IMG/VR virus record: IMGVR_UViG_3300042397_000441
Location: 1-36,334 of that record
DNA: 36,334 bases
Direction: 5' to 3' (one strand)
Origin: a virus
Below, in pieces: positions 1 through 36,334 of this stretch. The position numbers and the translations under genes are program-made. Each line of letters starts with the position of its first letter. Position 1 is the first letter of the stretch. The notes beneath the pieces are model-generated. The model saw nothing but the letters and a program-made list of their open reading frames with translations. It ran no database searches and was not told the DNA's origin.

Positions 1-338
1 TGTGGGGTGCAAACGCAAATACACCAACAGTAGGAGTGAAGAGTCAAATAAAGTCTGTTCTTGTAGATGAGATGGGTAAAACTATTAAGTCTTTAAGAAA
101 CGGTCACTTTACTGATGAAACATTTGAGCTGTTAGAACTTAAACTAAAACAATTACAACAATATCTTGCTGAGATGGAAGATGAAGAGTCAGTCGACCTT
201 GAAGAACAACCGCAAAAACCTATGGATGAAGATTTCGTATCTCCTGAAGTAGAAGCATTGGTAGAAGAGGAAGACCCGATGATTTCCATGCAAATCGAGA
301 TGAACAATTATTTACAATCATTTAAAATTTTCAACTAA
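1..338 (+). CDS. HK97-type prohead protease, 3' part (gene crosses the contig joint)
   Basis: This is the C-terminal part of the capsid maturation protease whose start is at 35781. Bases 1-127 equal 36208-36334, so joining the ends gives a single 254-residue frame (427 + 338 nt) ending at TAA 336-338. The part here begins in the conserved WGANANTPT segment and continues into an acidic, glutamate-rich tail, which in this family is often removed or acts as a scaffold. An ATG occurs at 36, but nothing supports a separate start there; it is internal to the full gene. The stop overlaps the capsid gene's ATG as TAATG, so translation is probably coupled. Confidence 0.9.
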   Translation, partial: WGANANTPTVGVKSQIKSVLVDEMGKTIKSLRNGHFTDETFELLELKLKQLQQYLAEMEDEESVDLEEQPQKPMDEDFVSPEVEALVEEEDPMISMQIEMNNYLQSFKIFN

Positions 339-1504
339 TGGTAGAAGAAATCAAAAGTGCTTTCGAAGGCGTTAAAACCGAAGTAAACGGTGCTATCGAA
401 ACATTAAAAGCTGATAACGCAGTAGCGGTAGACAGTTTAAAATCAGAATTAGAAGAATTAAAATCTCAAGTTGCTGTAGTTAAAGATGCTGCTGACAAAT
501 TAGAGGCAAAAAACAATCGTAAGACAATGAACGAAAATCAAGTAAAAGGGTTCAACGTATCCCTTGCTGAAGCAATCGAAAAGAATGCTGACAGTATCGC
601 AAAATTAGGTCGTGGTGAGCAGAAGCGTTCTGGCTTTATCTTAGACACTAAGGCAGTAGGTAACATGACAGAAGCAGTTAACTTAACTGGTGACATCCAA
701 AGACAATATGCTCCACAAGTATATGCTCTTCCTAATCGTCAAGTTCACATGAGAAGTTTATTACCAGTAGGAACTATTTCTACAGGTTTATTTACTTTCC
801 CTAAGGAAACAGGTGGTGAAGGTGATGCAGCTCCACAAGTACAAGGTTCTGCTAAATCTCAAATCGATTTCGATATCACAATGACTGATGCTCCTGCTCA
901 ATACATTGCTGGTTTCGTAAGAATCTCTCGTCAAATGTTGGATGATGTTCCTGCTATGACTTCTTTCTTACAAGCTCGTTTGTTAGAGAAGTATTTATTA
1001 GCTGAAGATGCTCAGTTATTGAATGGTAATGGTACTGCTCCTAACTTACAAGGTATCACTGGTGTAGCTTCTGCTTTCGGTGGTGCTGCTACAGTAGATG
1101 TAGAGCAATTAGTACAAGCTATTGCACAAGTTAGTAACGCTAACTATTCTGCTAATGGTATCTTGATTAACCCAACTGATTGGGCTGCTATCATGAATAC
1201 TAAGAATACAAATGCTGCTTATAGCTTACCTGCTTCTACAGTTGTTACAACTGATGGTACAGTTTCTATCGCTGGTATCCCTGTGTTCAAGTCTACAGCT
1301 ATTGCTGCTGACAAGTTCTTAGTAGGTGACTGGTCAATGGGTGCTCAAATCATGCAAAATCAAGGTATCTCTGTTCAGTTCTCTGAAATGGATAGCGATA
1401 ACTTCCAAAAGAACTTGATTACTGTAAGAGTTGAAGCTCGTATTGCATTCCCTATCTATTACAACAATGCGTTTGTATATGGTGATTTCGGTAACGTAGC
1501 TTAA
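338..1504 (+). CDS. Major capsid protein, HK97 fold
   Basis: 388 residues. Residues 1 to about 65 are charged and heptad-like (EVNGAIETLKADNAVAVDSL), as expected of a delta/scaffold domain cleaved by the upstream protease. The rest matches the phage_capsid family: a PNRQVHMRSLLPVGTIS segment, an FPKE loop with GGEGDAAPQVQG, then ISRQMLDDVPAMTSFLQ and LLNGNGTAPNLQGITG, and a C-terminal FQKNLITVRVEARIAFPIYY strand. The start codon overlaps the protease stop. Codon use is strongly biased to GCT, GGT and TTC compared with neighbours, consistent with high expression. A strong terminator follows at 1528-1556, so capsid mRNA may end separately from the tail genes. The exact cleavage site cannot be read from sequence. 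Confidence 0.95.
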   Translation: MVEEIKSAFEGVKTEVNGAIETLKADNAVAVDSLKSELEELKSQVAVVKDAADKLEAKNNRKTMNENQVKGFNVSLAEAIEKNADSIAKLGRGEQKRSGFILDTKAVGNMTEAVNLTGDIQRQYAPQVYALPNRQVHMRSLLPVGTISTGLFTFPKETGGEGDAAPQVQGSAKSQIDFDITMTDAPAQYIAGFVRISRQMLDDVPAMTSFLQARLLEKYLLAEDAQLLNGNGTAPNLQGITGVASAFGGAATVDVEQLVQAIAQVSNANYSANGILINPTDWAAIMNTKNTNAAYSLPASTVVTTDGTVSIAGIPVFKSTAIAADKFLVGDWSMGAQIMQNQGISVQFSEMDSDNFQKNLITVRVEARIAFPIYYNNAFVYGDFGNVA

Positions 1505-1527
1505 TCCTAGATTAATCTAAAATACAA

Positions 1528-1556
1528 GGGGGCAGCCGCAAACTGCCTCCTTTTTT
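1528..1556 (+). terminator. Rho-independent terminator after the capsid gene
   Basis: An 8-bp stem GGGGGCAG (1528-1535) pairs with CTGCCTCC (1543-1550) with one G-U pair and a 7-nt loop, followed by six T. It lies 24 nt past the capsid stop and just before a new promoter at 1576. Confidence 0.85.
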
Positions 1557-1575
1557 ATGTCCGCTATATTTTAGT

Positions 1576-1583
1576 TATTTTTG
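1576..1583 (+). promoter_or_regulatory. Bacteroidota-type -7 promoter element before the connector gene
   Basis: TATTTTTG fits TAnnTTTG and is followed by TAAAAATAAT, an extension shared with the elements at 11786 and 33500. The start codon lies 17 nt after the final G. It directly follows the capsid terminator, so it can restart transcription for the connector and tail genes. No convincing -33 element was found. Confidence 0.6.
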
Positions 1584-1599
1584 TAAAAATAATGGCATA

Positions 1600-2145
1600 A
1601 TGCAAATAGTAAGAGATATAACGATAATTTCAGAAGAGGTAACTAACCCTATTACATTAGCTGAGGCTAAGAACTATTTAAGAGTAGATTTCAATGAAGA
1701 TGATGATTTGATTGAGGCTTTGATTACATCTGCAAGAGTTAGACTTGAGCAATATGCAGGTATTGCTATGACTGAGAGAACTTTGCAAGTTGTAGCTTAT
1801 GTAGATGAGTTAATTGAGCTACCTTATGCTCCTATAACCAACATCCTTAGTGTAGAGTATTTCTCTGATAATACATGGGTAGGAATTGAAGATGGTGCTT
1901 ACGAGGTAATCGGAACAACTGTTAGAAAGGTATTTACAAGAGATTATCCTGGCATGGAATATAGGTTTACCTATAACTGTGGTTATGACTGTGTACCTAG
2001 TACATTAAAAACTGCCACTTTAAAGCTAGTTTCAGACCTATATGAGTACAGAGAATCATCAGTTGAGGCTAGTAGACCATCTCCTAATTTAACTACCGCA
2101 TACGAGCTTATGAAGCCGTTTAAACGCATAAACATATTCTTATAA
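1600..2145 (+). CDS. Head-tail connector protein (gp6 / adaptor type)
   Basis: 181 residues. The N-terminal part has the pattern of phage adaptor proteins: PITLAEAKNYLRVD, then an acidic NEDDDLIEALI helix and ARVRLEQYAG. This helical start is typical of HK97 gp6-like proteins that form a ring under the portal. A beta-rich middle (YAPITNILSVEYF) and a C-terminal helix (TLKLVSDLYEYRES) follow. Its position after the capsid gene and before a head-closure and a gp10-like protein agrees. Start ATG lies 17 nt after the promoter element, and the stop overlaps the next start. Confidence 0.8.
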   Translation: MQIVRDITIISEEVTNPITLAEAKNYLRVDFNEDDDLIEALITSARVRLEQYAGIAMTERTLQVVAYVDELIELPYAPITNILSVEYFSDNTWVGIEDGAYEVIGTTVRKVFTRDYPGMEYRFTYNCGYDCVPSTLKTATLKLVSDLYEYRESSVEASRPSPNLTTAYELMKPFKRINIFL

Positions 2146-2465
2146 TGATAGGTAGAATGCAAAATAGGATTACTTTTAAAAGTAAGACAAGCGTATCTGA
2201 TCTTGCAGGTGGTTTCGTTAACACACTTGTTGACTACTATACTTGCTGGGCTGAGATGGTATCTGATGTTAATACAAGAACTAACATAGCAGGAACTGAT
2301 GGTTTTGCAACAGATATTACATTTAGAATAAGATATACTACATCTAAGGTCTTTGATAAGAAGTTGGTAATCAGCTTCCAAAGTAGATTATACATGATAA
2401 ACTCTATCATAAATCAAGAAGATCGTAACAAGTATTTATTAATAGGTTGCTCAACACTTAAATAA
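2145..2465 (+). CDS. Head closure / head-tail joining protein
   Basis: 106 residues. It begins with MIGRMQNRITFKSKT and then SDLAGGFVNTLVDYYTCWAEM, the layout of the SPP1 gp16-like head-tail joining family: a first beta strand, a D-x-GG loop, then a W in the A-E-M strand. The C-terminal half is a small beta barrel (TFRIRYTT, SRLYMINSIINQEDRNKYLLIGC). It overlaps both neighbours at single-base stop/start junctions, so it is in a tightly coupled connector operon. The protein is expected to plug the connector channel after packaging. Confidence 0.75.
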   Translation: MIGRMQNRITFKSKTSVSDLAGGFVNTLVDYYTCWAEMVSDVNTRTNIAGTDGFATDITFRIRYTTSKVFDKKLVISFQSRLYMINSIINQEDRNKYLLIGCSTLK

Positions 2466-2953
2466 TGGCTACATTCACAGTAGACACTAAGGCATTAAAT
2501 GCAATCCAAAACAAGTTTAAGCAGACTGCTGAGTTGTACAAAGCTTATGCTATAAAAGAGGTTGACAAGGCTGTAAAGGCTATGGAGGTAGAAGCTAGAG
2601 CTAAAGCAGGTAACTTACCTAGACTAAAATCTAACGCTAAAAAACCATACACAAGAACAGGCAATTTATCAAGAAGTATAGCATCAACACCTTACCAAAA
2701 TGGATATGCCTCATTCTCAATGGGTAATAGCACAGTTAAATATGCTCCTTATGTAGAATTTGGTACAGGTAAAGGATTTAGAATACCAAGATATAAGTTT
2801 AGCACTAGAAAGCCTTTAACTAATTTGGCATCAGAATTTAAAGGATCAGGATTAAGAAATTACAATATGAAATATAGACCGTTCTTTTTTAATACGTTTG
2901 ATGAGAAATATGCAACATTGATTAAAAGATTAAAAAGCTTTAAAGTAAGGTAA
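2465..2953 (+). CDS. HK97 gp10-like tail completion / neck protein
   Basis: 162 residues, basic. An N-terminal helix (KALNAIQNKFKQTAELYKAYAIKEVDKAV) is followed by YTRTGNLSRSIAS and YAPYVEFGTGKGF, which is the hallmark of the HK97 gp10-like family (YVEFGT after a TG-L-S segment). A C-terminal FFFNTFDEKYATLIKRL helix closes the protein. By family knowledge it sits at the head-tail joint. Order and spacing fit the neighbouring connector genes. A new promoter follows at 2975. Confidence 0.8.
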   Translation: MATFTVDTKALNAIQNKFKQTAELYKAYAIKEVDKAVKAMEVEARAKAGNLPRLKSNAKKPYTRTGNLSRSIASTPYQNGYASFSMGNSTVKYAPYVEFGTGKGFRIPRYKFSTRKPLTNLASEFKGSGLRNYNMKYRPFFFNTFDEKYATLIKRLKSFKVR

Positions 2954-2974
2954 TCCGATATAAATATATTTCAT

Positions 2975-2982
2975 TAAATTTG
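2975..2982 (+). promoter_or_regulatory. Bacteroidota-type -7 promoter element
   Basis: TAAATTTG, followed by TACAAAAT, lies 16 nt before the ATG at 2998. Motif and spacing match the elements at 1576, 11786 and 33500. Confidence 0.55.
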
Positions 2983-2997
2983 TACAAAATCAATACC

Positions 2998-3150
2998 ATG
3001 ACAATTACACTAAACGAAGAGCAGGTAAAACAATTAGACGCATTTATTCAAGAAATGCCAACTAAATTTGGTTTACCTCTAACCCAGTTCTTATCAAAAC
3101 TTGCTCAAGAGCAAAATCCTGAGGAACTAAACGAAGAAACGGAAGCTTAA
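2998..3150 (+). CDS. Small 50-residue protein in the connector operon
   Basis: It begins MTITLNEEQVKQLDAFIQ and ends in an acidic stretch (QNPEELNEETEA). It is probably two helices joined at a short LPLTQF turn, with no membrane segment or signal. Its ATG lies 16 nt after a TAAATTTG promoter element, and its TAA overlaps the next gene's ATG as TAATG, which supports real translation. I do not recognise the family. Position between the gp10-like and tail-terminator genes suggests a small structural or assembly factor, but that is inference. Confidence 0.7.
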   Translation: MTITLNEEQVKQLDAFIQEMPTKFGLPLTQFLSKLAQEQNPEELNEETEA

Positions 3151-3578
3151 TGAAAGATTGCGGATACGCTATAAGAAAGGCTTATGTAGATAAGTTAGCA
3201 TCACAAAGTTACTCTTTGGGTGTTTACGATACTATTGCACCTGATACTGTAGAGCCTCCGTTCTTACTTATAAGCAGCCAAACATCTTTGGAAAATAGCG
3301 ACAAACAGAGTTATAACTTTGATGTTACTATTCAATTTGATGTTGTGTATAGAACCTTTAAGTCAGGTGAAGTAGGGCAGAAATCGGTAGACCAGTGGGC
3401 TAACGAATTGTTAGTGATCATAGGCGTTAATGTGCCAGATTACCCAAGTGCTTCTCCTGACTTTAAAATAGTTACTCGTAAGATGACAAGCAATATTGCT
3501 ACCTTTGACTATGTAGATGAAGCTTATGTATTTAGAAGAGTAATTACAATGGAACATTTTGTAACTCAAATATTATAA
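3150..3578 (+). CDS. Putative tail terminator / tail completion protein
   Basis: 142 residues. The layout resembles small tail-terminator proteins (DUF3168 or gpU-like): an N-terminal helix (AIRKAYVDKLASQ), a PFLLISSQTSLENSD strand, a central YNFDVTIQFDVVYRTF strand, a helix (SVDQWANELLVIIG) and a last strand with YVFRRVITMEHFVTQ. It sits directly upstream of the tail tube gene, the usual place for the terminator. Assignment rests on position and predicted fold, not a diagnostic motif. Confidence 0.6.
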   Translation: MKDCGYAIRKAYVDKLASQSYSLGVYDTIAPDTVEPPFLLISSQTSLENSDKQSYNFDVTIQFDVVYRTFKSGEVGQKSVDQWANELLVIIGVNVPDYPSASPDFKIVTRKMTSNIATFDYVDEAYVFRRVITMEHFVTQIL

Positions 3579-3597
3579 AAAATTAAAATAAAATAAA

Positions 3598-4035
3598 ATG
3601 CCAACAACAGGAATTTTTAATGGTACAAACCTAGTAGTTCTAGTAGGAAGTGAAGTAGTAGCTCATTCTACATCATGTTCTTTATCAGTAAGCGTTGACT
3701 TACCAGATTCAACAACTAAATCAAGTCAAGGATGGGCTGACCAAATTGGTGGTTTAAAGTCTTGGTCTTTGACTACAGATGGTCTTGCAACAGTTGAGCC
3801 AACTGGAGCTAACTTTGTTGTAGGGGATATTTTTACACAATTAGCTAGTAGAACAGCTGTTACAGTTAAGTTTACAACTGTTTCAACAGGTAGTACTGTT
3901 GTTCCAGGTGACTTAGTTTGGTCTGGTCTTGCTTTTATCGAAAGTTTAGATGTTACTGCTGATATGGAATCTCCAGCAACATATTCAGTTTCATTTACAG
4001 GAACAGGAGCATTAACACAGGCTCCTAACCCATAA
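3598..4035 (+). CDS. Major tail tube protein (TP901-1 family)
   Basis: 145 residues. Recognisable Phage_tail_2 features are the start FNGTNLVVLVGSEVVAHSTSCSLSVSVD, the middle SSQGWADQIGGLKSWSLTTDG, and the end GLAFIESLDVTADMESPATYSVSFTGTGAL. It polymerises into the non-contractile tail tube. The upstream leader is a run of A and T with no Shine-Dalgarno sequence. A clear paralogue with a C-terminal extra domain is encoded at 9336-10046. Confidence 0.88.
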   Translation: MPTTGIFNGTNLVVLVGSEVVAHSTSCSLSVSVDLPDSTTKSSQGWADQIGGLKSWSLTTDGLATVEPTGANFVVGDIFTQLASRTAVTVKFTTVSTGSTVVPGDLVWSGLAFIESLDVTADMESPATYSVSFTGTGALTQAPNP

Positions 4036-4056
4036 TAACACCAAAAACACCAAAAT

Positions 4057-4428
4057 ATGAGAGGACATTTTGAACTATCCCTAAGCGATGGGACTAAGAT
4101 ACCTATGAGGTTTTGTACATGGTCTTTAAAAAGATTCTGTCAACTACAAGGTATTGGACCATCAGATATATCAGAAGCATTGTCAGGTAATCAATCTTTA
4201 GAAGCGATTACTAATTTGCTTAAATCAGCAGCAGAATATCCATTGTATAGTCAAGGGATAACTCCAAGCTTTACGGACATAGAAGTATGTGACTGGATTG
4301 ACGATATGGGTGGATTAGGAAGTAAGAAGTTCCAAGATGTTATGGCTGCTCTTGCTGAAAGTATGAATAGTGGTGTTGAACAACCTACTAATAAGAAAGC
4401 TGCAAAAGACGCTGTAAAAAAAAATTAG
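4057..4428 (+). CDS. Tail assembly chaperone, short form (gpG-like)
   Basis: 123 residues, between the tail tube and tape measure genes, the fixed place for tail assembly chaperones. Mostly helical: TWSLKRFCQLQGIGPSDISEAL, ITNLLKSAAEY, IEVCDWIDDMGG and FQDVMAALAESM. The C-terminus is lysine-rich and ends over a run of nine A (4416-4424) directly before TAG, the expected slippery site for a -1 shift into the next frame. The short form is made when no shift occurs. It should bind the tape measure protein during tail assembly. Confidence 0.82.
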   Translation: MRGHFELSLSDGTKIPMRFCTWSLKRFCQLQGIGPSDISEALSGNQSLEAITNLLKSAAEYPLYSQGITPSFTDIEVCDWIDDMGGLGSKKFQDVMAALAESMNSGVEQPTNKKAAKDAVKKN

Positions 4429-4736
4429 AGTGGATTGATATTGAAAGATATACAATGGGGGAGTGCCAAGTGCTTCCCCATTTGTTTTGGGATATGACGA
4501 TGGCTGAATTAGATTTTGTTTGGTATGGTTACCGTCATAAAGAAGAACAAGAATGGCTAAGAGCAAGATGGCAAACTACAATTTTGGTAAATATACAACT
4601 ACCAAAAGGTAAAAAGATAAAGCCACATGAGCTTTTACCACTTGACTGTGATAATCGTAACTTTGTGAAGCAAAGAGTGATGACACCTGACGAACTTAAA
4701 GAGGTCTTAAAAAAATACGATAACATAAAGAAATAG
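4057..4736 (+). CDS. Tail assembly chaperone, -1 frameshift product (gpGT-like)
   Basis: Slipping back one base on the A run 4416-4424 bypasses TAG 4426-4428 and continues TTA GAG TGG in the frame ending at TAG 4734-4736, giving about 226 residues. The downstream frame is open right up to the slip site, and its first ATG is at 4455, inside a 12-bp hairpin stem (4455-4481). The added part is rich in W, F and Y (FWDMTMAELDFVWYGYRHKEEQEWLRARW) and ends in a lysine-rich tail, as in other T-domain extensions. The coordinates cover both frames; translation is not continuous in one frame. Confidence 0.78.
4416..4424 (+). promoter_or_regulatory. Slippery A9 site for -1 ribosomal frameshift
   Basis: Nine consecutive A, read as GTA AAA AAA AAT TAG in the 0 frame. 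It allows tandem slippage into the -1 frame just before the stop. A stable hairpin follows at 4455-4481, further downstream than the usual 5-9 nt spacer. Confidence 0.75.
4455..4481 (+). promoter_or_regulatory. Hairpin burying the only ATG of the -1 frame
   Basis: ATGGGGGAGTGC (4455-4466) pairs over all 12 positions with GTGCTTCCCCAT (4470-4481), counting G-U pairs, with a CAA loop. The ATG at 4455 is inside the stem, which argues against independent initiation there. Confidence 0.6.
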
Positions 4737-4740
4737 CATA

Positions 4741-7107
4741 ATGGCAGCAGATAATTCAGTAGGCATAAAATTAGATCTCGATTTTCAAGGGGTCAATGAT
4801 GCATTATACCAAATGATTGGTCAATTTAATGGCACTGACAAGGAGTTCCAAAAAATTGCTAATAACATTGAAAAGAATGCTAAAAATCTAGAAGGTGCTA
4901 TTAAATTATTTGGTCCTGCGTCACAACAAGCAGGAGCTGCTGCTAAAAAATTAGAAAAGGATTTTCAATCTTTAGTTGCAAATGGCATAGAACCAGCTAG
5001 TGCAAGTTTTAAACAATTGACAACATCTATGCCGAAATCGGCAGGATTAGATTCTACTACAGGATCATTAAGAAAAAATAATCAACAATGGTCTAATTTA
5101 GCATTAGTTATACAAGATTTGCCATTTGGATTTAGAGGTATTCAAAATAACTTACCAGCATTAGCTGGAGGTTTTGCTAAAATGACTGGACCTATATTTT
5201 TAGCTATATCTGCAATCATAGCCCTTATTACAGCATGGGATATGGGCTTATTTAAACTTAAAAAATCTACTGATTCATTAACTGAAGCAAATAAAGAATA
5301 TGCTGAAAGTTTAAAAGAAACAGCAGGTAGCGCAGGTGAAGAAATAGCAAAAGTTAACGCATTAGTTTCTATAGCTAAAGACCAAGAGGAGTCTATGGAC
5401 AAAAGGCTGATTGCCGTTAAAAAATTACAAGATGAGTATCCTTCTTATTTTGGAAATCTAAGTCAAGAAAAAATACTTAATGGCGATATTAAAACTTCAG
5501 TAGATGGAGTTAAAACTGCTATACTTGAAAGAGCAAAGGCAACTGCTCAAGCTGGTAAAATAAATAAACTTTCTGCTGAGAAGTTTGCTAAAGAAGAAGA
5601 ATTATATCAATTAGCTTTAATAAAAACAGCAAGAATTAAAAGAGCCCTAGCTGCTGCTGTTGCAACAAATGTACCAGAAGATAGAATTGGTCCTTTGCTT
5701 CAATTGGTTGTTAAAGATGTTAGATTACAAGAAAATACTATTCAATCTGCTGTTGATAAAATAGATGTAGAATTAACAAGATTAGAGGAAGGATATAAAA
5801 AAACAACTTCTGCATTTTTAGGTTTAGAAGATGAAACAGCGAAAGGAGGAGCTAAACAAAAAGTAAGTACATCAAGATTAGATGCTTTAAAAAGTCAACA
5901 AAAGGCTTATAAAGATGATATTGAAATGTTTTATACTTATGGTAATTTAATTATAGATGAAGAAGAAAGAATAGCAAAAGCAAGAGCTAAGATTAATGGA
6001 ACTTTAAGTACTGAACTTAAAGATATAGAAGAAAATTTTGAAGGTCAAAGAATTGTAAATAAACAAGAATTTGGCAGAAAAATAATGGAAGAGGCTGATA
6101 AGAATACAAAAGCACTTGAAAAGATTGAAAAAGAAAGTCAAGATAAGATTTTAGAAAATACAAAATCTTATTATGATAATAGAAAAAAATACGCATTTGA
6201 TAATCTTGAAGAACAAAAAGTAATATTAAATCAAGAATTAGCTGGTTACAAATTTTTACTAGATTTAAAAGTTATTGATGATATTGCTTATGCAAATAAA
6301 GCTGCTGAAATATATAAAGCACTTGGAGTTATTAAAAATAAAGAAGAAGAAAATCTTTATAAGAGTCAAGTATATTTTTCTAATCAAAGGATAAAAAATA
6401 TACAATCTAAATTAGCTATTGAATTAAAAATACATAGAAATAATATTGGAGCTCAAAAAGAAGCTATAAAAAAATCTATGGCTGAAGTTGGTGCTTTAGC
6501 TTATAGTACATTTAATCCTGAAGCCCTACAGCAACTTTTAAACTTTTTTAATGAATTAGATGGCAAATTAAAGGGAACTACAGAACAATGGCAAAGTTTT
6601 TCACAAGGAATTAGCAACTCAATATCTGGATTTTTAGCTGATTCATTTACGTCTTTAGCTGAAAATATAGGTAATGCTTTAAGTGGTGGGGAAATTAAAC
6701 CTCTTGAACATTTCCAAAAGTTACTTGCTGACGCTTTAATTAATATTGGTAAAATGTTAATACAATATGGAACATTATTACAAATTGCTTTTGCCTCACC
6801 TGACCCTTTTGTAGCTATTGCTGCTGGTGTTGGAGCTGTTGCTTTAGGTACTATAATTAAAAATAGACTTAAGCAATCTGCTGTTGATCCTACAGCATTT
6901 GCTAATGGTGGTATTGTATCAGGACCAACTATGGGTCTTATGGGTGAATATCCTGGTGCACAAAATAATCCTGAGGTTATAGCACCTTTAGATAAATTGA
7001 AAGATTTGATTGGTGGTGGTGGAAATGGTCAGTTTGTATTAAGAGGACAAGACTTAGTTTTGGCTATGCAAAGGTCTAATTCATCATTAAATATTAGAAG
7101 AGGGTAA
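4741..7107 (+). CDS. Tail tape measure protein
   Basis: 788 residues, the longest helical protein of the tail block, directly after the chaperones. It has long charged coiled-coil stretches (residues 1-100 and about 380-570), a hydrophobic segment near 158-172 (FLAISAIIALITAW), and a second hydrophobic glycine- and alanine-rich region near 675-712 (ALINIGKMLIQYGTLLQIAF, AIAAGVGAVALGTII), as in tape measure proteins that insert in the host membrane. The C-terminus has the FANGGIVSGPTMGLMGEYPGA segment common in siphovirus tape measures. Length sets tail length. Third codon positions are nearly all A or T. The stop overlaps the next ATG. Confidence 0.9.
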   Translation: MAADNSVGIKLDLDFQGVNDALYQMIGQFNGTDKEFQKIANNIEKNAKNLEGAIKLFGPASQQAGAAAKKLEKDFQSLVANGIEPASASFKQLTTSMPKSAGLDSTTGSLRKNNQQWSNLALVIQDLPFGFRGIQNNLPALAGGFAKMTGPIFLAISAIIALITAWDMGLFKLKKSTDSLTEANKEYAESLKETAGSAGEEIAKVNALVSIAKDQEESMDKRLIAVKKLQDEYPSYFGNLSQEKILNGDIKTSVDGVKTAILERAKATAQAGKINKLSAEKFAKEEELYQLALIKTARIKRALAAAVATNVPEDRIGPLLQLVVKDVRLQENTIQSAVDKIDVELTRLEEGYKKTTSAFLGLEDETAKGGAKQKVSTSRLDALKSQQKAYKDDIEMFYTYGNLIIDEEERIAKARAKINGTLSTELKDIEENFEGQRIVNKQEFGRKIMEEADKNTKALEKIEKESQDKILENTKSYYDNRKKYAFDNLEEQKVILNQELAGYKFLLDLKVIDDIAYANKAAEIYKALGVIKNKEEENLYKSQVYFSNQRIKNIQSKLAIELKIHRNNIGAQKEAIKKSMAEVGALAYSTFNPEALQQLLNFFNELDGKLKGTTEQWQSFSQGISNSISGFLADSFTSLAENIGNALSGGEIKPLEHFQKLLADALINIGKMLIQYGTLLQIAFASPDPFVAIAAGVGAVALGTIIKNRLKQSAVDPTAFANGGIVSGPTMGLMGEYPGAQNNPEVIAPLDKLKDLIGGGGNGQFVLRGQDLVLAMQRSNSSLNIRRG

Positions 7108-9320
7108 TGGCATACGCAGTAAAATATATAATAAATACAGCTAGTAAAAGCAACGTTAATAGCACAGTTTATCTTTACGAAGATGGATATGTTGGAAGCA
7201 CTATAGAATATCAAGCTACAGGTCTACAATTAGAATATATTCCTAATAGTGATGATACGTTTGAGCCTATTTATGTTAGTCAATTAAATGTGTCTATTGA
7301 CGTTACTGATAACATAGCAAATATGCCAAATTTTACAACTTTAAACGATAGAAAATATTTTGTTAAGGTTGTATCAGGAGGTGTTACAGATTTTCAAGGA
7401 TGGTCTATAAGTGATGATGTTCAGTTTTCTTTTAATACAGGTAGAAAAGAACTATCTTTTAGTGCTATAGATGGGTTGGGTATGTTAGAAAGAATTAAAT
7501 ACGACTTACCTAACACAATATACTTAACACAAGTACAAAAAGCAATTACTTTTATAAAAGATTGTTTATTAGAATTAGAATATCCATTAGATTACGATAT
7601 AATTACTGGCGTAAGTTTTTATGCCGAAGGGATGACTAATAGAACAGGCAATTTAAACGCTGATCCATTAGACCAAACTTATATAAATTATGCTACAATA
7701 GTTAATGACAAACAAGAAACATTAAACTGTTTAGAGATTTTAACTATGATAACTAAAAGTTTTGGAGCAAGATTGTTTCAAGCTAATGGTAATTGGCATA
7801 TAGTATCTTTAACTCAGTTTGCACAAGAGTCTTATTATGTTACTATCTATAATAGCGATGGAACAATAAGCGGTAATGATGTATATGATGTGAAAGGTAT
7901 AATTGAAGGATATTCAGGAAATGATACAGGATTATATTTTGTAGATAATAGTCAATTTAAGTTAATTAGAAAAGGTTATAACAAAATTAGATTTAACAAG
8001 ACTATTGAAAACCCTAGTAATTATGCTACAAACTGGGATTTAAAGATATATGAATATGTTTCACCAACAGTAAGTAATGCTTTTGGATGGACACAAGTAA
8101 GAAATGGTGGTACTAATTATGTAAAGCCTTATCCTGAAAGAAAGTATAACTCTTTTATTTTAAGCCATGACTTAACTGTAAATCCTTTTTATGTTTCTGT
8201 ATCTCCTAATAATCTACCAAATGTTAACTCAAGTGATATATTTAAGATAGGATTTGATATTGTAGGATTAGGTACTCCTGCTGGTGGACCAGAAGCTTTG
8301 TTTATATTAAAAATACAAGTTAATCCTGCGACAGGTCCTTCTTATTTCTTAGATAATAACAAAGCATGGAAAGAAGCAGTTAATACAGGAGATAACTATT
8401 ATTTTGAGGCTTTTAATCCTGCTGACCCAAAAGCTAATGTAAATGTAACAACTCCTGTTTGTCCAATAACTGGTCAGCTTGTAGTAGAACTTATTTTATG
8501 TGACGCTTCAGCTCCATATTGGAAATCTACTATTGCAGGTGCAGATGTAAGTAATTTTAAAATCGATTTACAGTCAACTTTTATAAGCTTAACAACAGAA
8601 AGCTATATTACTAACAATAATGAATATGTGCTTGAAATAGACCTCCCAATGGGCTTTAATGACATAAATGATGGCAAGTATAGCTACAAGGGATTTTTAA
8701 GTAATTCTGCTGGTTTAAACTTAAAGAATTGGTACAGACAGGAATACCCAACAGATATATATAGAAGCCTAAGTGAGTTAGTTGTAAAACAATACTCAAA
8801 CTGCTTAAATAAGAACATTATTAATCTAGATGCTGCATTTATGGGTATGCAAACAGCAGAAGGTAGATTTAGTGGTGCTATGCCTATTAGGGCTGTAGAC
8901 ACCGACCCTACACAAATTAGCGTTAACGACAAGAGATATATAATTGGCAATTCTACTATAGACTTGCCTAATGATGTTATAGCAGCTACTTTACTAGAGG
9001 TAAACCCTAATAATGTATCTACAACAATGACTACTATATATGATAGCAATAAATTATCAACTGCCGAAACAGGCTATGGTCACTTTAGGTCAAATGGTTA
9101 TTTAACTAAGGAATTAGCTTATGCTGCTCCTTTAACAAGCAATTTAATATATCTTGAAGATATAGGAGTGCCAAGTATTGGTGACTTCTTCTATACAAAT
9201 GACTTATTAAATGTAGGCTTTAACGGTGCTAATATTTGGTGGAAGGTATTAGTAACAGATACATACTTTCAAGCTTATAGAATTAGTGGAGCAGGAGAAA
9301 TTTTAGAAACTTATGGATAA
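7107..9320 (+). CDS. Tail-tip / baseplate hub-like protein
   Basis: 737 residues, immediately after the tape measure, where distal tail and tail-associated proteins are encoded. The N-terminal part (LYEDGYVGSTIEYQATGLQLEYIP, then WSISDDVQFSFNTGRKELSFSAIDGLGMLERIKYDLP) resembles the start of hub-like tail proteins of Bacteroidota siphophages. A later segment, LEILTMITKSFGARLFQANGNWHIVSL, is the domain often found in such proteins. The rest is beta-rich and may form carbohydrate-binding or fibre-docking modules. No peptidase motif is evident. The function is inferred from position and overall pattern. Confidence 0.65.
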   Translation: MAYAVKYIINTASKSNVNSTVYLYEDGYVGSTIEYQATGLQLEYIPNSDDTFEPIYVSQLNVSIDVTDNIANMPNFTTLNDRKYFVKVVSGGVTDFQGWSISDDVQFSFNTGRKELSFSAIDGLGMLERIKYDLPNTIYLTQVQKAITFIKDCLLELEYPLDYDIITGVSFYAEGMTNRTGNLNADPLDQTYINYATIVNDKQETLNCLEILTMITKSFGARLFQANGNWHIVSLTQFAQESYYVTIYNSDGTISGNDVYDVKGIIEGYSGNDTGLYFVDNSQFKLIRKGYNKIRFNKTIENPSNYATNWDLKIYEYVSPTVSNAFGWTQVRNGGTNYVKPYPERKYNSFILSHDLTVNPFYVSVSPNNLPNVNSSDIFKIGFDIVGLGTPAGGPEALFILKIQVNPATGPSYFLDNNKAWKEAVNTGDNYYFEAFNPADPKANVNVTTPVCPITGQLVVELILCDASAPYWKSTIAGADVSNFKIDLQSTFISLTTESYITNNNEYVLEIDLPMGFNDINDGKYSYKGFLSNSAGLNLKNWYRQEYPTDIYRSLSELVVKQYSNCLNKNIINLDAAFMGMQTAEGRFSGAMPIRAVDTDPTQISVNDKRYIIGNSTIDLPNDVIAATLLEVNPNNVSTTMTTIYDSNKLSTAETGYGHFRSNGYLTKELAYAAPLTSNLIYLEDIGVPSIGDFFYTNDLLNVGFNGANIWWKVLVTDTYFQAYRISGAGEILETYG

Positions 9321-9335
9321 TATAAAATATAAATA

Positions 9336-10046
9336 ATGGCATCAGTAATAAACGGAACGAACATAGTTCTATACCAATATAATGCTACAACTGGTCTTTC
9401 AGTACCTTTTGGTGCAGCTACAAACTGTTCTTTTGAGGTTTCAGTAGATCAGAAGGAAGTAACATCTCAAAGTTCTGCATGGTTTAAAGAGTTTAAGAAT
9501 GACGTAGCTTCATGGTCTATTAACGCTGATGGATTTGTTGCTTTAAGCGACTATTCTTACTTATTCTTAGCTAACCTTCAGTTGACAAGACAACCTATCT
9601 TAATCAAGTTCCAAGTGGATAATGACAATGGGGATGGTAGTGGTACTCTAGGATACTCTGTATTCACAGGATTAGCCAATTTAAGCTCACTTAGTTTAAG
9701 TGCAGGGGTAGAGGCAGCATCAACATATAGCGTGTCATTACAAGGCTCTGGTGCTTATACAATATCAGGTACACAAACTACTCCTACAGGTGTAGTTGTG
9801 GTAGGTGGTAACGTAGTAATGTTTGACTATACTGCTGCAGGTGGAGAAACAACTGTAACTTTCTCAGGTTCTATTGGTAAGGTTTGCGTAAGTGTTTCAA
9901 GGGGTGGTGTTGAGGTTAGAGGTATTGCTACTTCAGGTGTACCTACAGGTGAGAATGTAACCTTTAACGCATCTACAGGAGTCATTACCTTTGCAACGGC
10001 TAGAGCATTGGCTGCTGATGAGTTTATTAGAGCAATTTTTAAATAG
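9336..10046 (+). CDS. Second tail-tube-like protein with an added C-terminal domain
   Basis: 236 residues. Residues 1-150 align with the tail tube protein at 3598-4035: INGTNIV against FNGTNLV, TNCSFEVSVDQKEVTSQSSAW against TSCSLSVSVDLPDSTTKSSQG, ASWSINADG against KSWSLTTDG, and TYSVSLQGSGAYT against TYSVSFTGTGALT. Residues about 155-236 form a separate beta-rich domain (VVVVGGNVVMFDYTAAGG, then FATARALAADEFIRAIFK). It is placed between the tail-tip and fibre genes, so it may form a tail-tip ring or decorate the tube. It probably arose by duplication of the tube gene, but the role is inference. Confidence 0.7.
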   Translation: MASVINGTNIVLYQYNATTGLSVPFGAATNCSFEVSVDQKEVTSQSSAWFKEFKNDVASWSINADGFVALSDYSYLFLANLQLTRQPILIKFQVDNDNGDGSGTLGYSVFTGLANLSSLSLSAGVEAASTYSVSLQGSGAYTISGTQTTPTGVVVVGGNVVMFDYTAAGGETTVTFSGSIGKVCVSVSRGGVEVRGIATSGVPTGENVTFNASTGVITFATARALAADEFIRAIFK

Positions 10047-10056
10047 AAATTAGAAC

Positions 10057-11784
10057 ATGAGTAATCAATTACAAATAACTGGAGATTTAAAGGTAAAGTC
10101 ATTAACTGGGGCATTAACAGCAACTGCTGGAGTAGTTAGCTCTGTTCCTTTAGGTACTGCAAATGGTGTAGCTACTTTAGGTGCTGATGGTAAAGTACCA
10201 TCTGCTCAGTTACCTACTTTGGCTTCTTCTTATAAGGGAACTTGGAATGCTGCTACTAATACACCAACTATTGCTGATGGAGTAGGTACGGCAGGAGATT
10301 ATTACTTAGTTAGTACAGGTGGTACTTTTAATGGTGTTGTTTATGTTGCAGGTAATACAATTATATATTCAGGAACTGTTTGGCAAAAAGCTGGTGGTGG
10401 AAGTGGTACAGTAACTTCGGTTGGTCTTTCTGCTCCTGCTGCTTTTTCTATTACAGGATCACCAATTACAGGTGCAGGTACTTTAGCAATAGCTGGTGCA
10501 GGTACTGCTAATGACTATATAAAAGGAGATGGCACTTTAGGGCTATTTAGCACCGCAGCAATCGCTACAATAACTGGTGGAGCATCTACCATAGCTACAA
10601 GCAATTTAGACACCTCAAAGGCTTTAAATTCAAATTCTAGTGGCAAGGTTGTAGCTAATATAACAACAGCTACCGAATTATCATATTTAAGCGGTGTAAG
10701 TTCAAACGTACAGACTCAATTAGATGGCAAAGGTCCTTCTTATACTTTAGGAAGTGTTAGTTCATCACCTACAAGCGTATTGGTTATTACTGGTAGCGGT
10801 GCACCTGTTAACGGCTCTTTGACATTTACTGTTAATCAATCTTCAGCAAGTCAAAATGGTTATCTTTCATCTACTGATTGGAATACATTTAACAATAAAC
10901 AAAGTACAATTTCTTTAACTGCAAATAGAGCAGTAAGTTCTAATAGCGGAGGTGCATTAGTAGCTAGTATTACAACTGCAACGGAATTGGCATACCTTAA
11001 TGGTGTTACTTCAAATGTTCAAACGCAATTAGATAGCAAAGCAGGTACGTTTACATTGGGTAGCGTAAGTTCTTCTCCTAGTGGGGTTTTATCTATTACA
11101 GGTTCAGGTGGTGTTGTTAATGGTTCACTAACATTTACTTTAGCACAGGCATCTGCAAGTACTTCAGGTTACCTATCAAGTACTGATTGGAATACTTTTA
11201 ATAATTCCGCAACAGGTAGCTACTTGCCTTTAGCAGGTGGTTCACTTACAGGTAGTTTGACAATAAACGATGGCAACCAACTTAATTTAGGACAAGGTGG
11301 TTCAAGTAATGTGCCTATTGACTTTTATAGTTCTAACTTTGGTTCAGGCTATGAAGGTAGAATAATGGGTAATAATAGTGATGGGAATACTCATTTTTAT
11401 AGTAGAAATAATAATGCATCATTTACAGATATAGGATATTTTAATGATAGTGGTATGTATATTACATACTATGGTTCTTATTCAGATATAAGACTAAAAG
11501 ATGTAATTGAAACTAATCCTAATATAGATTTAGATGGGATAGATGTAATTAAATACACTTTAAAGTCTAATCCTACTTTGGTAAGATATGGTTATTCAGC
11601 ACAACAAGTTCAGTCTGTTTTGCCTGACTTAGTAACCTTAAACACAAGAATTGATGGCAATAATGAAGATGCTACTTTGATGCTAAACTATAATGATTTG
11701 TATGTTTTAAAGATAGCTGCATTAGAAAAGAAACTAACAGAATTAAGCCAAGAAGTGGCTAAATTAAAAGGAAGTAATAATTAA
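10057..11784 (+). CDS. Tail fibre with C-terminal S74 intramolecular chaperone
   Basis: 575 residues. The N-terminal half holds low-complexity fibre modules: GTANGVATLGADGKVPSAQLP, GTVTSVGLSAPAAF, and two copies of a TATELxYLxGVxSNVQTQLD-type module. The repeated LSSTDWNTFNN module follows. From about residue 474 there is an S74 chaperone domain, recognised by SDIRLKDVIE, the GYSAQQVQSVLPDLV segment, NYNDLYVLKIAALEKKL and a final coiled coil. By family knowledge this domain trimerises the fibre and then cleaves itself off next to the SDIRLK motif. It is likely a receptor-binding or side fibre. Confidence 0.85.
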   Translation: MSNQLQITGDLKVKSLTGALTATAGVVSSVPLGTANGVATLGADGKVPSAQLPTLASSYKGTWNAATNTPTIADGVGTAGDYYLVSTGGTFNGVVYVAGNTIIYSGTVWQKAGGGSGTVTSVGLSAPAAFSITGSPITGAGTLAIAGAGTANDYIKGDGTLGLFSTAAIATITGGASTIATSNLDTSKALNSNSSGKVVANITTATELSYLSGVSSNVQTQLDGKGPSYTLGSVSSSPTSVLVITGSGAPVNGSLTFTVNQSSASQNGYLSSTDWNTFNNKQSTISLTANRAVSSNSGGALVASITTATELAYLNGVTSNVQTQLDSKAGTFTLGSVSSSPSGVLSITGSGGVVNGSLTFTLAQASASTSGYLSSTDWNTFNNSATGSYLPLAGGSLTGSLTINDGNQLNLGQGGSSNVPIDFYSSNFGSGYEGRIMGNNSDGNTHFYSRNNNASFTDIGYFNDSGMYITYYGSYSDIRLKDVIETNPNIDLDGIDVIKYTLKSNPTLVRYGYSAQQVQSVLPDLVTLNTRIDGNNEDATLMLNYNDLYVLKIAALEKKLTELSQEVAKLKGSNN

Positions 11785-11785
11785 G

Positions 11786-11793
11786 TAAATTTG
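11786..11793 (+). promoter_or_regulatory. Bacteroidota-type -7 promoter element in the fibre block
   Basis: TAAATTTG followed by TAAAAATTAT lies 16 nt before the ATG at 11809, and directly after the fibre stop. It matches the other late elements and may boost the long fibre operon. Confidence 0.6.
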
Positions 11794-11808
11794 TAAAAAT
11801 TATAGATA

Positions 11809-12180
11809 ATGGCTTGTGCTCAAACAAATGCTGACTTTAGACCAGCGAATTACAATATACAGATATGGAGAAATGATACTTGGAGTCAAGTATTCTTATT
11901 GACTGCTAATACAGTACCTATTAGTTTAGTAGGTGCTGAGGTAGAAATCCAAGTGCGTAAAAAGCCTAATAGCGATAATGCTGAGTTAACCTTAACGGAA
12001 CTTGCAGGTGGTGGTATTGTTGTGGGTGGAGTTAACAATAACCAGATCACAATCAATAAGCAAGTAGATATTGCTGCAGGAACGTATGTTTACGATATGG
12101 TTGTATTGTTCCCTAGTGGAAACGAAAAGACCTATATATGGGGTAACTTTATTGTTTACGAAGATATAACCAAATTATAA
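11809..12180 (+). CDS. Small beta-rich fibre/baseplate accessory protein
   Basis: 123 residues. It has an Ig-like or baseplate-upper-protein-like layout: FRPANYNIQIWRNDTWSQVFLL, then VEIQVRKKPNSDNAEL, a GGGIVVGGVNNNQITI turn region, and AAGTYVYDMVVLFPSGNEKTYIWGNFIV. Proteins of this layout are common beside tail fibres, where they attach fibres to the tail tip. No enzyme motif. It has its own promoter, and its stop overlaps the start of the long fibre gene, so the two are likely made together and may interact. Confidence 0.6.
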   Translation: MACAQTNADFRPANYNIQIWRNDTWSQVFLLTANTVPISLVGAEVEIQVRKKPNSDNAELTLTELAGGGIVVGGVNNNQITINKQVDIAAGTYVYDMVVLFPSGNEKTYIWGNFIVYEDITKL

Positions 12181-15100
12181 TGAGTACAGAAATCACAATA
12201 AATCAAGACATTGTAGAAATAAACGTAACCGAACAGGTTGTAACAATAGAAGCTCCGTCAGGGGCTTATCCTTTGCCTAATTTAGTTAGTTCGGTATTTG
12301 GTAGAGTTGGTAACGTAGTGGCTCAAGAAGGAGATTACACCTTAACTCAAATTGGGGATGTAACTTTGACAAGTCCTTCTAATGGTCAAGTATTAAAATA
12401 CAATGGAACTGCTTGGGTAAATAGCAGCGATACAGACACAGGATTGACTTCGGTAGGGTTATCTATGCCAAGTGCTTTTAGTGTCGCTAATAGCCCTTTA
12501 ACGGCTAATGGAACGCTATCGGTAACTGGAGCAGGCAACGCTACACAATATGTAAGGGGTGATGGTACTTTAGCTGATTTCCCTACATCAACAGGTGGGG
12601 GAAGTTCGGTTTCTTACTATCTTAACTCAAGTGTAAGTCAAGGTACAATAGGAGGTAATGCTTATAGACAATTAAGCAAAACACCTATAAGTGGTGCAGG
12701 AACAGATATTACTGCTTCAACTAATGGTTACATAGCGAGTTACATAACTGATGCAAATGACCCTTCTTTATTGGAAGTACCTGCTGGTAACTTTAATTGT
12801 GAGTTTTATTTTAGTGTAAACTCAAATAATCACAATCCTTATTTTTATGCAGAGCTTTATAAGTATGATGGCACTAATTTTACTTTAATAGGAAGTAGCC
12901 AAAGCGTACCTGAATATTTAACTAATGGTACAACTTTAAGTCCTTATTATTTTGCTATCCCTGTTACTCAAACTACTTTAGCAATAACTGATAGAATAGC
13001 AATTAGAATATATGTAAATGTGGATACAAGAGTAGTTACTTTACACACCGAGAACAATCATTTGTGTCAAGTAGTTACAACCTTTTCAAAGGGATTAACT
13101 TCGTTAAATAACTTAACAAGACAAGTACAATTTTTAGCGACAGGCACAAGTGGAACTGATTTTAACATATCAAGTTCAACTGCTACACATACTTTTAACT
13201 TACCAACGGCTTCGGCTACAAATAGAGGTTTATTGTCAAGTGCGGATTGGACAACTTTTAATTCAAAGCAAAACGCTTTAACTAATCCGGTAACGGGTAC
13301 GGGTACAACAAACGCCTTGCCTAAATTTACAGGTGCAAGTGCAATAGGTAATTCTAATGTAACTGATAGTGGTACTTTAATAACTTTAGGTTCTAATAGT
13401 TTTTTAAATGGTAGTGTTGGAATTGGAGCTACAATTGCAACAGGAACATCTTTAAATATTGGTAAAACCATAACAGGTTCAACTGATGCAACAGGATTAT
13501 TACAACAAGGCAATGTTTTATCGGATGTAACAACAATTGCAAATGGATTTTTAAATATTTTAAATACACAAGCAGCATCATTTACTTTAAGTAATTATTT
13601 TCATTTTAGAACTACTCAAGGTACAATAGGTGCAGGTTCGACTATTACACTGCAAGTAGGTTTTCTTGCAGGTTCTAATTTAACAGGTGCTACAACAAAC
13701 TATGGCTTTAGAGGTGCTATTCCAAGTGGTACTAACAGATGGAATATCTATATGGATGGAACTGCTAACAACTATATGGCGGGAAGTTTGGGTATTGGTT
13801 CTTTAGCTATAACGGGTTTTAGTTTAAATGTTGGTAAAAGTATTACGGGTGGAATTGATTCTACCGGTATAAATCAACAAGGTTTAGTTTTATCCGATGT
13901 AACAAGTAGTGCAAGTGGTTTTTATAACCAATTAACTACTCAAGCTGCTTCTTTTGCATTAACAACTTATTTTCATTATAGAACCGCACAAGGTGCAATT
14001 GGTGCCGGTTCATCTATTGGCACTCAAATAGGTTTTCATGCGGGTTCAAATTTAGTAGGTGCGACAATAAACTACGGATTTAGAGGTGCTATTCCATCAG
14101 GTACTAATCGTTGGAATCTTTATATGGATGGAACTGCTAACAACTATATGGCAGGTTCTTTGGGTATTGGCACTACAAGTTTAACAAATCATACTTTAAG
14201 TTTAGGTAAAACAATTACAGGTGGTACAACTGCAACTGCTATTAATAGTCAAGGGCAAGTGCAATCCGATGTAACTGCAACTGCTTTATATAATTCAACT
14301 TTTGCAAATACTCAAGCTGCATCATTTACTTTAGGTTCACTTGTTCATTACATTGCACAACAAGGTACTTTTGGTGCAGGTTCAACAGTTAGTTTTCAAG
14401 TTGGATTTAATGTAAACCCATCATTAATAGGTGCAACTACAAACTATGGTTTTAGAGGGCAGATTCCAAGTGGTGCAAATCGTTGGAACTTATATATGGA
14501 TGGAACTGCTGCTAACTATTTAGCAGGTGATACTGCAATAGGAACAACTACTTTAGGTACTGCAACAATGTTAACAATTGGTGGTACTGAAACTGCGGTT
14601 AGTGCAATAAGTAGAGGTCAATTAATTAATACTACTTTAGTAGCATCTGCTAATAATGATGTACTTGTTGGATTAGATATTGCTCCAACATTTACTAATG
14701 GAGCTTTTACAGGAGTAACAAATGCAGCAATTAGAGTAGGTGGTAATATTATAAATAATAGTGGTTTTTCTTATTCAATAGGAACAAATGCGAATCCTTT
14801 TTCTACTATAAATGCAGTAAATTATCTTAGTCCTGCTAGTTTAATTTTAGGTGCAGCTCAAAATTTATTCTTACAAGCAGGTAGTACTACTGCATTACAA
14901 ATATTTCAAAGTACAAGAAACGTATTAATTCAAAACGGAGGTACATTCACAGATGCAGGATTTAGATTAGATGTAAATGGTACTACTCGTTTACAATCCG
15001 ATGCACTTATAAACGGACTTACAGTTGGTAGAGGTGCAAATAATATTACTACAAATACATTTGTTGGTTTTACTTCAGGAAGTTCAATTACATCAGGAGA

Positions 15101-15725
15101 TTTTCATACTGCAATAGGATATCAAGCATTACAAAATAATAATACAGGACAATCAAATACCGCAATAGGGTATCAAGCATTAATTGCAAATACAACAGGT
15201 TCTAATAATACAGGATGTGGTCTTTGGAGTTTAAGAAATAATACAACAGGTAGCTTAAATACAGGAGTAGGTCAAGGTGCAGGTAATAATAATACAACAG
15301 GTAGTGCTAATGTATTTGTTGGTACAGGAGCAGGGCGTACTATTACAGGTGGTAGTACTTTACTAACTATTGCTAATAACTCTATTTTTATTGGTCAAGA
15401 TACAAGAGCAGCAGCAGATAATCAATCTAATCAAATTGTAATAGGATACCAATCAACAGGATTAGGAAGTAGTACAACAGTAATAGGTAATACTTCAACA
15501 ACATTAACTGCTCTTTATGGTAGTGTTATTGCAAATGGTACATCTATAAATGCTTCAGCAGTATTACAAGCAGATAGCACAACAAAAGGATTCTTACCTC
15601 CAAGAATGACTACAACGCAAAAGAATGCGATAGCTTCTCCTGCAACAGGCTTGGTAGTATTTGATACAACATTAGGCAAACTTTGCGTATTCGCTGGAAC
15701 TTGGCAAACAATAACATCAATTTAA
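12180..15725 (+). CDS. Long tail fibre with three exact-length repeats and YadA-like head repeats
   Basis: 1181 residues. The N-terminus shares the TSVGLSMPSAFSVANSPLT, YVRGDGTL and LSSADWTTFNSKQ modules with the upstream fibre. Residues 411-534, 535-658 and 659-782 are three tandem 124-residue repeats, each holding a QAASFxL segment, GFRGxIPSGxNRWNxYMDGTA and ending near NYMA/NYLA. A YadA-head-like left-handed helix repeat follows at about 975-1057 (NNTGQSNTAIGYQAL, NTTGSNNTG, NNTTGSANVFVG). The C-terminus (KGFLPPRMTTTQKNAI, VFDTTLGKLCVFAGTWQ) is a typical fibre end in Bacteroidota phages. It is the probable main receptor-binding or central fibre. Confidence 0.82.
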   Translation: MSTEITINQDIVEINVTEQVVTIEAPSGAYPLPNLVSSVFGRVGNVVAQEGDYTLTQIGDVTLTSPSNGQVLKYNGTAWVNSSDTDTGLTSVGLSMPSAFSVANSPLTANGTLSVTGAGNATQYVRGDGTLADFPTSTGGGSSVSYYLNSSVSQGTIGGNAYRQLSKTPISGAGTDITASTNGYIASYITDANDPSLLEVPAGNFNCEFYFSVNSNNHNPYFYAELYKYDGTNFTLIGSSQSVPEYLTNGTTLSPYYFAIPVTQTTLAITDRIAIRIYVNVDTRVVTLHTENNHLCQVVTTFSKGLTSLNNLTRQVQFLATGTSGTDFNISSSTATHTFNLPTASATNRGLLSSADWTTFNSKQNALTNPVTGTGTTNALPKFTGASAIGNSNVTDSGTLITLGSNSFLNGSVGIGATIATGTSLNIGKTITGSTDATGLLQQGNVLSDVTTIANGFLNILNTQAASFTLSNYFHFRTTQGTIGAGSTITLQVGFLAGSNLTGATTNYGFRGAIPSGTNRWNIYMDGTANNYMAGSLGIGSLAITGFSLNVGKSITGGIDSTGINQQGLVLSDVTSSASGFYNQLTTQAASFALTTYFHYRTAQGAIGAGSSIGTQIGFHAGSNLVGATINYGFRGAIPSGTNRWNLYMDGTANNYMAGSLGIGTTSLTNHTLSLGKTITGGTTATAINSQGQVQSDVTATALYNSTFANTQAASFTLGSLVHYIAQQGTFGAGSTVSFQVGFNVNPSLIGATTNYGFRGQIPSGANRWNLYMDGTAANYLAGDTAIGTTTLGTATMLTIGGTETAVSAISRGQLINTTLVASANNDVLVGLDIAPTFTNGAFTGVTNAAIRVGGNIINNSGFSYSIGTNANPFSTINAVNYLSPASLILGAAQNLFLQAGSTTALQIFQSTRNVLIQNGGTFTDAGFRLDVNGTTRLQSDALINGLTVGRGANNITTNTFVGFTSGSSITSGDFHTAIGYQALQNNNTGQSNTAIGYQALIANTTGSNNTGCGLWSLRNNTTGSLNTGVGQGAGNNNTTGSANVFVGTGAGRTITGGSTLLTIANNSIFIGQDTRAAADNQSNQIVIGYQSTGLGSSTTVIGNTSTTLTALYGSVIANGTSINASAVLQADSTTKGFLPPRMTTTQKNAIASPATGLVVFDTTLGKLCVFAGTWQTITSI
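13410..14525 (+). repeat. Three tandem 372-bp coding repeats in the long fibre
   Basis: Units at 13410-13781, 13782-14153 and 14154-14525 are each exactly 372 bp (124 codons) with no length change. They are diverged at the DNA level, least so near the unit ends, around the IPSGTNRW and YMDGTANNYMA codons. Confidence 0.85.
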
Positions 15726-15735
15726 AATAATAATA

Positions 15736-16050
15736 ATGAAAACAATCTCTCCTGTGGTATTCCCACTAAACTTAGGAACGGCTACAATCCTTAACGCTTA
15801 TTGCATCAATGACAATCTAAGCGATTCAGCTACTTTTTACTACGCACTTTTAAGTGATTCTTTAGCACAATTATCTCAAGGTAATTTGACTATGGAAGGT
15901 CAAGACTATGCTGATTGGGTAACAAACGAATATGCTTACAATTGGGTAGCAGAACAAATCGATGTAACAATCACAGGTGATTATGTGCCTGTAGCACCAG
16001 TAGTGGTTGAAGAGCCAGTTATTGAAGCACCTGTAGAAGCTGCTGAATAA
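15736..16050 (+). CDS. Small acidic protein of unknown function after the fibre
   Basis: 104 residues. It starts MKTISPVVFPLNLGTATILNAYCINDNLSDSATFYYALLSD and includes MEGQDYADWVTNEYAYNWVAEQI. It ends in a proline-valine-glutamate tail (VAPVVVEEPVIEAPVEAAE), probably disordered. No signal peptide or membrane segment. Proteins of this kind are often encoded next to fibres in Bacteroidota phages, but I cannot name a function. The stop overlaps the ATG of the next gene (TAATG), so it begins the coupled lysis-region operon. Confidence 0.65.
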   Translation: MKTISPVVFPLNLGTATILNAYCINDNLSDSATFYYALLSDSLAQLSQGNLTMEGQDYADWVTNEYAYNWVAEQIDVTITGDYVPVAPVVVEEPVIEAPVEAAE

Positions 16051-16634
16051 TGAAACACATTAAGGACTATCTAATCATAATCCTTGCATTCTTTGCTATG
16101 GTGTGGCTATACGAGTCATGCCATAGATCAAGTGCTGTTATAGAGTCTGTAAAGACTGATACGGTATATCAAACCAATGTAACCACCAAGTGGAAACAAG
16201 GAAAAGATATACCTTATGTTATTATAGCTACTGATACAGTACATGATTCTGTACAGATTACCGTACATGACACTATACGCATAGTAAACGATTATATGCG
16301 TACTTATGCGTATTCTGACACCATTAAGGTAGATTCTAATACCTTTGTCATCAACGACACTATAAGCCAAAATAAGATCCAATCAAGGGGATTTGAGGCT
16401 AAAATAACCGAAAAAACCATACTTACCACCATTACTAAGGCAGCTAAAGCTAAGAATACCCTTTATTTGGGCTTTAGAGGCGATTTAAGCGAGTCTAATG
16501 GCTTAGAGGTACTAAGTCCTGGAATCATGCTTAATGCCAAAAATAAGGCTCTAATAGGTCTTAGTGTAAATATTAATAAAAACTTTAATATAGGCTACTC
16601 AGGTAGTGTATATTTTAAAATAGGTAAAAAGTAA
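16050..16634 (+). CDS. Membrane-anchored protein with periplasmic beta-rich domain
   Basis: 194 residues. One N-terminal membrane helix (YLIIILAFFAMVWLYES, residues 7-23) followed by a Cys at 25. A region rich in T, D and V then repeats short VHDT/VHDTI-like strands (DTVHDSVQITVHDTIRIV). The C-terminal third (LYLGFRGDLS, GLEVLSPGIMLNAKNKALIGLSVNIN, NIGYSGSVYFKIG) looks like outer-membrane-barrel-like strands. One membrane anchor plus a long periplasmic part would suit an envelope-spanning lysis or structural protein such as a spanin analogue. The family is not certain. Confidence 0.6.
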   Translation: MKHIKDYLIIILAFFAMVWLYESCHRSSAVIESVKTDTVYQTNVTTKWKQGKDIPYVIIATDTVHDSVQITVHDTIRIVNDYMRTYAYSDTIKVDSNTFVINDTISQNKIQSRGFEAKITEKTILTTITKAAKAKNTLYLGFRGDLSESNGLEVLSPGIMLNAKNKALIGLSVNINKNFNIGYSGSVYFKIGKK

Positions 16635-16638
16635 GTAA

Positions 16639-16944
16639 ATGGCAGCTAAAAAAGACGTTAATGTAAGTGCTAATCCTCTCCCGATTAGCTTTCGTGAATT
16701 TTCACGCGATCCAATAAAAGGAACTATGTTTCTAGTTATCATAGGTATAACTGTACTTTATGTTGACATTAGGGGCAATTTCAACAATCAGATAGACTCT
16801 CAGGATGCTAGGATTACTAACCTTGAGTTTAAGGATAGCCTAAAGACTCAGGCTTTAATTGAGTGTAAAACAGCATTAAGTTCTACTACAACTAAGCTTG
16901 AAACCTTAGATGCTTTAGGAGCTATTAAATCATCAGTTAAATAA
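16639..16944 (+). CDS. Membrane protein with periplasmic coiled coil (spanin-like topology)
   Basis: 101 residues. A cytoplasmic basic N-terminus (about 30 residues) is followed by a membrane helix (GTMFLVIIGITVLYVDI, about 29-45), then a periplasmic helical, heptad-like part (NNQIDSQDARITNLEFKDSLKTQALIECKTAL) with one Cys. This is the topology of inner-membrane spanins such as Rz, although sequence similarity to Rz is not evident. It lies in a row of small membrane genes before holin and endolysin candidates. Confidence 0.6.
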   Translation: MAAKKDVNVSANPLPISFREFSRDPIKGTMFLVIIGITVLYVDIRGNFNNQIDSQDARITNLEFKDSLKTQALIECKTALSSTTTKLETLDALGAIKSSVK

Positions 16945-16950
16945 AAGGCA

Positions 16951-17295
16951 ATGAAATCTATTCTTTTGATATTTGGTTTTATAACAGTTACAGCAACTAC
17001 TATAAATGTTACAGCTAAAAAAGAAGATAAGGCAGTAACTGAAGATAAGGAGTTCGAGCAATTTATGACTGAGTTTAATAGCACAATGACTAAAAACAAA
17101 GCTGTTCAAGTTAAAGCTGATCAGGCTAAAGAAGCTATAGTAACGTCTACCGTTAGTAAGTTCGCTGAAATTAAGCAAGAGATAACCACACTAAAAACCG
17201 AACTAAATGAAGTTAAAGCAACTTTGGATAGTGTTAGCAATGATACTGCTGTCAGTTTCAAGCTACTCCCAATATCCCACTACAAAAAAGATTAA
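16951..17295 (+). CDS. Exported coiled-coil protein, lysis region
   Basis: 114 residues. A signal-like N-terminus (ILLIFGFITVTATTINVTA) is followed by a charged helical coil: KEDKAVTEDKEFEQFMTEF, QVKADQAKEAIVTSTVSKFAEIKQEITTLKTELNEVKATLDS. No second membrane segment. Its last 89 bases also encode the start and signal peptide of the next gene in another frame, an arrangement like nested spanin genes. I do not recognise a family; a role in envelope disruption is inference from context and topology. Confidence 0.65.
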   Translation: MKSILLIFGFITVTATTINVTAKKEDKAVTEDKEFEQFMTEFNSTMTKNKAVQVKADQAKEAIVTSTVSKFAEIKQEITTLKTELNEVKATLDSVSNDTAVSFKLLPISHYKKD

Positions 17296-17602
17296 GGGTG
17301 ATTCTGTTGTTATAATGACCATTGGTCAAGCAGACACTATTAACAAATTATATAAGTCCTATAACGATACAATAATCGCTTATAAGGACTCGTTATCACT
17401 TAAAAACAATTTATATGTTACAACAAATAGTAAACTACGCAGTAAAGAAGATTCAGTCAATATTTACAGATTTCATATCCAAAATATTAAATCTAGTACA
17501 GGAATTGATCCAGACTTTAAAGAAAAGTTTGAACAAGAACAAGGTATAAATAGATTATGGACATTACTATTGTTTGTAGCATTAGCATTAATAAAAATAT
17601 AA
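17207..17602 (+). CDS. Secreted protein with C-terminal membrane helix, overlapping spanin-like gene
   Basis: 131 residues. The start lies inside the previous gene in a different frame, and is supported by a clean signal peptide (MKLKQLWIVLAMILLSVSSYSQ) with a Bacteroidota-style SYSQ cleavage end. The mature part is helical (NKLYKSYNDTIIAYKDSLSL, RSKEDSVNIYRFHIQNI) and ends with a membrane helix LWTLLLFVALALIKI. A signal plus a C-terminal tail anchor predicts a periplasmic protein held in a membrane. Together with the upstream coil protein it may form the envelope-breaking pair of the lysis module. The overlap is 89 bp. Confidence 0.65.
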   Translation: MKLKQLWIVLAMILLSVSSYSQYPTTKKIKGDSVVIMTIGQADTINKLYKSYNDTIIAYKDSLSLKNNLYVTTNSKLRSKEDSVNIYRFHIQNIKSSTGIDPDFKEKFEQEQGINRLWTLLLFVALALIKI

Positions 17603-17606
17603 TAAT

Positions 17607-17822
17607 ATGAAACAGTTTTTCCAAGAAGATAATGGTAGATTTAGTATGAAGCGTTTATGTGGGTTGTTATGCGTTTTAGCATTATGTATTACTATGTACC
17701 ATAACCAATTTAGTGAACAACATTTTGCCCCAAGTTCAATTCTTGTAGAATCAGTAGCTTTGTTAGCATTCGGTTGCTTAGGTTTAACCTCAGTAGAGAA
17801 AATATTTAAGAAAGATGCCTAA
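17607..17822 (+). CDS. Putative holin
   Basis: 71 residues. Starts MKQFFQEDNGRFSMKRLCGLL, the GRFSMKR layout common in two-helix holins of Bacteroidota phages. Two hydrophobic segments follow: LCGLLCVLALCITMY (about 17-31) and SILVESVALLAFGCLGL (about 44-60), with a short basic tail. It lies two genes upstream of the M15 endolysin. By family knowledge it would permeabilise the inner membrane at the lysis time. Its end overlaps the start of a 28-residue membrane peptide. Confidence 0.7.
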   Translation: MKQFFQEDNGRFSMKRLCGLLCVLALCITMYHNQFSEQHFAPSSILVESVALLAFGCLGLTSVEKIFKKDA

Positions 17823-17901
17823 GAACGAAAAGATAATTTTAACACTTGGCTTCCTATTATGGTTGCTAGGATTAGCATATTTTGTAAATCAAATAATTTA
17901 G
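17815..17901 (+). CDS. 28-residue membrane peptide between holin and endolysin
   Basis: The frame starts ATG CCT AAG at 17815, overlapping the last 8 bases of the holin gene, and stops one base before the endolysin ATG. It encodes a basic start (MPKNEK), one hydrophobic helix (IILTLGFLLWLLGLAYFV) and NQII. The tight packing and clear membrane helix support a real gene despite its size. It might modulate the holin (antiholin-like) or help lysis; no family is recognised. Confidence 0.6.
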   Translation: MPKNEKIILTLGFLLWLLGLAYFVNQII

Positions 17902-17902
17902 T

Positions 17903-18388
17903 ATGAAGCTTACCGCCCATTTTTCACTTATAGAGTTTACTCGTAGTGAATCAGCAAAAAGACATGGAGTATCTAACGAGCCAACTCCTGAACACATTGA
18001 AAACATTAAAGTACTATGTGAAAAAGTATTAGAACCAATCAGAATGAAGTTTGGTCCTATTACGTTATCTAGTGGTTACAGGTCAAAGATGCTTAATCAC
18101 TTCATAGGTGGTGCGTTAAAATCAGATCATAGTTTTGGTTGTGCGGCAGATATAGACCAAGATGGTTCAGGTAGCACATATTCAAACAATGATATATTTC
18201 ACTATATCAAAGACAATCTTAAGTTTAAGCAGTTAATAGCAGAGTTTCCAAAGGATGGTAAATTAGGATGGGTTCATGTAGCTTATGATGCTAATAATCT
18301 AAAGCAAGAAATATTGATTGCTAAAGATAAAACAGGCGGAAGAACTAACTATGTTACTTATAAGGGTAACGAGAAGTTAGTAAAATAA
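17903..18388 (+). CDS. Endolysin, peptidase M15 family
   Basis: 161 residues. A Peptidase_M15_3-type D,D- or L,D-peptidase. The start FSLIEFTRSESAKRHGV is the usual opening of this family. SSGYRSKMLNHFIGG precedes the zinc site. Candidate ligands are His76 and Asp83 (SDHSFGCAADID) and His125 in the WVHVAYD strand. It should cut peptide cross-links of host peptidoglycan. No signal peptide, so release depends on the nearby holin. The C-terminal 30 residues (KTGGRTNYVTYKGNEKLVK) are basic and may bind the wall. Confidence 0.9.
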   Translation: MKLTAHFSLIEFTRSESAKRHGVSNEPTPEHIENIKVLCEKVLEPIRMKFGPITLSSGYRSKMLNHFIGGALKSDHSFGCAADIDQDGSGSTYSNNDIFHYIKDNLKFKQLIAEFPKDGKLGWVHVAYDANNLKQEILIAKDKTGGRTNYVTYKGNEKLVK

Positions 18389-18410
18389 ACCAAAACCAAA
18401 ACCACATATA

Positions 18411-19115
18411 ATGAGCAAGAAAAATGTCCTAGTAATAGGCGACACTCATGAACCATTCTGTCATCCAGGCTATAAAGCTTTTTGCTATGAAGTAGCGAAT
18501 AAGTTTCAATGTTCTGAGGTAGTACATATTGGAGATGAAGTTGACAATCATGCCATCAGTTATCACGAATCTAAACCTGACGGACATGGAGCAGGTAGAG
18601 AAGCAGACTTAGCACAAGCTGCTATGTACAAATGGTACAAACAATTCCCTAATGTAAAAGTATGTATTGGTAACCACTCAGCCCTTCATAAAAGAAAGGC
18701 TCAAACAAGCGGTTTACCAGAACGTTTCATTAAGTCCTATGAACAAGCTTGGGATGCTCCTAAAGGTTGGAAATGGGCTTTAGAATGGGAAATAGACAGT
18801 GTTCTATACACTCATGGTACAGGGTCATCAGGACAAGCAGGTGCAATCAATAGAGCAAGAGATGCTCGACAATCAACAGTAATAGGTCATATACATAGCT
18901 TTGGAGGTGTTCTTTATAGCTCATCAGACAAGGATATGATATTCGGTATGAATGTAGGCTGTGGTATCGATATTGATGCCTACGCTATGGAGTATTCACG
19001 ACCTTTCCCCAAAAGACCCACATTAGGCTGTGGAGTTGTTCTAGATGGCGGAAGAGTTGCTATATTTGTTCCGATGCCTCTAGGCAGTAAGATTATTAGG
19101 TTGCCAAGAAAGTAA
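18411..19115 (+). CDS. Calcineurin-like metallophosphoesterase
   Basis: 234 residues. All main motifs of the fold are visible: GDTH (D11, H13), GDEVDNH (D42), GNHS (N88, H89), TH (H135) and GHIH (H160, H162). It is a two-metal phosphoesterase. Such enzymes occur in many phages, with proposed nuclease or phosphatase roles that remain poorly tested. It is the last gene before a strong terminator at 19140 and shares the rightward direction with the lysis genes, so it is probably expressed late. The exact substrate is not readable from sequence. Confidence 0.85.
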   Translation: MSKKNVLVIGDTHEPFCHPGYKAFCYEVANKFQCSEVVHIGDEVDNHAISYHESKPDGHGAGREADLAQAAMYKWYKQFPNVKVCIGNHSALHKRKAQTSGLPERFIKSYEQAWDAPKGWKWALEWEIDSVLYTHGTGSSGQAGAINRARDARQSTVIGHIHSFGGVLYSSSDKDMIFGMNVGCGIDIDAYAMEYSRPFPKRPTLGCGVVLDGGRVAIFVPMPLGSKIIRLPRK

Positions 19116-19139
19116 CTATAGTCTAGTAAATATAAAGAA

Positions 19140-19183
19140 AGTGTGTATTACATTGGTTTACAATGCAGTATGCACTTTTTATT
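19140..19183 (+). terminator. Strong terminator after the phosphoesterase
   Basis: A 16-position stem (19140-19155 with 19161-19176) has three G-U pairs and one mismatch and a 5-nt loop GTTTA. It is followed by TTTTATTT. It ends the main late operon. Confidence 0.8.
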
Positions 19184-19201
19184 TCCATTAGAATTAAATC
19201 G

Positions 19202-19209
19202 TAAATTTG
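19202..19209 (+). promoter_or_regulatory. -7 promoter element of the two-gene terminal cassette
   Basis: TAAATTTG, with the GT that follows, matches the late elements. The first ATG begins only 2 nt after it, so the transcript would be leaderless or start inside the first frame; another in-frame ATG lies at 19247. Confidence 0.55.
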
Positions 19210-19210
19210 T

Positions 19211-19372
19211 ATGAACAGAGAAGTAGACGTTAAGATTAACCAATTGATGAAAGAAAAGACTCATTTAGAAGCTAGGCTTGAGTTGATTGTTAGGGAATTA
19301 CGACTTACTGTACTTAAAAATAGTATCACAAATGTTAATGCACATCATACAACTGACCGAAGAGGAAGATGA
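19211..19372 (+). CDS. Small helical protein, first gene of a terminator-bounded cassette
   Basis: 53 residues if started at ATG 19211: a charged helix (NREVDVKINQLMKEKTHLEA, RLELIVRELRLTVLK) and a basic tail ending DRRGR. It is likely a coiled coil. The ATG lies almost on top of the promoter's -7 element, so the true start may be the in-frame ATG at 19247, giving 41 residues. It overlaps the next gene in another frame. No family recognised. Confidence 0.5.
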   Translation: MNREVDVKINQLMKEKTHLEARLELIVRELRLTVLKNSITNVNAHHTTDRRGR

Positions 19373-19604
19373 AAGCTATGATTTCCAGGATAACTCTGAG
19401 GAATCAGATGCTTATATCAACATCTATCAGGTGGCGAGTGTAACGGCTGATGAAGAAAATAGTGATAGGTGTTTTGTATATATGTCTAATGAGGATTACT
19501 TCTATGTAAACGAATCAATGGATAGTTTTACAGCAAGGTATCAAGCAGTCCTTTACGGATCAGTATTGACAAAGTTTTATGACACTAGAAATAGTCATAA
19601 TTAA
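19338..19604 (+). CDS. Acidic FlbD-like small protein
   Basis: 88 residues from ATG 19338 (an alternative ATG is at 19332; an upstream TTG start is less likely). MHIIQLTEEEDESYDF is followed by an acidic stretch, then INIYQVASVTADEENSDRCFVYMSNEDYFYVNESMDSFTARYQA. The pattern of a first strand, an I-x-x-I/V segment, then a strand and YxVxES before a helix resembles the small FlbD-like fold found in many phages with unknown function. It has no membrane part. It forms a promoter-driven unit with the 53-residue gene, between two terminators. Confidence 0.6.
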   Translation: MHIIQLTEEEDESYDFQDNSEESDAYINIYQVASVTADEENSDRCFVYMSNEDYFYVNESMDSFTARYQAVLYGSVLTKFYDTRNSHN

Positions 19605-19647
19605 AATAGCTCTCATGTGTGGTGTGTGATTGTGTGTAGTTTTGGTT

Positions 19648-19676
19648 AACCCTCAGGTAAAATCTGGGGGTTTTTT
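19648..19676 (+). terminator. Terminator of the rightward block
   Basis: AACCCTCAG (19648-19656) pairs with CTGGGGGTT (19664-19672) over 9 bp with one G-U pair. The T-tract 19671-19676 follows. Confidence 0.85.
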
Positions 19677-19724
19677 ATGTGTCAAAAAACGCACTATTTG
19701 ATATATGTTTAGTTTATATAAGTC

Positions 19725-19756
19725 AAAAAAAGACCCCACTATGAATAGCAGGGTCT
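19725..19756 (-). terminator. Terminator of the leftward block
   Basis: On the minus strand AGACCC (from 19756) pairs with GGGTCT (ending 19731), with an inner CTAT/ATAG stem, followed by a run of seven T (19725-19731). It faces the rightward terminator 50 bp away and closes the convergent junction. Confidence 0.8.
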
Positions 19757-19782
19757 AACTATTAAACTACAAACAAAACATA

Positions 19783-19971
19783 CTACTTTTTGTTATACTG
19801 ATTAGCTCCGTAACCTATAGTTACTGCAACAGATATAACGTATAATGCTCTTTCATACCATTCCCACATTGTTGGGTTATACTTATTTATGATAAAAGCG
19901 AACGGTAGATACAAACCTACTAATAAAAGTGATAAGTTAATTAAAATATCTCTGTAAATTTTTGAGTTCAT
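19783..19971 (-). CDS. Small two-helix membrane protein
   Basis: 62 residues: MNSKIYRD, a membrane helix (ILINLSLLLVGLYLPFAFII), a polar NKYNPTMWEWYERA loop, then a second helix (LYVISVAVTIGYGA) and a short basic tail. It is the last gene of the leftward operon, just before its terminator. No family recognised; the two-helix layout with a loop is holin- or superinfection-exclusion-like, but nothing decides this. Confidence 0.6.
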   Translation of the reverse strand: MNSKIYRDILINLSLLLVGLYLPFAFIINKYNPTMWEWYERALYVISVAVTIGYGANQYNKK

Positions 19972-19973
19972 AA

Positions 19974-20228
19974 CTAGAAGGGTAATTTTTTATCTGTTGG
20001 TTTATAATCACCTGCTTTAAATGTGTCCATTTCACAATAGAAATCACTTTGTTCAGGTCCTGCGTTCTTTTTGTCTTTGATAAGGATAGAACACCATCCT
20101 TTGTTAGATGCTGCGAACTCATTTAGTTTCTTTAAGTCCTCTGGACCGAATGATACTTTTCTGAATGATCCGTAAGCTGATCTAAGTGTGAAACATCTTC
20201 CTAAGAAGTTCTCTTTTTGTGTTGCCAT
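19974..20228 (-). CDS. Unknown 84-residue protein in the replication operon
   Basis: Soluble: NFLGRCFTLRSAYGSFRKVSFGPEDLKKLNEFAASNKGWCSILIKDKKNAGPEQSDFYCEMDTF, then a lysine- and proline-rich tail ending KKLPF. The GWCSILIKDKKN strand and the SFGPEDLKKLNEFA helix suggest a small alpha/beta domain. The terminal LPF recalls the protein-binding tip of SSB proteins, but the acidic residues of that tip are missing. It lies two bases upstream of the membrane gene. Role unknown. Confidence 0.6.
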   Translation of the reverse strand: MATQKENFLGRCFTLRSAYGSFRKVSFGPEDLKKLNEFAASNKGWCSILIKDKKNAGPEQSDFYCEMDTFKAGDYKPTDKKLPF

Positions 20229-20243
20229 GATATTTGTTTTGGT

Positions 20244-20453
20244 TTATAAACTCTTTTTTAATTGCTCTTTTAATTTAGTAAGATATAGACTAAAGTCTAA
20301 TGCCTCTTCTATAGCGTGTTCAATCCATTGTTCTGTTATTAGGTCGTTTCTGTCAAGGTCAGTTCCGTACTTTTCAAAACCAATCCTTGCTCTATCTTTT
20401 AAACGATTAATAACATTCTCAACGACTGAATCGTATTCATAGTTATTCTGCAT
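20244..20453 (-). CDS. MazG-like small nucleotide-metabolism protein candidate
   Basis: 69 residues: VINRLKDRARIGFEKYGTDLDRNDLITEQWIEHAIEEALDFSLYLTKL. The R-x-x-x-G-x-x-KYGT-x-LDRNDL segment followed by EH-x-x-EEALD-x-x-x-YL is widespread in phage proteins of the MazG-like / dNTP pyrophosphohydrolase group, where the EEALD acidic residues bind metal. It is short compared with full MazG. It overlaps the upstream gene by 11 bp, so the two are likely coupled. Function inferred only from the motif. Confidence 0.6.
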   Translation of the reverse strand: MQNNYEYDSVVENVINRLKDRARIGFEKYGTDLDRNDLITEQWIEHAIEEALDFSLYLTKLKEQLKKSL

Positions 20454-20655
20454 ATCCTTTGTATTTTCTTACTTGTTCTTTAAGTTGTGCTCTCCATTTG
20501 ATGTCTACTGTGCCATCGTTTAAGATGTCTTCTACTAACTTAATAGTTTCAGCAGTTACAAACTTGCTTTCCTTAGGAACTACAGTAACCTTAACTTCTT
20601 TTGTAGTTGTCTTGGATACTTTTTCTGACTTGTTTTCTAACTCTAGATTTTCCAT
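20443..20655 (-). CDS. Unknown small charged protein
   Basis: 70 residues with a lysine- and glutamate-rich, probably disordered N-terminal half (ENLELENKSEKVSKTTTKEVKVTVV) and a helical C-terminal half (VTAETIKLVEDILNDGTVDIKWRAQLKEQVRKY). No motif recognised. It lies between the 34-residue basic frame and the MazG-like gene, in the same operon. Confidence 0.55.
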   Translation of the reverse strand: MENLELENKSEKVSKTTTKEVKVTVVPKESKFVTAETIKLVEDILNDGTVDIKWRAQLKEQVRKYKGYAE

Positions 20656-20666
20656 AATTGTTGTTT

Positions 20667-20771
20667 TTATCTACCTTGTCTTCGGTATTGTTTTACATTT
20701 TTGTCTTTAGGTCCGTTTCTTTTCTTTGCCTTACCCAACCTTCTCTTCCCAAAATTGACCTTTTTGGTCAT
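20667..20771 (-). CDS. Very basic 34-residue protein
   Basis: Starts ATG ACC AAA AAG at 20771 and stops TAA at 20667-20669. The protein is almost all K and R: KRRLGKAKKRNGPKDKNVKQY, then RRQGR. It overlaps the end of the nuclease gene by 41 bp in another frame. The fit between genes, the low chance of such composition and the short downstream gap support it, but no homologue is recognised. It may bind nucleic acid. Confidence 0.5.
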   Translation of the reverse strand: MTKKVNFGKRRLGKAKKRNGPKDKNVKQYRRQGR

Positions 20772-21111
20772 CCCAGATGCTGATTTTGCTTTCGCCATTG
20801 TCTAAAAATATTGTTAAATTAATTGTTCCGTCTGATACTTGTTGACATACAATAGATGTGCCACCGCACATACCTAAGTGAGTTAAGAACTCTATTTGTG
20901 ATACGCTTAGTCTATCACCTATAGCTTTAATCTCACAAGCAATGAATTGACCATAGTTCTTATGGTAACCAATGATGTCAGGTAAACCTTTCTTACCAAT
21001 GAAAGACCTTCCCTTAACTGCTAGGTTATTATTCCTCCATACTTCATAACCTAAACTATCTAAATATTCTAGCATCATCTTGGTTAAGTCACTTGCTGTT
21101 TTGTATGTCAT
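20731..21111 (-). CDS. VRR-NUC domain nuclease
   Basis: 126 residues. Typical of small phage VRR-NUC proteins: an N-terminal helix (ASDLTKMMLEYLDSLGYEVWRNN), then GLPDIIGYHKNYGQFIACEIKAIGDRLSVSQIEFL. The candidate catalytic set is D in GLPDIIG and E-x-K in CEIK, as in PDDEXK enzymes. It likely acts as a structure-specific nuclease in replication or recombination. It is downstream of the DnaB gene in the replication operon. A -7-like element TAATTTCG lies 5 bases upstream of its start. Confidence 0.8.
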   Translation of the reverse strand: MTYKTASDLTKMMLEYLDSLGYEVWRNNNLAVKGRSFIGKKGLPDIIGYHKNYGQFIACEIKAIGDRLSVSQIEFLTHLGMCGGTSIVCQQVSDGTINLTIFLDNGESKISIWDDQKGQFWEEKVG

Positions 21112-21130
21112 ATAAACGAAATTACATCAA

Positions 21131-21502
21131 TTAATCGAAACGTATCATCTCTACAGTTGGAACTTTTACATATCTTATGCCCTCAACTATCTTAGTTTTA
21201 CCCCATTTAAAGTGTCTTCTTGCCTTAATTCTAAGCATCTCAGCTCGTATAAAGTAGATTCTGTCCTTAAGGTCAAAGTTGATAGCAAAGAACTCTACTC
21301 TTGTATCTGCTATACCACTTGGCTTACCATTATTCTCATATTCAAGCCACATATATTTCTGCTTTAGGGCTTTTGGTTGTTGGATAACGAGGATTTTTGT
21401 GTTCCTAGCAAACAATAACAATGCCTGGTAAGTGCCATCTTTAGCCTTAGCTTGTTCTATGTCGAACTTACGAGTATTCTTATAGTTCCTATTTAAGTCC
21501 AC
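21131..21502 (-). CDS. Unknown protein, possible nuclease-fold domain
   Basis: 123 residues. KFDIEQAKAKDGTYQALLLFARNTKILVIQQPKALKQKYMWLEYENNGKPSGIADTRVEFFAINF, then a basic C-terminal half (IRAEMLRIKARRHFKWGK). The E-x-x-x-x-GKPSGIADT-x-x-x-F arrangement resembles phage proteins with a restriction-endonuclease-like fold (a lysine or glutamate strand followed by a T-x-x-D loop), but the acidic metal site is incomplete here (VEFF in place of AD). The first bases overlap the 69-residue HTH gene by 14 bp. Function open. Confidence 0.5.
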   Translation of the reverse strand: MDLNRNYKNTRKFDIEQAKAKDGTYQALLLFARNTKILVIQQPKALKQKYMWLEYENNGKPSGIADTRVEFFAINFDLKDRIYFIRAEMLRIKARRHFKWGKTKIVEGIRYVKVPTVEMIRFD

Positions 21503-21698
21503 TTCTTCTAGGTAGTTTTAGTTTCTTAGCGTAAAAGTATAGTGTTTTTGTTCCTACACCTATACCAACTGCTATATCTTTTAAGTCATGAAACCTAGCA
21601 GTATCATACCATGCTCTAGTTATAATACGTTGCTTCATGTTCTCAATGTTAAGGTCTTCTCCTTCTATTACTTCTACCTCGATAAATTTTTGCTTCAT
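21489..21698 (-). CDS. Small helix-turn-helix protein
   Basis: 69 residues. The C-terminal half (MKQRIITRAWYDTARFHDLKDIAVGIGVGTKTLYFYAKKLKLPRRSGLK) has the pattern of a trihelical HTH: a helix, then DIAVGIGVGTKTLYFYAKKL as the turn and recognition helix with a basic end. The N-terminal half is acidic (VEVIEGEDLNIENM). It may bind DNA and regulate the operon or aid replication. It sits four bases downstream of the helicase stop and overlaps the next gene by 14 bp. Confidence 0.6.
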   Translation of the reverse strand: MKQKFIEVEVIEGEDLNIENMKQRIITRAWYDTARFHDLKDIAVGIGVGTKTLYFYAKKLKLPRRSGLK

Positions 21699-21701
21699 AG
21701 T

Positions 21702-23039
21702 TTATAGTTTATAATCTTCAAATGTGGTTGTTTCTCCAATAAATCTAACTGCTAAGTTTCCTGTCTTGCCATGACGATTCTTCTCTACCTTAACAATCAC
21801 TAGGTCATCTGGATTGTACTCTTTACCACCAATCTCTACAGGCTCTTTCATTTCGTAATAAGATGGTCGCATTAACATTATTACTATGTCGCTATCTTGT
21901 TCGATACTACCTGATTCTCTAAGATCAGACAACATTGGTAGCTTATCAGCCCTTTCTTCTACCTTACGGCTTAACTGCGATAAAGCAATAATAGGTACTT
22001 CCAACTCTTTGGCTAAGGCTTTAAGGCTTCTGCTTATAAAACTTACTTCCTGCTCTCGGTTTTGGTTTTGTTTGCCTTGTCCACTCATAAGTTGAAGATA
22101 GTCTAGGAATATTACCTTAATACCATACTTCTGCTTAAGAATAGTAGCCTTAGCTCTGAGTTGTGAGATACTGATACCACCAGTATCCTCTATGTAGATG
22201 GGTGCTGTGATTATTTTGTCATCTGTCTTTAAAAGTAGCTTTCTTTCATAGTCATTCAAATTATTCGTTCTAAGGCGTTTTAAGGGCACTTGACTTGTTA
22301 TTGACTCTAACCTTTCAACAAGCTGTTCTGAGCTCATTTCGAGGCTAAAAATAGCCGTAGGAACGCTATTTAAGATAGCTAAGTGATAAACACTTGAAAG
22401 CATCATTGCTGTCTTACCTGCTCCTGGTCTAGCAGCTATAATACATAGGTCAGGTTTACACCATCCTGCTATAGTTTGATTTAGCTCTTGGAATCCTGTA
22501 TTAAATCCTAAAAGTTCGCCATTACTTGCTAAGTCCCTAGCAAAGTTGATAGCCATAACTACGTCAGTTATGCTTTTTTCATAGATATTGCCATATTCTT
22601 GGATAGATAATAGTTGGCTATTAAGGTCAGATAATAGGTCTAATGACTGACTATCGTTATCTAAGCATTGATTCTCAGCTATTCTAAGCACTTTATATGC
22701 TTCACGCTTCTTATACATCTCAATAACAATCTCAATATGGGTGTTTATGTGGGCTGTTGTAGTTACATTATCAGTTAACTTAGATAGGTAAAAAGCTCCA
22801 CCAACATCTTGGATGTCTTTGTCTTGGGAAAGTTTTTGAGCTACGGTAGTAAGGTCTATAGATATGTTACTATCATACATCTCCTTGATAGCGTTAAAGA
22901 TTTTTTGGTGCTTTAAATCGTAGAATATGTCAGTTTTTAGATGACCTATAACCAATGGGATAGTCCTTTTGTCTAAAAGCAATGCACCAAGTATGTTAGA
23001 TTCAATATCTAAAGCTTTTGGTAGGTTTATAGCTATCAT
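21702..23039 (-). CDS. dnaB: DnaB-like replicative helicase
   Basis: 445 residues, close to bacterial DnaB length. An N-terminal DnaB_N domain is visible (IESNILGALLLDKRTIPLVIG, then LTTVAQKLSQD, about 10-105), then a linker and the RecA-like C-terminal domain from about 180: GFNTGFQELNQTIAGW, Walker A ARPGAGKTA (near 205), a hydrophobic Walker B strand VIFLDYLQLMSG, and SRSLKALAKELEVPIIALSQLSRKVEERADKLPMLSDLRESGSIEQDSDIV. It unwinds DNA at the fork. It overlaps the upstream small gene by 4 bp and is in the same operon as the initiator candidate. Confidence 0.95.
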   Translation of the reverse strand: MIAINLPKALDIESNILGALLLDKRTIPLVIGHLKTDIFYDLKHQKIFNAIKEMYDSNISIDLTTVAQKLSQDKDIQDVGGAFYLSKLTDNVTTTAHINTHIEIVIEMYKKREAYKVLRIAENQCLDNDSQSLDLLSDLNSQLLSIQEYGNIYEKSITDVVMAINFARDLASNGELLGFNTGFQELNQTIAGWCKPDLCIIAARPGAGKTAMMLSSVYHLAILNSVPTAIFSLEMSSEQLVERLESITSQVPLKRLRTNNLNDYERKLLLKTDDKIITAPIYIEDTGGISISQLRAKATILKQKYGIKVIFLDYLQLMSGQGKQNQNREQEVSFISRSLKALAKELEVPIIALSQLSRKVEERADKLPMLSDLRESGSIEQDSDIVIMLMRPSYYEMKEPVEIGGKEYNPDDLVIVKVEKNRHGKTGNLAVRFIGETTTFEDYKL

Positions 23040-23233
23040 AATGCATCTATTTGAACTCTAACTTGCTTCCAAAATATTCTAGATTCAAGTGATTCAGTTA
23101 CTAATATTATTTCATCAACAGCTATTAAAGCACATTCTACGCATTTTGACCATTCTTCATTCATGGCAAATTTATCATATAGATACTTTTCATATTTTTC
23201 TACTATTTCAATAGCTTTTTGTTTTGGTGTCAT
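23036..23233 (-). CDS. Unknown small protein between initiator and helicase
   Basis: 65 residues: MTPKQKAIEIVEKYEKYL, then CVECALIAVDEIILVTESL and a C-terminal helix. The MTPKxKAxE and C-x-x-CALIAVDEII pattern is common in phages of Bacteroidota as a small helical protein. Function unknown. It overlaps the initiator stop by one base and the helicase start by four bases, so the three are coupled. Confidence 0.6.
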   Translation of the reverse strand: MTPKQKAIEIVEKYEKYLYDKFAMNEEWSKCVECALIAVDEIILVTESLESRIFWKQVRVQIDAL

Positions 23234-23865
23234 TATTTAAGTTTTATTTGTGTAGTTATTTTGTTTGTAGGTACGTTAGTAGTATTAAATTTAGAACTAT
23301 TCCTTTTCCAAGTTCTTACAGTAGCCTTCCAATCTTTCATTATTCCTGAGTTAAGTTTCCATCCTCTAGCTTCATAGTGATCACAGAAATATTCACCATC
23401 TAAAACAAAGTCTATTTCTTTAGCATAACTACTAATCTCTAAAGGACTTGGCTTAATAAATGTCTTATTATTGTTAATTGTATTGTTGGGTAAAGATTCT
23501 TTACCGTCTGAGGTAAACTTTTTTGACCCCTTAGGTAAACTTTCTTTACCAACGGTAAAGTGGTCATCAGCAATGCCAAAACTCCTATAATCATCTATAG
23601 CATCCTTAAAAGTACCTGCACATCTAAGATGGTTAGTCTTTTCATGCTTAGTTACTAATCCTTTTAAAATAAGACCCTTAATAATGTTTAAAATAGATTG
23701 TTTTGACAAGTCTAAATCATCTGCCATAGTTTCTCTACTCATGTAACACCAATGAGAATCGTTGTTTTGCATACGCAGTATAGTGTCTAATACACAATAC
23801 TCGTTACAAGATAAATGAAAAGCCTTCCTTACTGGATGGATAATCGTTGTATAAAATTGAGCCAT
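23233..23865 (-). CDS. Replication initiator candidate, winged helix plus DnaD-like tail
   Basis: 210 residues. The N-terminal part (LSCNEYCVLDTILRMQN, then CYMSRETMADDLDLSKQSILNIIKGLILKGLV) is a winged-helix domain of the phage replication-protein O / DnaD type. A linker with the repeated GKESLP motif follows. The C-terminus ARGWKLNSGIMKDWKATVRTWKRN resembles the tail of DnaD-like loaders. It is directly upstream of the DnaB gene. By family knowledge it binds the origin and loads helicase. A structured leader (23866-23965) with a terminator U-tract precedes its ATG, so expression is likely attenuated. Confidence 0.75.
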   Translation of the reverse strand: MAQFYTTIIHPVRKAFHLSCNEYCVLDTILRMQNNDSHWCYMSRETMADDLDLSKQSILNIIKGLILKGLVTKHEKTNHLRCAGTFKDAIDDYRSFGIADDHFTVGKESLPKGSKKFTSDGKESLPNNTINNNKTFIKPSPLEISSYAKEIDFVLDGEYFCDHYEARGWKLNSGIMKDWKATVRTWKRNSSKFNTTNVPTNKITTQIKLK

Positions 23866-23955
23866 AAAAATAAAAAAGCCCTATCAAATTCCCCCCAGTC
23901 GGATTGGGGGTTCATATCAAGGGCAATAAGTTCTTAATGAGTATCCGACACTCAT
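23866..23955 (-). ncRNA. Two-hairpin leader with complementary loops (kissing-loop attenuator candidate)
   Basis: Minus-strand RNA order: hairpin A (stem ATGAGT/ACTCAT, 23955-23937, loop GTCGGAT), 26 nt spacer, hairpin B (stem CCCCCA/TGGGGG, 23910-23892, loop ATCCGAC, with outer pair GCCCT/AGGGC at 23924-23920 and 23882-23878), then U6-A-U5 up to the initiator ATG. The two 7-nt loops are exact reverse complements. Hairpin B with its U-tract is terminator-like. A short RNA of about 85 nt could be made, with readthrough giving the initiator mRNA. Confidence 0.7.
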
Positions 23956-23957
23956 GA

Positions 23958-23965
23958 CAAATATA
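23958..23965 (-). promoter_or_regulatory. Promoter -7 element of the replication leader
   Basis: On the minus strand TATATTTG fits TAnnTTTG. It starts at the last base before the methyltransferase stop. Transcription would begin near the start of hairpin A, placing the hairpin at the RNA's 5' end. Confidence 0.6.
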
Positions 23966-24925
23966 CTAAAACAATTTTGGTGAAGATAGTACGTCTGAAA
24001 TCCTTTTATTAGCTATTTCTAAATAATCTGTACTCATTTCACTACCAATAAAATTTCTATTATTCATAATTGCGTGTATTGCTGTTGTTCCACTACCCAT
24101 AAAAGGGTCATAAATTATACCACCTTCAGGACATCCCGCTAAAATTGGCTTAGTAATTAACTCTACATTATAAGTGGCATAATGTTTTACAGAAGATGGC
24201 TTTGTTGTTATATCCCAAAAATCACTAACATCACCAGGATTTTTACCTTTTGGATTAAAAGAAACTGCATTTGTAGAAACTTTATTATCATTATTACTTT
24301 TAGCATCATCTTTATATTCATGTCTTTTACCATCATTTCTTTTATCTTTAGCCCATTTATGATTATCTCTTATAGCATCTAAATCAAAATAATACTTTTC
24401 TTTTTTAACCATCAAAAAAATATATTCATGTTTTTTGCTAAATCTATCTTGCGTACTCTCAGGCATACAATTTCTTTTAGCCCATATAATATCATTTCTA
24501 ACTATCCAACCTCTATCAATACATCCAATAGCAAATCTATGTGGTATAAGCAATAAGCATTTATTAGGTAATGATTTATCTTTAATTAAATTACCGCTTT
24601 TACCCCTATTTACTAAATATGTAGAATCTTGTTCTTTATGTTTTCCTTTTGATATAGCAAGATTAACACCACTTTGTGTCGAATAACTATCTCCTAAATT
24701 AATCCAACAAGTACCATTAGGTTTTAAAACTCTATGAATTTCATCCATCATTTGCCATAAATGTTCAAGAAACTCTTGAAATGTAGGTTCTAAACCCCAT
24801 TGTTCAGGATATCCATAATCCCTAAGTTGCCAATATGGTGGTGAGCTTATTACACAATCCAAAAAATCATTTGGCATTTTCTTTAATGTATCTAAGCAAG
24901 GTTCGTTGTGTATTTGGTTAATCAT
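23966..24925 (-). CDS. Orphan DNA methyltransferase (SPPY type, beta class order)
   Basis: 319 residues. The catalytic motif SSPPY (residues 27-31) comes first and the SAM-binding motif DPFMGSGTT (from residue 273) last, so it has the beta-class order (N6-adenine or N4-cytosine enzymes). LKPNGTCWINLGDSY is conserved after the catalytic motif. The middle (about 130-230) is a target-recognition region rich in K, D and N. No restriction enzyme is nearby, so it likely protects phage DNA from host restriction. Third positions are mostly A or T, unlike its neighbours, suggesting later acquisition. The specific site cannot be predicted. Confidence 0.85.
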   Translation of the reverse strand: MINQIHNEPCLDTLKKMPNDFLDCVISSPPYWQLRDYGYPEQWGLEPTFQEFLEHLWQMMDEIHRVLKPNGTCWINLGDSYSTQSGVNLAISKGKHKEQDSTYLVNRGKSGNLIKDKSLPNKCLLLIPHRFAIGCIDRGWIVRNDIIWAKRNCMPESTQDRFSKKHEYIFLMVKKEKYYFDLDAIRDNHKWAKDKRNDGKRHEYKDDAKSNNDNKVSTNAVSFNPKGKNPGDVSDFWDITTKPSSVKHYATYNVELITKPILAGCPEGGIIYDPFMGSGTTAIHAIMNNRNFIGSEMSTDYLEIANKRISDVLSSPKLF

Positions 24926-24945
24926 TTTTTGTAGTTTTTAGTTTG

Positions 24946-25152
24946 TTATTTTTTTATTCTAAATATTATCTCTCTGTTATTGTATATAAATCTTTTTTTA
25001 AGTAATGGACTAAGTGATTTTTTTATTGAGTCTTGTGTGATTCTTGTATTCCTTGCTGCATGAGCTAAAGATTTAAACAATACTTCACTTTTGTCGTCAA
25101 CATAAATCATCCTCACTGGTACTGAGTTCTCTAATCCTGCAATCTCCATCAT
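24946..25152 (-). CDS. Small protein with possible HTH region
   Basis: 68 residues starting MMEIAGLENSVPVRMIYVDDKSEVLFKSLAHAARNTRITQDSIKKSLSP, then LLKKRFIYNNREIIFRIKK. The segment FKSLAHAARNTRITQDSIKKSL looks like a NUMOD1-like or HTH DNA-binding unit. Its ATG overlaps the stop of the 38-residue membrane gene as ATGA. No family assigned with confidence. Confidence 0.55.
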   Translation of the reverse strand: MMEIAGLENSVPVRMIYVDDKSEVLFKSLAHAARNTRITQDSIKKSLSPLLKKRFIYNNREIIFRIKK

Positions 25153-25265
25153 ATCTTCTTGAATTTACTAATTATGGTTAATGTTACAAATAAAAATATT
25201 GCTAGTGGTATTGATATTACTATAAACTTTACCAACTCGTATAAAAATATTAGCGTTTGTTTCAT
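25149..25265 (-). CDS. 38-residue single-helix membrane protein
   Basis: Starts at 25265 and stops at TGA 25151-25149, overlapping the next ATG by four bases. The protein is MKQTLIFLYELVKFIVIS, a hydrophobic run IPLAIFLFVTLTII, and a basic end SKFKKI. The membrane helix and the coupled junction support it. No function known. Confidence 0.55.
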   Translation of the reverse strand: MKQTLIFLYELVKFIVISIPLAIFLFVTLTIISKFKKI

Positions 25266-25282
25266 GTTTGTAGTTTAAAATA

Positions 25283-25341
25283 ACCACCCCAAGTTCCCTA
25301 ATTACTATATTAGTTTAAAATATTTAATATCTTGAGGTGGT
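25283..25341 (-). repeat. Long imperfect hairpin in an intergenic gap
   Basis: ACCACCCCAAG (25283-25293) and CTTGAGGTGGT (25331-25341) form an 11-bp stem in the minus RNA with one G-U pair and a 37-nt AU-rich loop. The loop holds a second small stem (CTAAT/ATTAG), and TAGTTTAAAA occurs twice, once just outside the hairpin and once in the loop. No U-tract follows, so it is more likely a processing or regulatory structure than a terminator. Confidence 0.5.
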
Positions 25342-25349
25342 CAAAGTTT

Positions 25350-25592
25350 TTATAGACCTAATAAATGATTAAGTACAGTATCAGAACTTGTATGCCAAGT
25401 TGTTATAATAAAGACTTTATCTTTTGTTTTTTGTCTAAGTTTATAAATGTCAGTTCCATCTTGGCTTTGCAATAAAGTAATATTATATTCATAAAATATT
25501 TCTAGTTCTTCAGGGTATACTTTATCTGCTTCTTTAATATCATAATCTTTGCCATATTTTTCTTGCAATTTTTGCAATAATGTTTCTTTCAT
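25350..25592 (-). CDS. Unknown 80-residue protein
   Basis: Soluble: KETLLQKLQEKYGKDYDIKEADKVYPEELEIFYEYNITLLQSQDG, then YKLRQKTKDKVFIITTWHTSSDTVLNHLLGL. An N-terminal helix is followed by two or three strands. No motif recognised. It lies two bases from the upstream gene and is followed by the structured gap at 25283-25341. Confidence 0.55.
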   Translation of the reverse strand: MKETLLQKLQEKYGKDYDIKEADKVYPEELEIFYEYNITLLQSQDGTDIYKLRQKTKDKVFIITTWHTSSDTVLNHLLGL

Positions 25593-25594
25593 AC

Positions 25595-26059
25595 TTACTT
25601 TTTTAAATTAATCTTAAAGGTTGTTGTGCTAATTCTAGGAGCTGGGTGTACCATCTCGCCTGATTCAGGATCAACCATAGAGGTTGGTAGTGTTCTAAGC
25701 ATCTTTTCCCTTTCCTTGATAGCAAACTTCATTGACTCTAATTGGTCATTCATCTTGCTCCAAGTATAATCTTGGTCATAGATATACTTAACACCTGATT
25801 CAAACTTAGCCATCTCGCTACCTAAGACCTCAGCTTTGCCTCCAGGATACTTACTAAGCTCATCTAGTACTAACTCCTTTAAATCGGCTCTAATGCCTTC
25901 TAAAAGCTGTACAACAGCCTCTGACTTAACGAGTAGCTCTAATGGTGACTCACCAGTTTGTGTAAAGTGATCTACTATCTGCGACTTGATTAACTCAATA
26001 GCAAATTTGTTCGGTTCTATAGAACTAAGTTCTACTTTTGGTAATAATGTTAAATTCAT
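25595..26059 (-). CDS. Conserved helical phage protein next to the annealing protein
   Basis: 154 residues. NKFAIELIKSQIVDHFTQTGESPLELLVKSEAVVQLLEGIRADLK is followed by SEMAKFESGVKYIYDQDYTWSKMNDQLESMKFAIKEREKMLRTLP and a polar end. The last helical block with its repeated charged heptads is typical of small phage proteins that accompany recombination genes, but I cannot name the family. It begins one base after the annealing-protein stop, so the pair is likely coupled and functionally linked. Confidence 0.6.
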   Translation of the reverse strand: MNLTLLPKVELSSIEPNKFAIELIKSQIVDHFTQTGESPLELLVKSEAVVQLLEGIRADLKELVLDELSKYPGGKAEVLGSEMAKFESGVKYIYDQDYTWSKMNDQLESMKFAIKEREKMLRTLPTSMVDPESGEMVHPAPRISTTTFKINLKK

Positions 26060-26060
26060 T

Positions 26061-26738
26061 TTATTTTAGATTTTCTTTTTTCATTTTCAATACCTTCATC
26101 AATGTTTCATCAGAATCAAATGATTGCTTGTAAGTAAAGTAGATGTCAGTCAATTGCTTAACCTTAGTACACTTAGCTACTTCCATCATTATTTCTTCTC
26201 TTGTAGGTTCATCTTGTAAGATTTCAGCTACAACTGTTTGTACTGGCTTAGAGGTTTTTTTCGGCTCTTCATGTACAAAGTCCATCTCCTCAGCAGGTGT
26301 CGCCTCGAATCCAGCCGCTTTCATCAACCATGCTAACTGATTACGGAATGCTTTACCTACTGCTCTAGTTTGAGCCATAGATAAAATAGCATATTCATCA
26401 AAGAATTTTTTGCTACCCTCTTTGTTAGAGCATATTGCTATGCCTACTGACACTAACTTATTGTCTTGGTACGATCTAACTTCGCAAGTAGCCATGTACT
26501 TAACCTCTGTTTCACTAGATAAGTCTTGTACGCTTGTAATGATAGGGAATAAGCCTAGTGAAGCACCAGCCATCTGCCAGGCTTCTACATTACAATAGTC
26601 TTTACCCTTAATGTTAGATACTAGGTGTGCTTCTTTAACGAATCTTTTAAGCTCGTTAGATAAAGAAAGCATAGAGTCCTTGTTTACCATGTGGTAACTA
26701 GGTGCTTGAATTTCGTTGTTAGTTGTTTGCAGTTCCAT
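26061..26738 (-). CDS. Single-strand annealing protein candidate (Rad52/Erf-like)
   Basis: 225 residues. The core (KDYCNVEAWQMAGASLGLFPI, then VKYMATCEVRSYQDNKLVSVGIAICSNKEG, FFDEYAILSMAQTRAVGKAFRNQLAWLMKAAGFEATPAEEMDF) has the sequence layout of phage recombinase-like proteins: an A-W-x-x-x-G-x-x-x-G strand-helix, a beta sheet and the SMAQTRAVGKAFRNQL helix. The C-terminal third is acidic and may be a flexible partner-binding part. Such proteins anneal single strands in phage recombination. Assignment is by pattern, not by a catalytic motif. Confidence 0.55.
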   Translation of the reverse strand: MELQTTNNEIQAPSYHMVNKDSMLSLSNELKRFVKEAHLVSNIKGKDYCNVEAWQMAGASLGLFPIITSVQDLSSETEVKYMATCEVRSYQDNKLVSVGIAICSNKEGSKKFFDEYAILSMAQTRAVGKAFRNQLAWLMKAAGFEATPAEEMDFVHEEPKKTSKPVQTVVAEILQDEPTREEIMMEVAKCTKVKQLTDIYFTYKQSFDSDETLMKVLKMKKENLK

Positions 26739-26916
26739 GTGTTAATTGATTTGATTGTGTAAAAAATGTTGCTTGTTTGATTGGATATTGTTCCCACATT
26801 TTAACTATAGCTTCCATAGTTTCAAAACTTGATTGGCTGTAGTTCATGTTGTGGATGATTTTTGCGACAAAGATTTTTTTGTCTACTTCGTTCATGTGTG
26901 CGAATGATGAAAGCAT
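26719..26916 (-). CDS. Unknown small helical protein
   Basis: 65 residues: MLSSFAHMNEVDKKIFVAKIIHNMNYSQSSFETMEAIVKMWEQY, then KQATFFTQSNQL. The start could be the second Met (26895), which also follows an ACAC leader. It overlaps the annealing gene start by 20 bp in another frame. No family recognised. Confidence 0.5.
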   Translation of the reverse strand: MLSSFAHMNEVDKKIFVAKIIHNMNYSQSSFETMEAIVKMWEQYPIKQATFFTQSNQLTHGTANN

Positions 26917-26926
26917 TTTGTTTGTT

Positions 26927-27307
26927 TTAATAGTTATCTGAATATAATTTAGGAATCTTTATTTTGCTTTTTACTTGTTCGTATTTTTCCATATAATATG
27001 GTACTATTTCAACATCATTTACAAAAGTATTAATGCCATATAGTACTGTAGTCCTATCTCTTTTGAACAATGGTGCTATTTGACTTGCTCTAAGTTTATA
27101 TTCCATATGTAAAATAAAATAGCACATATTTCTTGCAAGTACAAAATCTCTTTCTCTGCACTTTTTTATTAAAGATTTATTAGATATATCAAATACTTCT
27201 TTAACAGCATTTATAAGTTGATCATGATTTATTTTAGATGTATCTACCAATTTAGGCTTTTGTGCAAGTAATTGCTCTCTTGGTGTTCTAAATTTCGCTG
27301 TAGTCAT
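26927..27307 (-). CDS. DnaA domain-IV-like DNA-binding protein
   Basis: 126 residues. The segment KCRERDFVLARNMCYFILHMEYKLRASQIAPLFKRDRTTVLYGINTFVNDV matches the C-terminal DNA-binding domain of DnaA: the R-x-x-x-x-R-x-x-x-x-x-L helix, the L-R-x-S-Q-I helix, and DRTTVLYG in place of the DnaA signature DHTTVxxA. There is no AAA+ domain, so it cannot act as an ATP-driven initiator. It may bind DnaA-box-like sites as a regulator or competitor, or load host factors. It is far from the helicase gene but in the same leftward block. Confidence 0.75.
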   Translation of the reverse strand: MTTAKFRTPREQLLAQKPKLVDTSKINHDQLINAVKEVFDISNKSLIKKCRERDFVLARNMCYFILHMEYKLRASQIAPLFKRDRTTVLYGINTFVNDVEIVPYYMEKYEQVKSKIKIPKLYSDNY

Positions 27308-27488
27308 TTATTTGGTTTTTAAGTAGTTCTAGTTTTTTGGAATAAAAGGTTTTTATTAGCTCTGTCATCTCATAGTCATTGTTCTTAAGTCTTGTTTCAA
27401 TAACGTAACGACTATAACCCGTAATCTCCATAATCTTCTTCATGTCCCCATACCTAAAAAGGCTTCTGTAATCTGTAATTTGTAGCAT
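27288..27488 (-). CDS. Small HTH-like protein upstream of the DnaA-like gene
   Basis: 66 residues: MLQITDYRSLFRYGDMKKIMEITGYSRYVIETRLKNNDYEMTELIKTFY, then a charged helix. MKKIMEITGYSRYVIETRLKNNDYE looks like an HTH with a recognition helix after the GYS turn. It overlaps the DnaA-like gene start by 20 bp. Role likely DNA binding, unproven. Confidence 0.55.
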   Translation of the reverse strand: MLQITDYRSLFRYGDMKKIMEITGYSRYVIETRLKNNDYEMTELIKTFYSKKLELLKNQINDYSEI

Positions 27489-27492
27489 TTGT

Positions 27493-27723
27493 TTATTTAG
27501 TTTTAAAGTGATTGATATGTCTGTCTATTCCTTGAACTGCTGCATCTAAAGAAGCGTAATAACTTGCTCTCCAGTAATACCATTTGCCATGTAGGATTTG
27601 GTTATCCCAAGTAATATACATCCCTTTATAGGTGTATTGTTTTGACATTCTTCCGTTACTGTTTACATAGGTAAACTCTTCTTTGATACCTTTTTTCTTT
27701 TGTTCTAGGGTTAGTTTCAGCAT
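27493..27723 (-). CDS. Unknown small protein
   Basis: 76 residues, basic: MLKLTLEQKKKGIKEEFTYV, YTYKGMYITWDNQILHGKWYYWRASYYASLDAAVQGIDRHI. Aromatic-rich strand region followed by a helix. The pattern YKGMYITWD and YYASLDAAVQGID recalls small phage proteins of unknown function. It forms a chain of small genes with short gaps to both sides. Confidence 0.55.
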   Translation of the reverse strand: MLKLTLEQKKKGIKEEFTYVNSNGRMSKQYTYKGMYITWDNQILHGKWYYWRASYYASLDAAVQGIDRHINHFKTK

Positions 27724-27733
27724 TGTGTTGGTT

Positions 27734-27943
27734 TTATTCCTCTTCTGAGGGTTTTGGATAGATTTTTGTTTCTAGGACTTCTGATGTTCTGAGTGGTAGA
27801 CCTTGACTAAGCTTCTCAAAGATGGCATAAGCTACTTCTTTTTTAGTGCTGATAGTTCCACTGATAAATACACCATCTTGCTTAGTAAAGTAGATTGTGT
27901 CGTTAAGTAATTGATCTGTTTCAGCTACGAATTCGAATTTCAT
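27734..27943 (-). CDS. Unknown small protein
   Basis: 69 residues: MKFEFVAETDQLLNDTIYFTKQDGVFISGTISTKKEVAYAIFEKLSQG, then LPLRTSEVLETKIYPKPSEEE. A strand-turn-strand-helix domain with an acidic tail. The leader ACACATG is like other starts here. No family recognised. Confidence 0.5.
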   Translation of the reverse strand: MKFEFVAETDQLLNDTIYFTKQDGVFISGTISTKKEVAYAIFEKLSQGLPLRTSEVLETKIYPKPSEEE

Positions 27944-27955
27944 GTGTTGTATGTT

Positions 27956-28153
27956 TTATTTGTTAAGTTTTTGGTGTCTAGTAAAATAGGTTTTTGGATC
28001 ACCTATCTTGACCTGGCTCATATTCTTCTCATATTCCAAAGGATGAATACAGGTTTTTGTCTGATGATTGTAATAGGCTTGTTCGCCTTTGTCGATGATT
28101 GTGCCAGTAATACCGCACTTCATCTGGTAGCTGAGTGTGATTAATTCGTGCAT
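27956..28153 (-). CDS. First small protein of the leftward replication operon
   Basis: 65 residues: MHELITLSYQMKCGITGTIIDKGEQAYYNHQTKTCIHPLEYEKN, then VKIGDPKTYFTRHQKLNK. Two cysteines about 20 residues apart (C13 and C35) with a His next to the second could bind metal, but no clear pattern. It is the first frame after the 28154-28532 non-coding region, with -7-like elements at 28176 (TACATTCG) and 28355 (TAAATTTG) upstream. Confidence 0.55.
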   Translation of the reverse strand: MHELITLSYQMKCGITGTIIDKGEQAYYNHQTKTCIHPLEYEKNMSQVKIGDPKTYFTRHQKLNK

Positions 28154-28175
28154 GGGTTTTTTGTTTTGGTTGTGT

Positions 28176-28183
28176 CGAATGTA
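28176..28183 (-). promoter_or_regulatory. -7-like element TACATTCG before the leftward operon
   Basis: On the minus strand TACATTCG lies 22 nt before the ATG at 28153. It is a TAnnTTCG variant of the host consensus; similar variants lie at 30891, 31158 and 21117. Confidence 0.4.
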
Positions 28184-28192
28184 AAATTAGGA

Positions 28193-28333
28193 AGTTTTTG
28201 TAAATTTTAATAGATTTTTAGTTAAAACTTTGTTAAAGGTTTGCAAAAGTTTTTGTCCATACAAAAGATTTTTGCCCCAGATTTTTGTGGGTTTTTTGGG
28301 GAGTTTTTGCATAGGGTTTTTGGCAGGTTTTTG
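28193..28333 (+). repeat. Phased T-tract array
   Basis: T-tracts ending at 28200, 28232, 28243, 28255, 28274, 28287, 28298, 28309, 28322 and 28333, plus one ending with A near 28220. Most intervals are 11-13 bp, close to one helical turn, and most units read RRTTTTTG. Confidence 0.6.
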
Positions 28334-28354
28334 GGTGCAACTGAAAAGTAGTTA

Positions 28355-28362
28355 CAAATTTA
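28355..28362 (-). promoter_or_regulatory. -7 promoter element TAAATTTG at the control region
   Basis: It matches TAnnTTTG on the minus strand, directly next to the 20-bp palindrome. Transcripts from it would run through the T-tract array, giving a leader of about 200 nt with repeated CAAAAA motifs. Confidence 0.5.
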
Positions 28363-28364
28363 AT

Positions 28365-28384
28365 TTAGTTGATTAGTCAACTAA
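28365..28384. promoter_or_regulatory. 20-bp operator-like palindrome
   Basis: TTAGTTGA (28365-28372), spacer TTAG, then TCAACTAA (28377-28384); the 8-bp arms are perfect. It lies just upstream of the minus-strand promoter element and would cover its -35/-33 region, so a repressor or activator site is likely. Confidence 0.6.
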
Positions 28385-28532
28385 TAAGCGTTAGTTTTTG
28401 TATTTTATGCTTTTTTGCATTGGCAATACTTACACAAAATCAATTTAAACGCTATTTTTAGCCGTTTCTAGCTTGTTTAATATGTTAGTAAGGTACTTAC
28501 ATTGTTTTGTATTTTTAGTGTCTTATTTCGTC

Positions 28533-28700
28533 TTATTTTGCCAAATATTCGTACCAATTCTTTTTTATTTGTCTTACATAGGTATTAAAAGACTGTTTTG
28601 CTCCTTTCATACTCATAAAATAATACGTTTGTTTAACTAATTGTTGGTTAATTATTGCCGAAATAACAATAACGCCATTCTCTTTGCGTTCAATAATCAT
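28533..28700 (-). CDS. 55-residue basic protein of the early region
   Basis: Starts ATG ATT ATT at 28700 and stops at 28533-28535. It encodes MIIERKENGVIVISAIINQQ, then LVKQTYYFMSMKGAKQSFNTYVRQIKKNWYEYLAK. The layout, two strands with an NG turn, then YYF and a K-A-x-x-x-F-x-x-x-VR helix, is that of a small protein widely seen in Bacteroidota phages, which supports it as real. A terminator lies upstream of it at 28723-28745, so it needs its own promoter or readthrough. Function unknown. Confidence 0.65.
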   Translation of the reverse strand: MIIERKENGVIVISAIINQQLVKQTYYFMSMKGAKQSFNTYVRQIKKNWYEYLAK

Positions 28701-28722
28701 TTTATTAATTTTTGGTTAAGAT

Positions 28723-28745
28723 AAAAGGGCAAAAATGCCCCTTTA
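28723..28745 (-). terminator. Terminator hairpin between early gene groups
   Basis: On the minus strand GGGC, loop ATTTTT, GCCC, then TTTTAT, with flanking AAAG pairs extending the stem. It separates the 28777-30829 gene group from the 55-residue gene. The hairpin is symmetric enough to act on the plus strand too. Confidence 0.6.
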
Positions 28746-28776
28746 TTTCGCTTAATTAAAGCTCTTCAGTTAACCT

Positions 28777-29058
28777 TTATTCAAATAAGCTCCTTTCATT
28801 ATAAAAGGGCTTTATATCGTCTAAAAATGCTTCATATTTGATTTTTTCGTCTAATGTTTTGCATTTTAATACGTTAAAATCTAAGTATTTAAGTTGACTT
28901 TGCATCTCTTCAATTAAAAGGCTTCTTTGCTTATTGGCTGTTAATTCAAAAAGCATCTGCAAAAGTTCGTCTGAATCATAGTCTTTTAATAAAGATTCAA
29001 TCCATTTTTCTACTATTGACGGCGTTATATTTTTATTTTTGTATTTGTAGTAATTCAT
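28777..29058 (-). CDS. Unknown helical protein
   Basis: 93 residues: MNYYKYKNKNITPSIVEKWIES, LLKDYDSDELLQMLFELTANKQRSLLIEEMQSQLKYLDF, then KCKTLDEKIKYEAFLDDIKPFYNERSLFE. All helix, charged, no membrane segment or motif. It is the last gene of the upstream early group and precedes a terminator. Not recognised. Confidence 0.55.
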   Translation of the reverse strand: MNYYKYKNKNITPSIVEKWIESLLKDYDSDELLQMLFELTANKQRSLLIEEMQSQLKYLDFNVLKCKTLDEKIKYEAFLDDIKPFYNERSLFE

Positions 29059-29070
29059 AGGTAATAAAGT

Positions 29071-29592
29071 TTAAAAGTTAAATAAAACGCCATTTTCAGT
29101 GAATTGGTATTCGTTATCGTCAAAATAGTCGGCTAAAAATTCATCTGAGAATAAATATTCGTATTCAAATTGTAATAATTTCCAATATTCGTGCAATACG
29201 TCTTTTTGGAATTGGTATTCCAATTCGTTTAATTCGGCTTCTAATTCGTCTTCTTTTATTGGAGCTCCGTCAACAAATTCATAAGAGTCGCAAATTCTTA
29301 GCCTATCTTTTAAAAATATAGAAGCTAAATTATTCATATTTGTACCCTCTGAAAATTCATCTTCTAATTTCTCGGCAACTTCTATTTCTGACCATATAAA
29401 TTCACCATCTATTTTTTGCCCTCTGTCAAGGTCAAATCCTGTCAATCTTATGCCGTTTTCCTTTGCATCGTAAAAGGTATCTTCGTACCAATAATCAGAA
29501 GTCCCAAAATCTCGGTATTTGTTTAATGCAAATTCCTTTGCTTTTTCGTTTAATTCACTAAAAGAAAATGTGTTTATTGTTTGTGTTTTCAT
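29071..29592 (-). CDS. Conserved phage/plasmid protein of unknown function
   Basis: 173 residues from ATG 29592; a longer start at 29628 overlaps the upstream gene and adds an unlike stretch. MKTQTINTFSFSELNEKAKEFALNKYRDF, then YWYEDTFYDAKENGIRLTGFDLDRG and a very acidic C-terminus. The ELxExAKxxAxxxYRD opening, the W-x-E-x-x-x-x-DA-x-x-x-GI-x-x-x-GFDLDRG block and the acidity match a family common in phages and conjugative elements, often called hypothetical. The acidity (DNA mimic-like) is worth noting. Confidence 0.6.
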   Translation of the reverse strand: MKTQTINTFSFSELNEKAKEFALNKYRDFGTSDYWYEDTFYDAKENGIRLTGFDLDRGQKIDGEFIWSEIEVAEKLEDEFSEGTNMNNLASIFLKDRLRICDSYEFVDGAPIKEDELEAELNELEYQFQKDVLHEYWKLLQFEYEYLFSDEFLADYFDDNEYQFTENGVLFNF

Positions 29593-29615
29593 TTTATAAG
29601 TATTTAAAAGGTTAA

Positions 29616-29930
29616 TTAATCTTCGCATTCTAATGAATAGGTATCAAAGTTTTCCGCTTCTTCGTATGTTTCAAAAAAGTGCTCTTCGCCATTCTTCATA
29701 TTAGTTACCAAATATTCAACTTCTCTTCCGAGCATTGAACAAATAGAAACGCCATTTTCGAGGGCTATATAAACATATCCCGAATTAGGATTAAAGCCGA
29801 TACCATCTTCTAATATTTCTTCACCTATTGAAGCATAGGCTTCGAATACTTTTGACATTCCTAATGCTTCTAAATAGCAAAGTGAATGCGAATCAAATCC
29901 ATTAATTGTAATTTGTTGAATGTTTCTCAT
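29616..29930 (-). CDS. Unknown acidic protein
   Basis: 104 residues: MRNIQQITINGFDSHSLCYLEALGMSKVFEAYASIGEEILEDGIGFNPNSGYVYIALENGVSICSMLGREVEYLVTNMKNGEEHFFETYEEAENFD. An alpha/beta protein with a very acidic end (YEEAENFDTYSLECED). The SGYVYIALENGVSICSMLGREVEYLVT strand block is seen in small phage proteins next to the family at 29071. Function unknown. Confidence 0.55.
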   Translation of the reverse strand: MRNIQQITINGFDSHSLCYLEALGMSKVFEAYASIGEEILEDGIGFNPNSGYVYIALENGVSICSMLGREVEYLVTNMKNGEEHFFETYEEAENFDTYSLECED

Positions 29931-29940
29931 TTGTAATTTA

Positions 29941-30195
29941 TTAGTATGTTTTTAAAATTGTGTTACCATCTTGATTCAAAATATCTATCGTTTCAGTTTC
30001 GTGAACTGAATCATAGACATATTCAAAGTCTTCTAAATTCTCGAATAATTCACCATTATGATACATATCAATGGCTAATTTGTCGGCTTCTTCTTGTGAA
30101 CTAGCTTCGATATATTTAAAACTAGTTGTCCAAATTGTACATTGTTGGTCAACCTGAATCTTAAATTCCTTTGTTTGTGTTTGTGTAGTGTTCAT
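29941..30195 (-). CDS. Unknown acidic protein
   Basis: 84 residues: MNTTQTQTKEFKIQVDQQCTIWTTSFKYIEASSQEEADKLAIDMYHNGELFENLEDFEYVYDSVHETETIDI. The FKIQVDQQCTIW strand, EASSQEEADKLA helix and the D/E-rich rest look like a small alpha/beta domain of the kind found in conjugative or phage accessory genes. Its start codon region is duplicated exactly at 30344-30364, at the start of the next small gene. Confidence 0.55.
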   Translation of the reverse strand: MNTTQTQTKEFKIQVDQQCTIWTTSFKYIEASSQEEADKLAIDMYHNGELFENLEDFEYVYDSVHETETIDILNQDGNTILKTY

Positions 30196-30364
30196 AGTGT
30201 TTAATTTTTATAAATTGAAATAGTTTATTAATTCATTTTCCTCTTTATCAGTTAAAAGTAATTCACCTTGAAAATACAAGTTTAATACTTCGCTATCTTT
30301 TAACAAATAGCCATAAATTTTAATAAGGTCTTTTTTAATGTTTTTCATAGTGTTTAATTTTTAT
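30191..30364 (-). repeat. Direct repeat of a translation-start region (21 bp)
   Basis: The 21-bp sequences at 30191-30211 and 30344-30364 are identical. On the minus strand each contains ATTAAACACTATGAA, so the repeat covers the start codon and upstream leader of two consecutive genes. Confidence 0.7.
30208..30348 (-). CDS. 46-residue small protein
   Basis: Starts at 30348 and stops TAA at 30210-30208. It encodes MKNIKKDLIKIYGYLLKD, SEVLNLYFQGELLLTDKEENELINYFNL. Two helices separated by a short turn. The identical start region shared with the 29941-30195 gene supports translation. No family recognised. Confidence 0.55.
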   Translation of the reverse strand: MKNIKKDLIKIYGYLLKDSEVLNLYFQGELLLTDKEENELINYFNL

Positions 30365-30462
30365 TTGTTTGTAATTTCTTGCCAAATTGTTTTTGCTAAT
30401 GTGTAGATAAGAATTGACCCAATAAATAAAAGAATCAATTCAATTAAACTAATCGTTTGCAT
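30361..30462 (-). CDS. 33-residue single-helix membrane protein
   Basis: Starts at 30462 and stops TAA at 30363-30361. MQTISLIELILLFIGSILI, then YTLAKTIWQEITNK. One strong membrane helix and a basic tail. It overlaps the next small gene by 14 bp in another frame. Not recognised. Confidence 0.5.
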   Translation of the reverse strand: MQTISLIELILLFIGSILIYTLAKTIWQEITNK

Positions 30463-30565
30463 TGTTATCGATTAAAAGGTGAATTAATAGTTTACCGACG
30501 TTTGCCATAAATAAGCTAAATAAAACTAATTCAGCTATTAAAAGGATTGTTGAAAGTGTTTCCAT
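30449..30565 (-). CDS. 38-residue single-helix membrane protein
   Basis: Starts at 30565 and stops TAG at 30451-30449, overlapping the next gene by 14 bp. METLSTILLIAELVLFSLFM, then ANVGKLLIHLLIDNNAND. A membrane helix and a second amphipathic segment. The tandem overlap with the 33-residue membrane gene suggests both are translated. Not recognised. Confidence 0.5.
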   Translation of the reverse strand: METLSTILLIAELVLFSLFMANVGKLLIHLLIDNNAND

Positions 30566-30583
30566 TGTGTTTAGGTTTAAGGG

Positions 30584-30829
30584 TTAAATATCTTGTTGAA
30601 TAGTGTTAGAATAATAAACATCAAGAAAAAGGCTTTTAATACTTGTTTCCTGATAAGCATTAACGCCTGTTTGCTTTTCAATATTAATAGCCAAATCTAA
30701 AAGGTCTTTTAATATCATTGCTTTTGCTTTTGACTCACCTGTATTGGCTTTCCAATCTATAATATTTGACGCAATAGATTGTAGTAATTGACTAACTTGA
30801 TACTCGTTTTTAAGTGTGATTGTTTGCAT
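30584..30829 (-). CDS. First gene of the leftward early operon, unknown helical protein
   Basis: 81 residues: MQTITLKNEYQVSQLLQSIASNIIDWKANTGESKAKAMILKDLLDLAINIEKQTGVNAYQETSIKSL. Mostly helix, no motif. As the first gene downstream of the divergent control region, it is expected to be expressed early in infection. A -7-like element TATATTCG lies at 30891-30898. Confidence 0.55.
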   Translation of the reverse strand: MQTITLKNEYQVSQLLQSIASNIIDWKANTGESKAKAMILKDLLDLAINIEKQTGVNAYQETSIKSLFLDVYYSNTIQQDI

Positions 30830-30890
30830 AACTGATTGATTTTTAATTGGTTAAGTGTTTTTGTTGTTGTTTTGTGTCTCATTGACAAAA

Positions 30891-30898
30891 CGAATATA
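30891..30898 (-). promoter_or_regulatory. -7-like element TATATTCG for the leftward early operon
   Basis: On the minus strand, 61 nt before the ATG at 30829. A TAnnTTCG form. Confidence 0.4.
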
Positions 30899-30987
30899 GT
30901 AATTAAGTGAATACAAAATGCAAATAAATGTAAAAAATTATAAATTATTTTTAGATATTTATTAGTGTTTCACCATTAAATTACTAA

Positions 30988-31062
30988 TATACTAGTATAC
31001 ATTATTGAATTAATAATTTAATACTATATTAATATAGTAAGTAGTTAACTACTTAAGTACTT
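30988..31062. repeat. Cluster of perfect palindromes
   Basis: TATACTAGTATA (30988-30999), TACTATATTAATATAGTA (31022-31039), TAAGTAGTTAACTACTTA (31038-31055), ACTTAAGT (31051-31058) and AAGTACTT (31055-31062). The two 18-mers abut and share two bases. Most units contain ACTA/TAGT or AGTA/TACT half-sites. Confidence 0.75.
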
Positions 31063-31157
31063 TACTATTAAATTAGTGGTTTATATATTAATACAATAAT
31101 GATAGGCATTTTTACTTTTCGCCTTTGAGTGCCTTTCCAATCATTAAATATTTACAC

Positions 31158-31165
31158 TAACTTCG
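31158..31165 (+). promoter_or_regulatory. -7-like element TAACTTCG before the rightward block
   Basis: TAnnTTCG form, 26 nt before the ATG of the 24-residue frame at 31191. Confidence 0.35.
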
Positions 31166-31190
31166 CCTAACCAACCACATTAATTAACCA

Positions 31191-31265
31191 ATGAATATAA
31201 ACGCCATTTTAAGACTATTTAAGCCCGTCAAAAAATTACACGACAAAGTATTAGGCATTGCATGA
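31191..31265 (+). CDS. 24-residue peptide
   Basis: ATG at 31191, TGA at 31263-31265: MNINAILRLFKPVKKLHDKVLGIA. A basic, amphipathic helix-like peptide. A promoter-like element is upstream and it opens the rightward block. No other evidence; it could be a chance frame or a leader peptide. Confidence 0.35.
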   Translation: MNINAILRLFKPVKKLHDKVLGIA

Positions 31266-31403
31266 GATAAACGATTTTTGGGGTATCTAAACGCTAATAG
31301 TGACCCCCTAGCCTGTTTATTCGTGTGATCTAAAATATGCACCCCTTGTGCCCCCCAAAATTCTGATATAAAACAATGATTTTAACATTTTTAAACATTT
31401 GAC

Positions 31404-31595
31404 ATGAAAGATACTTATGGTAAAAAGGATTACACGTGTAAATGCGGTACAGTTACCGAAGGATACGTGTGGTTTAGTCAAGTAAAGGAAACTCAGTTTG
31501 AATGCACTAACTGTGGCAAATGGGTTGGTCATGAGAACCTAGAGAAGAAGGTAGCATCCATTATATCAATACGCACACCAACAAAGAATAGATAA
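31404..31595 (+). CDS. Zinc-ribbon protein upstream of terminase
   Basis: 63 residues. Four Cys in two pairs, YTCKCGT and FECTNCGKW, form a zinc ribbon, with W and Y residues between. The C-terminal part (LEKKVASIISIRTPTKNR) is basic. Small zinc-ribbon or HNH-like proteins often precede terminase genes; this one lacks an HNH motif. It stops one base before the small terminase ATG, so they are likely coupled. It might aid packaging or DNA binding. Confidence 0.65.
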   Translation: MKDTYGKKDYTCKCGTVTEGYVWFSQVKETQFECTNCGKWVGHENLEKKVASIISIRTPTKNR

Positions 31596-31596
31596 T

Positions 31597-32154
31597 ATGA
31601 ACGCACAATTCAAAGAAATAGCTAAAGAGGCTTTTATCATAGCCTATAAGGAGAACTTTGGCAATATCACCATATCATGTGAGGCTTCTGGAGTCGGTAG
31701 AACGCAGTATAAGACTTGGTTGAAGGATGACCCTGAGTTTGCTAAGAGGTTGGCTGAAATCGAGCCTGAGGAGATTATGCTTGACTTTGGCGAACAAAAG
31801 CTAATGGAGAGGATTGCTAGAGGTGATACCTTAGCTACAATGTTCTTACTGAAAACTAGAGGTAAGAGAAGAGGATATATCGAAAAGACTGAGGTTGCTC
31901 ATGAAGGAGATGTGGTTAAGCAGATTACAGTCAACGTAGTTAAACCGAATCAAATTGGAGATATTATGAAACAAATAGACGGAGATGAGCACAAGACCTT
32001 ACCTGAAGGTGAGATAATCAACTTTGATACGCAAACAGAGCCAGGAATGGTCGTACCTGCTTACAAGGCAGGAGAAAGTGATGAAATTCCACTTTATAAC
32101 CATGATAAAGGCGAATTATTGGATATTAATGAAGATGGTGAGTATGAGGAGTAG
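31597..32154 (+). CDS. Terminase small subunit candidate
   Basis: 185 residues. The N-terminal FIIAYKENFGNITISCEASGVGRTQYKTWLKDDPEFAKRL is an HTH of the kind used by small terminases to bind the packaging site. EEIMLDFGEQKLMERIARGDTLATMFLLKTRGKRRGY follows as the oligomerisation helix and the conserved TRGKxRGY region of this group. The C-terminal third is acidic and likely flexible. Position before the large subunit supports the call. It overlaps the small membrane frame at 32144. Confidence 0.78.
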   Translation: MNAQFKEIAKEAFIIAYKENFGNITISCEASGVGRTQYKTWLKDDPEFAKRLAEIEPEEIMLDFGEQKLMERIARGDTLATMFLLKTRGKRRGYIEKTEVAHEGDVVKQITVNVVKPNQIGDIMKQIDGDEHKTLPEGEIINFDTQTEPGMVVPAYKAGESDEIPLYNHDKGELLDINEDGEYEE

Positions 32155-32263
32155 CTACAATGCCTTTATTTCGCATTTTAAGGCGATTCTAAGGCTTTTA
32201 ACCCTATGTGTAGTACTATGTATCCATTTTGTAATTGAAAGGCTTAAATGGGGCTTAAAATAG
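32144..32263 (+). CDS. Possible 39-residue membrane protein
   Basis: The frame starts ATG AGG AGT at 32144 inside the end of the terminase small gene and stops at TAG 32261-32263. MRSSYNAFISHFKAILRLL, then TLCVVLCIHFVIERLKWGLK, has one hydrophobic helix with basic ends. The longer frame from 32024 is mostly inside the terminase gene and unlikely. It is plausible but weakly supported. Confidence 0.4.
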   Translation: MRSSYNAFISHFKAILRLLTLCVVLCIHFVIERLKWGLK

Positions 32264-32349
32264 CAAAGTGCATAGACCCCCCCTACCTTTCTATAAAACC
32301 AAAAGTTTTCTATTAGTAAACTTCCATCCTATTTTTTAAAATTTTTCCT

Positions 32350-33486
32350 ATGAACGTCACCACAAACGTAGTCTTTGAAATACTGCAAAACTCTACTAAG
32401 AGAATTTCCATCATGCAAGGAGGAACGAGATCAGGTAAGACATACAATGTACTTACATGGTTTATTGTTAAACTGCTTCAAGAGAAAGGAAAGACGCTGA
32501 CAATATGTCGTAGCTCGTTACCATCCATCAAAGGTTCGGTAATGCGTGACTTTATTGAGATATTGTCCAAGTATGGGCTTTATAGCGAAGAGAAGCACAA
32601 TAAGACCGAAAACATCTACTTTTTGGGTGGGAATGTCGTAGAGTTCGTTTCTACTGACCAACCGCAGAAGATTAGAGGGCGAAAGCGTAATTATCTGTTT
32701 ATAAACGAGGCGAATGAGGTAAACTACGAATCTTGGATGCAGTTGTCCCTTCGTACAACCGAAAAGATAGTAATTGACTATAACCCTTCCGATTACTACT
32801 CCTGGATTTACGATAAGGTTGTTCCGAGAGAAGATGCCGACTTTACGATTACGACTTACCTAGACAACCCTTTTTTAGAGAAGGGCATCATTGAGGAGAT
32901 TGAGAGGCTTAAAGCAGCCGACCATGAATATTGGAGAGTTTATGGCTTAGGAGAGAGAGCAATATCCCAAGCGACCATTTATACGCATTGGAAGCGAAGA
33001 CGCAACTTCCCTGATGGCGGAGATGTGTTTTACGGACTTGACTTTGGATTTAACAACCAAACAGCCCTTGTTAGGGTCAAGAACTTTGATGGCGAGTTAT
33101 TTGTAGACCAATTAATCTACGATACTAAAATGTCAACCGCTTTACTAATCGACAGAATGCGTTCTTTAGGGCTTGATAGGAACTCGGAGATATTTGCTGA
33201 CCCTGCTGAACCAAAAACTATTGCGGAGGTTAATAAGGCAGGATTTAACCTGAAGTCTGCTATTAAGGATGTATATGCAGGAATTAACAAGGTTAAGTCA
33301 TATCCTCTACACATCAAATCAGAATCTTTGGATTTGCTTGATGAGATTAAAAACTACAAGTGGAAGACCGATGCGGATGGCAACACACTTGATGAACCTG
33401 TGAAGTTTCGAGATCACTTAATGGACTCTATGAGGTATGCCATATACACAAAATATGCGAAACCTAAAAGAGGATGGGTTGTATAG
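32350..33486 (+). CDS. Terminase large subunit, PBSX family
   Basis: 378 residues. ATPase: Walker A GGTRSGKT (24-31), Walker B YLFINE (115-120) and an SLRTTEK coupling segment. Nuclease: FYGLDFGFN with Asp231, FADPAEPKTI with Asp284, and RDHLMDSMRYA with Asp355/Asp359, the three-aspartate RNase H-like site. This fits the PBSX-type large terminases. It cuts and pumps DNA into the prohead, docking on the portal at 33525. The 195 bases upstream hold only the possible 39-residue frame and a C-rich stretch. Family does not settle whether packaging is headful. Confidence 0.93.
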   Translation: MNVTTNVVFEILQNSTKRISIMQGGTRSGKTYNVLTWFIVKLLQEKGKTLTICRSSLPSIKGSVMRDFIEILSKYGLYSEEKHNKTENIYFLGGNVVEFVSTDQPQKIRGRKRNYLFINEANEVNYESWMQLSLRTTEKIVIDYNPSDYYSWIYDKVVPREDADFTITTYLDNPFLEKGIIEEIERLKAADHEYWRVYGLGERAISQATIYTHWKRRRNFPDGGDVFYGLDFGFNNQTALVRVKNFDGELFVDQLIYDTKMSTALLIDRMRSLGLDRNSEIFADPAEPKTIAEVNKAGFNLKSAIKDVYAGINKVKSYPLHIKSESLDLLDEIKNYKWKTDADGNTLDEPVKFRDHLMDSMRYAIYTKYAKPKRGWVV

Positions 33487-33499
33487 CATAAAAATTTGT

Positions 33500-33507
33500 T
33501 ACTTTTG
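33500..33507 (+). promoter_or_regulatory. -7 promoter element before the portal gene
   Basis: TACTTTTG, followed by TAAAAATAAT, lies 18 nt before the GTG start of the portal. The extension equals that at 1584-1593. Confidence 0.6.
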
Positions 33508-33524
33508 TAAAAATAATATATAGC

Positions 33525-34931
33525 GTGAATTTAACGGACATACTAAAGGCAGCTAACCCTTTTAAACAAAAGGCAGCACCAAAGGTGACTTTTAACAACA
33601 TTAATAAACCATTTGCAGATTTAGGAGGTTTATTAGTTGGTAGAACACTTTACCCAGAATTAGACCAGCAAAAATTTGTACTTGACTATAAAAACAATAG
33701 TGAGGTATATGCTATAATCAAACGTATTTCTAAAACTGTATCTACAGTTCCTTTCTATGTTTACCAAATCAAAAACAAGAAAGAGCTTAACAGATACAAG
33801 TCGATGCTTGACAACGCTACAAGCACAGCAGATATAGCAAAAGCAGAGTTAGTTCGTGTAAAAGCAGTTGCAGAGATTGCTGATTCACCTTTAAACGATT
33901 TGCTAGAAAAGCCAAACGAATATCAATCATTCTCTGAATTTATCGAGAGTGCTATAGGTTATAAACTTATTACAGGTAACACTTACATCTGGGCAAATAG
34001 ATTAGACTCAGGTAAGGTTGCGGAACTTGTTACACTCCCATCTCAATACGTTGCCATTATTTCTGATGGTACAATAAATGGGGTTGAAGGTTATTCTTTT
34101 ACGCTAGTTGGATGGGATCAATTAGATGCGAAAGACGTAATCCATCTAAAATACTTCAACCCTTACTTTGATACTAACGGACAACAGCTTTACGGCTTGA
34201 GTCCACTACAAGCTGCATATAGAACAGTACAACGTAGCAACGATGCTAAAGACACATCAGTTGGTATGTTACAGAATCAAGGACCTAAAGGTATCTTGTA
34301 TGCTGATGAATCAAATGACTTTGGTCCTGAACAAGCAGGTAAGTTAAAAGAAGATTTCTACAATCAGTACGGAACTAAGAACAAGATTGTTCAGAACGCT
34401 GGACAGATTTTAGTTGCAGGTGCAAAACTAGGATGGGTTAACATGGGATTAAGTCCTGTTGACTTGCAGTTGTTAGAATCAGAGAAAATTACACTTAGAG
34501 AACTTTGTAATGTTTACGGAGTGAACTCTGCGTTGTTTAACGATCCTGATAACAAGACTTATAACAACATGAAGGAAGCTAAGAAGGAAATGTTGACTCA
34601 AGTAGTCCTTCCTGAGTTAGTAGCTCTTCGTGATGCATTCAATAGATTCTTTGCTTCAGAAATTGGACAAGGTTACTATATCGATTTTGATTTGACAGTT
34701 TTCCCAGAGTTGCAAGAGGACATGAAAGAGCTTAGTGCTATCCTTTCTCAATCTTGGTGGATTACTCCAAACGAGAAGAGAGCAGCTATGCGTTATGATA
34801 CTGTAGAAGATGAAGTGATGAACGAAATCTTTATCCCAGCAGGTTACTTGCCTATAGATGAGTTAACTATGTTACAAGACCCTAGAGATGCACAACAACA
34901 AGGTGATTATAATTTGCCTCCAGTAAAATAG
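33525..34931 (+). CDS. Portal protein, HK97 family
   Basis: 468 residues, starting at GTG. The start is fixed by the promoter element and the lack of an earlier in-frame ATG. Phage_portal features include YKNNSEVYAIIKRISKTVSTVPFYVY, the wing part (LVTLPSQYVAII, VIHLKYFNPYFDTNGQQLYGLSPLQAAYRTV), the stem helix and clip region, and FNRFFASEIGQGYYIDFDLTVF. The C-terminal segment NEKRAAMRYDTVEDEVMNEIFIPAGY is typical of this family. Twelve copies form the ring through which DNA enters and to which the terminase and connector proteins bind. Confidence 0.93.
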   Translation: MNLTDILKAANPFKQKAAPKVTFNNINKPFADLGGLLVGRTLYPELDQQKFVLDYKNNSEVYAIIKRISKTVSTVPFYVYQIKNKKELNRYKSMLDNATSTADIAKAELVRVKAVAEIADSPLNDLLEKPNEYQSFSEFIESAIGYKLITGNTYIWANRLDSGKVAELVTLPSQYVAIISDGTINGVEGYSFTLVGWDQLDAKDVIHLKYFNPYFDTNGQQLYGLSPLQAAYRTVQRSNDAKDTSVGMLQNQGPKGILYADESNDFGPEQAGKLKEDFYNQYGTKNKIVQNAGQILVAGAKLGWVNMGLSPVDLQLLESEKITLRELCNVYGVNSALFNDPDNKTYNNMKEAKKEMLTQVVLPELVALRDAFNRFFASEIGQGYYIDFDLTVFPELQEDMKELSAILSQSWWITPNEKRAAMRYDTVEDEVMNEIFIPAGYLPIDELTMLQDPRDAQQQGDYNLPPVK

Positions 34932-35771
34932 ATGCCTAAAATACTTTATCCATCACAGCAGTTTGCTTTGCAACAAAAGATTGCAAGGAAATCAATCAGA
35001 GAGTTTCAGCCTAAAATAAAAGAGGCTTTACAAGCTGACTTTGATAAAGCTGCTCAAATGGTTGAGGCATTAGGGGTAGAACAAGCGGCTAATAATCGTG
35101 CAGGATTTTTTACTGGCGATAAGATTAATAATATTTTACGAACTTTGTATGAATCAACTGGCGGTTATACTGCTATGCGATACCAACAGATGTTTGAAAC
35201 GAATAAGAAAGCGGAAGAGATTGACCTTGACCCTTTAAACATTTTGGATGAGTGGTTAGTATTTATGTTATCGTATTGGGTTGGCATTAGCGGACTAAAG
35301 ATGCAAGGCATAGAGAACACTACTGAAAACGAAATAGCTCGTATATTAGCGAATGTTATAAAGTTTGGTCGTGAGAATGGATTGTCACAAAATGAAGTTA
35401 ATAAGTTGGCGATTCAAACTCTGAGAGAAGGGAAGATAAATAACGCAAGGAGTTTACTTATAGCAAGAACTGAAAGCCATCAGGCATTAAGTACAGGTGC
35501 TATAGGTGCGGTTAGGTTAGCAGGTGTTCCAGTATTAAAACAATGGATAGCTGCTGAATATCCAGCTAAGAGTGGTAAGCCAAGATTATGGCACAGGGAT
35601 TTAGATAGACAAACGAATCCTGACAACAAAGGTGTAAGAATCCCTGTTAATCAACCATTCCTAGTAAACACTCCTGACTATGGACTAATAGAAATGCAAT
35701 ATGCACATGATGCAGCAGGGTTAGCAGTAAATAACTGCAACTGTAGATGCTGCACAGTTTATATAGCTTAA
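34932..35771 (+). CDS. Head morphogenesis protein (Mu F / SPP1 gp7 family)
   Basis: 279 residues, starting at the base after the portal stop. The C-terminal domain has the family pattern: ARTESHQALSTGAIGAVRLAG, WIAAEYPAKSGKPRLWHRDLD, IPVNQPFLVNTPDYGLIEMQYAHDAAGLAVNNCNCRCC. Conserved H and the CNCRCC cysteines suggest a metal-binding minor head protein. The N-terminal helical part would contact the portal. By family knowledge a few copies are packed in the head and may enter the host with DNA. Confidence 0.85.
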   Translation: MPKILYPSQQFALQQKIARKSIREFQPKIKEALQADFDKAAQMVEALGVEQAANNRAGFFTGDKINNILRTLYESTGGYTAMRYQQMFETNKKAEEIDLDPLNILDEWLVFMLSYWVGISGLKMQGIENTTENEIARILANVIKFGRENGLSQNEVNKLAIQTLREGKINNARSLLIARTESHQALSTGAIGAVRLAGVPVLKQWIAAEYPAKSGKPRLWHRDLDRQTNPDNKGVRIPVNQPFLVNTPDYGLIEMQYAHDAAGLAVNNCNCRCCTVYIA

Positions 35772-35780
35772 ATAAAAAAT

Positions 35781-36334
35781 ATGAGTAACTTTTATAACAA
35801 AAAAGCGGTAAGTGGTGCTCCAGTAGACATGGAAGATAATGGTAGAATTATCACAGTCTACTATTCTGCGTTTGGTAATGTCGATAGCGATGGCGATGTT
35901 ATTGTACCAGGTGCATTCACTAAAACCCTAAAAGAAAACGGACCTAATGCCAAGAATAGAATCTGGCATTTATTTAACCACTCAACCGAGAAGCCAATTG
36001 CTAAGCCATTCGAGATGATGGAAGATGGATTTGGTTTAAAGGCTAGAGTAAAGATGCCTAATACAACATTAGGTAACGATACTTATGAGTTGTATAAAGA
36101 AGGTCATATCACAGAACATAGCATCGGATTTCAGACTATCAAGTCACAAGCGAAGTCAGGCTATAACGAAATCAATGAAATTAAATTGTTTGAGGGTAGT
36201 TCAGTATTGTGGGGTGCAAACGCAAATACACCAACAGTAGGAGTGAAGAGTCAAATAAAGTCTGTTCTTGTAGATGAGATGGGTAAAACTATTAAGTCTT
36301 TAAGAAACGGTCACTTTACTGATGAAACATTTGA
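35781..36334 (+). CDS. HK97-type prohead protease, 5' part
   Basis: A peptidase S78-like prohead protease. Seen in the sequence: an N-terminal beta-rich core (YYSAFGNVDSDGD), a candidate catalytic His67 in FNHST followed by a KPIAKP loop, and a candidate catalytic Ser114 in EHSIGF. These match the His/Ser positions of the HK97 protease family. It lies directly after the Mu F-like head protein and before the major capsid gene, the standard order. By family knowledge it cleaves the N-terminal delta domain from the capsid protein inside the prohead. The gene is open at the window end only because the circular sequence was cut here; it continues at 1-338. Confidence 0.92.
   Translation, partial: MSNFYNKKAVSGAPVDMEDNGRIITVYYSAFGNVDSDGDVIVPGAFTKTLKENGPNAKNRIWHLFNHSTEKPIAKPFEMMEDGFGLKARVKMPNTTLGNDTYELYKEGHITEHSIGFQTIKSQAKSGYNEINEIKLFEGSSVLWGANANTPTVGVKSQIKSVLVDEMGKTIKSLRNGHFTDETF

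Follow-up and report, generated by a model that had tools for sequence, protein, structure and literature searches.

The iterons of phage and plasmid origins are direct repeats that lie near replication genes and AT-rich DNA, and antitermination elements of leader RNA are represented by lambda nut and HK022 put. At oriC of B. subtilis, DnaD reads one strand at the DnaA-trio/DnaD Recognition Element (PMC10201434). Rut sites follow a published rule (RUT) of 78 nt with more C than G and a C every 11-13 nt (PMC6407284).

In the window, i.e. the whole 36,334-nt stretch of phage DNA analysed here, we found an array of a short word, CA5-6(CC/CT/TC), that has likenesses to all of these systems. As with iterons, its units repeat directly and have replication genes and AT-rich DNA close by, but the word has eight letters, the spacing varies from 9 to 17, the array is dispensable in close relatives, and a one-sided tail extends into genes. 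In some arrangements it occupies the leader of an early operon, as nut and put do; unlike them, it has many copies and no conserved RNA structure that we could find, and it also occurs antisense to the following genes. With the B. subtilis elements (PMC10201434) it shares a short repeated one-strand word near DnaA/DnaD-type functions; those elements, however, are TnnT pairs and GAT trios found only in the unwinding region, whereas the arrays show a kilobase gradient through genes, and the window has no exact DnaA box. Like rut sites (PMC6407284), the array has C in excess of G with cytosines every 11-13 nt over a region of ~80 nt, on the sense strand and distally in an operon. What rut sites require is C residues at intervals, whereas the array is an exact word repeated 6-10 times, with a 2-kb tail of the same word in coding sequence, sense or antisense. 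Literature searches returned no description of such arrays.

The array and its surroundings in the window

The window represents a phage genome in full; its terminal direct repeat is 127 bp long, and the circle measures 36,207 bp. The cultured-phage collection contained no close relatives of this phage, by DNA or by its 65-aa protein (see below). Its tape-measure-like protein matches Riemerella, Flavobacterium, Cellulophaga and Bacteroides phages. The tape-measure region of OQ791282.1 ('Shigella phage Henu10') is as identical to those of Riemerella phages as the latter are among themselves, and the host label of this record may be wrong.

Between 20 and 28 kb, leftward genes encode a DnaB-like replicative helicase (21702..23039, minus strand; PF03796, 3.8e-89), a DnaD/O-like replication initiator (23233..23865, minus strand), a methyltransferase and a protein with only domain IV of DnaA (26927..27307, minus strand; Pfam PF08299, 8.6e-13). 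A similar stand-alone DnaA-domain-IV protein is present in Pelagibacter phages, e.g. the cultured HTVC010P. The first gene downstream of the array encodes a small cysteine-containing protein of 65 aa (27956..28153, minus strand); it is a common partner of arrays but was rejected as a universal one, being missing from many array phages. Upstream, leftward genes from the ORF list (28533..30829, minus strand) read toward the array on the array strand. On the plus strand at 28727-28740 there is a terminator-like hairpin, GGGC-AAAAAT-GCCC with a T-rich tail, whose loop resembles the CAAAAA word.

The initial annotation reported about ten T-tracts ending in G at a spacing near the helical repeat. 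The tracts are real, but they number eight (T5-6G at 28195, 28250, 28269, 28282, 28292, 28304, 28317 and 28328; start-to-start spacings 55, 19, 13, 10, 12, 13 and 11), and the 8 RRT5-6G words within 28191-28345 exceed what 2000 dinucleotide shuffles gave, 0.91 on average and never more than 5. The seven core tracts are imperfectly phased with the helix, their phase coherence reaching just 0.38 at 10.5 bp and 0.72 at 11 bp. Read leftward, each tract becomes CAAAAA(A) with CC, CT or TC after it; CAAAAA(A)YY words occur 25 times on the minus strand of the whole window genome and 7 times on the plus strand. Seven of them constitute the core array (28248..28333, minus strand), with first bases at 28333, 28322, 28309, 28298, 28287, 28274 and 28255 and first-base spacings of 11, 13, 11, 11, 13 and 19, a series found in many relatives. 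Two outlying words on the same strand (28155..28200) are CAAAAACT at 28193-28200 and CAAAAAACC at 28155-28163, the latter directly preceding the start codon of the 65-aa gene, and others lie inside the first downstream genes (27768..28066, minus strand; first bases 28059, 27996, 27973, then 27768).

Adjoining the array start is an imperfect dyad, GCAACT..AGTTAC (28337..28355), which is perfect (GCAACT-N7-AGTTGC) in many of the group-1 relatives described below. The 20-bp palindrome of the initial annotation, TTAGTTGA-TTAG-TCAACTAA (28365..28384), indeed has perfect 8-bp arms around a 4-bp centre, and is present in a minority of relatives only. In both phage groups, AT-rich palindromes of the type AATGTTnnAACATT lie a short way upstream of the array (L079, L110, L289, L290 and others), which suggests that the upstream palindrome element and the array can move together. 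As for the leftward promoter proposed here, there is a TAAATTTG box at 28355-28362, but promoter-like scores upstream of arrays (6.86) were not above those of shuffles (6.68), and a conserved promoter just upstream of the array was rejected. Another promoter-like box predicted from the sequence, TAATTTTAC (28181..28189, minus strand), precedes the 65-aa gene; it also precedes inserted genes in relatives, and lies at +60 to +260 from the array in 40 of the 77 group-1 representatives. The interval between the array and the 65-aa gene resembles an insertion hot spot, where variable gene cassettes (e.g. in L037, L046, L060, L075 and L086) include two DNA-methyltransferase-like families.

Recurrence of the array in two phage groups

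Array loci were collected from IMG/VR with two protein queries and one DNA pattern. The resulting >200 virus loci, which share descent and whose counts are not independent events, fell into two phage groups with differing replication machinery and four gene arrangements. In this large family of uncultured viruses of bacteria, the array stands where the replication region begins. Replication is of the DnaB type in group 1, to which the window belongs; group 2 encodes a Prim-Pol/helicase protein on a genome that is almost wholly one-directional. Genes of the relatives were called as mechanical open reading frames. In 84,980 bacterial and archaeal genomes, the same DNA pattern gave 27 matches, mostly simple tandem repeats; therefore, the arrays look phage-specific, and a host chromosomal source was rejected.

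The link to replication genes proposed in the initial annotation was supported. A DnaA-domain-IV gene was present in 123 of the 123 array loci with sufficient flank (at least 0.6 kb upstream and 3 kb downstream), part of which had been retrieved using this gene as the query, and in 46 of the 46 loci retrieved by the DNA pattern alone. Group-2 loci retrieved by the DnaA-domain-IV protein had the array in 19 of 24 cases, with further gene arrangements. Spacings between neighbouring words were predominantly odd (229/265 in group 1, 131/154 in group 2; peaks at 9, 11, 13 and 17). This bias was ~85% in both groups and was also seen among distinct unit sequences; shared descent may have inflated the excess.

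The 65-aa protein and a 74-aa protein encoded in the group-2 upstream operon (L288, L293, L295-L298, L303 and L305) look like one small cysteine protein family (27% identity, E 1.7e-5). In the group-2 loci L186, L301 and L304, an AT-rich stretch flanked by repeats like AATCGCGTACC is found at +100 to +350 from the array; lying beside the Prim-Pol/helicase gene, it resembles an independent origin.

A one-sided gradient of the word through coding DNA

Employing dereplicated loci, we determined the density of CA5-6(CC/CT/TC) on the array strand. In group 1, it was 0.04-0.23/kb upstream and 57/kb in the array, then 11.6, 8.0, 4.5, 3.1, 1.9 and 0.3/kb going downstream to 4 kb. The corresponding values in group 2 were 0-0.16/kb, 51/kb, and 3.3, 3.5, 3.7, 1.15, 0.44 and 0.05/kb. 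Density returned to background ~2-2.5 kb downstream of the array, and on the opposite strand it was 0-0.2/kb throughout. Downstream genes were array-sense in 56/56 group-1 loci and antisense in 18/18 group-2 loci. Coding direction does not account for the word signal, since the gradient is the same with sense and antisense downstream genes, and the antisense genes of group 2 led us to reject a leader function purely in the mRNA sense.

The word is also enriched relative to synonymous-codon shuffles. In sense genes within 1.6 kb, CA5CC, CA5CT and CA5TC were 2.9-3.0-fold over the shuffles (z ~10), whereas CA4YY, CA5TT, CA5YR and GA5YY showed no excess in these genes; the coding-sequence words occurred in all three reading frames. 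Antisense genes of group 2 contained 31 words at 120-2200 nt, compared to 15.5 in shuffles (sd 3.5, 0/400 shuffles), and no excess at 2.2-6 kb (3 vs 7.2). A second set of antisense genes showed a weaker excess (CA5YY, 28 vs 17.9, z 2.8). The antisense excess is firm in direction, less so in size.

A methyltransferase family (MNVLE) provided a natural experiment. Downstream of an array, 19/19 copies carried 1-5 words (mean 2.74, shuffle expectation 0.95), whereas 42 homologues without a nearby array had 3 words in total (0.07 per copy); the two sets differ by clade, and the comparison is supportive rather than independent proof. Three further copies classed as 'no array' either had a short array (3-4 words) or were truncated in the flank. 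In a within-family comparison over all shared genes, most of the 'other' copies were still <3 kb from an array.

These results established the CAAAAA word as a real directional signal, one that is most likely read on RNA and not as simple bent DNA.

Possible readers of the directional signal

In 100/100 loci, the region 0.6-1.9 kb upstream is coding on the array strand and toward the array, which is placed at the distal end of this incoming operon. In group 2, the array is at or near the junction with an opposing replication operon. Based on the constant strand, the one-sidedness and the operon reading in, we favour a signal on nascent RNA, and we assign a probability of about 0.38 to a directional cis signal causing rut-like termination or attenuation of the incoming operon. 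The operon running into the array would produce nascent RNA carrying the words; the C-over-G stretch, with words every 11-13 nt, may load an RNA-binding or ring-shaped factor, as at a rut site; the loaded factor would stop or attenuate transcripts that otherwise run on into the replication module, and the sparser words across the following 2 kb would serve as a backup. We infer RNA as the form read, a Rho-like factor as the reader and termination or attenuation as the outcome.

Reading on nascent RNA is supported by the same gradient with downstream genes sense (group 1) or antisense (group 2), by the arrays of L106, L075, L030 and L086, which lead straight into start codons and thus must belong to the 5' UTR, by coding-sequence words above synonymous shuffles in both orientations, and by the MNVLE methyltransferase comparison. 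The rut-like form of this reading is supported by the composition of the array, which conforms to the RUT rule (78 nt, C>G, C every 11-13 nt) and whose C/G ratio ranks in the top 1% in 78% of the loci in group 1 and 88% of those in group 2. The secondary idea of the initial annotation, that a factor binds the CAAAAA series in leftward RNA, fits better than its main proposals, since the word is strand-specific, one-sided and continues for ~2 kb. Two observations weaken the rut-like reading: array RNA is no less structured than other windows (MFE -13.1 vs a mean of -14.2; 43% of windows are less structured), and in one group-2 arrangement the array is ~500 nt past the last gene of the upstream operon. 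Plain Rho fits poorly, because the word is exact (A5-6, with A4, TT and YR variants not enriched), which calls for a sequence-specific reader, and because group-1 words lie in genes that need expression, where translation would mask Rho. Intrinsic-terminator-like sites between the upstream operon and the array were seen in a minority of loci only and decide nothing.

The main rival to nascent-RNA reading, to which we give somewhat lower odds, is a strand-specific origin element. In this view, a replication protein, which might be the DnaA-domain-IV protein or a factor of the host, would bind the words at origin opening and as the helicase leaves the array, either on ssDNA or on duplex sites with a fixed orientation. 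This is consistent with the DnaA-domain-IV gene in every testable locus (123/123; 46/46 by DNA pattern alone), a link kept across four gene arrangements, with the AT-rich DNA and iteron-like repeats that adjoin the group-2 array beside the Prim-Pol/helicase gene, and with the B. subtilis precedent of a DnaD that reads a single origin strand (PMC10201434). However, the close relatives L301, L304 and L299 retain the AT-rich and iteron-like DNA with only 3, 1 and 0 words, so the array is not an indispensable origin core; array DNA is C-rich rather than AT-rich, the helicases differ between the two groups, and an upstream operon that is always array-sense is not predicted. The candidate origin of the initial annotation is partly supported, by the link to replication genes and by the group-2 AT-rich/iteron neighbourhood, while the array itself is reduced or lost in L301, L304 and L299. 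DnaA boxes at the array were rejected: the window contains no exact TGTGNATAA, and one-mismatch boxes are fewer than by chance (a phage-specific box is conceivable). GC skew tracks gene orientation, and the array does not stand out in it.

Alternatively, the words could be early-RNA sites for a sequence-specific RNA-binding protein, with the transcript protected or antiterminated instead of ended. The exactness of the word would suit such a protein, as would the spread of words over the first 1.6 kb of group-1 sense genes and the position of the array in the 5' UTR of several phages (L106, L075, L030 and L086, where it runs directly into start codons). We consider antitermination unlikely, as the group-2 gradient is antisense to the following genes, no Rfam family matched the region at gathering score (one sub-threshold match was outside the array), and no protein except DnaA-IV is a universal candidate.

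Strongly bent DNA, as initially proposed, is predicted in the window: in a wedge model, whose values follow the Bolshoy 1991 table and passed a sanity check only, the 120-bp window starting at 28150 is the most bent of the genome. The predicted bend comes mainly from the AT-rich stretch between the array and the 65-aa gene (28165..28247), left of the core array. Near the array, 67% of group-1 loci had a predicted bend in the top 1%; in group 2 the share was 4%, equal to the control. With spacings of 9, 11, 13 and 17 that are not phased and a strand-specific word inside genes that bending cannot explain, helically phased bent DNA aiding promoter or origin function is very improbable, and it was rejected as a conserved function, the curvature being present in group 1 and absent in group 2. 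Least probable of all are Chi-like signals turning a helicase-nuclease that arrives from the downstream side: they would account for a word density that has orientation, is limited to one strand and one side, and ignores coding direction, but known Chi is clearly over-represented in the host genome, whereas CAAAAAYY was ~0.9-1.6x its mirror not clearly an excess, in five Bacteroidota genomes, which may not include the host, and a Chi-like host signal was set aside on these genomes.

Taken as an exact strand-specific word, nucleated in arrays beside DnaA-IV-type replication modules and trailing off to one side over ~2 kb of coding DNA in either orientation, with a reader factor that would move or polymerise away from the array, the element might, tentatively, represent a new class of phage cis-elements. 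If so, protein-coding genes of these phages would carry a directional code of sufficient strength to bias codon choice in both coding orientations, and the word would expose a reader at the junction of transcription and replication, which could be a Bacteroidota Rho with unusual specificity, an RNA-binding protein or a DnaA-IV-type initiator. Such phages could also be searched for by the word itself, a simple signature in their DNA.
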